Origin: Labilibacter sediminis
GTDB lineage: Bacteria; Bacteroidota; Bacteroidia; Bacteroidales; Marinilabiliaceae
Assembly (NCBI RefSeq): GCF_005877885.1
Contig: NZ_VCHY01000026.1
Coordinates: 1-61,864 of the forward strand
Reading direction: 5' to 3'
Length of the DNA stretch: 61,864 nucleotides
Positions within the stretch are counted from its first letter, which is position 1, and each line of letters starts with the position of its first letter. Below are positions 1-61,864 of the stretch, piece after piece. The translations under genes were made by a program, and so were the position numbers. Below the pieces are notes generated by a model. The model worked only from the letters and a program-made list of their open reading frames with translations, was not told where the DNA came from and did not search any database.

Positions 1-33
1 CTGCATACTGTGGGAGAGTAGGTCGCCGCCGAC
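1..33 (+). rRNA. 5S rRNA, 3' end (partial)
   Basis: The window opens inside a 5S rRNA. The GGGAGAGTAGGTCGCCGCC stretch is the conserved 3' terminal region of Bacteroidota 5S rRNA, and it is followed directly by a strong terminator hairpin. The rest of the 5S, and presumably the 23S and 16S genes, lie to the left outside the window. The exact mature 3' end is uncertain by a few bases. Confidence 0.88.
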
Positions 34-37
34 TTTT

Positions 38-75
38 AAAAAAGGTTAGTTTTCAATAGAAGACTAACCTTTTTT
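38..75 (+). terminator. Intrinsic terminator of the rRNA operon
   Basis: A 13-bp perfect stem (AAAAAAGGTTAGT at 38-50 pairing with ACTAACCTTTTTT at 63-75) with a 12-nt loop ends in a T run right after the 5S rRNA. The A and T runs on both sides make it potentially bidirectional. Confidence 0.9.
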
Positions 76-497
76 GCGTTTATAGACTTTTCTTTTAAAC
101 CGGGTATATTAAAAATCTTTGCGCGAATTTGTGATCATCCTTTGTGCAACTTTGTCGTTAAAAAGTATCACACAAACATCTAACCAAGAAGGAACCCGAA
201 GTACATTCACTAAGTATCACGAAGGATTTAAAGAGTGCATTTACATATGAAGAATATCCTTCTAAAAACTCTCATGTAAATTTTAATTTCTTTTTTTACA
301 GACCCAAATGTTGTTGTGATGTAATATATAGGCATAAAAAATGCAGGATGAATCATTCACCCGGCATTGATATGATTATTTTAAGCTTTATATAGAAGCT
401 TTAATTTATTAACTCTAAATAGTTCTCATAAAAATGAGGAATGGCTTCTAAGCTTCTTAAATAAGTTTTTGAAACAGGATGGTAAAATGAATTAATT
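76..497. other. Intergenic region without a recognisable gene
   Basis: This gap lies between the rRNA operon and the cotransporter gene. It holds a degenerate inverted repeat (arms about 113-160 and 183-229, roughly 55% complementary, rich in CTTTGTG/CACGAAG words) and the cotransporter terminator at 335-368. No open reading frame with a recognisable product was seen on either strand. The inverted repeat looks like an old REP/MITE-type remnant, but this is weak. Confidence 0.4.
335..368 (-). terminator. Intrinsic terminator downstream of the Na/Pi cotransporter gene
   Basis: On the minus strand a near-perfect hairpin (AATGCCGGGTGAAT against ATTCATCCTGCATT, 12 of 14 pairs) is followed by a T run (TTTTTT at 340-335). 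It lies about 130 nt past the stop of the minus-strand cotransporter gene and fits its terminator. Confidence 0.7.
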
Positions 498-2195
498 CTA
501 TCGTTTTGACTCATGAAGTGCTTCAGAAACGTTAATGGCATAATCACCTATTTTTTCACATTCGTGCACAATGTCTGTAAAAACTACGCCTTGATCATAT
601 GAGTAATCATTATTTTTAAGACTTTCAAGATGTTCCGTTTTTAGTTGTGTAAAATATTGATTAATTCGATCTTCAATTTCATTTGCTTTATCCAAAGCAA
701 CATTTCTTTCTTCAGCATTTAAGTTTTGCCTCATAATATTTAAAGATTCTTCCACCAGATTAAACATCAAATCTAGTTTGTCGTGAATGATGGAAGAAAA
801 TTTAATATTGTTTTTGTGCATCCGGTTAATAATTCGGGCCAGTGTATAACTACTGTCTCCTATGCTTTCTAAATCGCTAACCAGTTTTAGCATTGCTCTT
901 ATTCGTATTCTGCTTGCTTCACTTAATTTACCTTGTGAAACTTTTGCCAGATAGTTGGCTATTTCAACTTCTACATCATCGCTAATGGATTCGTATTTTT
1001 CAATGCTAGTGTATAAACGATTAAATTTTTTCTCGTTCTCTTCTAATATAAGTTTCCTGTTAAATCCAAGCATTTTATTTGTATGCTTAGCATATGATTG
1101 TAATTCTTTTTTGGCCTGAAGAATGGAAAGCTCGGATGTTGAAAGCATTCCGGTGGTTATATAGCTAAGTCTAAATTCTTCACCTTCTTCACTTTTTTGT
1201 GGCACCAATTCAATAATTATTCGATGTATGAGAGGTACAAAACCTATAAAAAGAAGTAGATTAATAATATTAAAAGATGTGTGAAAAAGGGCCAGAGCAA
1301 ATGGAATAAGGGCTTGAGGATTTTTTACGGAAACAGCACTGCTACTACTGATTATTTTTTCAATGAATCCTGTATAAGGAGTAAAAACAAATAGCATCCA
1401 AATCACACCAAGCAAATTAAACAACATATGTACCCGAGCTGCTCTTTTGGCACTAACATTACCAATGGTAGCAGCAATATTTGGGGTAATTGTTGTTCCA
1501 ATATTTTCTCCCAATATCATGGCAGCACCCAGTTCGTAAGGAATCCATCCCTGATTACACATCACAAAGGTTATGGCCATTGTAGCACCTGATGATTGAA
1601 TCAGGACGGTTAAAAGGCTTCCTATAAATAGAAATAATAAAACAGATACAAAGCCAAGGTTTGTATATTCAGAAAGGAAACTTAAAATTTCAGGATTATT
1701 ATTAATGTCAGGTACTGTTGTTTTAATAAAATCAAGGCTGACAAATAATATTGAGAATCCAATGATGGCTTCTCCCCATGATTTATGTCTTTGAACTTTT
1801 GAGAAAACCAAAGGAAAGCCTACTGCCATAAGCGGCAAAGCATATTCGGTAAAATTAAATCTAAAACCAAACAAGGAAATAAGCCAACCTGTTACTGTTG
1901 TACCTACATTAGCTCCCATAATTACACCAATGGATTCTATAAGTGAGACCAGGCCGGCATTAACAAAGCTGACAACCATTAAAATTGTAGCACTTGAAGA
2001 TTGTATAGTTGCAGAAACTATTAACCCGGTTAGTACTCCCAAAAATCTATTAGAAGTCATGGCAGCAAAAATGCTTCTCATTTTTGCTCCTGCCACTTTT
2101 TGCAGTGCTTCACTCATCAGTTTCATTCCATAAAGAAACAAACCTACTGCACCAATCAATTTTAGTAATTCAATTAAAGAATAATCCATAGCCAA
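498..2195 (-). CDS. Na/Pi cotransporter family protein with C-terminal PhoU-like domain
   Basis: Predicted inner-membrane sodium-dependent phosphate (or other anion) carrier of the NptA/PNaS family. It has the two inverted family repeats: QSSSAT at residues 65-70 followed by GANVGTT, and QSSGAT at 200-205 followed by GENIGTT. About eight hydrophobic segments fill residues 10-330. Residues about 350-560 form a helical PhoU-like domain. The length (565 aa) is normal for the Bacteroidota fusion type. The start used here gives MAMDYS; the second Met is equally possible. The gene stands alone on the minus strand with its own terminator and is head to head with the HTCS gene. It is a housekeeping-type gene unlikely to belong to the PUL. 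The transported ion is inferred from the family only. Confidence 0.9.
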   Translation of the reverse strand: MAMDYSLIELLKLIGAVGLFLYGMKLMSEALQKVAGAKMRSIFAAMTSNRFLGVLTGLIVSATIQSSSATILMVVSFVNAGLVSLIESIGVIMGANVGTTVTGWLISLFGFRFNFTEYALPLMAVGFPLVFSKVQRHKSWGEAIIGFSILFVSLDFIKTTVPDINNNPEILSFLSEYTNLGFVSVLLFLFIGSLLTVLIQSSGATMAITFVMCNQGWIPYELGAAMILGENIGTTITPNIAATIGNVSAKRAARVHMLFNLLGVIWMLFVFTPYTGFIEKIISSSSAVSVKNPQALIPFALALFHTSFNIINLLLFIGFVPLIHRIIIELVPQKSEEGEEFRLSYITTGMLSTSELSILQAKKELQSYAKHTNKMLGFNRKLILEENEKKFNRLYTSIEKYESISDDVEVEIANYLAKVSQGKLSEASRIRIRAMLKLVSDLESIGDSSYTLARIINRMHKNNIKFSSIIHDKLDLMFNLVEESLNIMRQNLNAEERNVALDKANEIEDRINQYFTQLKTEHLESLKNNDYSYDQGVVFTDIVHECEKIGDYAINVSEALHESKR

Positions 2196-2384
2196 CTACA
2201 ACTTCATTATGTATCTATCTATCGAAAACAAATGTTTATGATACATGTTAAAAAAGGAGCTATAAAAATAGTAACATTTTTATACTGAAGTATGATTAGG
2301 AGTTAAATTGAGAATATAAATTGAAAAAAATAGATAAATTTAAAATGAATAGACATATAATCGTATTATATAAAGGACTAATAA

Positions 2385-5300
2385 ATGATTAAAAACTATT
2401 CTTTTTTTATAATTTTAAAAAAAATAATTGCTAAAAATATGTACATACAAATGATTTGCAAATATTTGTATTTTAAGTGGTTGATTGTGATGTTTTTTGC
2501 TCTTTGTAGTGTAGAAATGTTAGGTAATGAGTATCAAATTACCTACTTATCTGCAAAAGATGGCTTATCACAAAATGAAGTTACTTCCATTTATCGTGAT
2601 AAATCTGGATTTATGTGGTTTGGTACCAGAGGCGGACTGAATAGGTATGATGGTTATGAATTCAGGCACTATAAACCTTTAGCTAATCAAAATAGTTTAC
2701 AGAATCCTTCTATTGAACGACTATATGGAGATAGAAAAGGGAATATTTGGATTGGGACTAAATCAGGAGGTTTTAGTGTGTATGGCCTTAAAAAAGAGCG
2801 TTTTTACCATGCAAAAGATTCTTTGCAAAGATTTCCGAATCGGGTAATATCTTTTTATGAGGATATGGAAGATAACGTATGGATGGGAAGCTGGCCCGGA
2901 GGTTTGTTTCAGTTAAATTCTGATAAGAAAATTGTTAAGCATTATTTAGGCAATGATAGGGTAAATTCTATTATTGCAACAGAAGATACAACAATCTGGT
3001 GTGGAACAATTAACGGATTGCGTTATAAAAAGGGAAATGAGGTATTTAAGCATGCTACGATAGGTAAGGGAAACCAGGAGGTAACGGAAATTATAAAGGA
3101 TCCTAGAGGACCTTACTTATGGATGGTAGGATGGAATTTACACTTAATTAAATTTAATTACGAAGATTTTACTTTTAAACAGTATCGTATACCATTTGAA
3201 TTGACAAACAAGCCAGCTAATACATATTCCATAGAGCAGGATATAAATGGGAATATTTGGGTAGGAACATGGAGTAATGGATTGTTTTTGTTTGATACCA
3301 CAGAAGAGTTGTTTCAACATATTGATATTAAGCCGGAAGGAACCATAGCGTCAAATATTGATTACGATGTTATATTAGATATATTCCAAGATAATATTGG
3401 CGATATTTGGTTGGGAACAGATGGTGGGGGAGTGGTTAAATTAGCTAAGAAAACACAATTTAAAAATCTCAATTCTGACTTAAATAGTAAGATTAAAAAG
3501 CAACATATTAACGCTATTTGTGTGGATTCTAAGAATCAAACCTGGATTGGAACAAAAGGGAGTGGCCTTTTTGTATCATCAGGTATGAATAATTTTGAAC
3601 ATGTAGGGTTTGATTCAAAGGATCCTTTATATAATACTAAAGGGATTATAGTCAAGTGTGTTTATGAAGATTCCGATAAAAACATATGGGTTAGTATAAA
3701 TGAGGGATTATATATTGCTGACAAAGATGCAAGGGGAAAATATACTTTAATGCATTCTGCTCCTTATTTTAAAAGTCCTCAATTAAGGTTTATATTAAAA
3801 GCACACGATATATCCCTTAAAGGTGATGATTTATGGATTGCCACCCAACAAAGGGGAATCTTTTATTATAAAAGAGTTAATGGAGTTTATGAGAAGGTAA
3901 GGCAATACACCGTTAATGACCAAGATTCAAAAATTTTAGATAACCGTGTAACTTCCATAGTGCATGATGATAAAAACAGAATGTGGATTGGTAGCTACAA
4001 AGGGTTGATGTTGTTTGAACCTTCAGATTCAACATTTATACCATTGACTAATTTGTTAGGCAATGACCAAGAACCATTGTGTGATATCGTTTTAAGTGTA
4101 CATATTGATCCGCAGAATAACATATGGTTTGGAACTCCATGTAGTTTGAATAAATTGAGTGAGAAATCCGGTAAATTTAATTTGCAAGCTTATACTCGTG
4201 ATAGTGGTTTACCAGATGATTATATAAACGGAATTTTGAGTGATGAGAACAATAATATATGGATTAGTAGCAATTCAGGGATCTCACAATTAAATCCCGA
4301 AACTGGGGTTGTTGGTAATTATGATGAAAGTGATGGTATAGGCGGGATGAATTATTCGGAATCTGCATGTTTTAAAGACAAGAATGGTAATTTATATTTT
4401 GGAGGCTATTCACACCTTACCTATTTTAATCCAAAGGATATTGAAGAAAATAAAATATCTCCTCAAGTTGCAATTACTAATTTTAAAATTTTAAACAAAG
4501 AGGTGCCCATTGAAGATAAGGGAATTCTTCCTTATTCTATAAATTACATGGATAAGTTGGTGTTAACACATAATGAGGAAGAGTTTTCCATTGAATATGC
4601 AGCACTAGATTATAAGGCACCTATCAGAAATCAGTATAAATATTGGCTCGAAGGTTATAATGATGATTGGATTTATGCAGGAAGCCGTAGGCATATCTCC
4701 TTTAGTAACTTGCGTCCGGGTGATTATGTGCTTCATCTCACCGGTTCTAATAGTAATGGTGTTTGGAACGAGAAGGGATACCAATTGGCTATTGAAGTTT
4801 TACCACCTCCCTGGAAAACATGGTATGCTGTACTTATTTATGTTTTGCTGTTAATGATGGTAGTTGTTCTCATTACTTTTATTGCCAAAAAGCAGGAACG
4901 GTTAGAGAATAAAATTCATATGGAAATGGTGATGCGAGAAAAAGAGCATCAGATGAATGAATATAAATTAAAATCTTTTACCAACATATCTCACGAAATT
5001 AGAACTCCGTTAACCTTAATTCTTGCTCCGGCAAATGAATTATTAAAGAGAGAGTTTGAGAAAATTACGCCAGGTTATTTTAAAGATAAAGTAAATCTGA
5101 TATATCAGAATACAAACAGACTTTATAACCTGGTAAATCAATTGTTGGAATTTAGAAAAATGGAAGCAGGGAAGGTTAAATTGGAAGCTGCCAAATTGGA
5201 TCTTTCTGCTTTTTTTAATGAGATTGTCTTTAATTTTGAAGAGTTTGCTAAAATAAAGGACATTTCTTTCCAAAAGAAGGTGCAGGGTAAAGATTGGATG

Positions 5301-6524
5301 TGTTATTTTGATCAGGATAAATTAAGGGTAGTTGTTAATAACCTTTTGTCTAATGCATTTAAATATGCCGGTACACCTGCTGAGATTGGTGCGGAATTAA
5401 AGGAGGAGAAAGATTTTTTTAGTATAAAAGTAACCAATAATGGGAAAGGTATTCCTTCGGAAGATATAGAGCATTTGTTTGAGCGTTTCTATCAAGCTTC
5501 TTCTGGGAAACATGATATGGGAAGTTCAGGTATTGGTTTAGCTCTTGTGAAGAATTTCGTTAAGTTACATCATGGTCATATTTCAGTAGAAAGTGAACCA
5601 GATAAATATACTTGGTTTACGGTTACTTTAAATAAGGGAGATACTCATCTAAGTCCTGATGAAATACAATCAGGTAGTAATGAATCGATAAGCGAAGTAG
5701 TGTCAGCTGAAGTTACAGAAAATCCGGTTAGAACAAAAACAGTTAATATAGGAACCAAAGGAGCAACGGTTGTAGTTGTTGAGGATAATGCAGAAGTTCG
5801 TTCTTACGTAACTGAACTTTTAAGCGAACAGTATCATGTTTTAGAGGCTGAAGATGGAATGCAAGGATTAGATTTAGTAATAGAGCATAAACCACAGGCA
5901 GTTATTTCAGATGTAATGATGCCCAAAATGGATGGTTTTGAATTATGTCAGAAAATTAAGGAAAATGATTTAATTTCACATATTCCTGTTATTTTATTAA
6001 CTGCTAAAGGAACAATGCATGATCAACTATTTGCAACAAAGAAAGGAGCAGACGTTTATTTAACCAAACCGTTTTCTCCAGAGTTGCTATTAGAAAAAGT
6101 CAACATGGTTATTGCAAGCCGTAAATTGTTAACAGATAAGTTTTCCCAAATTGTAAAACTCGAAGCAAAAGATACCAACATTACTGCGTTTGAAGGTAAT
6201 TTCTTAAAAGAAACCATTGCTGTAATTGAAAAGCATATGGGGGACTTTAATTTTGATCCTGATCAATTGGCCTCAGAATTAGCGATGAGTCCATCTACTT
6301 TTTATCGAAAAATTAAGAAACTAACAGATAAAACACCAGGACGTTTTATTAAATCAATAAGGTTAAAAAGAGCTGCTCAGTTGCTGGAAGAAACAGAATT
6401 ATCAGTTTCAGAGATCATCGAAAACGTTGGGTATCTGGATGCTAAAAATTTTAGAGCTAATTTTAAAGATACTTACCAAATGACTCCTTTAGAGTATCGA
6501 AAAAAAGCTGAAACCAAAAAATAA
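2385..6524 (+). CDS. Hybrid two-component system regulator (HTCS1) of PUL1
   Basis: One-protein sensor and regulator, 1379 aa. In order: N-terminal hydrophobic signal/anchor (about 29-46), two beta-propellers built of repeats with NIWIGT-like motifs (about 50-740), a Y_Y_Y domain, a membrane helix (about 820-840), HisKA with the phospho-accepting His870 in SHEIRTP, HATPase with GSSGIGLALVK, a receiver domain with Asp1176 in ISDVMMP and the KPF lysine, and a C-terminal AraC-type helix-turn-helix. HTCS proteins bind an oligosaccharide in the periplasm and switch on the adjacent sus genes. Here the gene points toward two SusCD pairs, so it is the likely PUL1 activator. An AAAGGA sequence sits about 8 nt before this ATG; starts at Met19 or Met23 would give a shorter signal peptide. 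The gene ends in a strong terminator, so it is transcribed apart from the enzyme genes. Confidence 0.95.
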   Translation: MIKNYSFFIILKKIIAKNMYIQMICKYLYFKWLIVMFFALCSVEMLGNEYQITYLSAKDGLSQNEVTSIYRDKSGFMWFGTRGGLNRYDGYEFRHYKPLANQNSLQNPSIERLYGDRKGNIWIGTKSGGFSVYGLKKERFYHAKDSLQRFPNRVISFYEDMEDNVWMGSWPGGLFQLNSDKKIVKHYLGNDRVNSIIATEDTTIWCGTINGLRYKKGNEVFKHATIGKGNQEVTEIIKDPRGPYLWMVGWNLHLIKFNYEDFTFKQYRIPFELTNKPANTYSIEQDINGNIWVGTWSNGLFLFDTTEELFQHIDIKPEGTIASNIDYDVILDIFQDNIGDIWLGTDGGGVVKLAKKTQFKNLNSDLNSKIKKQHINAICVDSKNQTWIGTKGSGLFVSSGMNNFEHVGFDSKDPLYNTKGIIVKCVYEDSDKNIWVSINEGLYIADKDARGKYTLMHSAPYFKSPQLRFILKAHDISLKGDDLWIATQQRGIFYYKRVNGVYEKVRQYTVNDQDSKILDNRVTSIVHDDKNRMWIGSYKGLMLFEPSDSTFIPLTNLLGNDQEPLCDIVLSVHIDPQNNIWFGTPCSLNKLSEKSGKFNLQAYTRDSGLPDDYINGILSDENNNIWISSNSGISQLNPETGVVGNYDESDGIGGMNYSESACFKDKNGNLYFGGYSHLTYFNPKDIEENKISPQVAITNFKILNKEVPIEDKGILPYSINYMDKLVLTHNEEEFSIEYAALDYKAPIRNQYKYWLEGYNDDWIYAGSRRHISFSNLRPGDYVLHLTGSNSNGVWNEKGYQLAIEVLPPPWKTWYAVLIYVLLLMMVVVLITFIAKKQERLENKIHMEMVMREKEHQMNEYKLKSFTNISHEIRTPLTLILAPANELLKREFEKITPGYFKDKVNLIYQNTNRLYNLVNQLLEFRKMEAGKVKLEAAKLDLSAFFNEIVFNFEEFAKIKDISFQKKVQGKDWMCYFDQDKLRVVVNNLLSNAFKYAGTPAEIGAELKEEKDFFSIKVTNNGKGIPSEDIEHLFERFYQASSGKHDMGSSGIGLALVKNFVKLHHGHISVESEPDKYTWFTVTLNKGDTHLSPDEIQSGSNESISEVVSAEVTENPVRTKTVNIGTKGATVVVVEDNAEVRSYVTELLSEQYHVLEAEDGMQGLDLVIEHKPQAVISDVMMPKMDGFELCQKIKENDLISHIPVILLTAKGTMHDQLFATKKGADVYLTKPFSPELLLEKVNMVIASRKLLTDKFSQIVKLEAKDTNITAFEGNFLKETIAVIEKHMGDFNFDPDQLASELAMSPSTFYRKIKKLTDKTPGRFIKSIRLKRAAQLLEETELSVSEIIENVGYLDAKNFRANFKDTYQMTPLEYRKKAETKK

Positions 6525-6540
6525 TCTTCAATTCAATATT

Positions 6541-6588
6541 ATAAAGCCTTCACGGAAATTGTATTTTTAATTTTCGTGAAGGCTTTAT
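6541..6588 (+). terminator. Intrinsic terminator of HTCS1
   Basis: Perfect 14-bp stem, ATAAAGCCTTCACG (6541-6554) with CGTGAAGGCTTTAT (6575-6588), starting 16 nt after the HTCS1 stop. The arm ends in AT-rich sequence rather than a long T run, but position and stability fit a terminator. Confidence 0.8.
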
Positions 6589-6705
6589 TGTTAATAATAT
6601 CTCTCATTTAGCATACCATATTTCTTGGCCTGCTAGTATGATTTCTGGATGCTTAAAAGCAGGATAGAATTATAAGTATTTCTGTTTTTTTTACTTTAAG
6701 TGTTT

Positions 6706-6875
6706 AACCCGCTTTATGCATTAGAAAATCTATTACACATTGAAACCACTTCAAAACAAGACACTTTGTTGCTTCACTTCAACTCACCAGAACGATGCTA
6801 TGCCTCGTCTCAGTAAAGCCTTGTTTTATCGTGCATTCAATGCTCATGACGAAGTTCTAATACATAATGCGAGTT
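6706..6875 (+). mobile_element. MITE-like 170-bp element with terminal inverted repeats, copy 1
   Basis: Non-coding element bounded by imperfect 21-bp terminal inverted repeats: left end 6706-6726 (AACCCGC...ATTAGAA), right end 6855-6875 (TTCTAAT...GCGAGTT). A second copy of the same length, about 70% identical by eye, sits in inverted orientation at 34595-34764. The shared core includes TCAACTCACCA and CGTCTCA blocks. No target duplication could be recognised. A 78-codon frame across it (6740-6976) is not conserved in the other copy and is taken as chance. It could be a MITE mobilised by a transposase elsewhere, or a structured intergenic repeat. Confidence 0.75.
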
Positions 6876-7230
6876 CAATTAAAATTTCTTTAAGAATCTT
6901 TTACATTCCGAAGTGTTTCTTTAAGATTTCTACACCATTTTGCTTAAAAATCAAAGGCGATTTTAACGTTTGTTGACGTTGTATTTTGATTTGTTAACGA
7001 AAACCCTCAATAATGTTAAAGGATGTTAAATGTCTTATTTAGAGGCGTTAACGCACGGTGTGTGAATGTAATTACCTCTTTTCTGACAATTCATAATATC
7101 TTCTTTTGATGAAAACTGCCTCACAGAATGATGAAATCAAGCTGTGAAGAGGAAGCTATAATCCCCAACTTGCAAATATCAAGTTTGGAGAAATTGTCTT
7201 CGCTAAGTACATAAAGCAAAATAAGCAATT
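6876..7230 (+). promoter_or_regulatory. Probable PUL1 control region with direct repeats
   Basis: Non-coding stretch between the 170-bp element and the small leader frame. It contains a direct repeat (TTTCTTTAAGA at 6885-6895 and 6916-6926, starts 31 bp apart, both followed by TACA about ten bases on), a cluster of GTTAACG-like words, and the palindrome GCGTTAACGC near 7046. TTCTTTTG at 7101-7108 is one mismatch from the Bacteroidota -7 consensus TAnnTTTG. HTCS regulators with AraC domains are known to bind repeated sites upstream of susC, so the direct repeat is a plausible operator. This is inference only. Confidence 0.35.
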
Positions 7231-7344
7231 ATGGTTAACAATGAACTAAAAGAAAAACTCAAAGCAGTTAAGAGAACAAAATACATTTTGTTCTTCTTAC
7301 TGGGTATTCTTTTAATCACCTACATGATATTGATTCTCGCGTAA
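7231..7344 (+). CDS. Small single-span membrane peptide (37 aa), hypothetical
   Basis: A 37-codon frame, MVNNELKEKLKAVKRTKYIL at its start, then an uninterrupted hydrophobic stretch rich in Leu, Ile and Phe to the C-terminal Ala. The layout is a charged amphipathic N-terminus of about 18 residues followed by one membrane helix, as in known bacterial small membrane proteins. It ends 51 nt before the susC start and is in the same direction. No strong ribosome-binding sequence is visible, which is usual in Bacteroidota. It could be a real small protein, a leader peptide, or a chance frame; no family is recognised. Confidence 0.4.
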   Translation: MVNNELKEKLKAVKRTKYILFFLLGILLITYMILILA

Positions 7345-7395
7345 ATTTTATTGAATTATTAATTAAGGGATATAAATCACTGAAATAAACTTTTT

Positions 7396-10300
7396 ATGAA
7401 AAAAACTCTAAGTCGTTTGAAGTTAATTGGTTTTATAACCGGATTGTTACTTTCTATAAGTAGTGCGGTTGTAGCTCAACAACTACAAATTAATGGTAAA
7501 GTGACAGATCAAACGGGTGAACCATTACCCGGAGTTGCTGTCGTAATAGAAGGTACTGCAACAGGTACTATTACTAATCTGGATGGTGATTATCTGCTGT
7601 CTGCATCAAAAGGTCAGGTATTGGTCTTTTCTTTTATTGGTATGAAGTCACAATCTGTTACAATTGATCAAACCACAATCAACGTAACATTAAGTGATGA
7701 AACCATGGATATTGATGAAGTTCAGGTCGTTGCTTATGGTGCCCAAAAGAAAGTGACTATCACTGGAGCAATTAGTTCTGTGAATTCGGATGAGTTACTA
7801 AAATCACCAAATGCCAGTGTTGGTAACTCATTAATGGGACGTGTTACAGGTCTAACTTCTGTGCAAACATCAGGTCAACCAGGTGTTGATAATCCTGAAG
7901 TATATATTCGTGGTATGGGTACATTTAATGATGCGAGTCCTATTTATATTGTGGATGGGGTAGAGCGTGATTTTATGCAACTTGATCCAAATGAAATAGA
8001 AAGTATATCTGTACTTAAGGATGCATCTGCTACTGCTGTGTATGGTATTCGAGGAGCTAACGGAGTAATCATTGTGAATACAAAGCGTGGTTCTGAAGGT
8101 AAAACCGGGGTAACTGCATCAGTTTCGATGGGTATGCAACAACCTACCCGTTTATTGGAGTTTGCAGATAGTTACACATATGCAATGCGCTATACGGAAG
8201 CACAGAACAATGATGGAGATGATCCAACTTTCTTGCCTCACGTTATCGAAGCCTTTAGAACAGGATCTGATCCTTATATCTTTTCAGATACTGATTGGAT
8301 GGATTATATGCTAAAAAATCAGGCATACCAGCGTCAGGGTAATGTAAGTGTAAGTGGTGGAACTAAAAAAGTAAAATATTTTGTATCTGTTGGGGCAATA
8401 AGTCAGGATGGTTTATTTAATACATTTGACTCTGATTATGACTATAACTTTAGCTATAATCGCTATAATTATCGTTCTAATGTCGATATTCAAGCTACAA
8501 GCACAACTAAGGTTGGCATTACACTTGGAGGTAGAGTTGGTGTTAAAAATGAACCGAATACTCAGGGTGGTATGGATCAATTGTTCCGTCAGATTTATTG
8601 GTCGGTTCCTTATGCCGGACCAGGTATTGTTGATGGTCAATGGGTTAAAGCAAATGATGTTTACATCCCACTTCCTAAAAAGGAAGGTTTAACACCTTTT
8701 TATGGCAGGGGATACAATAACAAGCTTTCTCATGTTGTAAATATGGACGTTGATGTAAAACAGGATCTAAATAAATATGTAAAGGGATTGTCATTTAGGG
8801 CTAAGTTTTCTTATAACACAACTTATACGCATACTAAAAACAGAAGTACTACAAAGGCCTATTACGAGCCTTTCTATAAAGCACATTTAGATCCGGATAG
8901 TCCTTTATTTCAACAGTATGATGTAATGCCAGAGGATAAAACTGTGGTGTTGCAACGTCAAAGTGAAGACGGGACGCTTTCATATGGAGAGTCAAGAACG
9001 AAAGCGCGTAACTGGTATTCAGAATTTGGATTTAATTATAAGAGAGATTTTGGTGTTCACCACCTGGGAGGTCTTTTGCTTTACAACCAGAGAAAAACTT
9101 ATTATCCTAAAAATTCTAATGGCACATACATGTCGTATAGTGAGATTCCTGCGGGGGTTGTTGGTTTAGTAGGACGTGTAACATACGATTATAATACCAA
9201 ATACATGGTTGAGTTCAATGTAGGTTACAACGGATCAGAGAATTTTCATCGAGAAAGGCGATATGGTTGGTTCCCTGCCGGATCATTAGGTTGGGTAGTT
9301 ACTGAGGAGCCGTTTATGCAAGGGTTAAGTTTTCTTAACTATTTAAAGATAAGAGGTTCTTATGGTATTGTAGGTAATGATAAGTATGATAGAGATCGAT
9401 TTATTTACTTAAGTAACTTCAATTTAAATGGGGGAGGTTATAATTTTGGTGTAGATAATCCCCTTAATCAAATAACAGCTTATGAAGAAAAAATTGGTAA
9501 CGAAAATGTGACCTGGGAAACAGCGCATAAGCGTAATTTGGGTATTGATACCTACTTTTTAGACTCCAGGTTAGCTATTAATGCGGACTTATTCTGGGAA
9601 GATCGATCTGATATATTAATGGAGCCACTATTTTACCCGGCTGTAGTTGCGCCAGACTATAAAGCAGTTAATTTAGGTAAAATGGAGAATAGAGGTTATG
9701 AGATAGAGGTGAAATGGAAGGACCAAATTGGCGAGTTCTCTTATTGGTTAAATGGAAATATGTCATTCGCACGTAATAAAGTGCTAGAGATGGGAGAAGT
9801 TGAGCAACCAGAAGAGTATATGAATCTTACCGGCCATCCACTAAAAACTCCGTTCGGTTTTGTATTTGATGGTTTCTTTACGCAAGAAGAGATTGATTCT
9901 GGAGAGTTTATAGATCATGCTACATTGCAATCTCCAAGTGCCGGTGATATGAAGTACAAAGATCTAAACAATGATATGGTTATTGATGAATTGGATAGAA
10001 CAACCATTGGGTATGCAAGGGTACCTGAATTTATATTCGGATTAAATGGTGGATTTGATATAAAAGGATTTGACTTTTCTATGTCATGGGCAGGAGCAAC
10101 TAATGTTTCAAGGGTATTAGGTGAAACCTACAGAGTTGCTTTTGGTGGTACAGGAAACAGATCTTTACTGCAATATATGGCAGATGGACGATGGACACCG
10201 GAAAATGCAGAAAATGCCACTTATCCAAGATTGTCCTTTAAATCAGTCAATCATAATACTGCAGATTCTGACTTTTGGGTAAAAGATGCATCTTATATAC

Positions 10301-10506
10301 GTTTAAAGAATGTTGAGTTTGGATATAATTTTAAAGGAGGTGTATTAAATAAGTTGGGTATTAAAAATCTGCGAACATTTGTAAACGGTTCTAACTTGCT
10401 AACATTTGATAAGTTAGAGATTGCCGATCCTGAATCGAACACACAAAAAGATTCAAAATATCCTTTAGTTAAGATTTATAACATTGGTGTTAAAGCCAGC
10501 TTCTAA
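7396..10506 (+). CDS. SusC/RagA-family TonB-linked outer membrane transporter (PUL1, first pair)
   Basis: Outer-membrane beta-barrel that imports oligosaccharides using TonB energy. Signal peptide (about 1-27, ending VVAQ), carboxypeptidase-regulatory-like domain (about 30-110, GKVTDQTGEPLPGV), TonB-box region (EVQVVAYG), plug (about 118-230, with DPNEIESISVLKDASATAVY and GANGVIIVNTKRG) and a barrel ending in aromatic Phe (VKASF). At 1036 aa it has normal SusC length. The SusD lipoprotein starts 12 nt downstream, the classical pair arrangement. The imported glycan cannot be read from sequence. Confidence 0.97.
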   Translation: MKKTLSRLKLIGFITGLLLSISSAVVAQQLQINGKVTDQTGEPLPGVAVVIEGTATGTITNLDGDYLLSASKGQVLVFSFIGMKSQSVTIDQTTINVTLSDETMDIDEVQVVAYGAQKKVTITGAISSVNSDELLKSPNASVGNSLMGRVTGLTSVQTSGQPGVDNPEVYIRGMGTFNDASPIYIVDGVERDFMQLDPNEIESISVLKDASATAVYGIRGANGVIIVNTKRGSEGKTGVTASVSMGMQQPTRLLEFADSYTYAMRYTEAQNNDGDDPTFLPHVIEAFRTGSDPYIFSDTDWMDYMLKNQAYQRQGNVSVSGGTKKVKYFVSVGAISQDGLFNTFDSDYDYNFSYNRYNYRSNVDIQATSTTKVGITLGGRVGVKNEPNTQGGMDQLFRQIYWSVPYAGPGIVDGQWVKANDVYIPLPKKEGLTPFYGRGYNNKLSHVVNMDVDVKQDLNKYVKGLSFRAKFSYNTTYTHTKNRSTTKAYYEPFYKAHLDPDSPLFQQYDVMPEDKTVVLQRQSEDGTLSYGESRTKARNWYSEFGFNYKRDFGVHHLGGLLLYNQRKTYYPKNSNGTYMSYSEIPAGVVGLVGRVTYDYNTKYMVEFNVGYNGSENFHRERRYGWFPAGSLGWVVTEEPFMQGLSFLNYLKIRGSYGIVGNDKYDRDRFIYLSNFNLNGGGYNFGVDNPLNQITAYEEKIGNENVTWETAHKRNLGIDTYFLDSRLAINADLFWEDRSDILMEPLFYPAVVAPDYKAVNLGKMENRGYEIEVKWKDQIGEFSYWLNGNMSFARNKVLEMGEVEQPEEYMNLTGHPLKTPFGFVFDGFFTQEEIDSGEFIDHATLQSPSAGDMKYKDLNNDMVIDELDRTTIGYARVPEFIFGLNGGFDIKGFDFSMSWAGATNVSRVLGETYRVAFGGTGNRSLLQYMADGRWTPENAENATYPRLSFKSVNHNTADSDFWVKDASYIRLKNVEFGYNFKGGVLNKLGIKNLRTFVNGSNLLTFDKLEIADPESNTQKDSKYPLVKIYNIGVKASF

Positions 10507-10518
10507 TTAGATATAGCA

Positions 10519-12303
10519 ATGAATAAGATAAAATATATCATCGGATTATTTGTGGTCGCATTCTTAATTGTAGGATGTGAAGAATGGGCTATTGGAGATG
10601 CTGCCCTGGAAGAACCACCAACAGTAACAGCTAACTTAGATACTGTATTCTCCAATGTAGAGTATGCGGAAAGGTTTTTATTTGGAGCTTATGGCACTTT
10701 ACCATATGGATTAAATATTAATTGGGATGCCAATAGAGATAAACTGGGAATGGATATTCTGGAAGCTTTGACCGACTTGAATCATAGTTACTTAGCCTGG
10801 GGCGGTGCTAATCAGGTTTATTATGGAGGTCAGTATGCTGCACTTACAGAAAATGAAAGTAGTAAGACAAAGTTTCATTTTACTAAAGAGAAAACCTGGT
10901 CAGGTATTCGTAAAGCCTGGATTGTGGTTGAAAATGCAGACAAGATTCCGGGTGCGGAACAGGCATACATTGATCAGTTAAAAGCTGAAGCCAGAATGGT
11001 TATTGCCCTACATTATACAGATATGTATCGTCACTTTGGAGGACTGCCTTGGGTCGACCATGCATATGATGGAGACGAAGATATGACCTTTGTTCGTCTT
11101 ACAGCAAAAGTAACTTTGGAAAAAATAATAGAGCAAATAGATTTGGCTATTGCCGATTTACCATGGGATATTAAAGACTTAAGTAACTGGGATGGTAGGT
11201 TCTCTCAAGCTTCAGCTAAAGGGTTAAAAGCTCGTTTATTACTTTTTGCTGCCAGTCCGCTTTTTAATGATGACGTGCCTTATTTGGAAGGGGAAGCTGC
11301 TACTAAAGAATTAGTGTGGTTTGGAGGAAAAGATGCTACCCTATGGAACAGAGCAGCTGAAGCAGCTGAAGATTTAATCGCAGATGTGAACAGTAAAGGT
11401 GTATACCAATTGGTAAATACCGGTAATCCTCGCCAGGATTTTCAGGATGCTTATTACAAAAGAGGTAATGGAGAGGTATTAATTTCTACCCGTGTTCGTT
11501 TTGAGTCGCCGGGTTGGTGGAGTGGAAGTTATTATTTTTATCAAAGTGCTGGTAATTATGGTTGTGGATGTCCAACTCAGGAATATGTAGATATGTTTGG
11601 AATGGCCAATGGACTACCTATTACTGATCCTGCTTCAGGTTACGATGCAAATGATCCTTTTACAAGTAGAGATCCGCGTTTGTATGAAACTGTTTTAGTA
11701 GATGGAGATACCTATCAGGGAAGGACATCCGAGCTTTGGATTGGAGGAAGAGAACGTAAAAACACTGGTTTTAAAGGAACCAAGTCCGGGTATGGATTAC
11801 GTAAGTTCTTGCTTGAGCGTAATGCTGCAACATCCATTAATTCTGTTGTTCAATGGCCTTATTTACGATTAGCAGAGGTTTACTTAACTGCCGCGGAAGC
11901 ATTAAACGAAGCAAATAATGGTCCCACAACTAAGGCTTATTCTTATGTAAATGAAGTAAGAAGAAGAGTAGGTTTAGGTGATTTAGAAACCGGTTTATCG
12001 CAAGAGGAATTTCGTGAAGCAGTGTTAAGAGAAAGAGCTTTAGAGTTTGGATATGAGGAGGTACGTTGGTTTGATCTTATTCGTTGGAAGCGTGAGGCTG
12101 ATTTTACAAAAGCTTTACATGGAACAGATCTTGTAAAAATAGATAATGGTCAGCCTGCTACACCAGATAACTTAACGCGCACATTAACAAATCTGCCATC
12201 AAGGTACTGGCAATCAAATTGGTCGCCTAAATGGTATTTAAGTGCATTGCCACCAGATGAGGTAAATTTAAAGTATGGATTAATCCAAAATCCAGGATGG
12301 TAA
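10519..12303 (+). CDS. SusD/RagB-family glycan-binding lipoprotein (PUL1, first pair)
   Basis: Surface lipoprotein that caps the SusC barrel and binds the glycan. Lipobox FLIVGC with the lipidated Cys20; the mature protein has the SusD helical scaffold (KAEARMVIALHYTDMYRHFG, QASAKGLKARLLLFAASPLF) and the C-terminal RagB signature (LRLAEVYLTAAEALNEAN, REAVLRERALEFGYEEVRWF). Length 594 aa. It follows susC by 12 nt and is almost surely co-transcribed with it. Confidence 0.96.
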   Translation: MNKIKYIIGLFVVAFLIVGCEEWAIGDAALEEPPTVTANLDTVFSNVEYAERFLFGAYGTLPYGLNINWDANRDKLGMDILEALTDLNHSYLAWGGANQVYYGGQYAALTENESSKTKFHFTKEKTWSGIRKAWIVVENADKIPGAEQAYIDQLKAEARMVIALHYTDMYRHFGGLPWVDHAYDGDEDMTFVRLTAKVTLEKIIEQIDLAIADLPWDIKDLSNWDGRFSQASAKGLKARLLLFAASPLFNDDVPYLEGEAATKELVWFGGKDATLWNRAAEAAEDLIADVNSKGVYQLVNTGNPRQDFQDAYYKRGNGEVLISTRVRFESPGWWSGSYYFYQSAGNYGCGCPTQEYVDMFGMANGLPITDPASGYDANDPFTSRDPRLYETVLVDGDTYQGRTSELWIGGRERKNTGFKGTKSGYGLRKFLLERNAATSINSVVQWPYLRLAEVYLTAAEALNEANNGPTTKAYSYVNEVRRRVGLGDLETGLSQEEFREAVLRERALEFGYEEVRWFDLIRWKREADFTKALHGTDLVKIDNGQPATPDNLTRTLTNLPSRYWQSNWSPKWYLSALPPDEVNLKYGLIQNPGW

Positions 12304-12377
12304 GTATGAGATATTTATTGTGAAGTTTACTGATTGTATAGTAAACAACATTTGCAAATAATATAAAACTTAAACAG

Positions 12378-15359
12378 ATGAAGAAAATATTAAAAATATA
12401 TTTAAGTCTATTCGTACTTAGTTGCCTATGCCTGACAGGGGTTTATGGTCAGCAGGATTTACAGAATGGGCGCATAATTTCTGCTGAAGGAAAATCAGTG
12501 AAAGATGCAGTAATAAGCATTGTTGGTTCAGATATTAAAACTACCTCGGATGCAAAAGGATATTTTAATTTAAGTGCTAAGCCTGGCGATATTATTCGTG
12601 TGGAAGCAGGTCTTGTATCTCAAACATATACTCTTAAAGAAGACAAAGAGCAATATGTACTAAAGGGATTTCATGAATTTCTAAATGTAGGATTGGGAGA
12701 TAAGCAAAAAATCGAGGAAGTAAGCTCTGCTATTAATACTGTTTATGCTGATGAGCTTAAAAATAGTGTAATTAATCCAGAGAACACTTTGTATGGTCAA
12801 TTGGCTGGTTTAACAGTTCTTCAAAATGGAGGAGCTCCTTGGAGTCGTCGTCCGGATATGTTTATACGTGGGGCGTCAAATATTCTTGTATTAATTGATG
12901 GAGTTGAAAGACCATTATCTTCTATTATCGTAGATGATATCGAAAGTATTTCAGTGCTTAAAGATGCTTCTGCACTGGCTATATATGGTCAACGAGGTGC
13001 CAATGGAGCCATTGTTGTTAAAACAAAGAGAGGAGAGTACGAAACATTTAGTGTTGATGCTTCTTATCAGTATGGTTTAAATACGCCTACCAGACTTCCA
13101 AAAATGTTAGATGCATATAGCTATGCTCAGGCAGTTAACGAGGCTAGTGCGTTAGATGGAAATCCATTTATTTATTCGCCATGGGATTTGGATGATTATA
13201 AAACTGGAAATCAGCCATATTTTCGACCTAATGTTGATTGGATGGATGAGGCATTGAAAGATTTTGGAACATCAACAAATTTTAATACACAGTTTAGAGG
13301 AGGAGGAAAAGGCATCAGGTATTTTTCTTCAATAAATTATCAAACGGAAAAAGGACTGTTTGATCAAACTAATTTGGATGATCGTTACGACAGTGAGTTA
13401 AAGTATAGTCGTTTTAATATACGTGCTAATGTGGATGCAGATATTACTTCTAGCACATTAGTTAGTGTGAATATTAGTGCTTCAATGAACAACAGAAAGT
13501 ATCCAGGTGCTGGTGTTTCAAATATAATGAGCGCTATTTATCATACACCATCTGCAGCATACCCAATTAAAACGATAAACGGTAATTGGGGGGGTACTGA
13601 TATTTATGGAAATAACCCCATCGCATTATTATCTGCTACAGGATTTCGTAATGATTTTCATAGAGAAATATTGGGAGATCTAACAATTAAACAAGATTTG
13701 GATAAGCTTGTGAAAGGTTTGTCTGCAGAAGCAACTGTTGCTTATGATAATTCTGCAATATTTTATGAGGGACAAACCAAAACATATGCCTATGAAAGTG
13801 TTGATATAATAAGAGATGAACAAACCGGGATGATTACCGATACCATTTCAACGTTTTATGGATTGGAAAATGACCTTGAGGTATATGATGGAGGCCATAC
13901 AAGTTTGTCTCAATGGCGTAGAGGAACTTTAAGAACAAAGCTTAATTACGAAAAAAGTTGGGGAAGGAGTGATTTAAATACATCTTTATTATACACGCAG
14001 GATAAGTATGTTGGAGATACCCAGTATAATACCTTTTTACATCAAAATATAGCAGCATATGGTCACTATGCTTATGATGGAAAATATATTGCAGATGTTA
14101 CTTTAACATACGCGGGAAGTAGCAATTTACCTGATGGCGATAGATTTGGTTTTTTTCCTGCGGTTTCAGGGGCATGGGTGATGTCTGAGGAAGCATTTAT
14201 GGATAATAATCAGGTGTTTGATTTGTTTAAAGTGAGAGGATCTTTTGGTATAACAGGAAGTGACTTAATACCTCCTAACTTGTATGATCAACAATTTGTG
14301 AATGGGGGTACGTATTATTTTACCAATAATTACCAAAGTAATAAAGGCCTTAGGGGAGGAAGATTGGCAACAACAGATTTGACTTATGAAAAATCTATCA
14401 AATCTAACCTAGGTGTTGATATGATGATGTTTGGTAAATTAAATCTTTCATTGGATGCTTTTTATAACAAAAGCACTGATATACTTGCAAGTACCAGCGG
14501 TATTATATCTGATATTATTGGAGTAAACACACCATATCAAAATGATGGAGAGGTTAGTTATCAGGGTGTTGAAGCCGATTTGATGTGGAAAGATAAAGTA
14601 GGTAGTTTTAATTATTATTTAGGCGGAAATTTTTCTTACACTAAAAGTGAAGTAATAAATATTAATGAGGTATATAGACCAGAAGAGTATTTGAAAAGAA
14701 CTGGTCAACCTTTAGGTCAAATGTTTGGTTTGGAGGCCATAGGATTTTTTGAGGATGAGGCTGATATTGCTGCCAGCCCTGAACAAACATTTTCAGAAGT
14801 TCGTCCTGGTGATGTAAAATACAAAGACCAAAATAATGATGGTAAAATTGATAACAATGACCAGATTGCAATTGGCCATTCAAGTTTATTTCCTGAAATT
14901 TATTATTCTTTCAAGTTAGGTTTTGATATTAAAGGATTTGGTGTAGATGCGTTATTCCAGGGAGTAGCCAATCAATCATTAAGTTTAGGAACAACCAGTG
15001 TTTTTATTCCTTTGTTTGAAAACAACAATATTTCTGAGTTTTCTGCAAACAGATGGGTGCCTCAAAATATGGAGGGAGCTGAACTGCCAAGATTATCTTT
15101 AGATTATGATTTAAATAATTATCAGAACAATTCAATCTGGATAGCTAAAGCAGATTATTTAAAACTACGATCAGTAGATGTGTATTATAATTTCCCTAAG
15201 AGCATAGTTAGTAAAATTAAACTTGGACATGCCAAAATATTTGCTCGCGGAATGAATTTATTCTCAATTGATAACATCAAAATGGTTGACCCAGAGGCAA
15301 AGGGAGTAGTGTATCCTACTTTAGCTTCATATCACTTGGGTGTAAACATTGGTTTTTAA
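12378..15359 (+). CDS. SusC/RagA-family TonB-linked outer membrane transporter (PUL1, second pair, divergent)
   Basis: Second SusC of the locus, 993 aa. Signal peptide (ends VYGQ), a degenerate carboxypeptidase-regulatory-like domain (about 30-95), plug with DDIESISVLKDASALAIYG and GANGAIVVKTKRG, and a barrel ending in Phe (VNIGF). The stretch aligned with the usual VVVGYG TonB-box region reads FLNVGLGD, so the box is weak. It is much diverged from the first SusC, which suggests a different ligand or size class and not a recent duplication. It is followed 18 nt later by its own SusD. Confidence 0.95.
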   Translation: MKKILKIYLSLFVLSCLCLTGVYGQQDLQNGRIISAEGKSVKDAVISIVGSDIKTTSDAKGYFNLSAKPGDIIRVEAGLVSQTYTLKEDKEQYVLKGFHEFLNVGLGDKQKIEEVSSAINTVYADELKNSVINPENTLYGQLAGLTVLQNGGAPWSRRPDMFIRGASNILVLIDGVERPLSSIIVDDIESISVLKDASALAIYGQRGANGAIVVKTKRGEYETFSVDASYQYGLNTPTRLPKMLDAYSYAQAVNEASALDGNPFIYSPWDLDDYKTGNQPYFRPNVDWMDEALKDFGTSTNFNTQFRGGGKGIRYFSSINYQTEKGLFDQTNLDDRYDSELKYSRFNIRANVDADITSSTLVSVNISASMNNRKYPGAGVSNIMSAIYHTPSAAYPIKTINGNWGGTDIYGNNPIALLSATGFRNDFHREILGDLTIKQDLDKLVKGLSAEATVAYDNSAIFYEGQTKTYAYESVDIIRDEQTGMITDTISTFYGLENDLEVYDGGHTSLSQWRRGTLRTKLNYEKSWGRSDLNTSLLYTQDKYVGDTQYNTFLHQNIAAYGHYAYDGKYIADVTLTYAGSSNLPDGDRFGFFPAVSGAWVMSEEAFMDNNQVFDLFKVRGSFGITGSDLIPPNLYDQQFVNGGTYYFTNNYQSNKGLRGGRLATTDLTYEKSIKSNLGVDMMMFGKLNLSLDAFYNKSTDILASTSGIISDIIGVNTPYQNDGEVSYQGVEADLMWKDKVGSFNYYLGGNFSYTKSEVININEVYRPEEYLKRTGQPLGQMFGLEAIGFFEDEADIAASPEQTFSEVRPGDVKYKDQNNDGKIDNNDQIAIGHSSLFPEIYYSFKLGFDIKGFGVDALFQGVANQSLSLGTTSVFIPLFENNNISEFSANRWVPQNMEGAELPRLSLDYDLNNYQNNSIWIAKADYLKLRSVDVYYNFPKSIVSKIKLGHAKIFARGMNLFSIDNIKMVDPEAKGVVYPTLASYHLGVNIGF

Positions 15360-15377
15360 TTTAAAAGGATCTGAAAA

Positions 15378-17027
15378 ATGAAACAATATATTAAACTATT
15401 ATTCGCCATTGTTTTTGCAGCCTTTTTAGGTGGATGCGATTATTTGGATTACGATGAATCATCGTATATGTTAAAGGAAGATGTTTTTGAAGAATTTTCA
15501 AGAACGAAGAGGGGTTTAACTCAAATTTACTCTCAGTTACCTCATGACTATAGTACTATAGGAGGTGCTATGAGATCAAGTGGTACTGATGAAGCGCTGC
15601 ACGTAAATAGCTTATCTGCTGTAACTTTTTTTAATGATGGAAGCTGGAGCCCGTTGCAAACAGTAGATACCAAGTGGGGAAGTATGTATTCAGGAATTTA
15701 TAATGCTAACCTGTTTCTTGAGCAAATAAAGGGAAAAATGTGGGAAGAGTTAAAGTGGAATGATGATTATAAGGATATTATGGCTCAGTTCGAGATGTAT
15801 CCTTATGAGGCAAGATTCCTAAGAGCTTACTTTCATTTTGAACTGATGCGTCGTTATGGATCAATTCCTATCGTAACAAAAGAATTAACAGTTAGTGAAG
15901 CGAATAATGTTGACCGTTCTTCTTTCGAAGATGTTGTTAAGTTTATCGTTTCTGAATGTGATACAGTTGCTAAATATTTACCAGTAACCTATGAAGGCCT
16001 TGGTGGAGTTAGTGAAACCGGGCGTGTAACAAAAGGGGCAGCTATGGCTCTTAAAGCTCGTGTTCAGTTATATGCAGCAAGCCCCTTGCACAATACAACA
16101 GGTGATATTACAAAATGGGCAGATGCAGCAGAAGCTGCTTATGAAATTATTAATTCTTCATCTTATGTGTTAGAAGCAGAATATAAGGATGTTGTTAATA
16201 ATGGTATTAGTGATGAACTTATTTTGGGAGTGCGTCAGAATGAAAGTGCATATTTTGAGATTGCAAATTTTCCAATAGGTTATGAGGGTGGCAATACAGG
16301 AACCTGCCCGACTCAAAATTTGGTTAATGCCTACGAGATGGCTTCAACAGGTCTTGCAATTGATGATCCTGCATCAGGTTACAATCCTGTGTTTCCATAT
16401 TCAGGAAGAGATCCAAGGTTAAATGAAACCGTAATTGTGAATGGTTCTACATGGAAAGGAAAAACAGTAGAAGTATGGTATGGTGGACCAAACGGAGCAC
16501 CTAAAGCCAATGCTACTAAAACAGGTTACTATTTAAAGAAATATGTGATTGAGAGTGTTAATCTAATTCCGTTAACCCCTAAACGTCATAATTGGGTATT
16601 GTTTAGGTATGCAGAAGTCTTACTTAATTATGCAGAGGCTATGAATGAAGCTTATGGTGGTCCGGAAGCCGCAGGCCCTCATGGTATGACTGCTTTGCAG
16701 GCTGTTAATTTGGTTCGTTTAAGAGCCGGAATGCCTGAATTCCCTGCAGGAATGTCTCAGGATGACTTTAGAGCTAAATTAAGGAATGAAAGAAGAGTTG
16801 AATTAGCTTTTGAAGATCACAGATTTTGGGATGTTCGCCGTTGGGAAACCGGTCCTGAAACAGATATTAAGGGAGTAACAGTTGTACTTAATCCTTTTGG
16901 AGGATATGTATACAATGAATCTGATGTGGAAACTCGTGTGTGGGATAGCAAAATGAATTTGTACCCTATTCCACAGGTTGAGCGATTTAAGAATCCAAAA
17001 TTAGGACAAAATCCTGGTTGGGAATAA
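15378..17027 (+). CDS. SusD/RagB-family glycan-binding lipoprotein (PUL1, second pair)
   Basis: Surface glycan-binding lipoprotein, 549 aa. Lipobox AFLGGC with Cys20; SusD signatures include YEARFLRAYFHFELMRRYG, GAAMALKARVQLYAASPLHN, FRYAEVLLNYAEAMNEAYGG and LRNERRVELAFEDHRFWDVR. It is paired with the preceding SusC (18-nt gap). Two complete SusCD pairs in a row are known from PULs for complex or heterogeneous glycans. Confidence 0.96.
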   Translation: MKQYIKLLFAIVFAAFLGGCDYLDYDESSYMLKEDVFEEFSRTKRGLTQIYSQLPHDYSTIGGAMRSSGTDEALHVNSLSAVTFFNDGSWSPLQTVDTKWGSMYSGIYNANLFLEQIKGKMWEELKWNDDYKDIMAQFEMYPYEARFLRAYFHFELMRRYGSIPIVTKELTVSEANNVDRSSFEDVVKFIVSECDTVAKYLPVTYEGLGGVSETGRVTKGAAMALKARVQLYAASPLHNTTGDITKWADAAEAAYEIINSSSYVLEAEYKDVVNNGISDELILGVRQNESAYFEIANFPIGYEGGNTGTCPTQNLVNAYEMASTGLAIDDPASGYNPVFPYSGRDPRLNETVIVNGSTWKGKTVEVWYGGPNGAPKANATKTGYYLKKYVIESVNLIPLTPKRHNWVLFRYAEVLLNYAEAMNEAYGGPEAAGPHGMTALQAVNLVRLRAGMPEFPAGMSQDDFRAKLRNERRVELAFEDHRFWDVRRWETGPETDIKGVTVVLNPFGGYVYNESDVETRVWDSKMNLYPIPQVERFKNPKLGQNPGWE

Positions 17028-17124
17028 GTTAATTCTATAGTTAATTATTGTATGAAACGACCTGATTAACTTTCTCAATAGTTTATTAGGGAGTTTCATC
17101 TGACAAATAAAAAGAATAAAGCAG

Positions 17125-18498
17125 ATGAAACGTACTATATTGAATTTTAAAACATTTTTAGGAATTTGTTTTGTCGCTGGAATGTCTTTCACAGGTTGCG
17201 AAAGTATTTATACTGGCGATGAGTTTAAGATTTACGAGCAAGAAGAGCCTGAGGGACCAGAATTACCTGAAATACCAGAAATAGGTAAAAAAGGAATTGG
17301 TAAATCTTTAAAAGGATCAGATTGGTCTTCTAAGGTTTCCAGAACAAAATCTCATTGGCATTATTCATGGGGTTCAAAACTAACTATCAAAGAGCCGGAT
17401 AATATTGATTATGTGCCAATGATTTGGGGTAGGTCCGGAATTGATGAAGATGTGGTAGCTGAGCTTAAAGATTTAAAAAATGAAGGTAAAATTAATTTCT
17501 TATTAGGATTTAATGAGCCTGATGGCGTAAAGCAGGCAAATATGACCGTTGCTGAGGCTGTTGATCTTTGGCCAATGCTCGAAGAGGTTGGTCTTCCTCT
17601 GGGAAGTCCTGCTGTTGTAGGGGTAGATAACGAATGGCTTACTGAATTTATGGCAGAAGCTGAAACCAAAGGATTAAGAGTTGATTTTATTTGTGTTCAT
17701 AATTATGGAGGTTTGAGTGTTGAGGCTTTCCTTGATAAGCTAGATGCAGTACATACTAAATATGGTCGTCCGGTATGGATAACGGAATTTGCTGTTGGTG
17801 ATTGGAATGCCAGTACAGTTGAAGAACATAAATATACACCTGAGCAAGTGTTGGCCTATATGCAGGAAATCTTACCTGAATTAGAAGACAGAGGATATAT
17901 TCATCGATATGCCTGGTTCCCATCTTCAGTAATGGACCCTCCATTAGTATCTTCTGCATTATGGGATGAAGAAGGAAACTTTACTGCGTTAGGAGAATAC
18001 TATGCCAATTTTAAACCCAATACCCTTATTGGTCCCGGAAAAGATGATCTGGTAGATCCAAATGATGTTCCTGAGAATAATATAATCATTAACGGAGGAT
18101 TTGAAACCGGCGCTCTTGATCCATGGCAAGGTTTTAAAAATAACGTAAGTCTTGAAGCTTTTGCAGGAGTATATGGGGGTAAAATTGAAAACCACGATGG
18201 TTCACTATTTCAGGTTATTACAGTAGAACCAGGTCAAACCTACGAAGTTACTTTTTATTGTAAGTGGGAGTCTGCTCCGCCAAAGCAGTTTAACTTTTTG
18301 GTTAAGGAGGAAACAGGTGCTAAAGCTAAATTACTTGTTGAACCAATTGAAGCGAATGAAAATGATTGGACCAGAAATGCCTTTACATTTACTGCTTCAC
18401 AGGAAACTACAGTACGATTAGTTTGGTACAAGGGGAAAAGTACACCTCAATTCCCTCCTTTCTATTTAGATAATGCAATTTGTTTAAAAGTTGAATAA
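17125..18498 (+). CDS. GH128-like glycosidase lipoprotein with C-terminal carbohydrate-binding module
   Basis: Lipoprotein (Cys25 in FTGC), 457 aa. Residues about 55-300 form a Glyco_hydro_cc (GH128-like) TIM barrel. The likely acid/base is Glu131 in GFNEPDG and the nucleophile Glu221 in WITEFAVG, with the family tryptophan in MIWG near residue 100. Known GH128 enzymes are beta-1,3-glucanases, so an endo-acting beta-1,3-glycanase is the best guess. Residues about 320-457 resemble a CBM4_9 beta-sandwich (NGGFETGALDPWQ, then PPFYLDNA). It follows the second SusD by 97 nt, occupies the position where surface glycan-binding or endo-enzymes usually lie, and is probably displayed on the cell surface. 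Substrate identity is inferred. Confidence 0.8.
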   Translation: MKRTILNFKTFLGICFVAGMSFTGCESIYTGDEFKIYEQEEPEGPELPEIPEIGKKGIGKSLKGSDWSSKVSRTKSHWHYSWGSKLTIKEPDNIDYVPMIWGRSGIDEDVVAELKDLKNEGKINFLLGFNEPDGVKQANMTVAEAVDLWPMLEEVGLPLGSPAVVGVDNEWLTEFMAEAETKGLRVDFICVHNYGGLSVEAFLDKLDAVHTKYGRPVWITEFAVGDWNASTVEEHKYTPEQVLAYMQEILPELEDRGYIHRYAWFPSSVMDPPLVSSALWDEEGNFTALGEYYANFKPNTLIGPGKDDLVDPNDVPENNIIINGGFETGALDPWQGFKNNVSLEAFAGVYGGKIENHDGSLFQVITVEPGQTYEVTFYCKWESAPPKQFNFLVKEETGAKAKLLVEPIEANENDWTRNAFTFTASQETTVRLVWYKGKSTPQFPPFYLDNAICLKVE

Positions 18499-18506
18499 AT
18501 AAAATT

Positions 18507-18529
18507 GGAGGACCTTTTTATGGTCCTCC
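18507..18529 (+). terminator. Hairpin after the GH128-like gene, possible partial terminator
   Basis: Perfect 8-bp GC-rich stem (GGAGGACC at 18507-18514 with GGTCCTCC at 18522-18529), 8 nt after the stop. Only GTTT follows, so it may act as an attenuator or RNA-stability element and not as a full terminator within the operon. Confidence 0.5.
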
Positions 18530-18565
18530 GTTTAAAACGGTTACTAATCATTTAAAGTTTATATT

Positions 18566-19324
18566 ATGAAAAAATCTTTACTTTTTTTAGCAATAGCTTG
18601 TATTATAGGACTTAATGTAAATGCACAAACAACAATTTGGGAAGATAATTTTGATAGTTACACAGCTCCAACCGATCTTTCTACTCAGGGTTATGTTGTA
18701 TGGGAAGGGACTTGTCTTGCAGCAGATGCCGCAGGAAATGGTATAACGGCAGTTTCTGGAACAAATGTGGCCAAATGCAGTACAGGGGCTTCGAATAATG
18801 TATACTTAAGAAAGACAATTAATCTTGAGGGAGGTAAACAGTATACGTACTCTGCATATACGATGCAGGCAGATGGCAAAAAACATTTTATACAAGTAGT
18901 GGTCGATGGAGCAACATTAAAGGCAGAAGGAACTAATACAACCTGGGCAACCAAATCAATAACATTTACACCTTCTACAACTCAGGATGTAGTTCTTACT
19001 ACTTATTTGTGGCCTAGTGGATTTGCAATGTATGTTGATGATATGAAATTAGTAGAGGACGCTCCAACTTCTATCGGCGATACCGAAGCTAATCAGGTTG
19101 TTGTTGCTCCTAATCCGTCAAAAGGATCATTTAAAGTTACAGGATCAGCTGCTATAGCAAGTGTTGATGTTTATAATACAAGTGGTCAGCTAGTAAAAAA
19201 GATTGAAGGCCTTGCACAAAATGAGGTTTCAGTTGAGTTAGATAATGCTGCACCTGGAGTTTATATGGTGAAAGTAAAAGCTGTAAGTGGTGAGAATACA
19301 ATATCTAAAGTGGTTGTAAAATAA
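18566..19324 (+). CDS. Small T9SS-secreted protein with carbohydrate-binding-module-like domain
   Basis: Secreted protein, 252 aa. Signal peptide (about 1-20, ending NVNAQ), one beta-sandwich domain (about 24-168, starting WEDNFDSY and ending YVDDMKLVED, a pattern of CBM4_9-like or concanavalin-like modules), and a T9SS type A sorting domain (about 178-252: APNPSKGSFKV, then GVYMVKVKAVSG, ISKVVVK). No catalytic domain is visible, so it is likely a glycan-binding protein attached at the surface by T9SS. It sits between hairpin 18507-18529 and a strong terminator at 19344-19380. Confidence 0.7.
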   Translation: MKKSLLFLAIACIIGLNVNAQTTIWEDNFDSYTAPTDLSTQGYVVWEGTCLAADAAGNGITAVSGTNVAKCSTGASNNVYLRKTINLEGGKQYTYSAYTMQADGKKHFIQVVVDGATLKAEGTNTTWATKSITFTPSTTQDVVLTTYLWPSGFAMYVDDMKLVEDAPTSIGDTEANQVVVAPNPSKGSFKVTGSAAIASVDVYNTSGQLVKKIEGLAQNEVSVELDNAAPGVYMVKVKAVSGENTISKVVVK

Positions 19325-19343
19325 TTGGAAATTCATAAAAAGG

Positions 19344-19380
19344 AGCAGCATATCCCTTTTTTGAGATGTGCTGCTTTTTT
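19344..19380 (+). terminator. Intrinsic terminator inside PUL1
   Basis: AGCAGCATATC (19344-19354) pairs with GATGTGCTGCT (10 of 11 pairs plus one G-U), followed by TTTTTT to 19380. It is a textbook terminator 19 nt after the small T9SS gene and would end the susCD-susCD-GH128 transcript or reduce read-through to the enzyme genes. Confidence 0.85.
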
Positions 19381-19408
19381 GTGTATGGGCATCTGTTAAA
19401 ATATTAAA

Positions 19409-21250
19409 ATGGGGAGAGTAGCAATATTTATCGGAGTATTACTTTGTTTTGGAGCTAATGTTTTTAGCCAGGAGTATATATGGAGCGGAAAAGCAGAGAA
19501 TAGCGATTTTTTTGATGAGGGTAACTGGACCATTCAAGGTACGCAAAGCGGGCCATCTGAAGGCTCAATAGATCCTTCTCAGGCCATTAATGCAAATCTT
19601 ACAATATCAGATGAGGTGGAAGTAATTAATGCTTTGGGGGAGATGTTTTTGGGAACCGGAAATTTAACTATTATAAATAGCACCTTATCATCAGAAGCAA
19701 TTGGCAGTGGAAGTGTAACAATTGGTGAAAAAGCATATCTTACTTTAAGTGCAGAAAATCCTTTAACCAATAATTGTCAGATAAATATTATATCGGGTAT
19801 GGCATGGTTAAAAACAAGCAATGTTTTACCAGATATTTTTAATACAAATTATCTATCCCAAATAAAGGTTAGTCAGGTTGCTGCTAATTATCCGGCCAAT
19901 ATCCGTCTGGATAATTATTATTCGCAAGGAACTATCGTCAGAGCTCAGGACGAATTAGTTAAACCTGTTACCGTTTATGATCAAACCAACCTTCAAGGTA
20001 ATTCGGCACAGCTAACAATTGATCAAATTCATAGCGGAACTCAGCTTCCGAATTCAATGAACAACCAAATACAATCATTTCAACTGGCAAAAGGCTATAT
20101 GGCTACGCTGGCAATAAATGATGATGGTACGGGTAATAGTAAGGTTTATATTGCTTCAGAAGAAGATTTAGTCATTAACGAATTGCCTGTAGAACTTCAG
20201 AATAATATTTCCTTCATTAGGGTGATTCCATGGAACTGGGTATCTAAAAAAGGTACAGGTGGCGATATTGAAGGACTGGGAACTACATGGTATTACCTGT
20301 GGGGTAATTCAGGAACCTCATATTTAAACAGAGAGTATGCCCCAATGGCGTGGGGTAAAAATGCAGCCAATGATCAGGCAGATGTGGATTTGTACAAGGG
20401 TAAGTATAAGGCAACACATGTTTTAGCATTCAATGAATCAGATAATTGTAACGACCAGTCAGGGCAGTGGGGTGATCTTTGCAATACTGATGTGGCAGTG
20501 GCAACCTACGAAAATCTTATGAAAACAGGTTTGCGTTTGGTGTCTCCTTCATGTCGTGAAAATGCGCCTTTCGGATGGCTTAAAGATTTTTACGATAAAG
20601 CAACAGCACAAGATATCAGGATAGATGTTATTGGAATTCACTGGTACGACTGGAGCAGTAGTCCGGCCAATTCGCCCAACGCTGATCCTCAAAAGGTGTT
20701 TAACAGATTTAAAAATCATCTGCAAAAGGTATACGATTTGTATAATTTGCCTATTTGGATCACAGAGTTTAATGCCAATCCAAACAGAACAAATGCAGTA
20801 AACAAAGCATTTATGGAGTTGGCTTTACCATATTTAGAAAGCCTTGATTACATTGAACGATACGCATGGTATCAACCTGATTCTGACGTGGCTGATTTTT
20901 ATGATGTAAATGGAAATATTACTGAAGTGGGTAGTGTATATGCAAATCAGGCATCTACACCTTCAATACCTGAATTAACGCTTAAATCCGAAAGTAATTT
21001 AGAAATCTCTTTACCTACTTCAGATAAAACAGAAATGAAACAGGTTGGTTTGGAGGTTTATCCAAATCCGGTTGAAGATATATTATACATTAATTGTGAT
21101 AATATGCAAAGCAATATCCATATCTATAATTCTAAAGGTTTTCTTGTTATGCAGATTAACAATCAAAATCAAATAAATGTATCCAAACTGCCAAAGGGGT
21201 TATATATGATTAGAGTAGATAAGGAGCTTGTAAAGTTTATTAAGAAATAA
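19409..21250 (+). CDS. T9SS-secreted GH128-like glycosidase
   Basis: Secreted enzyme, 613 aa. Signal peptide (about 1-20), an N-terminal beta-rich region (about 25-265, low similarity to anything recognised), a Glyco_hydro_cc/GH128-like barrel (about 270-520) with probable acid/base Glu343 in AFNESDN and nucleophile Glu453 in WITEFNAN, and a T9SS sorting domain (about 545-613: VYPNPVEDILYI, GLYMIRV, KFIKK). It shares the MAWG, FNE and WITEF landmarks with the lipoprotein at 17125-18498 but is only distantly similar, with a longer spacing between the glutamates (110 against 90 residues). It probably attacks the same backbone with a different site or in a different place. A beta-1,3-glycanase is the family-based guess. 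Confidence 0.78.
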   Translation: MGRVAIFIGVLLCFGANVFSQEYIWSGKAENSDFFDEGNWTIQGTQSGPSEGSIDPSQAINANLTISDEVEVINALGEMFLGTGNLTIINSTLSSEAIGSGSVTIGEKAYLTLSAENPLTNNCQINIISGMAWLKTSNVLPDIFNTNYLSQIKVSQVAANYPANIRLDNYYSQGTIVRAQDELVKPVTVYDQTNLQGNSAQLTIDQIHSGTQLPNSMNNQIQSFQLAKGYMATLAINDDGTGNSKVYIASEEDLVINELPVELQNNISFIRVIPWNWVSKKGTGGDIEGLGTTWYYLWGNSGTSYLNREYAPMAWGKNAANDQADVDLYKGKYKATHVLAFNESDNCNDQSGQWGDLCNTDVAVATYENLMKTGLRLVSPSCRENAPFGWLKDFYDKATAQDIRIDVIGIHWYDWSSSPANSPNADPQKVFNRFKNHLQKVYDLYNLPIWITEFNANPNRTNAVNKAFMELALPYLESLDYIERYAWYQPDSDVADFYDVNGNITEVGSVYANQASTPSIPELTLKSESNLEISLPTSDKTEMKQVGLEVYPNPVEDILYINCDNMQSNIHIYNSKGFLVMQINNQNQINVSKLPKGLYMIRVDKELVKFIKK

Positions 21251-21333
21251 AAATATAGTCATGATTGGGGATGTATGAATAATCTTCAATCATAAATTTC
21301 AACCGGCAAATGGTTGAATAAAGCATAAAGGGT

Positions 21334-22965
21334 ATGAAAAAAATATTTGTATTAAGTATTGTTTTGTGGTTGGGTTTCCATTTAGGGGCAACAAAATACT
21401 ATGTGAATTCTGAGAGTGGTGATGATAGCAATAATGGTACACATATGTCTGCGCCATTTGCTAGTTTAAGTAAGGTAAATACGCTTAAATTAAATCCGGG
21501 TGACCAAATATTACTTGCCAGAGGGTGTGTATTTAAAGGAACGCTCGAATTACAAAATCAGGCAGGAACTAAAAATAAACCCATTGTGGTTTCCAGTTAT
21601 TCACACAATAACTCTGCAAAAGAAAAACCACTTATTGAAGCCAATGGATTTTTAAATGGAATTCTAATTATTAATTGTAGCAATATCCTTATAAAAGATA
21701 TTGAAATAACAGCTAAAGGAGGCGGGTTTAAAACAGATGTGAAATTAAAAAATTACATGTGTTGTGGCGTTTTGGTTACTACCTCGAAAGCCGGAGAATA
21801 TAAAAATATCTTACTTCAGAATTTAACGGTACGAGATGTGTTTTTTGAGAAGGAAGGTTTTTCAAGAGGTGCCGGTGAAGTAAAAACAGCCAATGGAAAA
21901 CAAAACTATGGATGGGGAATCCGTTTTATTAATGCTACAGAGGATGCTGTTTTAAAGGATCTAACAGTTAAAGACTGTACCATAAAAAATGTAGCGCATA
22001 CTGGTCTTAAGTTTACAGGAAAAGGTAAGAGTATTCATAATATTCAGGTTTTTAATAATGATGTGATCGAAACAGGAGGCCCTGGTATTCAAATGTCAGG
22101 CGTTCATACTGGGCATGTAAAAGGAAACAGGGTTAACCACTCAGGTAGCAATAACGATTCGCGCAAATGGGGCCGGGGAAGTGGTCTTTGGACATGGGGA
22201 ACATCGGATGTAATCATAGAGCATAATTCATTTAAAAACGCCAATGGGCCTGGAGATTCTGCCGGCTGCCATATCGATTATAATTGCAATAATATTATTG
22301 TACAGTATAATTTAAGTGCCTATAATGCCGGTGGCTTTTGTGAAATATTAGGAAATAATTACAACTGTGCCTACCGATATAATGTAAGCGTTAATGATGG
22401 TCATAGAGTTAAAGGTAAAGATGGTGCTTTTCAGGAAGGAAAAATATTTTGGCTAAGTGGCTACCAGGGCAATAAAAAAAGAAGCGGTCCTTTTAATAGC
22501 TACTTTTATAACAATACCATGTATGTAAACAAAGGGATTGTTGCAAAAATAGCTGTTAACAATGCTTCGTCCGGAGTATTAATTGCCAATAATATTTTTC
22601 ATATAGAAGGAGACTGTAAAGCAGTATTAGGAGATCAGTATAATCCCCAAAAAAAAGGTGCTTCAAGAGTTAAAAATATTGTGTTTAAAAACAATTTATA
22701 CTTAAACAAGAGTAACTGGCCCAAAGAAGTATTAATACAAGATGAACAACCTATCATTGGTAATGCCCGGTTTGTTAATGCCGGAGGTAGCAGCTTACAA
22801 GACTACCTGCCGTTAAATGCTGAATTAATCAAAAATAAAGGAATCGAAATTGAAATGCTTCCCGGTGATTCTATAGGTCTTATTAACGGCCTTAAAGTCA
22901 GGAGAGATATCCTGGACACCAAAATAAAAGGCTTGCCGGATATGGGAGCCATTGAACTAAAATAA
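21334..22965 (+). CDS. Secreted right-handed beta-helix protein (pectate-lyase-like fold)
   Basis: Secreted protein, 543 aa, signal peptide about 1-19. KYYVNSESGDDSNNG starts a typical parallel beta-helix lead-in (also APFASL and NPGDQILLARG). The body (about 60-470) has repeated short strands with Asn ladders. GSGLWTWGTSDVIIEHN, GCHIDYNCNNIIVQYN and YNVSVNDG are shared almost word for word with the larger paralogue at 25260-27590. There is no T9SS domain or lipobox, so it is probably periplasmic. Such folds occur in polysaccharide lyases and in several glycosidase families; the activity here is unknown. The neighbours place it in breakdown of the PUL1 glycan. Confidence 0.7.
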   Translation: MKKIFVLSIVLWLGFHLGATKYYVNSESGDDSNNGTHMSAPFASLSKVNTLKLNPGDQILLARGCVFKGTLELQNQAGTKNKPIVVSSYSHNNSAKEKPLIEANGFLNGILIINCSNILIKDIEITAKGGGFKTDVKLKNYMCCGVLVTTSKAGEYKNILLQNLTVRDVFFEKEGFSRGAGEVKTANGKQNYGWGIRFINATEDAVLKDLTVKDCTIKNVAHTGLKFTGKGKSIHNIQVFNNDVIETGGPGIQMSGVHTGHVKGNRVNHSGSNNDSRKWGRGSGLWTWGTSDVIIEHNSFKNANGPGDSAGCHIDYNCNNIIVQYNLSAYNAGGFCEILGNNYNCAYRYNVSVNDGHRVKGKDGAFQEGKIFWLSGYQGNKKRSGPFNSYFYNNTMYVNKGIVAKIAVNNASSGVLIANNIFHIEGDCKAVLGDQYNPQKKGASRVKNIVFKNNLYLNKSNWPKEVLIQDEQPIIGNARFVNAGGSSLQDYLPLNAELIKNKGIEIEMLPGDSIGLINGLKVRRDILDTKIKGLPDMGAIELK

Positions 22966-23151
22966 AAACAACTGTTATTCTGGTTGTCTGTCTTAAACGG
23001 GCAGATGATCAGGATTATTAAAAATAAGAACCAAACAGAATATTCTACTCTTTCAAAGTTAAACTATATCAGTTCTATAGTCTGCAAAAGTGCAGTCAGT
23101 CTTTCTTAAATATTGCTTATTAATCTTATCCATGAAATAAAAATTACTACA

Positions 23152-25263
23152 ATGAATTACAGGATAAACCTTAAAAACTTATGGCTTGCTTTAGTCTTAC
23201 TGTTTAGTATGCAGAGTTTATCGGCACAAAATCCAAATGTTATAGTTATAGTTGTTGATGATGCAGGATATGCGGATTGGGGGTTTCAAGGATCCACAGT
23301 GATGGAAACTCCACGTATAGATCAGTTAAGAAGTGAAGGAACCAATTTTACACATGCTTATGTTACCAATTCGGTTTGTGCACCTTCCAGGGCAGGTTTG
23401 TTAACAGGACGTTATCAAAACAGGTTTGGTTTTGAATACAATATTGTGGAGTATTATGCTGCACCTGATCATACTTTAGCCGATGTAGGTTTAGATCCCA
23501 ATGAAAAAACGATTGCTAACTATTTAAAAGATTTGGGTTATAGCACTTCAGCTATCGGGAAATGGCATTTAGGAGAGGAAACGCATCACCATCCTAATAA
23601 CCGCGGTTTTGATTATTTCTATGGATTATTAAGTGGTTCGCGTCCATACTTTCATACAGCAGATTTGCCAGCTAATAAAAAATTAATGCGCAATTTTGAG
23701 GTGGATGATATGGCGGATGGCTATATGACTGATGTGTTAACTGAAGATGCTATTAACTGGATGACACAACAGGTAAATGCCGATAAACCATTTTTCACCT
23801 ACTTGTCTTATACGGCTGTTCATGGCCCTTATGAATCAAAAACTGAGGATTTCGATTATTTTACTGATAACTGTATTGGTTTTGATGGTGCTCCGTGTTC
23901 AGATAAACGACAGAATTATGCAGCTATGACATATAGCCTTGATTACAATGTTGGTAATCTTATTGATAATTTGAAGACTTTAGGGGTATATGACAATACG
24001 CTCATCTTTTTTATAAATGATAATGGAGGTAAGTCGCCTCAGGTAGTTACAGATAATGGTGAGTTAAGAGGAGGTAAATCATCTCAATATGAAGGAGGAT
24101 TAAGAGTCCCGTTTTTTTGCGTATGGCCTGGTCATGTGCCGGCAGGAGCAGTATATGATAAGCAGGTTATTTCGCTGGATATTTTACCAACGATTATCAA
24201 TGCAGCGGGAGGAACATTGCCAACAGACAGGGAATTTGATGGTGTTGACTTAGTTCCATTCACAAACAATACTGGTTTAATAGCCCATGACTATTTGTAT
24301 TGGAGAAAGTTCTTAGTGTGGTCTGTGGTTCAAAGTGATAACAAAAAACTAATCATTAATTATAATGGTCCCGATGACTTTGATAATGACACATTATTGT
24401 ATGATTTAAACCTGGATATCAGAGAAACAAATAACCTTTATACTTCATTAGATGATGAAGTTGCCGCTGATTTAATGCTTCATTTTGAGGATTGGGAAAA
24501 AGACTTGAAGCTTCCTGCCTGGATAGCAAATACCGTCTCAAATACACAATGCAGCGAGGGAGTAACAGATATGGCTGACTGTGAAAATATTATGATTGCC
24601 TACGGAAAGTTAACTAAACCCGAGGAAGTATGGAGTATGGAAGCCGAAGATGGTGAGTTATCCGGAGCAGCTGAAGTAAGAACCGGATGTGATAATGCTT
24701 CAGGTAATGCTTTTGTAAAACTAAGTACGGATGCTTCAAATAGTTTGCTGTTTAATAATATAAATATTGAATCAGCAGGTAGTTATCAGTTAAGAATAAA
24801 ACATTTTAATTCTGCTCAGGTTACTCTTCAGTTGTTTGTAAATAATATCTTTATGGATCAGGTAATCTTTCCTGAAGCCAAATTCTGTTATCAGGGTCCT
24901 TCTTCTGAAACAATTATTGAAATTTCATTAAATGCTGGTGTAAATAGCATTGAGTTAAAACCGGTGCAAGGCCTAAGTTCTCCCTTGCTCGACCGTGTTG
25001 CTATATTTACACCTGTGACTACAGATATTTTTTCATACTATAAAAATGAGCAGCCAAATTATTCAGTGTATCCTAATCCATGTACCAATCATTTATATAT
25101 TAAGGGAGTAAAGGGATTCAAGGAGTTTACGATTTATTCTATAAATGGATCAAAGGAATATCAAGGACTAACTGATGGAAGTATTGATTTAAGTGCAATT
25201 AGAAATGGATTGTATGTACTGGAAATAGCAAGTAACTATAAATTAAAATTCATAAAAGAATGA
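23152..25263 (+). CDS. T9SS-secreted S1-family sulfatase with CBM6/35-like module
   Basis: Predicted carbohydrate sulfatase that removes sulfate esters outside the cell. From the Met at 23152 (chosen over 23113 because it gives a clean signal peptide ending SLSAQ) it is 703 aa. Sulfatase domain about 27-470: metal-site DD near 36, and CAPSR with Cys76, the residue converted to formylglycine, then LTGRYQNRFGF and GKWHLG. Residues about 495-625 form a CBM6/35-like module (MEAEDGELSGA, GCDNASG, CYQG), and 635-703 a T9SS sorting domain (VYPNPCTNHLYI, GLYVLEIA, FIKE). The module is repeated at the N-terminus of the next gene, which overlaps this stop by 4 nt. Sulfation position and substrate are unknown. 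Confidence 0.9.
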   Translation: MNYRINLKNLWLALVLLFSMQSLSAQNPNVIVIVVDDAGYADWGFQGSTVMETPRIDQLRSEGTNFTHAYVTNSVCAPSRAGLLTGRYQNRFGFEYNIVEYYAAPDHTLADVGLDPNEKTIANYLKDLGYSTSAIGKWHLGEETHHHPNNRGFDYFYGLLSGSRPYFHTADLPANKKLMRNFEVDDMADGYMTDVLTEDAINWMTQQVNADKPFFTYLSYTAVHGPYESKTEDFDYFTDNCIGFDGAPCSDKRQNYAAMTYSLDYNVGNLIDNLKTLGVYDNTLIFFINDNGGKSPQVVTDNGELRGGKSSQYEGGLRVPFFCVWPGHVPAGAVYDKQVISLDILPTIINAAGGTLPTDREFDGVDLVPFTNNTGLIAHDYLYWRKFLVWSVVQSDNKKLIINYNGPDDFDNDTLLYDLNLDIRETNNLYTSLDDEVAADLMLHFEDWEKDLKLPAWIANTVSNTQCSEGVTDMADCENIMIAYGKLTKPEEVWSMEAEDGELSGAAEVRTGCDNASGNAFVKLSTDASNSLLFNNINIESAGSYQLRIKHFNSAQVTLQLFVNNIFMDQVIFPEAKFCYQGPSSETIIEISLNAGVNSIELKPVQGLSSPLLDRVAIFTPVTTDIFSYYKNEQPNYSVYPNPCTNHLYIKGVKGFKEFTIYSINGSKEYQGLTDGSIDLSAIRNGLYVLEIASNYKLKFIKE

Positions 25264-27590
25264 TCAGTAAAATATGTGTAATGACCTGTTGGCTGCTTGT
25301 CGGCTGTTTTTATGGTATTCAAGCTCAAACACAAGTATGGTATAGCGAAGCTGAATCAGGAGTTCTTCTAGGTGATGCCACATTTAAGTCAGGCTGCTCA
25401 AATGCTTCGGGTGAAGGTTTTGTACAGTTGGGAGATGTTAACGGCAATGGCATTCGATTTACGCCCGTTAATATACCTGTTAGTGGAGAATATACATTAG
25501 TGATTAATTACTTTAATGCTACAGCCCAAAAGTTGGAGGTATTTATAAATAGTCAATTGTCGTCCGTTACTGATGTGTCTGCTTCAAACTGGTGTTATCA
25601 GGGTGCTCCCGGAGTTGTTGAAGTTCCTTTAATATTGGCAGAAGGAGATAACACGATTGAACTTTTTGTGAATAACAATACAGCAGCTCCCTTTATTGAT
25701 AAGCTGGTGCTTATCAGCTCTGGAGCATTGCCCGTTGATCCAATCAATTATTATATAAGTGCTTCAGGTAATAACAGTAATTCCGGACAAAGTGAAGATG
25801 AACCATGGCAAAGCCTGGATAGAGTAAACAATCAATGGTTTAATCCTGGAGATTCTGTGTTTTTTAAGGCAGGAGATACCTTTGTTGGTCAGTTAAAAGT
25901 ACCAAGTTCAGGCACTAAAGGTAAAGTACTATATTTTGGCAGCTATGGCGATGGCAATAAACCTGTCATTGATGGAGGAAATGTAAGTGGAGGGGCTCAT
26001 TTAGCCGCTATATTGGTAAATAATCAGGAATATATTGAGATAGCAAATTTAGAGATTACGAATGATCGATTAAGCTCGCGTGATGGTGTTGCAGACGAAT
26101 TAGCTTATGGTATTTATGTTTTAAATAATGGAGCAGACACATTAGATTATTATCGTTTTCATGATTTAACCATTCGTGATGTTTTTGCCATTACAACTGA
26201 AAATACAGAGTTTAATAATATAAAAGTTGCAGGTATTGGATTTAGAACAACTAAGAATAATACTTTAGGAAAGGAACGCAATATACAAGATGTCATTATT
26301 GAAGATTGTTATTTAACAAGGATTACACGTTTTGGTATGCATGTAACGCATGAAGGTGGAGCTGCCGGTGTAGGTAATGACTCCATTAACCGCAACATGA
26401 ACTTTATTTTCCGCAACAATCATTTTTACCATATTGGAGGTACTGGTATTATGCCTGGGCGTGTATATAATGGTTTAGTTGAAAACAATATTTTTGAATA
26501 TACAGGTTCAAATATTGACCCAAGAATGACAGCCAGAGGAAGTGGTGCATGGTTTTGGAGTACACGAAACATTATTTCTCAATACAACAAATCGTATCAT
26601 ATAAGAGGTGATGGTGATTCTTATGGTCAGCACATCGATTTTGGAAACAGGGATGTTATTTTGCAGTACAATTATAGTGAAGATAGTGAAGGAGGTTTTG
26701 CCGAAATATTAGGAGATAATGTTAACTCAACCTATAGGTTTAATGTAAGCGTTAACGATGGGTTTAGAGATAAAAAAGGTAATTCAATCTGGGTATCTGA
26801 TTGGTCTATGGATAAAACATTGTCAGATAGCAACTATGTATACAATAACACCATTTATGTAGATGCCAGTATCACTCCGGATATTTCTATACATGGGAAA
26901 AATACCTTTATATATAACAATATTTTTTACGCCAAAGGAGATGCAACCATTGGTCAGCAAGTGCTCGTGGACATTGAAGAAGGGAGTGCATTATATATGT
27001 CAAACAATCTCTTTTATGGTAATGTAACAACAGCATTTTCGGATTATGATGAATCTCCTGTATTTGGATATCCAGACTTTGTTAAACCCGGTGCTTTAAA
27101 TATTGATGCATATAAGCTCGAAGAACAAAGTATGGCCTTGGATGCAGGCAAGTCTTTCCCTGAACCTAAATTTCCAATGGCCGGGAAAGGAATCTTTAAG
27201 GATGTTAAGTTATATCCGGATGAGGATTTATATGGCAATCCGGTTGATATATCCAATTCTGTTCCGCATATAGGAGCCTACAATGGCATTGCCCTGGAGC
27301 ATGTCGGTGTTGAGGATTTTGAAATGGTAGATGCGACTAGCATGTCGGTATATCCAAATCCGTTAAAAAGTAATGCTTCTATCACTATTGATGCAGTTAA
27401 GTATGGTCAAATTTCTGTATTGCTAACTGATCTTCAGGGAAAAGTGCTTCAAACAGAGCCTTTTTATATTTATGAGGGAACAAATAAAATTAACTTAAAA
27501 ATTGATTCTGCTATTAGAAATGGAATTTATCTGATAAGCATACAGGAAGACAAATATTTTATAAGCAAAAAGGTTGTTTTAACTCGATAG
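25260..27590 (+). CDS. T9SS-secreted beta-helix protein with N-terminal CBM6/35-like module
   Basis: Secreted protein, 776 aa; ATGA overlap with the sulfatase stop suggests translational coupling. Signal peptide about 1-21; CBM6/35-like module about 23-155 (SEAESGVLLGD, GCSNASGEGFVQL, CYQG) closely related to the C-terminal module of the preceding sulfatase; right-handed beta-helix about 165-670 beginning YYISASGNNSNSG and sharing the GSGAWFW, QHIDFGNRDVILQYN and FNVSVNDG blocks with the protein at 21334-22965; T9SS sorting domain about 700-776 (VYPNPLKSNASI, GIYLISI, KKVVLTR). Likely an extracellular enzyme acting on the same glycan as the sulfatase; reaction unknown. Confidence 0.75.
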   Translation: MISKICVMTCWLLVGCFYGIQAQTQVWYSEAESGVLLGDATFKSGCSNASGEGFVQLGDVNGNGIRFTPVNIPVSGEYTLVINYFNATAQKLEVFINSQLSSVTDVSASNWCYQGAPGVVEVPLILAEGDNTIELFVNNNTAAPFIDKLVLISSGALPVDPINYYISASGNNSNSGQSEDEPWQSLDRVNNQWFNPGDSVFFKAGDTFVGQLKVPSSGTKGKVLYFGSYGDGNKPVIDGGNVSGGAHLAAILVNNQEYIEIANLEITNDRLSSRDGVADELAYGIYVLNNGADTLDYYRFHDLTIRDVFAITTENTEFNNIKVAGIGFRTTKNNTLGKERNIQDVIIEDCYLTRITRFGMHVTHEGGAAGVGNDSINRNMNFIFRNNHFYHIGGTGIMPGRVYNGLVENNIFEYTGSNIDPRMTARGSGAWFWSTRNIISQYNKSYHIRGDGDSYGQHIDFGNRDVILQYNYSEDSEGGFAEILGDNVNSTYRFNVSVNDGFRDKKGNSIWVSDWSMDKTLSDSNYVYNNTIYVDASITPDISIHGKNTFIYNNIFYAKGDATIGQQVLVDIEEGSALYMSNNLFYGNVTTAFSDYDESPVFGYPDFVKPGALNIDAYKLEEQSMALDAGKSFPEPKFPMAGKGIFKDVKLYPDEDLYGNPVDISNSVPHIGAYNGIALEHVGVEDFEMVDATSMSVYPNPLKSNASITIDAVKYGQISVLLTDLQGKVLQTEPFYIYEGTNKINLKIDSAIRNGIYLISIQEDKYFISKKVVLTR

Positions 27591-27661
27591 AATAAAAACG
27601 TTTCGAGAATAGTATGCAGTGATTTATATGAGAGTTGATTTTTAAAGCTATTGATAATTAG

Positions 27662-27699
27662 AAAGGTATGTTTTTATGTGATATGTAAACATACCTTTT
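27662..27699 (+). terminator. Intrinsic terminator after the beta-helix gene
   Basis: Perfect 12-bp stem AAAGGTATGTTT (27662-27673) with AAACATACCTTT (27687-27698), ending in TTTT. It divides the locus, so the GH2 gene that starts at 27835 probably has its own promoter. Confidence 0.75.
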
Positions 27700-27807
27700 G
27701 TGACATTCTCATGAAACAGTTGATGACTATTTTTTAACCCAATTTTGAAGATTTGGGAAGAAGTACCCGGTTGATTTTTTTTAAATCTTGTACCTAAGAA
27801 ATAATAG

Positions 27808-30972
<3,165 letters not shown>

Positions 30973-31114
30973 TTAGAAAGTATTATCTGTAAGAATTTTA
31001 AACATCCCATATTGGGGTGCTTATATAGGTTTATACTTATAAGAAATAAATGTTTAGTGGCAGATGTCACTCACCAGTAGTTTAATTTATTATACTTATA
31101 TAAATCACATAACA

Positions 31115-32248
31115 ATGAAAACAAATCAGTTAATAGTAGTTCTTTTATCTTTGATTGTATTCGGATGCAAGCCTGAGAATAAAAGCATTAGGCCTGGTGA
31201 AATTTGGGCCGATAATAATGGTGTTCATATTAATGCTCATGGCGGTGGTATGCTGTTTTATGATGGCAGCTATTATTGGTTTGGAGAACATAAGGTAGAA
31301 GGAAAAGCAGGAAATAAAGCGCACGTGGGTGTTCATTGCTATTCATCCAAAGATTTGTATAACTGGAAAGACGAAGGTATTGCACTAAGTATGACTGATG
31401 ATACTACTTCTTTAATGGTGAAAGGTTGTATTGTTGAGCGTCCTAAGGTCATCTATAATAAGAAAACCAAAAAATTTGTGATGTGGTTTCATCACGAATT
31501 AAAAGGTATGGGTTATAAGGCCGCAATGACAGGGGTGGCAGTAAGCGATAATGCCACCGGGCCGTATACTTATATCAATAGCTATAACCCTAATAAAGGT
31601 GTTTGGCCAATTAATTATCCTGATTCCTTAAAAACAAAAGAGGTAGATATGGATGCCATAAAAAAATGGGGTCCGGAATGGAAAACGGCTGTTGCTGAGG
31701 GATATTTCTTACGAAGAGATTTTGATAAAGGTCAGATGGCACGTGATATGACACTTTTTGTGGATGAGGATGGTGTAGCTTATCATATTCATTCAGCAGA
31801 AGAAAACCAAACGTTACATGTTTCTGAGTTGAATGAGGAGTATACATATTTTACAGGAAAGTATTCGAGAGTTTTACCGGGAAAAGCAAATGAAGCTCCT
31901 GCAGTTGTTAAAAAAGGTGATAAGTACTATATGATCAGTTCGGGTTGTACCGGATGGAAACCAAATCCGGGTCGTTCTGCCGTGGCTGACCATCCCTTAG
32001 GTCCATGGAATGAATTAGGTAATCCATGTATGGGTAGTGATGATGAAATGAAAACAACATTTCGCTCACAAAGTACTTATATACTTCCTATTCAAGGCAA
32101 AAAGGATGCTTATATATATATGGGCGACAGGTGGACTCCTAAAAATGCAATTGATGGCCGTTATATTTGGTTGCCCATTGAGTTTGAAAATGACAGGCCT
32201 GTGATAAGGTGGTACGATGAGTGGGATTTATCGGTATTTGATAAGTAA
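31115..32248 (+). CDS. GH43-like five-bladed propeller glycosidase, lipoprotein
   Basis: Predicted exo-glycosidase, 377 aa from the Met at 31115. That start is preferred over 31064 because it gives a signal peptide with lipobox VFGC (Cys18). IWADNNGVHINAHGGGMLFY and YYWFGEHK are hallmarks of the GH43 subfamily 24/34 cluster, some members of which are exo-beta-1,3-galactosidases; CYSSKDLYNWKDEG, IVERPKVIYN and YYMISSGCTGW follow as in that family. The subfamily cannot be fixed by eye. With the GH2 enzyme it suggests a beta-galactan-containing substrate. It lies 142 nt after the GH2 gene. Confidence 0.82.
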   Translation: MKTNQLIVVLLSLIVFGCKPENKSIRPGEIWADNNGVHINAHGGGMLFYDGSYYWFGEHKVEGKAGNKAHVGVHCYSSKDLYNWKDEGIALSMTDDTTSLMVKGCIVERPKVIYNKKTKKFVMWFHHELKGMGYKAAMTGVAVSDNATGPYTYINSYNPNKGVWPINYPDSLKTKEVDMDAIKKWGPEWKTAVAEGYFLRRDFDKGQMARDMTLFVDEDGVAYHIHSAEENQTLHVSELNEEYTYFTGKYSRVLPGKANEAPAVVKKGDKYYMISSGCTGWKPNPGRSAVADHPLGPWNELGNPCMGSDDEMKTTFRSQSTYILPIQGKKDAYIYMGDRWTPKNAIDGRYIWLPIEFENDRPVIRWYDEWDLSVFDK

Positions 32249-32272
32249 ATTACAACATAAAAGCTTTAGAAG

Positions 32273-34492
32273 ATGAAAATTTTTACAAGATGTACATTGC
32301 TAATAGTCATGATACTTTTGCTTTGTACTCAAGCAGGTATTGCTCAGGATATCAAGCGTTCTGATAAACCAAATGTAATCCTGATTTTAACGGATGATCA
32401 GGGTTATATGGACGTAGGATTTAACGGGTGTAAGGATATTCCAACTCCTAACATTGATCGTATTGCCAATGGAGGTGTGCGTTTTACCAATGGTTATGTG
32501 ACTTATTCAGTTTGCGGACCAAGTCGGGCTGGTATTATGACCGGACGATATCAGGATCGTTTTGGTTTTGGCAGAAATCCTTTGTTGGCCCCCAATGATA
32601 CAGCAATGGGATTGCCATCAACTGAGGAAACTTTAGCGACGGTTCTTAAACGCTCAGACTATACAAGTCTGGCTTTGGGTAAATGGCATTTGGGTGCACA
32701 TAAAAGTCAATATCCATTAAAAAGGGGCTTTGATGAGTTTTTTGGATTTTTAAGTGGTGGTCACCAGTATTTTCCTGAGCAATGGACTCTAAGAGACTTG
32801 TCTGAGGTGAGAAAACAATTCGATGGTTATAGAACCAGGCTGATGAAAGATAATGGTCGTGTTGATGAGAAGGAATATTTAACCGATGCACTTTCGCGTG
32901 AAGCTGTTTCTTTTATTGAAAAAGAAGCCGATAATCCATTTTTTATTTATTTGGCTTACAATGCACCTCATGGTCCGCTTCAGGCTACAGAAAAGTATTT
33001 AAGTCGTTTTAAGCATATCGAAGATAAAAAGCGAAGAACATATGCAGCTATGGTTAGTTCTGTAGATGATGGAGTAGGTTTGGTGTTAGATAAGTTGGAA
33101 GAACTGGAAATTGATGATAACACCATTGTGTTTTTCCTTTCAGATAATGGTGGTCCGGAAAAGCATAATGCATCAGATAATGGACCTCTTCGTGATGGGA
33201 AAAGTAGTTTGTATGAAGGCGGTATTCATGTGCCTTTTGCAATGCAATGGCCTGGGCGTATTCCTGCAGGACAGGTTTTTGAGAATCCGGTGATATCATT
33301 GGATATTTTTGCCACAGCTGTTGAGTATGCCGGAGCAACACCTAAAAACAATTTAGACGGAGTAAACCTGGTTCCTTATTTAACCGGGGAAAATTCAGGT
33401 AAGCCACATCAGCAATTATTTTGGAGAAAGTATGATGGTGGTGATTATGCTATGAGAGGAGGCGATCATAAACTTGTTAAGTATCAAAGTGATGTTGATG
33501 AGGTTTATAATCTGAAAAAGGATATTAGTGAAGAGAAAGTACTTAAGTTAAACGATAGGAATCATTATGCAGAGATGAAGTCTGCATATCAAAAGTGGGA
33601 ATCGGAGTTAATGGATCCTGTCTTTTTAGGCTTGATGCAGGATAAGCAGTACACGAAGGAAAATCCAAACAGATATAAAGTAATTAGTGAATACAAAGTT
33701 GATAATTTAGAACCCAAAGTACCGGAAGGTTATAAGTTGCTTTGGTCAGATGAGTTTAATACTGTTGGTAAGCCAAATCCTGAGTATTGGTCGTACGAAA
33801 ATGGTTTTGTGCGTAATCACGAATTACAATGGTATCAATCGGATAATGCCAATATCAAAGAAGGTGCATTGGTTATAGAAGGAAGGCGTGAACAGGTTAA
33901 AAATACCAATTATAAAAAGGACAGTAAAAATTGGCGTCATAATTGGGAGTTTGCAGAGTATACATCTTCTTGCATAAAAACCAAGGATAAATTTAGTTTT
34001 CAATATGGAATTATGGAGGTTCGTGCCCGGATTGATACAAGCATGGGTATGTGGCCGGCTATTTGGACACTTGGAGTAGAGAATCGATGGCCATCGAACG
34101 GAGAGGTGGATCAATTGGAGTATTATCGATTTGAAGGAGAAGCGAAGATATTGGCCAATGCATGTTGGGCAGGAGAGAATATGAAGCCCGTTTGGGATTC
34201 AGAAAAAATACCGTTTAAAAATTTTATTGCAAAAGAACATGACTGGGTAGACAAGTTTCATGTTTGGAAGATGGATTGGACCAAAGATTATATCAGATTG
34301 TATTTGGATGATGTTCTCTTGAATGAAATTGATCTTTCAAAAACGATTAACGCTGATGGCACCAACCCTTTTCATCAACCACAATACATACTACTTAATC
34401 TTGCTCTGGGAAGTAATGGAGGAGATCCAACAAATACAACATTTCCTCGTAAATATGAGGTGGATTATGTAAGAGTGTATCAAAAAAAATAG
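32273..34492 (+). CDS. Bifunctional sulfatase-GH16 fusion enzyme
   Basis: Single 739-aa polypeptide with two catalytic units. Signal peptide about 1-25. Residues about 33-460 are an S1 sulfatase: metal-binding DDQG at 41-44, CGPSR with the formylglycine Cys81, LTDALSREA and SDNGGPEKHNASDNGPLRDGK blocks. Residues about 490-739 are a GH16 beta-jelly roll: LLWSDEFN, NHELQWYQSDNA, SGMWPAIWTLG-like block, catalytic E611-V-D613-Q-L-E616, and C-terminal VDYVRVYQ. Both catalytic motifs are intact and no frame break is seen. GH16 enzymes are endo-acting on beta-1,3 or beta-1,4 glucans and galactans. The fusion would couple desulfation to backbone cleavage. It is the last gene of PUL1, 24 nt after the GH43-like gene. 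No T9SS domain, so probably periplasmic. Confidence 0.88.
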   Translation: MKIFTRCTLLIVMILLLCTQAGIAQDIKRSDKPNVILILTDDQGYMDVGFNGCKDIPTPNIDRIANGGVRFTNGYVTYSVCGPSRAGIMTGRYQDRFGFGRNPLLAPNDTAMGLPSTEETLATVLKRSDYTSLALGKWHLGAHKSQYPLKRGFDEFFGFLSGGHQYFPEQWTLRDLSEVRKQFDGYRTRLMKDNGRVDEKEYLTDALSREAVSFIEKEADNPFFIYLAYNAPHGPLQATEKYLSRFKHIEDKKRRTYAAMVSSVDDGVGLVLDKLEELEIDDNTIVFFLSDNGGPEKHNASDNGPLRDGKSSLYEGGIHVPFAMQWPGRIPAGQVFENPVISLDIFATAVEYAGATPKNNLDGVNLVPYLTGENSGKPHQQLFWRKYDGGDYAMRGGDHKLVKYQSDVDEVYNLKKDISEEKVLKLNDRNHYAEMKSAYQKWESELMDPVFLGLMQDKQYTKENPNRYKVISEYKVDNLEPKVPEGYKLLWSDEFNTVGKPNPEYWSYENGFVRNHELQWYQSDNANIKEGALVIEGRREQVKNTNYKKDSKNWRHNWEFAEYTSSCIKTKDKFSFQYGIMEVRARIDTSMGMWPAIWTLGVENRWPSNGEVDQLEYYRFEGEAKILANACWAGENMKPVWDSEKIPFKNFIAKEHDWVDKFHVWKMDWTKDYIRLYLDDVLLNEIDLSKTINADGTNPFHQPQYILLNLALGSNGGDPTNTTFPRKYEVDYVRVYQKK

Positions 34493-34541
34493 TTGTGCAG
34501 ATGCTGTAGTGCCATTTTTACAATGGTAATCGTATTTTTGT

Positions 34542-34578
34542 AAAAGGTTATCTTAATTATGTTGAGATGGCCTTTTGT
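34542..34578 (+). terminator. Intrinsic terminator at the end of PUL1
   Basis: A 15-bp stem including three G-U pairs (AAAAGGTTATCTTAA at 34542-34556 with TTGAGATGGCCTTTT at 34562-34576), about 50 nt after the fusion gene. It marks the end of the locus. Confidence 0.75.
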
Positions 34579-34594
34579 CGTTGATGGTCATTTA

Positions 34595-34764
34595 AACCCG
34601 GATTATGTGTTAGAACATCGTTATGAGGAATGAAAGTGCAAACAAATCAAGGATTTGTTGAGACGACTCATAGCACCGCTATGGTGAGTTGAAACAAGTT
34701 AGTTTACGCCTTGATTGGCAGTAGTTTCATTACGTAATAGGTTTTCTAACGCATATTGCGGGTT
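34595..34764 (-). mobile_element. MITE-like 170-bp element with terminal inverted repeats, copy 2 (inverted)
   Basis: Same element as at 6706-6875, opposite orientation and identical length. Terminal inverted repeats at 34595-34615 (AACCCGG...GTTAGAA) and 34744-34764 (TTCTAAC...GCGGGTT). Two internal mini-hairpins are perfect here (CAAATCAAGGATTTG near 34640-34655 and CATAGCACCGCTATG near 34669-34683). It starts 17 nt after the PUL1 terminator. Divergence between copies indicates old or independently acquired insertions. Confidence 0.75.
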
Positions 34765-34839
34765 AAAGTTAATCTTTTGTATTTAGAAGATAATCCGAAT
34801 TTGAAGAGACATCACTTGTTAAATTGTTGTCTGTAATTG

Positions 34840-35193
34840 TTATCTATTCGTCAATAGTTCAAAAAGTTGTTCGTTGATATAATAATTACCAGTCCCTAAT
34901 TTTTCTTTTTTAAGCATATTATCTTCTGCTAATTTGTTAAGATAATTTGCTGCCGTCAATCTTGATACCCCTAAGTCATTTACAACATATTCTATTTTAG
35001 TATAAGGGTGTTTAAAAAGATTGTTGAGTAAATCCTGACTATAAAATTTATAATTATCTCTCAATCGATGTTTATAGTCAAGCATGAGTTCTTTTATTTT
35101 AATTATTAATTCAATTGTTTCTCGCGATGTAACCTCAATGCCCTTAATCATAAATAAAATCCATTCTTCCCACAGATTTTGATTTCTATCTTG
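34840..35193 (-). pseudogene. Fic-family protein, C-terminal remnant
   Basis: The minus-strand frame reads in-phase from 35193 (just after a stop at 35196-35194) to a stop at 34840. It matches only the C-terminal third of Bacteroidota Fic proteins: NLWEEWILFMIKGIEVTS, then DNYKFYSQDLLNNLFKHPYTKIEYVV and the winged-helix tail VSRLTAANYLNKLAEDN. The catalytic Fic motif (HPFxxGNGR) and all preceding sequence are absent. It is therefore a decayed AMP-transferase gene, although a 103-codon frame from Met at 35151 could still be translated. Full-length relatives are often carried on mobile or defence islands. Confidence 0.8.
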
Positions 35194-35197
35194 CTAC

Positions 35198-35214
35198 AGG
35201 TGTCCAGTACACCT
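35198..35214. repeat. Short inverted repeat at the junction of two gene remnants
   Basis: AGGTGT (35198-35203) and ACACCT (35209-35214) form a 6-bp inverted repeat around CCAGT. It lies in the ~40 bp between the truncated Fic remnant and the truncated DUF6371 remnant and may mark a deletion or recombination scar. Confidence 0.35.
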
Positions 35215-35236
35215 ATTATAATTTGTATAGTAATCT

Positions 35237-35901
35237 AGGATTGGACAAGTTCGAACCGGTAAGGTAATGCTATATAATTCAAAAACTCTAAAGCGGGTTG
35301 GATATATCAACTGGGTGCATCATATTACTAAGCAAAAGGACTTCAATTTAAAACAAGTATTCTTTGGCGCTCACCTGCTTATTGATAAGACAATACCTGT
35401 GGCCATTGCCGAAGGTGAAAAGAATGCCATATTGGGAGCATTGTATTATCCACAATACAATTGGATAGCTGTTGGCTCTGTTGAAACGAGCCAGCATCCA
35501 GCTCTCATATAGGGTATGAGGATTAGTTCTGGCGAGTTCAATGTGGCCTTTAAAAAGAAAACTTAACACATTAAATGTTAAATGTGCAAAAGCTAAATAC
35601 GCTCAAAGGTTACCAGGTCACTTTATTTCCGGATAAAGGAAAAGCTTTTATGAAATGGATCAAGATAGCAGAAAGTGCTTGCTTTCATGTTCAAGTAAAT
35701 ACCGTTCTGGAGAATACCGACTTAAATGAAGGTGATGACATTGCTGATTTGGTTATTTCTATCAAAAAGGAACAGTATCTGGCAGGTCCAGAAGCTTTAA
35801 TTGATAAGTTTAAAAGAAAGAATAAATACCTGGGGCTATTGATACAGAAATTTGACTTGGTTATCGGTTGCACTATGATTCTCTTATATAATGTGTATTG
35901 A
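35237..35901 (+). pseudogene. DUF6371 (Toprim-like) protein, frameshifted and N-terminally truncated remnant
   Basis: Two frames together follow the known order of DUF6371 proteins of Bacteroidota mobile elements. The first (35237-35512) has GQVRTGKVMLYNSKTLKR, INWVH, FNLKQVFFGAHLL, PVAIAEGEKNAILGALYYPQ and WIAVGS. The second, in a different phase (35575-35901), has LKGYQVTLFPDKGKAFMKW and DIADLVIS. The N-terminal half (usually with a zinc-binding segment) is missing, and a frameshift or small insertion separates the halves near 35513-35574. The gene is dead as it stands. Family members resemble Toprim/primase proteins, so it probably came with a past mobile element. Confidence 0.78.
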
Positions 35902-35919
35902 TAGTTTCTTGTTAGTATT

Positions 35920-38900
35920 TCATTCTGGTTTAATCCCAAATTTCACAGCAAAGCACTTTTTAAAATAGTAAACATCTTGAAAGCCCACTGCTTCAGAGAT
36001 TTCATTTACCGTCATCTTTTTTTCATTAATCAATTCCTGTGCTTTTTTTAGGCGAAAGTCTTTTATGAATTCATTGGGAGTTGAATTGGTTAGGGATTTT
36101 ATTTTTCGATATAAACTAGAACGGCTCATAAATAATTTATTTGCCATATCATCAACGTTTATGTTTGGATTACTTAAATTATCATTTATAAATGAGTGAA
36201 TGGAATCGAATAGCTTTCTGTCCAATACAGATAGACTATCTATAAACGATTGATTATTATCTTCGGTGTTGTTATTGTATCGTTCAATGATTTTTGCTCT
36301 GAGACTTAAGAAATTATCAATTTGTGCAAGTAATATTTCTGAATCAAAAGGTTTACTTATGTATGCATCGGCTCCGGAATTGATACCATCTTTCTTAGCC
36401 TCACGTGATTTTTTAGCAGTTAATAAAAGTATGGGTATATGGCTTGTTTTTAGATTGGTTTTCAATGTTTGACACAATTCATATCCATCAACAACCGGCA
36501 TCATTACATCAGAGATAATTAAATCCGGGTTTCTTTTTAATGCTATGTTTATCCCTTCTTGTCCATTTGAAGCAACAATGCATTTGTATTTTTGACTTAA
36601 GAATAAATTCATCCAAGCCTGAAGTTCCTCATTATCTTCAACCAGCAAAACTGTGTGTTCTTTTTTAGAATTTGATTTTTGAAGAGGAATATTCTCTTTT
36701 CTTTCAAATGGTATTTCTGAAGTGAGTTCGTATTTGCTATTTAAGCGTTCCGTCTCATTATAGTCATCTATTCCAACCGGTATTTTAATAGAAAAAACAC
36801 TTCCTTTCCCAACGGTGCTTTCTGCATATAATTCCCCTTTATGAAGTAATATTAGTTTTTTAACAAAAGAAAGACCAAGGCCATATCCCGAATGATCTTG
36901 ACTCGAATCAGAAACTTGAAAGAAATCATCAAATATGAAAGGGAAATCTTCAGGTGATATGCCTATGCCATTGTCTTTTATTGAAATTACAATGTATTTT
37001 TCATTTTTGCTTATCGCATTTCCAAATGTAAAAATATTAGTGTTGTTAGATTTTATATGGTTTTCTGTTAGATTGATATTAATCTTTTGCTTGTCTTTAT
37101 TGTATTTAAAAGCGTTGTACAGAAGGTTTAATACAATCTTCTTAAGGATGACCGGATCAAAGTATACAGACTCATTCAGTGATGAATTAAACAAAATCGG
37201 TGTATTGTAATAGGATAGTGATTTGTCTGAAAGATCAGTAATGCTTTTAAGAAAATCATAAATGTTTATCTCTGAAACCTTAATTTTGCGTTTCCCTCCT
37301 TCTATTTTCCTGAAATCCATTAATTCATCCAATAGTTCTCTCAGGTAATTGGTATTTCTAATTGCTACATTCAAGTGATTTTTCACACTAGGTGATATAG
37401 CCTCTTTTATCGCCAGGTCCAGAGGTCCTGAAATAAGTGATAAAGGAGTTCGGAATTCGTGCGACAAATTGGTGAAAAATTGAACTTTTTGATCGTGTAT
37501 TTTTTTGTTTTTGTTTTTTTGAAGTTTTTCTAATTCAAGCTTGTTCAGAATCCTGTTGTGTCCCTTTATTATTTTCCATGCTAATATCCATATTCCGATG
37601 AATACTAGAAGGTAAAGGGTAAATGCTAAGTTTGTTTTGTACCAAGGAGGTCTGATTATAATATTTAGCCTCAAGGGATTTGGATTCCATATATTATCGT
37701 TATTGGAAGTATAGGCAAGCAAAGAGTATTTACCGGGAGATAGGTTGTTAACGGAGATATTTGAAGTTTTCCCGGTAATAATAGTACGACGTTTATCTTT
37801 AAATTGCCATTTATATTGATTGTTTTGTGACATAATATAATTAAACGCAGCTACGTTTAGTTTGATATTATTTTGCCAGTGTTTTAGTATAAGTTTAGAG
37901 GTATATGCAATGTCTTGTTGTAGTATATTTGTTTGGTCATTGGGTTGAATGATCTGATCATTGATATATAGTTCTGTTAAAGCAGATGGTGGTATGAAAT
38001 TGTTATTGGCTATTTTGGTAGGATCGAAAACGGTGAAGCCGCCATTTCCTCCAAACCACAATCTGCCATCGCGGGATTTAAAACCGGCAGCTTTTGTAAA
38101 GTCATTAGACTGAATGTTGTGTTTGTAATCATACGTGTTTGTACATGATAGTTTATGATTTATTTTCACAATGCTATTGATTGTGCTGATCCATATATTA
38201 TCCAAAGAATCCCCTGTGACTGCCATGATATTATTACTAGGTAGTAGGTTACTTGTATTGAATTCTTCTATTTGGCAATATCCATTGTTGGTGTTGAGTT
38301 TTGATATTTTAAGTAAGCCATAGGTGGTTGCTATCCATGTGTTACCCTTTTTATCCTCATATAGATGTCGAATGTTATCAAATGAGTTTTGATATGAATC
38401 AAAGTTGTTAACGTTTTTAAATTGATTGCTTCGAAAATCAAAGAAATATAAACCTGTAGTGGTACATATCCACATGATATTATGCTTATCAGAGTGTAGT
38501 ACGAATTTGGCTATTTTTGTTTTCTCAGCTGATATACTCTTGTAAGGGGAATCTTCATTAGCTATAGGTTTAAAAGTTTTCTCGTCAAATAAAAGTATGC
38601 CGTTTCCGGGTGAGGCTAACCAGAGGATACTATCATTATCTCTTGCCAGGCTGTATATTGGTAATTCTGCGAAGTAATGGCCCTTTACGGCATGAGTCTC
38701 TTGATTAAATAAATCAATACCTGATTGATGCCCCCCAACCCAAATGTGCTCTTTATCGTGTTTGAGTATGGTTTTAACATACCTGTTTGAAATTGAAGAT
38801 GGAATATTTTCCAGGGACCGAAAATGTTGAAAGCCTTCTTCATTCATTAAAGCTAAACCTTCACCATCTGTTCCAAGCCAAATACCATAGTCATCCTCGA

Positions 38901-39966
38901 AAAATGTGTTTATAATATTCGATTGTAAACTTTTATTGTTATTCGCATTTCTGGAATACGTTATAAAATTATATTGTGTCGCATATTTAACGCTAATTCC
39001 CCCACTATATGTTCCAATCCAAATGTTTTTGGCATTATCCTGAACAATATCATAGATTGAGTTGTGGGATAAACTATTAATTTGGCCTTCATTAGAATAG
39101 TACGTTTCCAGTTTCAGTGTTTTTGTATTAAGTGAATACAATCCATTAAAACTGCCTATATAAACATTGTTCTTACTGTCCTCGCAAAACGTCCTTATTA
39201 TTCCACTTTTCATCTCACTGAACTGTTCCGGAGAAAAGTAATAGGTAGAATCTTCAGATTTGGAATAGAAAGCAAATCCTTCAAAGTTTGATCCTATGAA
39301 AATATTATCATTTGAATCACGAAACAGGCAATTTATAGTTAGAAACCTATCATCAATTAGATTCGATGCCACAATTGATTGATTGATTTTATTGTAATGG
39401 TATAATTTGTTTCCGGATGCAATCAGTAGTTCATTATTAATAGGTTCAATATCTGTTATTGGAATATGATTAAGAGTTGAGCCTTCTCTGAAAATATTTT
39501 CTCCCGGATCTTTATAAAAAACTTTTTTTGAGGCAACAACCCAAATAACACCCGAACCATCTTTTTTTAATGATGTAATATTCAAGCTTGAAAAAGAATA
39601 GAGAATTTCACTTTTATCGTAGTAGAGGGCTTTTGTAAACTCTTTTTTAGCTGCATTGTAAAAATCTAATCCATTCGTAGTCCCAATCCAAATATCACCA
39701 TTGGAGTCTGCAAGTAGTTTTTTTATTGAATTCGATGATATGCTGTTACTCACATCATCAAAGAAATTAAAGTGAGTAAAGTTTTTACCGTCATATTTGT
39801 TTAATCCGTTTGCCTGTGTTCCAAACCATAAATAACCGATACTGTCTTGACATATTGATAAAACTGAATTTTGGGATAGACCGTTTGTTACATTTAGGGA
39901 GTGAAAATGAACTTCAGATTTTACAAAAGTAGATAATAGAATAATGGATAGTAGCCAATATTTCAT
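35920..39966 (-). CDS. Hybrid two-component system regulator (HTCS2) of PUL2
   Basis: Second one-protein sensor/regulator, 1348 aa: signal peptide (about 1-17), two periplasmic propellers (about 20-690, repeats such as SIGYLWFGTQ and NIWIGTYSGG), Y_Y_Y domain, membrane helix (LAFTLYLLVFIGIWILAWKI), HisKA with His836 in SHEFRTP, HATPase (DHSGYGLGLSFVKK), receiver with Asp1153 in ISDVMMP, and AraC-type DNA-binding domain. It is divergent from the GH105-susC-susD operon, separated by 218 nt, so it most likely controls PUL2. The protein stops at FGIKPE, slightly before the YR(K) ending common in the family, next to the DUF6371 remnant. That may be natural variation or minor trimming by the insertion. 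Confidence 0.95.
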   Translation of the reverse strand: MKYWLLSIILLSTFVKSEVHFHSLNVTNGLSQNSVLSICQDSIGYLWFGTQANGLNKYDGKNFTHFNFFDDVSNSISSNSIKKLLADSNGDIWIGTTNGLDFYNAAKKEFTKALYYDKSEILYSFSSLNITSLKKDGSGVIWVVASKKVFYKDPGENIFREGSTLNHIPITDIEPINNELLIASGNKLYHYNKINQSIVASNLIDDRFLTINCLFRDSNDNIFIGSNFEGFAFYSKSEDSTYYFSPEQFSEMKSGIIRTFCEDSKNNVYIGSFNGLYSLNTKTLKLETYYSNEGQINSLSHNSIYDIVQDNAKNIWIGTYSGGISVKYATQYNFITYSRNANNNKSLQSNIINTFFEDDYGIWLGTDGEGLALMNEEGFQHFRSLENIPSSISNRYVKTILKHDKEHIWVGGHQSGIDLFNQETHAVKGHYFAELPIYSLARDNDSILWLASPGNGILLFDEKTFKPIANEDSPYKSISAEKTKIAKFVLHSDKHNIMWICTTTGLYFFDFRSNQFKNVNNFDSYQNSFDNIRHLYEDKKGNTWIATTYGLLKISKLNTNNGYCQIEEFNTSNLLPSNNIMAVTGDSLDNIWISTINSIVKINHKLSCTNTYDYKHNIQSNDFTKAAGFKSRDGRLWFGGNGGFTVFDPTKIANNNFIPPSALTELYINDQIIQPNDQTNILQQDIAYTSKLILKHWQNNIKLNVAAFNYIMSQNNQYKWQFKDKRRTIITGKTSNISVNNLSPGKYSLLAYTSNNDNIWNPNPLRLNIIIRPPWYKTNLAFTLYLLVFIGIWILAWKIIKGHNRILNKLELEKLQKNKNKKIHDQKVQFFTNLSHEFRTPLSLISGPLDLAIKEAISPSVKNHLNVAIRNTNYLRELLDELMDFRKIEGGKRKIKVSEINIYDFLKSITDLSDKSLSYYNTPILFNSSLNESVYFDPVILKKIVLNLLYNAFKYNKDKQKININLTENHIKSNNTNIFTFGNAISKNEKYIVISIKDNGIGISPEDFPFIFDDFFQVSDSSQDHSGYGLGLSFVKKLILLHKGELYAESTVGKGSVFSIKIPVGIDDYNETERLNSKYELTSEIPFERKENIPLQKSNSKKEHTVLLVEDNEELQAWMNLFLSQKYKCIVASNGQEGINIALKRNPDLIISDVMMPVVDGYELCQTLKTNLKTSHIPILLLTAKKSREAKKDGINSGADAYISKPFDSEILLAQIDNFLSLRAKIIERYNNNTEDNNQSFIDSLSVLDRKLFDSIHSFINDNLSNPNINVDDMANKLFMSRSSLYRKIKSLTNSTPNEFIKDFRLKKAQELINEKKMTVNEISEAVGFQDVYYFKKCFAVKFGIKPE

Positions 39967-40033
39967 ACAGTTTTTATTTTATAATAAAAGTACTAAAAAA
40001 GAAAATACATCCGTGTTTTGGCAGGCCGAGTGG

Positions 40034-40144
40034 CACAATATTTTAATAAATGACACAATTATCCAATCTGGTATATTGTTGGGATAATATTCCAATTATT
40101 GAAACTTTAGGATGGAGTAGTAGTAGCTAAGAACAATACATTTG
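40034..40144 (+). promoter_or_regulatory. Candidate PUL2 promoter and operator region
   Basis: TACATTTG at 40137-40144 matches the Bacteroidota -7 consensus TAnnTTTG exactly and lies about 40 nt before the GH105 start. No clear -33 TTTG is seen. Upstream, CACAAT occurs twice, 20 bp apart (40034-40039 and 40054-40059), and TTGGGATAATATTCCAA near 40078-40094 is a near palindrome. These are possible binding sites for HTCS2. The region is shared with the divergent HTCS2 gene. Confidence 0.45.
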
Positions 40145-40184
40145 GTGTAATAATTAATAAATAGTTACGAAATAAATTCAGATT

Positions 40185-41279
40185 ATGAGGAAGATATTAT
40201 TTATGAGGAAGACATTATTAGTGTTTCTTTTGCCAGTATTATTATCGTGTGGAAAGGATAACTTTAAAACTGAAAATATCATCGATAATATGAAAAGGGT
40301 TGCCGATTATGAATTGGCACATCTATCTACGCATTATAGCCAGGATGATAAATACAATTATCCTAACGGTTGGGTTCCTGCAACATTTATTGTTTCTCTT
40401 GTTCCTTTGTTTGAAGCAACAAGTGATCTTAAATATATGAAAGAAGTAAAAAATTGGAGTAGTAACTCTCAATGGGATTGTGCACCTCGTTTTAGGCATG
40501 CAGATGATATCGTTTGCGGACAGGTGTATCTTGACTATTACAGGCATAATAAAAAAGAGGTATATGTGAATAAATTAAAGAATCGAATGGACTCTTTAAT
40601 GATAACAGCTATACCGGGAAGGGAAGATTGGCATTGGTGTGATGCCTTATTCATGGCTCCACCCGTTTATATGATGGCAGGCTCAATTCTTAAGGATGCA
40701 GCTTATCAGGATTATGCGAATGAAATGTATTGGGACGTACATGATTATTTGTTTGATAAGGAAGAAGCACTCTTCTTTAGGGATGATAATTATTTTGAGA
40801 AAAGAAGTCCTAATGGAAAAAAGTTGTTTTGGGGACGTGGCAATGGATGGGTAATAGGTGGCTTGGCACGTATGATTCCATATGTTATGGATGAGACTTT
40901 TAAAAAGAAATATATTGAGCTGTTTAAGATCATGTCTCATCAAATTATTCAACAGCAACAAGAAGATGGGTTATGGCGAAGTAATTTATTAGATGCCGAT
41001 CATTACCCTGAAAAAGAAACTTCAGCTTCATCATTTTTTGTTTATGCTCTTGCGTGGGGAATTAATTATGGAATTTTGGAATCGGAAACATATCTTCCTC
41101 ATGTGTCAAAAGGTTGGAATTCGTTATGTGACTGTATTGATGATGAAACCGGTATGTTAGGTTGGGTTCAACCTATAGGTGCAGCTCCCGGTAGTACCAG
41201 TGCTTCTACGACAATGTCCTATGGGGCCGGAGCTTTTGTACTTGCAGGTACAGAAATTTTAAAACTATCAAATAATTAG
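40185..41279 (+). CDS. GH105/GH88-like unsaturated glucuronyl/galacturonyl hydrolase, lipoprotein
   Basis: Predicted (alpha/alpha)6-barrel enzyme, 364 aa, that hydrates and releases the 4,5-unsaturated uronyl residue left by a polysaccharide lyase. Family landmarks: HADD near residue 106, HWCDALFMAPP with the probable catalytic Asp153, FWGRGNGWVIGGLARM near 218, and the C-terminal GAAPGSTSASTTMSYGAGAF. Lipobox in LLPVLLSC; start is either this Met or the Met at 40203. It is the first gene of the PUL2 operon, 57 nt before susC. In ulvan or rhamnogalacturonan loci such enzymes work after a lyase, so PUL2 should encode one. Exact specificity (Rha, Gal or other next residue) is not deducible. Confidence 0.88.
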   Translation: MRKILFMRKTLLVFLLPVLLSCGKDNFKTENIIDNMKRVADYELAHLSTHYSQDDKYNYPNGWVPATFIVSLVPLFEATSDLKYMKEVKNWSSNSQWDCAPRFRHADDIVCGQVYLDYYRHNKKEVYVNKLKNRMDSLMITAIPGREDWHWCDALFMAPPVYMMAGSILKDAAYQDYANEMYWDVHDYLFDKEEALFFRDDNYFEKRSPNGKKLFWGRGNGWVIGGLARMIPYVMDETFKKKYIELFKIMSHQIIQQQQEDGLWRSNLLDADHYPEKETSASSFFVYALAWGINYGILESETYLPHVSKGWNSLCDCIDDETGMLGWVQPIGAAPGSTSASTTMSYGAGAFVLAGTEILKLSNN

Positions 41280-41335
41280 AGCTTAAGTTAGTCTAATCAC
41301 TCCCACATTATGAAATTTGTTTAAAAAATTTATCT

Positions 41336-44300
41336 ATGAAAAACAGATTAAGAACACTGGTGATGTTTGTTATCTTATTTACATGTTATTTAAGTTCACA
41401 AGCACAAATTACCGGTAAGGTGATTGATAGTACAGGAGAAGGTTTGCCCGGGGTTAATGTTGCAGAGAAAGGTACTTCCAATGGTACCATAACTAATTTT
41501 TCCGGAGAATTCTCGCTAAAAACATCTAATGAAACGCCTGTTTTGGTATTCTCGTTCATAGGTTTTGAGCTGCAGGAAATTCAATGTAAACAAGGCGACG
41601 TGCTGAATATAAGCTTAAAGGAAGATGTTACACTTTTAACAGAGGTTGTTGCTGTTGGTTACGGAACTCAAATAAAACGCGAAGTAACATCTGCCATGTC
41701 AACCATAAAAGATTTGGGAGAGGGAGGCGGAAGTTCTTCTATTGGGGAATTGATGAAAGGAAAGGCTACCGGACTTCAAATTACAACCACCGATGCAACG
41801 CCTGGTGCTTCCATGCGTATTACGGTAAGGGGAACAAACTCCATCAATTCAGGAGTGGAGCCTCTTTGGGTGATTGATGGAATAACCGTTAATTCGAATC
41901 AGGAAAACAGTAATTTAAGATCAAGTGGGGTAATGGATATTTTTAATCCACTGGCAGATCTCAATCCTGATGATATAGAATCAATTCAGGTACTTAAAGA
42001 TGCGGCATCAACGTCGATTTATGGTTCCAGAGGAGCCAATGGTGTTATTCTGGTTACCACAAAAAAAGGGGCATCGGGGAAAATAAGGACCTCTGTGAAT
42101 TTTGAGGCAGGTATTTCTGAAGCTGTAAACTATAAGACGTACCTCAATGGGCCTCAATTTCTGGAAATGGTGGATGAGATGTATGTCAACTCAGATTTAA
42201 CTCCGGGAACTTTTGTGCCAGGTATTTTTGATTACAAAAATCCTAAATATGACTTTTATGACAGGGATTATGTTGAAACCGTAGATAATAATTGGCTAGA
42301 CATGTTACTTCAGAGAGGGCATTACAACAAAACTTTTGTCTCCGCAAGTGGTGGTGTCGGTAAGACAAATTATTACCTCTCTTTTTACAATAAAAACACA
42401 GAGGGTGTGATGGTGGGAGACACTCGGAATGACTACGGTTTTACATCAAACATTAAGATGCAGATGAATGATAAGGTAGATGTTGGCTTTGTTTCTCGTG
42501 TCACTCATAATAAATACAATTCGGCACAAAAGTGGGGAGGCGTAGCTAGTCGTACACAAACAGGCTATCAAAACTGGGGTGGAAGAGCAGGATGGAAAGC
42601 CATAAATAGGAGTTCCCTTCCTGTATACCCTGTATATACACCGGATGGTGAGTATTTTGATCCTTTGGGCGGTTATAATCCAATCCCGGCATCACTGTCC
42701 GATAATCAGGATAATACGACAAGTATATATGCCACCAATGTCTCAGCATTTGTAAATTATAAACCTCTTCGGGGGTTACTTATTAGTGCCAAAGGAGGTG
42801 TCAGTTATTCAAATAAATCACAATATCTATATATAAGCGAAGTCATTAGGTCTGATGGAGAGAGCTATGAAGGATCCTCACGAGGAATTCAAAATACAAC
42901 TGAATATTTCAATAAGACATTTAATACTGTAATAAGTTATAATAAACGCATTAATGATTTTAAGCTTGATGCGATGCTTGGTATGGAAACATTCTCAAAA
43001 GAGAGAGAAATCCAAATGGCAGATTATGAAAACTTACAGAGTCAGCAAAAATCAATGGGAAATGTTACTGCAGCAACATTCCTCAGAGGTAATTATTACA
43101 CAAACAGCGATGTTTTCTTATCCTCGTTTGCCAGGCTAAATGGTTCTTATAAGAGCAAATATTTGTTCGGGATGACTATTCGTTATGATGGATCGTCGGT
43201 GTTTGCCCCTAAGAATAGATGGGGTGGTTTTGGATCTGTTTCTGCAGGGTGGATTATTTCTGATGAAGATTTTTTCAAGTCTGCAGAGTTCATAAACCTA
43301 TTGAAATTACGTGCAAGTTATGGTTCTACAGGAAATGCAAGTATTGGGTCTTTCCTGTGGAAAGACACTTATCAGACCTGGGGGCTGTATGGTTCGGGAC
43401 CTGCAATAATTCCAACTAACCTAGGAACATCTGATTTGACCTGGGAAAAATCCTACACATTTGATGTAGCTATTGATTATGGAATGCTTAAGAATAGAAT
43501 CAGCGGCTCTTTAGGGTACTATCGCACACGAACTGATAACATGTTGCTCAATTCTCCTATTGCTCCTAGTTTAGGAATTTATTCCAATAATGCCGGCCCT
43601 ACTGCCATGATTAATGTGGGAGGAATGTATAACAAGGGTGTTGAGTTTGAAATATCAACAGTCAATGTTGATAATAAAGGATTTCAGTGGAAAACATCCT
43701 TCAATATATCAACCAACATGAATGAAGTTGGACAATTAGCTGAAGGCATAGAAAATCCTTTACAGATAAGCTATACGCCACCATTTGGATATGGTGGAGG
43801 TGTTACGCTGAACTCTACATGGACAGGAGAGCGTTTAGGTAGATTTTATATAGCAGAGTATGCTGGATTGGATAGTGAAGGGTTTCAGACCATTTATGAA
43901 ATAGACCAGCAAAAGTTTGAAGAAAGCGGTTATACGGTTACAGAAAAAACAGGAAATGTTATTAGAGCTACACAAGAGAATGTTCTGGATAACAGAATTT
44001 ATCAAGATGATAAAACAGGATTACCAACTTTCTTCGGAGGTTTGACCAATACATTTTCCTGGAAAGGAATAACATTAAATATCGCATTATCATTTTCTGG
44101 TGGCAACTATATTTATGATCAAACTGTAAATCAAAATGGTGTTGTAAGAGCAGGGCGAAACACATTAAACGATAAAATGTATGGGAATACCTTTGTAAAA
44201 GGAGTAAGAGAGGATACGGAATATCCTATACAGACCCTGAATAACAAAGATTTTGATGGTAAAGTGATGAGTCTTTCTCACTCTAAATATCTATACAAAG

Positions 44301-44569
44301 GTGACTATCTGCGCCTTCAAAATATTGGTTTAAGTTATTCGCTTCCCAAAAAACTTATTACTAAAACCAAATTGAAGGAGGTAAGATTATACGGAAGTGT
44401 TTCTAATCTTTATGTATGGTCATATTTCAAAGATTTCGATCCTGAATTTGTTAATTATGGAGATATACATGCTGTTACTTCAGACAGAAACTTAGGTCAG
44501 GGCTATATTCAATATGATCCTTTCCCAAAAGCAAGAACTGTGAGTTTTGGAGCAAAAGTTTCATTTTAA
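41336..44569 (+). CDS. SusC/RagA-family TonB-linked outer membrane transporter (PUL2)
   Basis: Oligosaccharide importer, 1077 aa. Signal peptide (ends SSQAQ), carboxypeptidase-regulatory-like domain (ITGKVIDSTGEGLPGVNV), clear TonB-box region (EVVAVGYG), plug with DDIESIQVLKDAASTSIYG and GANGVILVTTKKG, and barrel ending VSFGAKVSF. Typical length. It sits between the GH105 gene and SusD (26 nt to the annotated susD start) in one operon. Confidence 0.97.
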   Translation: MKNRLRTLVMFVILFTCYLSSQAQITGKVIDSTGEGLPGVNVAEKGTSNGTITNFSGEFSLKTSNETPVLVFSFIGFELQEIQCKQGDVLNISLKEDVTLLTEVVAVGYGTQIKREVTSAMSTIKDLGEGGGSSSIGELMKGKATGLQITTTDATPGASMRITVRGTNSINSGVEPLWVIDGITVNSNQENSNLRSSGVMDIFNPLADLNPDDIESIQVLKDAASTSIYGSRGANGVILVTTKKGASGKIRTSVNFEAGISEAVNYKTYLNGPQFLEMVDEMYVNSDLTPGTFVPGIFDYKNPKYDFYDRDYVETVDNNWLDMLLQRGHYNKTFVSASGGVGKTNYYLSFYNKNTEGVMVGDTRNDYGFTSNIKMQMNDKVDVGFVSRVTHNKYNSAQKWGGVASRTQTGYQNWGGRAGWKAINRSSLPVYPVYTPDGEYFDPLGGYNPIPASLSDNQDNTTSIYATNVSAFVNYKPLRGLLISAKGGVSYSNKSQYLYISEVIRSDGESYEGSSRGIQNTTEYFNKTFNTVISYNKRINDFKLDAMLGMETFSKEREIQMADYENLQSQQKSMGNVTAATFLRGNYYTNSDVFLSSFARLNGSYKSKYLFGMTIRYDGSSVFAPKNRWGGFGSVSAGWIISDEDFFKSAEFINLLKLRASYGSTGNASIGSFLWKDTYQTWGLYGSGPAIIPTNLGTSDLTWEKSYTFDVAIDYGMLKNRISGSLGYYRTRTDNMLLNSPIAPSLGIYSNNAGPTAMINVGGMYNKGVEFEISTVNVDNKGFQWKTSFNISTNMNEVGQLAEGIENPLQISYTPPFGYGGGVTLNSTWTGERLGRFYIAEYAGLDSEGFQTIYEIDQQKFEESGYTVTEKTGNVIRATQENVLDNRIYQDDKTGLPTFFGGLTNTFSWKGITLNIALSFSGGNYIYDQTVNQNGVVRAGRNTLNDKMYGNTFVKGVREDTEYPIQTLNNKDFDGKVMSLSHSKYLYKGDYLRLQNIGLSYSLPKKLITKTKLKEVRLYGSVSNLYVWSYFKDFDPEFVNYGDIHAVTSDRNLGQGYIQYDPFPKARTVSFGAKVSF

Positions 44570-44595
44570 GGTTAACGAAAAGGCAATAAACGGCT

Positions 44596-46089
44596 ATGAT
44601 TTTCAAAAATAAAAAAATTATGCAAAATCAAATTATAATTTTCATTGTTGTCGCTTTCACATTATCTTCTTGTGAAGACTATTTCGACAACGCTCAACTT
44701 CCTGCTATTCTGGTTACTGATGATTGGCAAAATAATGACGACCTGGAGAAGATAACATCTTCAGCCTATTATTTGTGGAAAGGTTACAATGAAGGTATTA
44801 GCGATATGAGCATTGTAATTCCTTCATTTACTTCAGATGAAGGTATTCTTAGTGCAGAAAATGATCAAAATATCTTGTACGGTAATCATGACTTACTCTA
44901 CTTGAGAGAAACTGATGATAATTCCATACCGTATTTGGAAAGAATATGGCAATCAGGCTATGAAGTTGTGAGAATGAGCAATATTGGCCTTAAGCACCTC
45001 AATGAGTTTGGAACATTTAAAACAAAACCAAACTCACAATGGGAAGATAGGCTTAAAGGGGAGAATTATTTCTGTAGAGCTTTTGCTTTCTATTCTTTGA
45101 TAAAAACATTTGCGCCTCCATATGATGCCAATGGAGATATGAGCATTCCAGGTATAATAATTGAAACAGTTAATCCAGAAGGGGCTTATGATACCAAGCC
45201 TTTAAAAACAGTTCAAGAGGCTTATAACCAAATATTAGCTGATGTGGATAGTGCTATAGCGTATCTACCGGAGGCATACGATGCCGATAGAGATCCGGAA
45301 GCATATCAGGATAGAGCAAAAAGAGATGCAGCACACTTTTTAAAGGCAAGAATTTACTTTCAGATGGGCCCGGAATATTGGGAGCAATCGTTGGCGCAAA
45401 TAGACATTGTTTTGGGAGACGGCAAATATCCATTAGCTGTGGATCCGGCAGATGCGTTTGAGAAAGATGAGCTGGGTGCCATATCTACTGAGACCGTATT
45501 TCAATATGTAAACTATGCTGCCGGTCAACAATGGCGCAGGCCCGCTATGCACCGTTATTTTGAAGCAAGTCAAAGTGGCAGGATGTTTCATATGAATGAA
45601 TCTTTTGCTCAATTTATTGGTTGGGATACAAATGCTGTTGCAATGGCAGATTTGAGGTTTACCTCTCTTTTTACAAATCTTTCTTCTGGAATATGGGTAA
45701 GTAAGTGGAAAAATAGCAAGCACGCTGTACCAATGATGCGATCTCCAGAGTTACACCTTACTCGTGCTATTATCTGCCTGCTTTCAGGTCTGGGAGGAGG
45801 AGATAGTCAAGCTATTGCAGATCTTAATGTTGTGAGAGAGAGAGCATACGGGGGCGGTTATATTCCATTAGATAACAGTACTACTACCGAAGAGTTAATA
45901 GATATTACGCATAGAGAAAGAGCTATTGAATTATTTTTCGAAGGAGACAGACTGTTTTATTTGCAAGCAATCAGAGGAAAAGTAAATCCCGGCGAACGAA
46001 CAGATCAAACGGTTTTAGAATGGAATAGTGATAAGCTCTATTGGAAAATTCCGGAAAGAGAAATGAATTTGAATAATAATATACACTAA
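44596..46089 (+). CDS. SusD/RagB-family glycan-binding lipoprotein (PUL2)
   Basis: Partner of the preceding SusC, 497 aa. Lipobox FTLSSC; the Met at 44620 gives a more usual signal peptide (Cys18) than this first Met (Cys26). SusD features: RLKGENYFCRAFAFYSLIKTFAPP, KRDAAHFLKARIYFQMG, and THRERAIELFFEGDRLFYLQAIRG near the C-terminus. Helical SusD repeats are present though the protein is shorter than the PUL1 SusDs. Confidence 0.93.
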   Translation: MIFKNKKIMQNQIIIFIVVAFTLSSCEDYFDNAQLPAILVTDDWQNNDDLEKITSSAYYLWKGYNEGISDMSIVIPSFTSDEGILSAENDQNILYGNHDLLYLRETDDNSIPYLERIWQSGYEVVRMSNIGLKHLNEFGTFKTKPNSQWEDRLKGENYFCRAFAFYSLIKTFAPPYDANGDMSIPGIIIETVNPEGAYDTKPLKTVQEAYNQILADVDSAIAYLPEAYDADRDPEAYQDRAKRDAAHFLKARIYFQMGPEYWEQSLAQIDIVLGDGKYPLAVDPADAFEKDELGAISTETVFQYVNYAAGQQWRRPAMHRYFEASQSGRMFHMNESFAQFIGWDTNAVAMADLRFTSLFTNLSSGIWVSKWKNSKHAVPMMRSPELHLTRAIICLLSGLGGGDSQAIADLNVVRERAYGGGYIPLDNSTTTEELIDITHRERAIELFFEGDRLFYLQAIRGKVNPGERTDQTVLEWNSDKLYWKIPEREMNLNNNIH

Positions 46090-46124
46090 ATCAGTTTTTT
46101 AAATAATACATAAATAAGAGAAAT

Positions 46125-47348
46125 ATGAAAAAATTTTATAGCATAATTGGAGTATTGGTATTTGGAGTAATGTCAACCTTTGCTCAATCTTTCACAGAGG
46201 ATTTTGAGGCATCAAATCCTATGGTAGGAGGATATGATAACACAACATTTGTAAGCTCAACAAATGGCTTAACATGGACCCTGAACTCTTGTCGATATGA
46301 TGCCAATGCTGCTTTTAATATTGAAGGAAGAAGCGTTATGCTTAGGGCTGAATACGGAAATGTTCAATCTCCTGTTATTACAGATGGCTTAAGGCAGTTA
46401 AGCTTTATGCAACATAGGTCATGGTCAAATACAGATGATCGCACCTTTACTGTTGTAATCACTGATGAAACAACAAAAACTACTCAACAATTTGATTTTA
46501 CCAGAGCTGGGACGGATGCTTCTGCTGAAACATTTGTTATTGATGGATTGACTATTGATGGTGATTTCTCTTTCGTAATAACCAATACAACTCCCAGTGT
46601 ACCAATTACAATCGATAATATAACCTGGTTAGGGCCCAATGTGATATATGAAAATTTTGAGAATGTAGACAAAGTAAATACAGGATATCATGATGCTTCT
46701 TTTGCTGCAACGGATGGTTCTACATGGAATTATACAAAGTCTCGTTCCGGAGAGCAAAATGGGACTAACGCTTTGATGATGAATAGTGGTTGGGGACAGG
46801 CGCAGTCTTCTGTTATTGAAGGTGGCGTATCTAGTATTGTTTTTACGGCTCAACAGGTTTGGACAAGTAATTCACAAGATAGGTTGATAAAAGTTAGAGT
46901 AATGGATGCAGCAGGCTCAACAATTCTAAAAAATTATGACCTGACTTACAATTCGGTTGCCCAAGCACCAATCGTTCCTGAGACCTATATCGTTGATGTT
47001 ACAGGCGTTACTGTTGATTGTAAAGTATTTATTATAAACACTTCGCCAGCATCTCACGAGTTGTTGTTGGATGATTTATATATCACCAAAAACAGTGGTA
47101 CTCCAACAAGTATAGATAATATGAAGCCAACTGGTGATATCATTGTAAGAACAGTAAAGGATGGTATTGCTGTTGATGGTTTATCTGCTTGTTCGATGGT
47201 AGCTATTTTTGATATCACAGGAAGATGTATTACTAAACAATTAGTGAACAATGCACATGCAATGATTCCTGTAAATAGTAAAGGACTTCATATTGTACAT
47301 GTAAACGAAGGTGGTAATACAACCGTAAAAAAGGTCGTTTTACAATAA
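46125..47348 (+). CDS. T9SS-secreted protein with two copies of a shared ~150-aa module (unknown)
   Basis: Secreted, 407 aa, signal peptide about 1-20. Two consecutive modules (about 22-167 and 169-325) begin with an acidic/aromatic motif (EDFEASNP, ENFENVDKV), contain W-x-L/Y-N strands, a QHRSW or QQVWT block, and end TIDNITW or LLLDDLYI. The same module recurs in the next two genes. The DFE...DD(I/L) borders resemble beta-sandwich binding modules with a calcium site, but I do not recognise a named family. C-terminus (about 335-407) is a T9SS sorting domain ending KKVVLQ. It directly follows susD (35 nt), the position typical of SusE/F-like or surface glycan-binding proteins, so glycan binding is the working guess. 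Confidence 0.65.
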   Translation: MKKFYSIIGVLVFGVMSTFAQSFTEDFEASNPMVGGYDNTTFVSSTNGLTWTLNSCRYDANAAFNIEGRSVMLRAEYGNVQSPVITDGLRQLSFMQHRSWSNTDDRTFTVVITDETTKTTQQFDFTRAGTDASAETFVIDGLTIDGDFSFVITNTTPSVPITIDNITWLGPNVIYENFENVDKVNTGYHDASFAATDGSTWNYTKSRSGEQNGTNALMMNSGWGQAQSSVIEGGVSSIVFTAQQVWTSNSQDRLIKVRVMDAAGSTILKNYDLTYNSVAQAPIVPETYIVDVTGVTVDCKVFIINTSPASHELLLDDLYITKNSGTPTSIDNMKPTGDIIVRTVKDGIAVDGLSACSMVAIFDITGRCITKQLVNNAHAMIPVNSKGLHIVHVNEGGNTTVKKVVLQ

Positions 47349-47360
47349 ATTTAAATTTCT

Positions 47361-47403
47361 TATTCAGTGTGTGGATTAAAGCTATGCACTGAATAGATTT
47401 TTT
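47361..47403 (+). terminator. Intrinsic terminator in PUL2
   Basis: TATTCAGTG (47361-47369) pairs with CACTGAATA (47387-47395) and is followed by GATTTTTTC. It lies 12 nt after the preceding stop and would end the GH105-susCD-module transcript or reduce its read-through. Confidence 0.75.
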
Positions 47404-47422
47404 CAATATAAACTAAATTCCT

Positions 47423-49735
47423 ATGAAAAGAAGTGTATGTTTTATTCTCGGAATACTATTTTTTACAATAGCCAATTTAACAGCACAAAACTTAGCTGTT
47501 GATGTAGCGTTGGAATACGTCGCGCAAGACACTTTTAAAGTAGTGTTTAGTGAAAGTGTAAATCAAACAGAAGCTGCAGATGTATCAAATTATACGCTAA
47601 GTGGTACTGGTGGCATTACAGGAGCACCGGCTGCTGCAATAGTAAACGGCAATGAGGTGAAATTAGCACTTGCAACCGGAGTGTCAAACTTTAAAGCGAA
47701 TCAGTCACTTGTAGTAAGGGTTAGCGGAATTAGTTCTGCTTCAGGAGCAAATACACTAGATCCGGATAAATCAGTAGCAAAGTACTTCTTATGGCATTTC
47801 CACGAAACAATGAATAATATGAATCTGTCCACATCAGGATATCTTTCAGGCGGTTTTATTGGAAAACATGGAATTAATTGGGACTACGTTAAGGGTATCA
47901 CATATGTTGCCAAGGGGGATACAGCTATATTACTGCGTTATAGTAATGCTAGTTATGGCTTTAGCTCCATATCTACACTAAACTCCTCTTTAGGTGTTGG
48001 GTCTTTTTCATTTAAATACACAAAAGCTTGGTCGAGCACCGATGATAGAGGTTTTATTGTAACGGCAGGGGATAACGAATATGAGCATCTGGCGGGTGCG
48101 CCTGAACAGCAAGTTTATGTTTTATATAAACAAGGTGAGGTTAATAGTACTACGGCCACAACAATAAAGATCCAGAATAAATCCAATAATAACAGAGAAA
48201 TTCTGGTTGATGATATTCGTTGGACATCCTATGCACCACCACATATTAATCATTTGACGGTTACATCTGCTACTAACATTGAAGTTGCATTTGATCAGAT
48301 ATTGGTAGAAAGCACTGTATCTACCACTCAATTTATGGTAAACATTGGTGGGGTTGATGTGACAGTCGATGGTGCACTATTGAAAGAAGGTAATATTGTA
48401 GTTCTAACAATAGATGAAAGTTATATATCTACGGCACCCAATGGCGAGGAACTAAAAGTAACTGCCTCAGGTGTGGCCAATTACTTTAACAACCTGGTTG
48501 CTGATGCAGATGAAAAAACGATGTTGATCGAAAAGCCAAGCGTAATTGAAGATTTGCAGTACGTGAGCGATACACAGTTCAGACTTCGCTTCTCGATGGA
48601 TATGAATGCAACGGATATGGTCAATTTGGACAATTATATATTGGGAGGAACTAGCGGAATTACTGGTAAACCAACTGCAGTAACCAGAGAACATGCAAGA
48701 ACAGTTTTACTAACGATACCAAGCATTGCAGAGACTGATAATTCTACCACATTGACAGTTACTGTAAATGATGTTTATAGCGCAGATGGAATTGGTAGTG
48801 TGGAGGTTCCTGATAACGTTGCTTCTTATTTTATAGATAGAATACCCCCAATGGTATTACCGGATTTGGAATTTGTTGATATGTCCACATTTATCCTTAC
48901 TTTTTCGGAACCCGTTGTTGCATCTGATGATGTGTTGGATTATGCACTGGGAGGTAGTGCTGGTATTACCGGTAATCCTGACCTTGTTGAGATATTGGAC
49001 TCCGTGAAGGTGAAACTTATAATTCCGGACATATCATTGGTTTATGCTAACGATAAAACGTTGGAGATAACAGTTGCAAACACCTCGGATATGGTAGGTA
49101 ATCCACTTGATGGTGCAGCTAATAAAGGAACATACATCATGGACACTTCATCTCCTGTTGTAGTTGTTTCTAAAACAGACAGTATAGAACACCGAAGTGC
49201 TGTGTTAACACTAAATGTTGATAAGGCTGGCGATCTCTATTGGAGTGCCTATAGACAAGGTATGACAAGTCCATCCATAGAAGAGATTTTAAGTGAAACA
49301 GGAATCGCCAACGGCTCGATAGAAATTCCTTTTGGGGTTAGTGAAATGAGTGTGAAAGTTGATGATTTGATATGGGATGATTCCTATGATGTTTATTTGT
49401 TATTGGAGAGCAGAGAAGGTTATTATTCTGTACCAACATTGAACAGCTTCACTACTTTGGCTCCCAATGATGGATTTTCAGAGGAAGTGTTGGGGTATTA
49501 CCGTTCACACTCTGTTACAGTTAAATCATCTCGTATCATTATAAAGCGAGAGTTACCAAAAGAGGAAGTGGGAGGCAATCAGCATCTTACTATCTATAAT
49601 CTAAGTGGAGTTATTGTTTATAGTGCTCCGCTGAAGGAGGATATTGTTGAAATATCTCATTTGCCTGGTGGATTGTATATTGTCAATATCCGTGGAGAAA
49701 AAGGACAACAATCAGATAAGATCATTATACGATAA
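47423..49735 (+). CDS. T9SS-secreted multi-domain Ig-like protein with one shared module (unknown)
   Basis: Secreted, 770 aa, signal peptide about 1-21. Four Ig-like units of the SbsA/Big type: each has a FKVVFSE- or LTFSEP-like strand and three carry an S-G-I-T-G-x-P signature (TGGITGAP about 50, TSGITGKP about 410, SAGITGNP about 515). Between the first and second lies a diverged copy of the ~150-aa module of the neighbouring proteins (about 118-270, ending REILVDDIRW). C-terminus (about 695-770) is a T9SS sorting domain (GGLYIVNI, SDKIIIR). No catalytic motif is visible. Probably a cell-surface scaffold or adhesin-like glycan-binding protein. Confidence 0.6.
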   Translation: MKRSVCFILGILFFTIANLTAQNLAVDVALEYVAQDTFKVVFSESVNQTEAADVSNYTLSGTGGITGAPAAAIVNGNEVKLALATGVSNFKANQSLVVRVSGISSASGANTLDPDKSVAKYFLWHFHETMNNMNLSTSGYLSGGFIGKHGINWDYVKGITYVAKGDTAILLRYSNASYGFSSISTLNSSLGVGSFSFKYTKAWSSTDDRGFIVTAGDNEYEHLAGAPEQQVYVLYKQGEVNSTTATTIKIQNKSNNNREILVDDIRWTSYAPPHINHLTVTSATNIEVAFDQILVESTVSTTQFMVNIGGVDVTVDGALLKEGNIVVLTIDESYISTAPNGEELKVTASGVANYFNNLVADADEKTMLIEKPSVIEDLQYVSDTQFRLRFSMDMNATDMVNLDNYILGGTSGITGKPTAVTREHARTVLLTIPSIAETDNSTTLTVTVNDVYSADGIGSVEVPDNVASYFIDRIPPMVLPDLEFVDMSTFILTFSEPVVASDDVLDYALGGSAGITGNPDLVEILDSVKVKLIIPDISLVYANDKTLEITVANTSDMVGNPLDGAANKGTYIMDTSSPVVVVSKTDSIEHRSAVLTLNVDKAGDLYWSAYRQGMTSPSIEEILSETGIANGSIEIPFGVSEMSVKVDDLIWDDSYDVYLLLESREGYYSVPTLNSFTTLAPNDGFSEEVLGYYRSHSVTVKSSRIIIKRELPKEEVGGNQHLTIYNLSGVIVYSAPLKEDIVEISHLPGGLYIVNIRGEKGQQSDKIIIR

Positions 49736-49775
49736 CCATCAATTTTAATACTAAAAAAATCTTTATATATGCTAT

Positions 49776-49817
49776 AATGTGAGAGTATCTGTATTAAACA
49801 AAGATACTCCACATTTT
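49776..49817 (+). terminator. Intrinsic terminator before the large beta-helix gene
   Basis: AATGTG-A-GAGTATCT (49776-49790) pairs with AGATACTCCACATT (49802-49815), 14 pairs with one bulged A, then TTT. The next gene starts 170 nt later and probably has its own promoter; none could be placed with confidence. Confidence 0.65.
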
Positions 49818-49987
49818 AGTATTAGATAGGAGCCGTTGTGGTTTAGTAACCTTTGGTGGATAATGGATTTTTGAATTATTCATTGCTTTGAATGGAACAC
49901 ATATCCTAATTCCTAACTTTTTAATAATTACAATAAATTCTGCCCTTTGGTATAGGTTTTATCAAGTTGTAGCTAAAATAAAATCAT

Positions 49988-52900
49988 ATGATAAAGTTAA
50001 CCTTATTAGTACTTATCCTATTTTGTAGTACATTTCTTTTTGCTGTTGAGTATGAAAACATAGAAACGTTTGAAGGACATAATTGTCCGGATGCAGGTTA
50101 TAATGAAGATGCTTTTAAAAGTACTTCAAATGACTACTGGTGGAGCTATGTTGATTGTCGAAATGCAACAGGGACGTATGCTATTACTGGTGAAAGTTTG
50201 CTCCTGGACAAATATGATGGAAGAATTTCATCCTCCCAAATTAAAGGTGGTATATCTTCTTTAAGTTTTGATATGAATAACTGTTGGACAACTGCCCAAG
50301 GATTAAGGGAATTTGAGGCCAATATTTATTCCGAGGAAGACGGAGTACATACTTTCGCTTTTTCCCGATCAGGAACAGCTACAGGAGACACAACCATAGT
50401 AATTGAAAATATTAATATTGAAGGATTCTTTAGCATTGAAATTAAAAATACAACCACGACTACTGCTATTGTAATTGATAACATTAAGTGGAATTCATAT
50501 AATAACGTAACTGCATGGACACCTCAAATATGGAATAGTTATACCATGGATAGGACATCCAGTACGCTATACGATTTCTCCTATGCAGGCTATAAGTCGG
50601 GGGAAGATACTATACCCTATGTGGCTGCAAAAGCTTACATTACAGACTTTGGAGGTGTTGCTAATGATAGCATTGATGATACCCAGGCTCTTCAGGATGC
50701 AATTGACGCTGTAAGTGCCTTAGGAGGAGGGGCTGTGTTACTGCCCAAGGGGAAATTTATATTTAACTCCTTGGGTACTAATGATGGCTTTGTTACAATT
50801 CCGTCCGATGTTGTTATAAGGGGAAGTGGAAATGGAGTAGATGGAACCATATTGTTCCTGAGTGAATATATTACATCTGATTATGGAAAATCATTACTCT
50901 GTGCAGAAGATTTAAGGGTGAATACAATAGTTACTCCTTACGCATACGTATCCAGTACAAGTCCTAAAGGAGGAAATGAAGTGTATGTTGCCAGCACCTC
51001 GCCATTTACAGCCGGTGATAATATTAGGGTTCAAATGTTGAATCCGGAAGAGAATGGGGTACGTCAAAATACACTTAGCCTGGCACTTGTATCGCCATTA
51101 GTGCCCGAAGAAGGTTGGACGAACTTTACGAAATTTGACCCTTTCTTAGCAATGTTCGAAATAGAAAAGGTGGTTAATGATACAACATTACAACTTAAAC
51201 AACCTTTGATGTACGATTTTACAACAGAATGGGGCAGTAGGCTTGTTAGGTGCAACTTTGCAGAGAACATAGGTATTGAGAACCTCCGGATCCAGTCTGC
51301 TTTTGCAGGAGGCTATTCGCACCACAAAAATTGGGAAGTTGATTATGGCTGGAGTGCTATTGAATTTACAAATGTTAAGAATGGTTGGATAAGAGATGTG
51401 GTTATTGAGGATATGACCTTGGATATCACCCTCAAAAGTTCCATGAATATTACAGTTGAAGATGTTATTGTAAAAGGACTTGATGGTCATTCCGGGCCCA
51501 GGGCTACAGATAGCAATTTTTGCCTGTTTAGGAACAGTTATATGCAAGCTGGCAGGACCCACACCCTAGGATTAAGCGGCAAATCTTATGGAAATGTCTT
51601 TACGAATATCATGGTAGAACCAAAGAATGGAAGCCTCGATATTCATGGAGGGGGATTTTCATCGCATAATCTTTTCGAGAAAATTAATAATTGCAATGAG
51701 AATAGCGGTGGAGCAGCTGAAAATATGCCGCATTCAGGACACTATAACGTGCACTGGAATATGATTGGAAGTATTGCAACTTTTTACAATGCACCACAAT
51801 ATGAGTTTTTTAGCGGTTACTGGAATTATGCTGATCAAATTCAGGCACGAGGTGGAGCTTTTAGTCACGAATGTTACAAGTTATACCCCAAAAGTATCCT
51901 TGTTGGGTTGTATCACAACCATGCATCAATAAATGTAGATGAATTGAATACGGATAGGGATAACGAATGGATTTATATTGAGGGGTTTAATGATGAAGGA
52001 GTGACGCCTGCATCGCTCTATGATGCTCAATATGAAAGAAGAATGGAGTTCTATCCTCCGGTAGAGACGCAAGAGTTAGTGCAAAGCGATACTATTTATC
52101 AGGATTTTGAGACCTTTAGTAATCTCAATTCTGCCTACCACAATGGAAGTTTTATAGCCCAAGACAGTTCTAAATGGACTTATATCAATGCACGTTCAAG
52201 TACAGTAGTCCTTAATGGTCAAAAGTCAATCATGTTGGCCAACAATGCGGGGCAAGTCACCTCGTCCCTTATTCAAGGTGGTCTGTCAACCATTAAATTC
52301 ATGGCGCAGCAAGCATGGACTGGTGGCTCTTCCAACAGGTCATTAACTGTACTTGTAGAGAGCACCAATGGCATAGAACTAAAGTCTTACATTTTAGATT
52401 ATGAAGCGGTGTCTGCACTGCCATATAAGGATACCACTTTTGTCATCACGGATATTGATGTGCCACATGACTGTAAAGTATCCGTCATTAATAATTCCCC
52501 AAGTCAATGTGAAATTGTCATAGATGATATTTATTTAGAGAAGCCAGTGGTAACTTACCCTGCTGATACTATTTATGAAGATTTTGAGAAGTTTAGTAAT
52601 GAAAACACTTCTTACCATGATGGTACTTTTATAGCTCAAAATGACTCTGTATGGAGTTATATTAAAGCGCGTTCAAGTTCGGTGGTATTAAATGGACAAA
52701 AATCCATCATGCTGGCCAATAACTGGGGACAGTTTACAACGTCTGTTATAAAAGATAGAATCTCAAAAATAGAGTTTAAAGCACAGCAGGCATGGACTGG
52801 CGGTTCATCTAACAGGTTGATAACGGTGCTTGTCGAGAACCTTGCAGGTGCAGAATTAAGATCCTACGTTTTGGAATATGAAGCCGTTTCTACCCTTCCT

Positions 52901-53776
52901 TTTAAGGATACTACTTTTGTTATATCAGATATTGATGTTACGGAAGATAGTCGGGTTACGATCATCAATAAATCACCAGGTTCATGCGAAATTGTTATTG
53001 ACGATTTTTACATACAAAAACAACCGGACCCTATTGTTGAAGACTTTGAGAAGTTTAGCAATGCAAATACGGCATATCATGATGGAACATTTGAAGCACA
53101 AAATGACTCCACGTGGTCTTACATCAATGCACGTTCAAGTTCAGTGGTTTTAAATGGACAGAAATCCATTATGCTAGCTAATAACTGGGGACAGTTTACA
53201 ACTTCTGTTATAAAAGATAGAATTTCAAAGATTGAGTTCAAGGCACAGCAGGCATGGACTAGCGGTTTGTCCAACAGATTAATAACGGTACTTATTGAGA
53301 ACCTTGCCGGCGTAGAGTTAGAGTCCTATATTCTAGAATATGAAGCTGTTTCGGCTCTTCCGTTTAAGGACACCACTTTTGTTATATCAGATATTAATGT
53401 CACGGAAGATTGTAGAGTTACCATCATCAATAAATCGCCAAGTCAATGCGAAATAGTTATTGATGACATCTCTATTGAGAGAATAATTTCAGACAATATT
53501 CCTTCAGGAGTAAATGCAAGAAGTGCAACTGGGATTACTAAATATGAAACAGAAAATCCAATTGAAATATGTACAGCCTCAAACAATATTGTTGTGAAAA
53601 GTCAATCATTAGGCGATGTCTTCATTTATGACATAAGCGGTCGATTGATAAAGCAAGTTAAGCTAACCAGTGACTATGCCAATATCCCTATATATTCTGT
53701 GCAAGGATTATTAATTGTAAAAGTTGCTGATGGTCAAACAGTGGAAACAAAGAAAGTAATATTAAGAAATTATTAA
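49988..53776 (+). CDS. Large T9SS-secreted pectate-lyase-like beta-helix protein with four shared modules
   Basis: Secreted, 1262 aa. Order: signal peptide (about 1-19); shared module (about 20-172); a linker WTPQIWNSYTMDRTSS; a right-handed beta-helix (about 210-690) starting ITDFGGVANDSIDDTQALQDAI, the Pectate_lyase_3 entry motif, and ending in a block with HECYKLYPKSILVGLYHNH that resembles a DUF4955-type C-terminal region; three tandem shared modules (about 700-852, 860-1011, 1015-1165); and a T9SS sorting domain (about 1185-1262, VFIYDISGRLI, KKVILRNY). The beta-helix is paralogous to that at 55478-58303. With a GH105 enzyme in the operon and no standard lyase, a lyase-type cleavage of a uronic acid polysaccharide is a reasonable but unproven role. 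The sulfatase starts 1 nt after the stop. Confidence 0.75.
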   Translation: MIKLTLLVLILFCSTFLFAVEYENIETFEGHNCPDAGYNEDAFKSTSNDYWWSYVDCRNATGTYAITGESLLLDKYDGRISSSQIKGGISSLSFDMNNCWTTAQGLREFEANIYSEEDGVHTFAFSRSGTATGDTTIVIENINIEGFFSIEIKNTTTTTAIVIDNIKWNSYNNVTAWTPQIWNSYTMDRTSSTLYDFSYAGYKSGEDTIPYVAAKAYITDFGGVANDSIDDTQALQDAIDAVSALGGGAVLLPKGKFIFNSLGTNDGFVTIPSDVVIRGSGNGVDGTILFLSEYITSDYGKSLLCAEDLRVNTIVTPYAYVSSTSPKGGNEVYVASTSPFTAGDNIRVQMLNPEENGVRQNTLSLALVSPLVPEEGWTNFTKFDPFLAMFEIEKVVNDTTLQLKQPLMYDFTTEWGSRLVRCNFAENIGIENLRIQSAFAGGYSHHKNWEVDYGWSAIEFTNVKNGWIRDVVIEDMTLDITLKSSMNITVEDVIVKGLDGHSGPRATDSNFCLFRNSYMQAGRTHTLGLSGKSYGNVFTNIMVEPKNGSLDIHGGGFSSHNLFEKINNCNENSGGAAENMPHSGHYNVHWNMIGSIATFYNAPQYEFFSGYWNYADQIQARGGAFSHECYKLYPKSILVGLYHNHASINVDELNTDRDNEWIYIEGFNDEGVTPASLYDAQYERRMEFYPPVETQELVQSDTIYQDFETFSNLNSAYHNGSFIAQDSSKWTYINARSSTVVLNGQKSIMLANNAGQVTSSLIQGGLSTIKFMAQQAWTGGSSNRSLTVLVESTNGIELKSYILDYEAVSALPYKDTTFVITDIDVPHDCKVSVINNSPSQCEIVIDDIYLEKPVVTYPADTIYEDFEKFSNENTSYHDGTFIAQNDSVWSYIKARSSSVVLNGQKSIMLANNWGQFTTSVIKDRISKIEFKAQQAWTGGSSNRLITVLVENLAGAELRSYVLEYEAVSTLPFKDTTFVISDIDVTEDSRVTIINKSPGSCEIVIDDFYIQKQPDPIVEDFEKFSNANTAYHDGTFEAQNDSTWSYINARSSSVVLNGQKSIMLANNWGQFTTSVIKDRISKIEFKAQQAWTSGLSNRLITVLIENLAGVELESYILEYEAVSALPFKDTTFVISDINVTEDCRVTIINKSPSQCEIVIDDISIERIISDNIPSGVNARSATGITKYETENPIEICTASNNIVVKSQSLGDVFIYDISGRLIKQVKLTSDYANIPIYSVQGLLIVKVADGQTVETKKVILRNY
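52088..53484 (+). repeat. Three tandem intragenic module repeats
   Basis: Three ~455-bp units in frame (about 52088-52545, 52565-53022, 53030-53484) encode successive copies of the shared module. Units two and three are close at DNA level (for example TGGGGACAGTTTACAAC and TCTGTTATAAAAGATAGAAT occur in both), showing recent duplication or gene conversion; the first is more diverged. Confidence 0.85.
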
Positions 53777-53777
53777 G

Positions 53778-55307
53778 ATGAAGGTATTATCATATACAAT
53801 TACCGTCCTATTCTTTTCTCTCATATTTGTCTCGTGTCAAAAAAAGAAGGTAAGTAAAAAGCCCAATATTATTTATATACTGGCAGATGATTTGGGCTAT
53901 GGAGAATTAGGGTGTTACGGTCAGCAAAGGATTGAAACACCTAATATTGACCAATTGGCGAAAGCAGGTATGAGCTTCACACAGCATTATTCAGGAGCTC
54001 CTGTTTGTGCCCCTTCACGGGCTGTTCTGCTTACGGGTAAACATTTGGGACACTCACCTGTGAGAGGAAATGATGAATGGGCAGAACGTGGAGAAGTATG
54101 GAACTACAGAGCCATGATTAATGATCAAAAATTAGAAGGACAAAGACCTTTACCTGAAAATGAAATAACTATTGGTAAGCTATTGCAACAAGCAGGTTAC
54201 ACTACAGGAATTGTTGGAAAATGGGGATTAGGAGCCCCCAACACCTGCGGCGAACCAAGCAAACAGGGATTCGATTTCTTTTATGGTTATAATTGCCAAC
54301 GACAGGCGCACACCTATTATCCGGTGCATCTCTATAAAAACAATAGGCGTGTATATCTTAAAAACGATACCATAGAACCCAATAAATTACTTGAAAGCAA
54401 AGCTGATCCCTATGATATCAATAGTTATAAAAATTTTATGCTTAAGGATTATGCGCCGGACTTAATGTTTGATGAACTTTTGAATTTTGTTGAAGAAAAT
54501 AAGGGTAACCCATTCTTTATGTACTGGGCTGCACCAATGCCCCATGTTCCGCTTCAGGCACCTAAAAAGTGGGTGGATTATTATGTTGAAAAGTTTGGAG
54601 AAGAAGAGCCTTATCTTGGTGAAGATCGGTATTTTCCTACACGTTATCCGAAAGCAACTTATGCTGCAATGGTATCCTATTTTGATGAGCAAATAGGAAT
54701 ACTTGTCAATCAACTAAAAGAGTTAGGGTTGTATGATAATACTTTAATTATTTTCACTTCAGATAATGGAGCAACTTATAATGGAGGTACTAATTCAGAA
54801 TGGTTTAATAGTGGTGGAATTTTTAATGCAGCTTATGGGCGTGGTAAAGGTTTCCTTTACGAAGGTGGCATTAGAGTGCCAATGATAGCAGTGTGGAAAG
54901 ACAAGATTGATGCAGGTAGCTCAAATGATCATATCTCTTCATTTTATGATGTATTGCCTACCTTATGTGATATTGCCGAAATGAAAACTCCTCAAGATGT
55001 TGATGGGCTTAGCTTTCTACCTACATTGTTGGGGGAAGAACAGAAAGCACATGAGTTCCTTTATTGGGAATTTGCGGAGTATGACGGACAAGTTGCTGTA
55101 AGGATGGGAGACTGGAAAGTTACAATACAAAAAGCATTAACAAACAAACCTAGTTACGAATTGTACAATCTGATTGAAGACCCTCGGGAGCTTAATAATT
55201 TAGCTGAATCTCATCCAGAGATAATGAAAAAGGCTCAAGAAATAATGATACATGAGCATAAAATATCCTATAACAAAAAGTGGCATTTGCCTTTATTAGG
55301 TGATTAA
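53778..55307 (+). CDS. S1-family sulfatase, lipoprotein
   Basis: Predicted carbohydrate sulfatase, 509 aa. Lipobox IFVSC (Cys20); metal-binding DDLGYGELG near 37; CAPSR with formylglycine Cys77; LTGKHLGHSPVRGN; GKWGLG near 155; FTSDNGATYNGG and GFLYEGGIRVP near 345. Length and motifs are those of the arylsulfatase A-like S1 group. The start is only 1 nt after the stop of the beta-helix gene, so the two are translated from one message and probably act on the same sulfated glycan. The sulfatase is cell-envelope anchored, whereas the beta-helix protein is secreted by T9SS. Confidence 0.93.
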   Translation: MKVLSYTITVLFFSLIFVSCQKKKVSKKPNIIYILADDLGYGELGCYGQQRIETPNIDQLAKAGMSFTQHYSGAPVCAPSRAVLLTGKHLGHSPVRGNDEWAERGEVWNYRAMINDQKLEGQRPLPENEITIGKLLQQAGYTTGIVGKWGLGAPNTCGEPSKQGFDFFYGYNCQRQAHTYYPVHLYKNNRRVYLKNDTIEPNKLLESKADPYDINSYKNFMLKDYAPDLMFDELLNFVEENKGNPFFMYWAAPMPHVPLQAPKKWVDYYVEKFGEEEPYLGEDRYFPTRYPKATYAAMVSYFDEQIGILVNQLKELGLYDNTLIIFTSDNGATYNGGTNSEWFNSGGIFNAAYGRGKGFLYEGGIRVPMIAVWKDKIDAGSSNDHISSFYDVLPTLCDIAEMKTPQDVDGLSFLPTLLGEEQKAHEFLYWEFAEYDGQVAVRMGDWKVTIQKALTNKPSYELYNLIEDPRELNNLAESHPEIMKKAQEIMIHEHKISYNKKWHLPLLGD

Positions 55308-55477
55308 CATAAGTGGCATAGTTGGTGAGAGAATGCCCGCATGTCATTTAAGCATTAATACATTATTTTTTTAAAACACATGTAACGACCTGGTGAAATT
55401 TAATGATTCTATTTTTTATACTGGAGAATAATTAAATTTCTTTTGAGTTCCATGCAACAAATGAAAATTATAATCGC

Positions 55478-58303
55478 ATGAAAAATACAATAAGTGTAGA
55501 AAAGTTGTTCATTATTTTTACATTACTATTTTCCACAGTTCTGGTCGCTCAGGAAAAAAAGAAGTTCGTTTTTGAAGATTCTTTTATTGAGGCAGGTGAA
55601 AGCTCGGAAATGAATTATGGCACTAATGGTGATTTAAGGTTGCAGAATCCAGGGAAGATAAACAAGTACAATAGAGAAGTTTTCCTGAAGTTCAAAATTA
55701 AAAAAGTCGAAGATGTAAAAACTGCCGTTCTTTATGTGTATGGTAGAGCTTTTCCGAAACCAGGTGTTATCCAAAGTGGTATTCCTATCGTGGTGGATGG
55801 CGTTAGCAACGACTGGCAAGAATCTGGTATTACCTGGGGAAGACAACCCAAAGTTTTATTGACCATTGGTCAATCAGAGTTAAAGAAAGCGACAAAGGAG
55901 GAGTGGCACGCTATAACCTTAGACGCTGATTTTGTAAAGTCTCAATTAAATCAGGGTTTTCTATCCTTAAGAATACAACAACCAAAATATAATGGATTGG
56001 GAGGAGTAATTTATAGTAAGGAAAAAACTTGGTCAGATGGCACTTCTGCAGATAAGGAGCCCTATATCGTTATTAATGGGAAAAAAGCTGTGGAGGCCAA
56101 AGAAGCAAAAGCGATAAATAAGAAAGAAGACAAATCTGTAGCTCATGTTATCACAGAAAAAGTATCTGTTGCAACAGATGTTGTGGTGTCCGATTCACCT
56201 CAAGGCAATGATGATCTTATTGTATTTGGCGGAAAAACAAAGCAGACGAATAAAGAGGTCTTTTTGCAATATAAAACAGGAGCAATAACTAACCACATTG
56301 TAAAAGCCACCCTATATCTGCAGGTTAAATCGCCATCTGCTGATGCGGCTTTAGCAATTTATGATGCAAAAGGTTATAATCTCGATGAAGAAAAAACGAC
56401 GTTAAAATATAGACCTGTGACAGGTGAGAATATTGCGAGCATTGATGTTAAAAAAAGCGATGAATACACTATTATCCCAATGGATGTAACAAAGGCAGCT
56501 CAGAAAGCTCATGCTATTATTCGTGGAGATTTAACTATTTGTATTACAGATTCGAAGCATTCTGAAGTGCCAGTTTACATAGGTTCAAGAGAGTCTGACA
56601 CATACAGATCTTTCTTAGTGCTAAAAACTGTTGATCCGGTATCCTTACAAGCTAAAAATGTAAAGGTAGAATTACCAAATTATCCAAACCCCGAGAAAGA
56701 TAGAAAACGATACGACAAATGGATTGTTGAAAACCCTGTACCGGAAAATGCCTGGGTGCCTGAGTTATGGAAGGATTATGTAATGCAAGGAGGGAGATCG
56801 CGCTTGAATGATTTTTCCTATGCTGGCTACCATTATGGAGAAAAAGCCATTCCCGTAGTTGAAAATATAATTGGTAAAGTGACCGATTTTGGCGCTATAC
56901 CCAACGATGGAATAGATGACACCAAAGCAATACAAAAAGCTTTTGACAAGTTAGCCCGTAAGAAAGGAGTTATCCTCTTTCCTAAAGGACGATATATCGT
57001 TAATGGAGATCCCGAAAACCCAACACAATTAGAGCTGAATGGAAGTAACATTGTATTAAGAGGGGAAGGCTCCGGAGAAGATGGTACAATCATTTACATG
57101 AGTAATAAATATCTACCTGAAAAAGGATTTGGAGATTATGTCTTGGAAATTGGTAAAGAGGCTCCATATTTTGAAAAGTCTTCTTCTAAAATTACAACTG
57201 AAGCTCATAGAGGTGATCGGACATTAATCGTTGAAAGTACGGATAACTTTTCCAGTGGAGACTATGTTAAAATAATATTCTACTCAGATAAAGATGAACA
57301 AGGCAATCGGAAAGTGGATCTCGGAAGAACCCTTACCTACCCTCTTGTAGAAGAATTGGAATGGACGAATTTTAAAAAATACGATCCGTATGTGTCAGTT
57401 AATCAAATTGAAAAAGTAGTAGATGCTAATACCGTAATCTTAAAAACAGCTTTAAAGATGGATGTGCTGATGCGATGGAATCCAAGATTGCATTATCATA
57501 AATTACACGAAGAGGTAGGAGTTGAAAACATTAGATTTGAAGGGGATTGGCACGGACCCTATAAACACCATGGATCTCGAGAGATGGACTATGGGTGGAG
57601 CGCTCTATCGATGAATAATGTAGCAAATGGTTGGGTAAAGAATGTAACATTCCATAATCTCACCAATGACTTTAGAAGTATTGCATGTAAAAATGTGACA
57701 GTACAAGATATTACGATTACAGGAGCGCCAGGTCATCATTGTATCTATGGTTCAAAATCGTATGATTTATTAGTAACTGATATCGAAATAATAGCGCCGA
57801 GAACTCACGGACTAGGGGTGACAGGAATAAATGAAGGTTGCGTATTTACCAATGCCACAATCTCGGGTGATGATGGAGAGCTAGATTTTCATGGAGGAGG
57901 TTTTCCTATGTGTAACCTTTTTGAAAATATTAGAAATGCTAGCGTTGCCGGAGCCGGAGCAGTTCAAAACATTCCTCACTCAGGAAGAGAAAATACTTTT
58001 TGGAACATTGAAGCAAACAGCCAAAAGCCACTTTATGAAGAGCTGAAAGATGAATTTATACCTTATGGTTTCTGGAATTATTGGTCAACAATTGAACGAC
58101 GAAAAGAGGTGCGTACGGACTGTTATAAACTGTATCCCGGTAGTTTAATCATTGGAGTTTATAAGCCTCAGCGCACTCTAAAGATTGGAGGCGTTTCATC
58201 AGACAGAGATGAGGACTTTATTTATATTGAAGGATTGAACAAGGAAAATGTTTGGCCACAATCTCTTTATAAGGCTCAATTAAAATTACGTACAGATCAA
58301 TAA
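55478..58303 (+). CDS. Secreted beta-helix protein with two DNRLRE/CBM96-like modules
   Basis: Secreted, 941 aa, signal peptide about 1-24. Two N-terminal beta-sandwich modules of the DNRLRE/CBM96 type (about 29-203: DSFIEAGESSEMNYGTNGDL, VFLKFKI, DWQESGITWGRQP; and about 225-390, degenerate). A beta-helix follows (about 425-930) with WVPELWKDYVMQGGRSRL, KVTDFGAIPNDGIDDTKAIQ, GEGSGEDGTI and a C-terminal DCYKLYPGSLIIGVYK block like the protein at 49988-53776. It lacks the shared modules and the T9SS domain. CBM96 modules are reported from alginate lyases, which fits a uronic acid polymer. Likely role: depolymerase or oligosaccharide-acting enzyme of PUL2, mechanism unknown. Confidence 0.75.
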   Translation: MKNTISVEKLFIIFTLLFSTVLVAQEKKKFVFEDSFIEAGESSEMNYGTNGDLRLQNPGKINKYNREVFLKFKIKKVEDVKTAVLYVYGRAFPKPGVIQSGIPIVVDGVSNDWQESGITWGRQPKVLLTIGQSELKKATKEEWHAITLDADFVKSQLNQGFLSLRIQQPKYNGLGGVIYSKEKTWSDGTSADKEPYIVINGKKAVEAKEAKAINKKEDKSVAHVITEKVSVATDVVVSDSPQGNDDLIVFGGKTKQTNKEVFLQYKTGAITNHIVKATLYLQVKSPSADAALAIYDAKGYNLDEEKTTLKYRPVTGENIASIDVKKSDEYTIIPMDVTKAAQKAHAIIRGDLTICITDSKHSEVPVYIGSRESDTYRSFLVLKTVDPVSLQAKNVKVELPNYPNPEKDRKRYDKWIVENPVPENAWVPELWKDYVMQGGRSRLNDFSYAGYHYGEKAIPVVENIIGKVTDFGAIPNDGIDDTKAIQKAFDKLARKKGVILFPKGRYIVNGDPENPTQLELNGSNIVLRGEGSGEDGTIIYMSNKYLPEKGFGDYVLEIGKEAPYFEKSSSKITTEAHRGDRTLIVESTDNFSSGDYVKIIFYSDKDEQGNRKVDLGRTLTYPLVEELEWTNFKKYDPYVSVNQIEKVVDANTVILKTALKMDVLMRWNPRLHYHKLHEEVGVENIRFEGDWHGPYKHHGSREMDYGWSALSMNNVANGWVKNVTFHNLTNDFRSIACKNVTVQDITITGAPGHHCIYGSKSYDLLVTDIEIIAPRTHGLGVTGINEGCVFTNATISGDDGELDFHGGGFPMCNLFENIRNASVAGAGAVQNIPHSGRENTFWNIEANSQKPLYEELKDEFIPYGFWNYWSTIERRKEVRTDCYKLYPGSLIIGVYKPQRTLKIGGVSSDRDEDFIYIEGLNKENVWPQSLYKAQLKLRTDQ

Positions 58304-58320
58304 TAGTACAGTTAAATGGC

Positions 58321-58355
58321 AGCGATGCCTCATAATCGCCATATGAGGCATCGCT
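58321..58355. terminator. Strong hairpin between the beta-helix and esterase genes
   Basis: Perfect 13-bp stem AGCGATGCCTCAT (58321-58333) with ATGAGGCATCGCT (58343-58355), loop of 9 nt, 18 nt after the stop. No T run follows on either strand, so it may be a factor-assisted terminator, an RNA-stability element or a small symmetric binding site. Confidence 0.5.
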
Positions 58356-58437
58356 TCAGTTAATATTGAAGTATTAAAATATCTCTTTATGAATCTCAAA
58401 AGAAGTTACGGTTATCAAAATCATATAATCAAAAAAT

Positions 58438-59757
58438 ATGAGGAACTTTAAACTACTACACCTTATTATCCTATTAATACTTCCATCGTTCCTGTTTTCA
58501 CAACCAGCACGTAAGGATGTGAATATTATAATAACTCCTGTAAGTAATGACTGGACATATGATTTAAGTGAAAATGCGAGTTTTGAAGTAAAAGTTGAGA
58601 ATAAAGAGGGTGATCTGATTCCTAATGTTAATATATCCTATACAATAGGTTTGGAAAAGATTGGAGAGGTAAGATCAAGCGGAAGTGAAGTGCTTAAAAA
58701 TGGGGAAACAATTATTGAAGGAGTGTCTCTGGGTGTTCCGGGTTTTATAGAATGTAAAGTAAGTGCAGAAGTTAATGGCAAGAAGTATTATGGTTCAGGA
58801 ACTGCCGGTTTTGAACCGGAAAAGATAAAACCAACCGTAAGCATGCCTGATGATTTTGATGCCTTTTGGAGTAAAGCAAAAGACGATCTCTCCAAAGTGC
58901 CAATGAATGCTATTGCAACACTTGAGACTGAACTTTGCACGGATGAGATTAATGTATATCACATTAGAATAGATAATTATAAAGCTCTTACAACATATAG
59001 GGGGAATAGTAGAATTTACGGAATGCTTTCTGTTCCTAAAAAAGCGGGCAAATACCCTGCAATACTTCAAGTGCCTGGTGCAGGAATAAGACAGTATGGA
59101 AGAGATGACCGTGCTGCAAAAGGAGTTATGGTATTAAGTATAGGTATTCACGGCATACCCGTAAATATGGAGCAGTCTTTTTATGATGATTTGAGAGGGG
59201 GAGCATTACACAATTACTACTCTATGGAGCTCTACGATAAAAATAAATACTATTATAAAAGAGTATATCTAGGGTGTGTTCGTGCAATAGACTATATTTA
59301 TTCACGCCCTGAGTTTGATGGCAACAATATTGCAGTTTCCGGAGGGAGTCAAGGGGGAGCACTTTCAATTGTTACGGCAGCATTAGATCAAAGAGTTGAT
59401 TGCCTGGCTGCATTTTATCCTGCATTATGTGATCTTACAGGACCTTTAGATGGAAGAACAGGTGGCTGGCCTAATATGCTGATGAACAAAAAGGATCGAA
59501 TGGCAAATCCTCTATGGGAGAAAAATATTTGTTATTTTGATGTCGTTAATTTTGCAAAAAAACTCAAAGTACAAGGATGGTACTCATGGGGATTTAATGA
59601 CAAAGTATGTCCACCAACTTCTACATATGCTGCATATAATTCAATTAGAGCAGCAAAAGAATTACACATATATCATGAAACAGAACATTGGACATATCCG
59701 GAACAAAAGGAAAATTGTAATTTATGGTTGTATCAAAAATTAGGCGTTATACCATAA
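58438..59757 (+). CDS. Acetyl xylan esterase (AXE1)-family alpha/beta hydrolase
   Basis: Secreted esterase, 439 aa. Signal peptide (about 1-21), an N-terminal beta-sandwich domain (about 25-130) common in Bacteroidota AXE1 proteins, and an alpha/beta-hydrolase domain: nucleophile Ser304 in GGSQGG, probable Asp in FNDKVCPP near 396, and His417 in ETEHWTYPEQ. The family is CE7-like and removes acetyl groups from sugars. It closes PUL2, 134 nt after the beta-helix gene. Its presence implies an acetylated substrate or side chain; the specific ester is unknown. Confidence 0.87.
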   Translation: MRNFKLLHLIILLILPSFLFSQPARKDVNIIITPVSNDWTYDLSENASFEVKVENKEGDLIPNVNISYTIGLEKIGEVRSSGSEVLKNGETIIEGVSLGVPGFIECKVSAEVNGKKYYGSGTAGFEPEKIKPTVSMPDDFDAFWSKAKDDLSKVPMNAIATLETELCTDEINVYHIRIDNYKALTTYRGNSRIYGMLSVPKKAGKYPAILQVPGAGIRQYGRDDRAAKGVMVLSIGIHGIPVNMEQSFYDDLRGGALHNYYSMELYDKNKYYYKRVYLGCVRAIDYIYSRPEFDGNNIAVSGGSQGGALSIVTAALDQRVDCLAAFYPALCDLTGPLDGRTGGWPNMLMNKKDRMANPLWEKNICYFDVVNFAKKLKVQGWYSWGFNDKVCPPTSTYAAYNSIRAAKELHIYHETEHWTYPEQKENCNLWLYQKLGVIP

Positions 59758-59876
59758 TGCTTTAGTCCCTGCTTTATAATCGCAACGCTCATTTGATATC
59801 TTCAAGTTTAAATAGAGAGACGAAAATGAGCTTGTTGTATGTTTTTATTGCATATCGAAATGTGTAATATTAATTA

Positions 59877-59913
59877 ACAAAGGCTCATAGGTTGAAAACT
59901 TAGGAGCCTTTGT
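59877..59913 (-). terminator. Intrinsic terminator between PUL2 and the integrase gene
   Basis: ACAAAGGCTC (59877-59886) pairs with GAGCCTTTGT (59904-59913). On the minus strand it follows the integrase stop by 6 nt and leads into TTAATTAATATTA; on the plus strand it lies 120 nt after the esterase. It can serve both converging genes. Confidence 0.7.
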
Positions 59914-59919
59914 AGATTC

Positions 59920-61134
59920 TTAATACAAATCCTTAATCTTCTCCATATTTTTTTGAATCAAAGCTTCCGTTGTCCTGGCATAACGTTGCGTCATTTTCGT
60001 ACTGGAATGACCTAGTGTTTTTGATACAACCTCTAAAGGCATGTTATTCTCTAAAGCAACGGTTGTTGCAAAGGTATGCCTGGCAGTATGTGTTGATATA
60101 GATTTATCAATACCACATATGATTCCTATTTCTTTCAAAAAGGCGTTCATTTTCTGATTACTTAAAACAGGAAGCACTGTACCCTTTTCATTAAGTTCCG
60201 GGTTGTTTTCATATTTGGTCATTAACTTTTTGGCGGCCTCAATAACAAAGATGGTGCTCATCTGGTCGGTTTTCTTGCGTTTTTTATGAATCCAGGTAAT
60301 TCCATTGCTATCAGTTGTTATGTGTTCACGTTTTAATGATTTGGCATCGGAGAAAGCCAGCCCGGTAAAGCAACAAAAGACAAAAACATCACGAACCTGC
60401 CGTAAGCGTTCTATGCTTATTTCTTTATTAATTAGGGTACTCAATTCATCTTTAGTGAGATATACTGCATCAACAGGTTTTAGTTTGAATTTAATGGTCG
60501 CAAAAGGGTCTTTCTTTATCCAACCATTGGACAGTGCAATGCGTACTATCTTTTTAAAGTTTTTCAGATACTTAATGGCAGTGTTGTGGGCACATTTACG
60601 CTCGGTTTTTAGGTATAACTCATAATTACGTACAAACTGATGATTCAGGTCTTCCAAGGCCACGTCTTCACGCTTATACTGCCAACGAATAAAGTCTTTT
60701 GTGTGCATGTAAGAAGTCTCGTAACGCTGAATAGTGTCTGGTGCGAAATCAATACCAATTAGTTTCCTGGCATTGTCGTTATGTTCCTGGAATACTTTTA
60801 GGATGGTTCGCCTCGTTTCTTTTTTACCAATTAATTTTTCCTGAATAATTCGAGCAGTAACGGTTTGATTATCCAAAATCATAAAATCAATATAGGATAA
60901 TATCTTCCGATGATATTGATCGATGAACTCATTGAGCTCAGCAATTTCTTGATTTCTGCCTTTGGCTCTTTCCTTTTTGTCATCCCAGTTGGCAGGATTA
61001 ACATGTTTTTTAAGTGAGAACTCTGTTCTTTCCTTATTAATAGTGATTCTAACAAAGATTGTTGCATCTCCACTTTTGGTAAGCTTAGTTCTTTTAATGA
61101 AGAACAGGATTTTGACATTTTCAAGTCCACTCAT
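59920..61134 (-). CDS. Tyrosine-type site-specific recombinase (CTnDOT-like integrase)
   Basis: Integrase, 404 aa, of the Bacteroidota conjugative/mobilizable element type. N-terminal arm-binding domain (about 1-95: LFFIKRTKLTKSGDATIFVR), SAM-like core-binding domain (about 105-205), catalytic domain (about 210-400) with HTARHTFATT (His-x-x-Arg), LGHSS (His) and the nucleophile Tyr in MTQRYA. The position of the first catalytic Arg reads TGLAFSD, so that Arg is absent; the CTnDOT integrase is also known to lack it. The gene starts 247 nt from a tRNA-Ser fragment (61381-61412), the expected attachment site. It is the mobility gene of a genomic island; excisionase or transfer genes are not seen in the window. 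Confidence 0.93.
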   Translation of the reverse strand: MSGLENVKILFFIKRTKLTKSGDATIFVRITINKERTEFSLKKHVNPANWDDKKERAKGRNQEIAELNEFIDQYHRKILSYIDFMILDNQTVTARIIQEKLIGKKETRRTILKVFQEHNDNARKLIGIDFAPDTIQRYETSYMHTKDFIRWQYKREDVALEDLNHQFVRNYELYLKTERKCAHNTAIKYLKNFKKIVRIALSNGWIKKDPFATIKFKLKPVDAVYLTKDELSTLINKEISIERLRQVRDVFVFCCFTGLAFSDAKSLKREHITTDSNGITWIHKKRKKTDQMSTIFVIEAAKKLMTKYENNPELNEKGTVLPVLSNQKMNAFLKEIGIICGIDKSISTHTARHTFATTVALENNMPLEVVSKTLGHSSTKMTQRYARTTEALIQKNMEKIKDLY

Positions 61135-61233
61135 AATGATAAATTTTAATGTTAAAATTATTTCTATGAGTTCATTTTGTAACGATTTAAAATCGAGTAA
61201 TACAGCGCAATGCAGAGTATTTTAAACTGTCAA

Positions 61234-61268
61234 TCGAGGACTTTTTTAAAGCAAAATAAAGTCCTCGA
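61234..61268. repeat. Perfect inverted repeat between integrase and att site
   Basis: TCGAGGACTTT (61234-61244) and AAAGTCCTCGA (61258-61268), 11 bp perfect with a 13-nt loop, about 100 nt upstream of the integrase start. No T run follows. It could be an operator, an excision-factor site or part of the att region. The surrounding 61135-61380 holds no gene; TTTTTGCA occurs twice at about 61292-61309. Confidence 0.6.
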
Positions 61269-61322
61269 TAAGTCCGCTCAAAAACTGCGTTTTTTTGCAT
61301 CTTTTTGCAAAATATTGCGCAT

Positions 61323-61354
61323 TAAAAAACCCTGTAAGTGTTGACTTACAGGGT
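61323..61354 (-). terminator. Terminator downstream of the tRNA-Ser fragment
   Basis: ACCCTGTAAGT (61329-61339) pairs with ACTTACAGGGT (61344-61354) around a 4-nt loop. On the minus strand the stem is followed by TTTTTT (61328-61323). It lies 26 nt after the tRNA 3' end, exactly as behind a normal tRNA gene. Confidence 0.82.
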
Positions 61355-61380
61355 ATTTCTTAAAATTGCTTTCGCTATCA

Positions 61381-61412
61381 GCGGAGAGAGAGGGATTCGA
61401 CCCCCCGGTACC
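61381..61412 (-). pseudogene. 3' fragment of a tRNA-Ser gene (attachment-site core)
   Basis: On the minus strand this reads GGTACC, then GGGGGGTCGAATCCC and TCTCTCTCCGC: the variable-arm end, T-arm and 3' acceptor strand of a Bacteroidota tRNA-Ser. Everything upstream (anticodon, D-arm, 5' acceptor) is replaced by unrelated sequence from 61413 on. T-loop reads GGTCGAATCC where TTCGAATCC is usual. A tRNA 3' end beside an integrase is the classical att scar. Confidence 0.85.
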
Positions 61413-61627
61413 TTAATAACTATGGCTTTTAGTATAAGTGGTAAAAAGTCTGCGAACAAAAAAGCTGTACGCTACAAATATTACTTCTGTCTCGGTTAAG
61501 GAGCTTCAAAAAAAATATTAGATTACTATAGATGCTCTGACATAGCTTGTACAACATAAAGACAAGATATCCCTAAAGTATAAACAAAGCAGGCTAACTC
61601 TATGTATACTCTCATGCTTAAGTAGTA

Positions 61628-61676
61628 TAAACAGGGATTAAAGTTAGATTAAACAGGGATTAAATAGGGTTTAAAG
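61628..61676 (+). repeat. Short direct repeats, candidate recombinase arm sites or iterons
   Basis: TAAACAGGGATTAAA occurs at 61628-61642 and 61650-61664, 22 bp apart, followed by the related TAGGGTTTAAAG (61665-61676); ATAGGGATTTAAT recurs near 61776-61788. Region 61413-61798 has no recognisable gene. Phased repeats near an att core resemble integrase arm-type sites. Confidence 0.5.
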
Positions 61677-61798
61677 TAGGATAGTACCTAACTTGATTTG
61701 AATTTAATTATAATTAAATGTAAATTGAGTAAAACTTAATGTTACTTGTTCCCTACTTGATGATAACTGTATCTATAGGGATTTAATACTTGAACACT

Positions 61799-61864
61799 AT
61801 GGCACGTATAGACAATAAACTCTTAAAAGATGCTAAAGGCTCATATGCTGATGCGGTAATTTAT
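61799..61864 (+). CDS. Start of a hypothetical protein gene (partial, 22 codons)
   Basis: An open frame starts at ATG 61799 and runs off the window: MARIDNKLLKDAKGSYADAV and two more residues. The pattern (short basic start, then G-S-x-A-D-A-V-I-Y) resembles small Bacteroidota accessory proteins of unknown function, but too little is present to name it. It lies on the far side of the tRNA fragment, so it belongs to whatever flanks or is stacked next to the integrase element. Confidence 0.4.
   Translation, partial: MARIDNKLLKDAKGSYADAVIY

Follow-up and report, generated by a model that had tools for sequence, protein, structure and literature searches.

Two short non-coding segments in a 61,864-nucleotide stretch of Labilibacter sediminis DNA (contig NZ_VCHY01000026.1, positions 1 to 61,864; hereafter the window) raise the question of whether they are mobile DNA, a structured repeat, or something that combines the two, and of what might have moved them. 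A sequence-only reading of the window had described two 170-bp segments, at 6706 and 34595, with 21-bp imperfect terminal inverted repeats, and had taken their architecture for that of a miniature transposable element or of a structured repeat family. We found that they are both at once, a miniature transposable element (MITE) with a conserved hairpin, and we consider it very probable that they belong to a MITE family with IS1380-type ends, whose hairpin is kept in the copies that act as sources.

The two copies in the window

Both segments were found where they had been placed, and their terminal repeats match at 18 of 21 positions in each copy; among all 61,694 segments of 170 bp in the window, no others have inverted-repeat ends that match at 17 or more of 21 positions. 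The repeats therefore stand as described, but the exact boundary does not, as the true ends lie two bases further in on each side, because the outer AA/TT is part of a duplicated TTNAA target. The element proper of copy 1 is 166 bp (6708..6873), with its core strand on the minus strand of the window and terminal inverted repeats at 6708..6726 (plus) and 6855..6873 (minus); its target duplication reads TTTAA on the left (6703..6707) and TTCAA on the right (6874..6878), so that the middle base differs. Copy 2, also of 166 bp but of another subfamily, lies at 34597..34762 with the core strand on the plus strand, terminal inverted repeats at 34597..34615 (plus) and 34744..34762 (minus), and TTAAA on both sides (34592..34596 and 34763..34767). 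The two copies are oppositely oriented, since 131 of 176 alignment columns are identical with copy 1 reversed, versus 116 of 187 on the same strand.

Both copies lie between long open frames, in agreement with the intergenic placement noted earlier. The accompanying remark that both sit just past a terminator is correct for copy 1, which has a terminator-like hairpin at 6542-6587, but not for copy 2, near which the scan found none. As had been claimed, no conserved frame was found. The core strand carries a 22-codon ATG..TGA frame, open in 24 of 43 representatives, which has no coding signature, because variability does not peak at the third codon position (0.177, 0.266 and 0.241 for the three positions), and it was set aside as a possible peptide for this reason. 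The frame ends in ..HS..VS, and in copy 2 (34623 onward) it stops after 12 codons.

A high-copy family with target duplications

The sequence-only reading had proposed to look for further genomic copies, sharp ends and target duplications, and all three were found in the L. sediminis genome (6.36 Mb, a draft assembly of 372 contigs). Both window segments belong to one high-copy family. With copy 1 as query there were 40 near-full-length matches at 94-100% identity, itself included, and two more short reverse matches at 79-81% (40 of 212 candidates scored). With copy 2 as query (40 of 189 candidates scored), 24 matches were near full length at 94-100% and the remaining ones were 76-81% identical or partial; the two window copies therefore represent separate subfamilies. 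The end pattern with at most two mismatches gave 311 matches, versus 7 with the reversed control pattern, which suggests about 150 elements in this genome. We read 103 distinct full-size copies of 163-167 bases, each at its own place, 4 of which have more than 3 mismatches in their ends. The copies have a common CCCG...CGGG boundary, which delimits an element of 165-166 bp. Copies of 186-187 bp also occur (L067, L072 and others) and have, inside an arm, a CCTGCC..GGCAGG-type palindrome of about 21 bp.

For the duplication test, 119 raw end pairs, some of them spurious, were reduced to 93 by size and mismatch filters, and 6 of these were set aside for a second repeat adjoining them, leaving 87 clean copies. 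Identical 5-mers flank 77 of the 87, whereas in 10,000 shuffles the number averaged 28.7 and never exceeded 44. TTNAA with an equal middle base on both sides was read in 69 of the 87 copies. Another 15 copies do not have TTNAA on both sides, and the flanks of 8 of them are still letter-identical (CTTAA, TTTAT in three, ATAAA in two, TTAAT and TTCAT), as expected from true duplication of an off-consensus target. A duplication length of 4 bases fits 3 copies and one of 6 bases fits none.

The joined flanks of ten insertions were also searched against eight genomes of the same genus. For twelve matches an alignment across the joint was attempted; eight alignments were usable, and none of these eight carries the element; they represent three of the ten insertions, L016 in three relatives, L095, which is an 89-bp short member, in four, and L066 in one. 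The four other alignments (L149, L150, L157, L171) did not cross the joint or were poor. Because the orthologues are only 67-79% identical and only three of ten insertions, one of them the short member, are represented, the TTNAA before insertion cannot be read from these sites. Shared boundaries, copy number, 5-mer duplications and sites without the element in same-genus genomes together identify the family as a MITE. With so many natural insertions, the family lets the rules for ends and target (TTNAA, 5 bp) be taken straight from genomic sequence.

Copies in relatives

From the end pattern, copies had seemed nearly absent from the other genomes of the genus, but DNA searches overturned this impression: among the matches listed, 47 fell within the element in G004, 8 in G005, 7 in G001 and 3 in G008, some of them partial. 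In G001, G005 and G008, 4 of the 9 copies read have identical flanking 5-mers, TTAAA each time. In G004, a common left flank was recognised by pattern in 33 of the 44 matches read and in two more by eye. A 5-kb region of this genome (L263, G004:C3:3535400-3540400) is made up of modular non-coding repeats, among which the hairpin occurs seven times on the same strand, and no frame longer than 91 codons was found in it. The shared left flanks and this array indicate that the G004 family spread mainly inside larger non-coding repeats.

Several variants were also observed. An insert of about 71 bp occurs at one fixed site of the hairpin in L178, L183, L199 and L216, which belong to different subfamilies and genera; the total size with this insert is 236-237 bp, or 256 bp in L216, where the palindrome described above is present as well. 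In G025, two 170-bp elements (L105, L107) have the same ends around an interior without a match to the core, and both fold better than shuffles as DNA (z -4.4 and z -3.4); they may represent a second MITE family, of equal length, in a different genus.

A conserved hairpin with compensatory changes

Over its full length the element is a quasi-palindrome, and across subfamilies and genera changes in one arm are compensated in the other, so that the long hairpin keeps its pairing. RNAalifold was applied to 27 representatives, taken from 31 clusters at 93% identity from the L. sediminis genome and relatives after leaving out L105 and L107 (unrelated interiors) and L072 and L074 (doubtful ends). 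The consensus has 47 pairs with 96.4% of cells paired, and 24 pairs are changed on both sides; none of 500 shuffles reaches this, and slid structures pair 34.5-41.4% of cells with 6-12 double-change pairs. Sixteen further sequences of the genus were then added, chosen from 53 matches with a query coverage of at least 140 and less than 88% identity to any other row. With these 43 sequences there are 48 pairs, 94.3% of cells are paired and 30 of the 48 pairs are changed on both sides, versus 0 of 500 shuffles and slid structures with 36.5-42.2% paired and 14-18 double-change pairs. The structure was derived from the very alignment on which it is scored, and these figures are biased in its favour to that extent; the shuffles and slides guard against this only partly, and they control incompletely for the sequences being related. 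Compensation is densest in the inner stem (columns 58-70 with 95-107), well inside the ends.

The predicted RNA fold differs strongly between strands. Copy 1 gives -60.6 kcal/mol on the core strand versus -37.8 on the other, and copy 2 gives -62.3 versus -37.6; the core strand has the better predicted fold in 27 of 27 and 41 of 43 sequences, and the consensus fold energy for the 43 sequences is -39.0 versus -5.7 kcal/mol. Read on the plus strand of the window, which is not its core strand, the interior of copy 1 folds weakly (z -1.99, with 8 of 200 shuffles as good). When the pairs were chosen in a strand-neutral way, by Watson-Crick pairing, G-U cells numbered 129 versus 61 for A-C, and 31 columns versus 14 showed this direction (sign test p 0.016, with related sequences), an asymmetry weaker than that by energy. 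The excess of G-U together with the one-strand fold points to a strand that is read as RNA. A fold of a single DNA strand could also be involved, since copy 2 folds better than shuffles with DNA parameters as well (z -4.9).

Landed copies and source lineages

Mutations private to single copies were compared with these differences between subfamilies in 107 copies of eight subfamilies, from the L. sediminis genome and relatives. Private changes number 100 in 964 paired columns versus 34 in 363 unpaired columns, they keep pairing in 22 of 88 cases, where about 18% would be expected for random changes, and they produce G-U 20 times versus A-C 17 times. Landed copies decay freely without regard to pairing, whereas differences between subfamilies keep the fold. 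Because private mutations in landed copies ignore pairing, the fold seems to be maintained in the propagating copies, that is, along the lineages from which new copies arise. Variants common to at least two copies keep pairing in 15 of 35 cases versus 22 of 88 for private ones, a difference that is suggestive (Fisher p 0.08); shared variants give G-U 13 times versus A-C 6 times, which differs little from the private 20 versus 17 (p 0.39).

These data bear on an explanation in which the copies belong to the host as resident structured RNAs, acting in 3'-end processing, mRNA stability or regulation, and mobility is incidental. Such a role would fit the strand-specific covarying fold and also the genomic placement, as none of 98 copies in the L. 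sediminis genome is spanned by an open frame of at least 100 codons and for 54 of 85 copies the closest gene end is the 3' one (binomial p 0.017). However, avoidance of genes and promoters would yield the same 3'-end bias. Among 94 copies with neighbouring frames of at least 100 codons on both sides, 32 lie between convergent, 45 between tandem and 17 between divergent frames, and the orientation between tandem genes shows no significant preference (26 versus 15, p 0.12); an Rfam search of the window returned no family above the curated threshold. The sharp ends with 5-bp duplications and the private mutations, which ignore pairing, also speak against a resident host RNA, and we regard it as quite improbable.

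Quasi-palindromes are known to be corrected by template switching or conversion. A DNA process of this kind, in which mismatches between the arms are repaired, might keep the hairpin with no selection for the fold. This would agree with the lack of clear selection on pairing in landed copies, and with the excess of kept pairing among shared variants falling short of significance. It gives no reason for a strand preference, yet G-U exceeds A-C between subfamilies, and the near symmetry of private mutations is unlike these between-subfamily differences. We therefore hold arm-to-arm correction to be possible but rather doubtful.

In the explanation that we prefer, a MITE with a hairpin kept in its source copies, the fold would matter while the element is a source of new copies, and a copy that has landed would no longer need it. 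The simplest form of the fold would be an RNA read from the core strand. A bolder version, which we offer only tentatively and think rather doubtful, is that a one-strand transcript of the MITE folds into a hairpin required for its own spread, which would be selected in source copies and would decay in landed ones. If true, RNA would take part in the life cycle of a non-autonomous transposon of the DDE type, related to piggyBac, and might, for example, recruit or restrain the transposase, or make new insertions tolerable to the host. It is an old question whether the hairpins of palindromic MITEs are needed for spreading, are used by the host or are by-products of DNA repair, and pairing that is kept between subfamilies and ignored in landed copies makes this question testable.

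The putative mobilising transposase

A full-length relative with a transposase and the same ends, for which the sequence-only reading had proposed to search, was found in other genomes, but none was found in the L. sediminis genome itself. In G017, contigs starting inside sequence with MITE-type ends pointed to the gene for a 434-aa transposase; the protein scores 261.3 bits with NF033539 (IS1380; cut-off 180) and 166.9 bits with PF13701, and by these profiles it is an IS1380-family transposase. G007, of the same genus, encodes a transposase 78% identical to it in an insertion sequence (IS) of 1393 bp, TTAAT|CCTGCTCTATGCAATAGAA...TTCTAATGCATAATTCGGG|TTAAT, that is, with TTAAT on both sides. 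A contig scan of the genomes gave 13 loci. The copy in Sphingobacterium bovisgrunnientis has similar ends and TTAAA on both sides; similar IS ends were seen in further genomes, with unequal flanks, TTAAA and ATAAA, in an Ulvibacter MAG (L137). One relative, G070, contains MITE copies as well as a broken IS. The ends of the MITE agree with those of the G007 IS at 12-17 of 19 positions. In blastn comparisons of two MITE subfamilies with this IS, one matched only in the 19-22-bp ends (E 0.002) and the other gave nothing convincing, with no similarity beyond the ends. For the transposase itself, a model from a two-row alignment reached a mean pLDDT of 32.9, and a search of PDB sequences gave no match up to E 1.

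On this basis, an IS1380-type transposase acting in trans would recognise the MITE ends of about 19 bp, excise the element and join it, through a 5-base stagger, to a TTNAA target, in a manner similar to that of piggyBac at TTAA. The protein search matched 10 of 149 genomes, with L. sediminis among the 149 but without a match in it at 1e-10; its genome also has no match to the PF13701 profile and three sub-cut-off matches to NF033539, the best at 22.1 bits. Since no IS1380 transposase was found in this assembly, the mobilising enzyme is one that we infer, and its absence from a genome with many nearly identical copies counts against the explanation. So do the lack of similarity between MITE and IS beyond the ends, the spread inside larger repeats in G004, and the equal 5-mers in only 4 of 9 copies of G001, G005 and G008.

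The same absence despite near-identical copies could mean that a different resident transposase, not the IS1380 enzyme, moved the MITE in this genome, and ten matches to PF01609 (DDE_Tnp_1) are indeed present there. None of the ten is flanked by a pair of MITE-type ends within the flanks searched; two of these loci (L220, L221) have a single MITE-type end nearby. Moreover, the end and target rules match those of IS1380 elements in the same genus and beyond, and an IS that was lost or is unassembled, in a draft of 372 contigs, would explain the absence. We therefore think another resident transposase unlikely, and the IS1380-type enzyme remains our preferred candidate.

Two loci that resembled autonomous partners were rejected. 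At L221/L062, a separate element with its own ends and a 10-bp duplication is inserted inside a MITE copy; the L062 element (C1, about 2105-3715) carries a gene labelled IS4-like by eye and has the ends CATAGCCGTCAAGCTAAG. At L084, an apparent 1.36-kb autonomous element turned out to be a MITE copy, with 8 bp missing from one end, that abuts a transposase gene (L084:2225-3250), which we take to be of the IS110 type.

A second repeat was observed in the MITE end at seven loci of the L. sediminis genome (L023, L024, L051, L059, L070, L072, L099), at the same spot and in both orientations. It has the ends CAATGTCGTTTAGTTAAG and is 329 bp long in the five complete loci; its 10-bp duplication, of the ATAATCCGGG type, is perfect in three of these loci and differs by one base in the other two. 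Judging from its resembling ends, this repeat may be a miniature form of the IS4-like element at L062.

A further explanation would place the family among hairpin elements of the REP/RAYT or integron attC type, for which one could cite the imperfect palindromes, the high copy number, the strand-specific fold and the seven same-strand copies in the 5-kb array of G004. We disfavour it as extremely unlikely, as the 5-bp duplications occur at scattered sites, the ends are the termini of a DDE-type IS, and the array consists of modular non-coding repeats whose frames do not exceed 91 codons.

Comparison with known systems

ERIC and Correia repeats are palindromic repeats of roughly 100-170 bp that are thought to be MITEs; they differ from the present family in having other mobilisers, TA-type targets and unrelated hosts.

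Literature searches by title and abstract, mostly of non-subscription papers, listed no report of an IS1380-linked MITE and none of such a MITE for Marinilabiliales; two of the mobilome papers listed (PMC11578231, PMC3281130) contain both words. An IS1380-linked MITE thus appears to be unreported, a novelty that extends as far as title and abstract searches reach.

Excerpts of two papers on the bcr1 repeats of the Bacillus cereus group (PMC3446304, PMC6542083) describe similarly short, high-copy, MITE-like repeats, with about half of all bcr copies found in transcripts. The host is unrelated, however, and these excerpts propose a mechanism resembling site-specific recombination with a TTTAT motif and mention no IS1380 link. 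MITECca01 of Cardinium is, like ours, a Bacteroidetes MITE with recognisable IS ends, but it is about 240 bp long, its parent is the IS982-family ISCca4, and the term hairpin has a count of 0 in that paper (PMC9769881). The BrickBuilt/MITE repeats of Porphyromonas gingivalis are likewise intergenic MITE-type repeats of Bacteroidota, but they form another family, and IS1380 has a count of 0 in that paper (PMC5771137).

The eukaryotic piggyBac and IS1380 are described as distantly related, with 4-bp duplications and CC..GG termini (PMC10045372), and the target duplication of piggyBac is given as the 4-bp TTAA (PMC7351741). Our MITE resembles piggyBac in its CCC...GGG ends and in an AT-palindrome target that is duplicated on insertion, but the duplication is the 5-bp TTNAA instead of the 4-bp TTAA. 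Elsewhere, IS1380 elements such as ISEcp1 spread resistance genes (PMC9330008). The IS1380-family IS found in this work and the MITE are alike in their ends of about 19 bp and their 5-bp, TTNAA-like duplications, whereas the IS is 1.4 kb long and encodes the 434-aa transposase, and the interior of the MITE is unrelated to it and non-coding.
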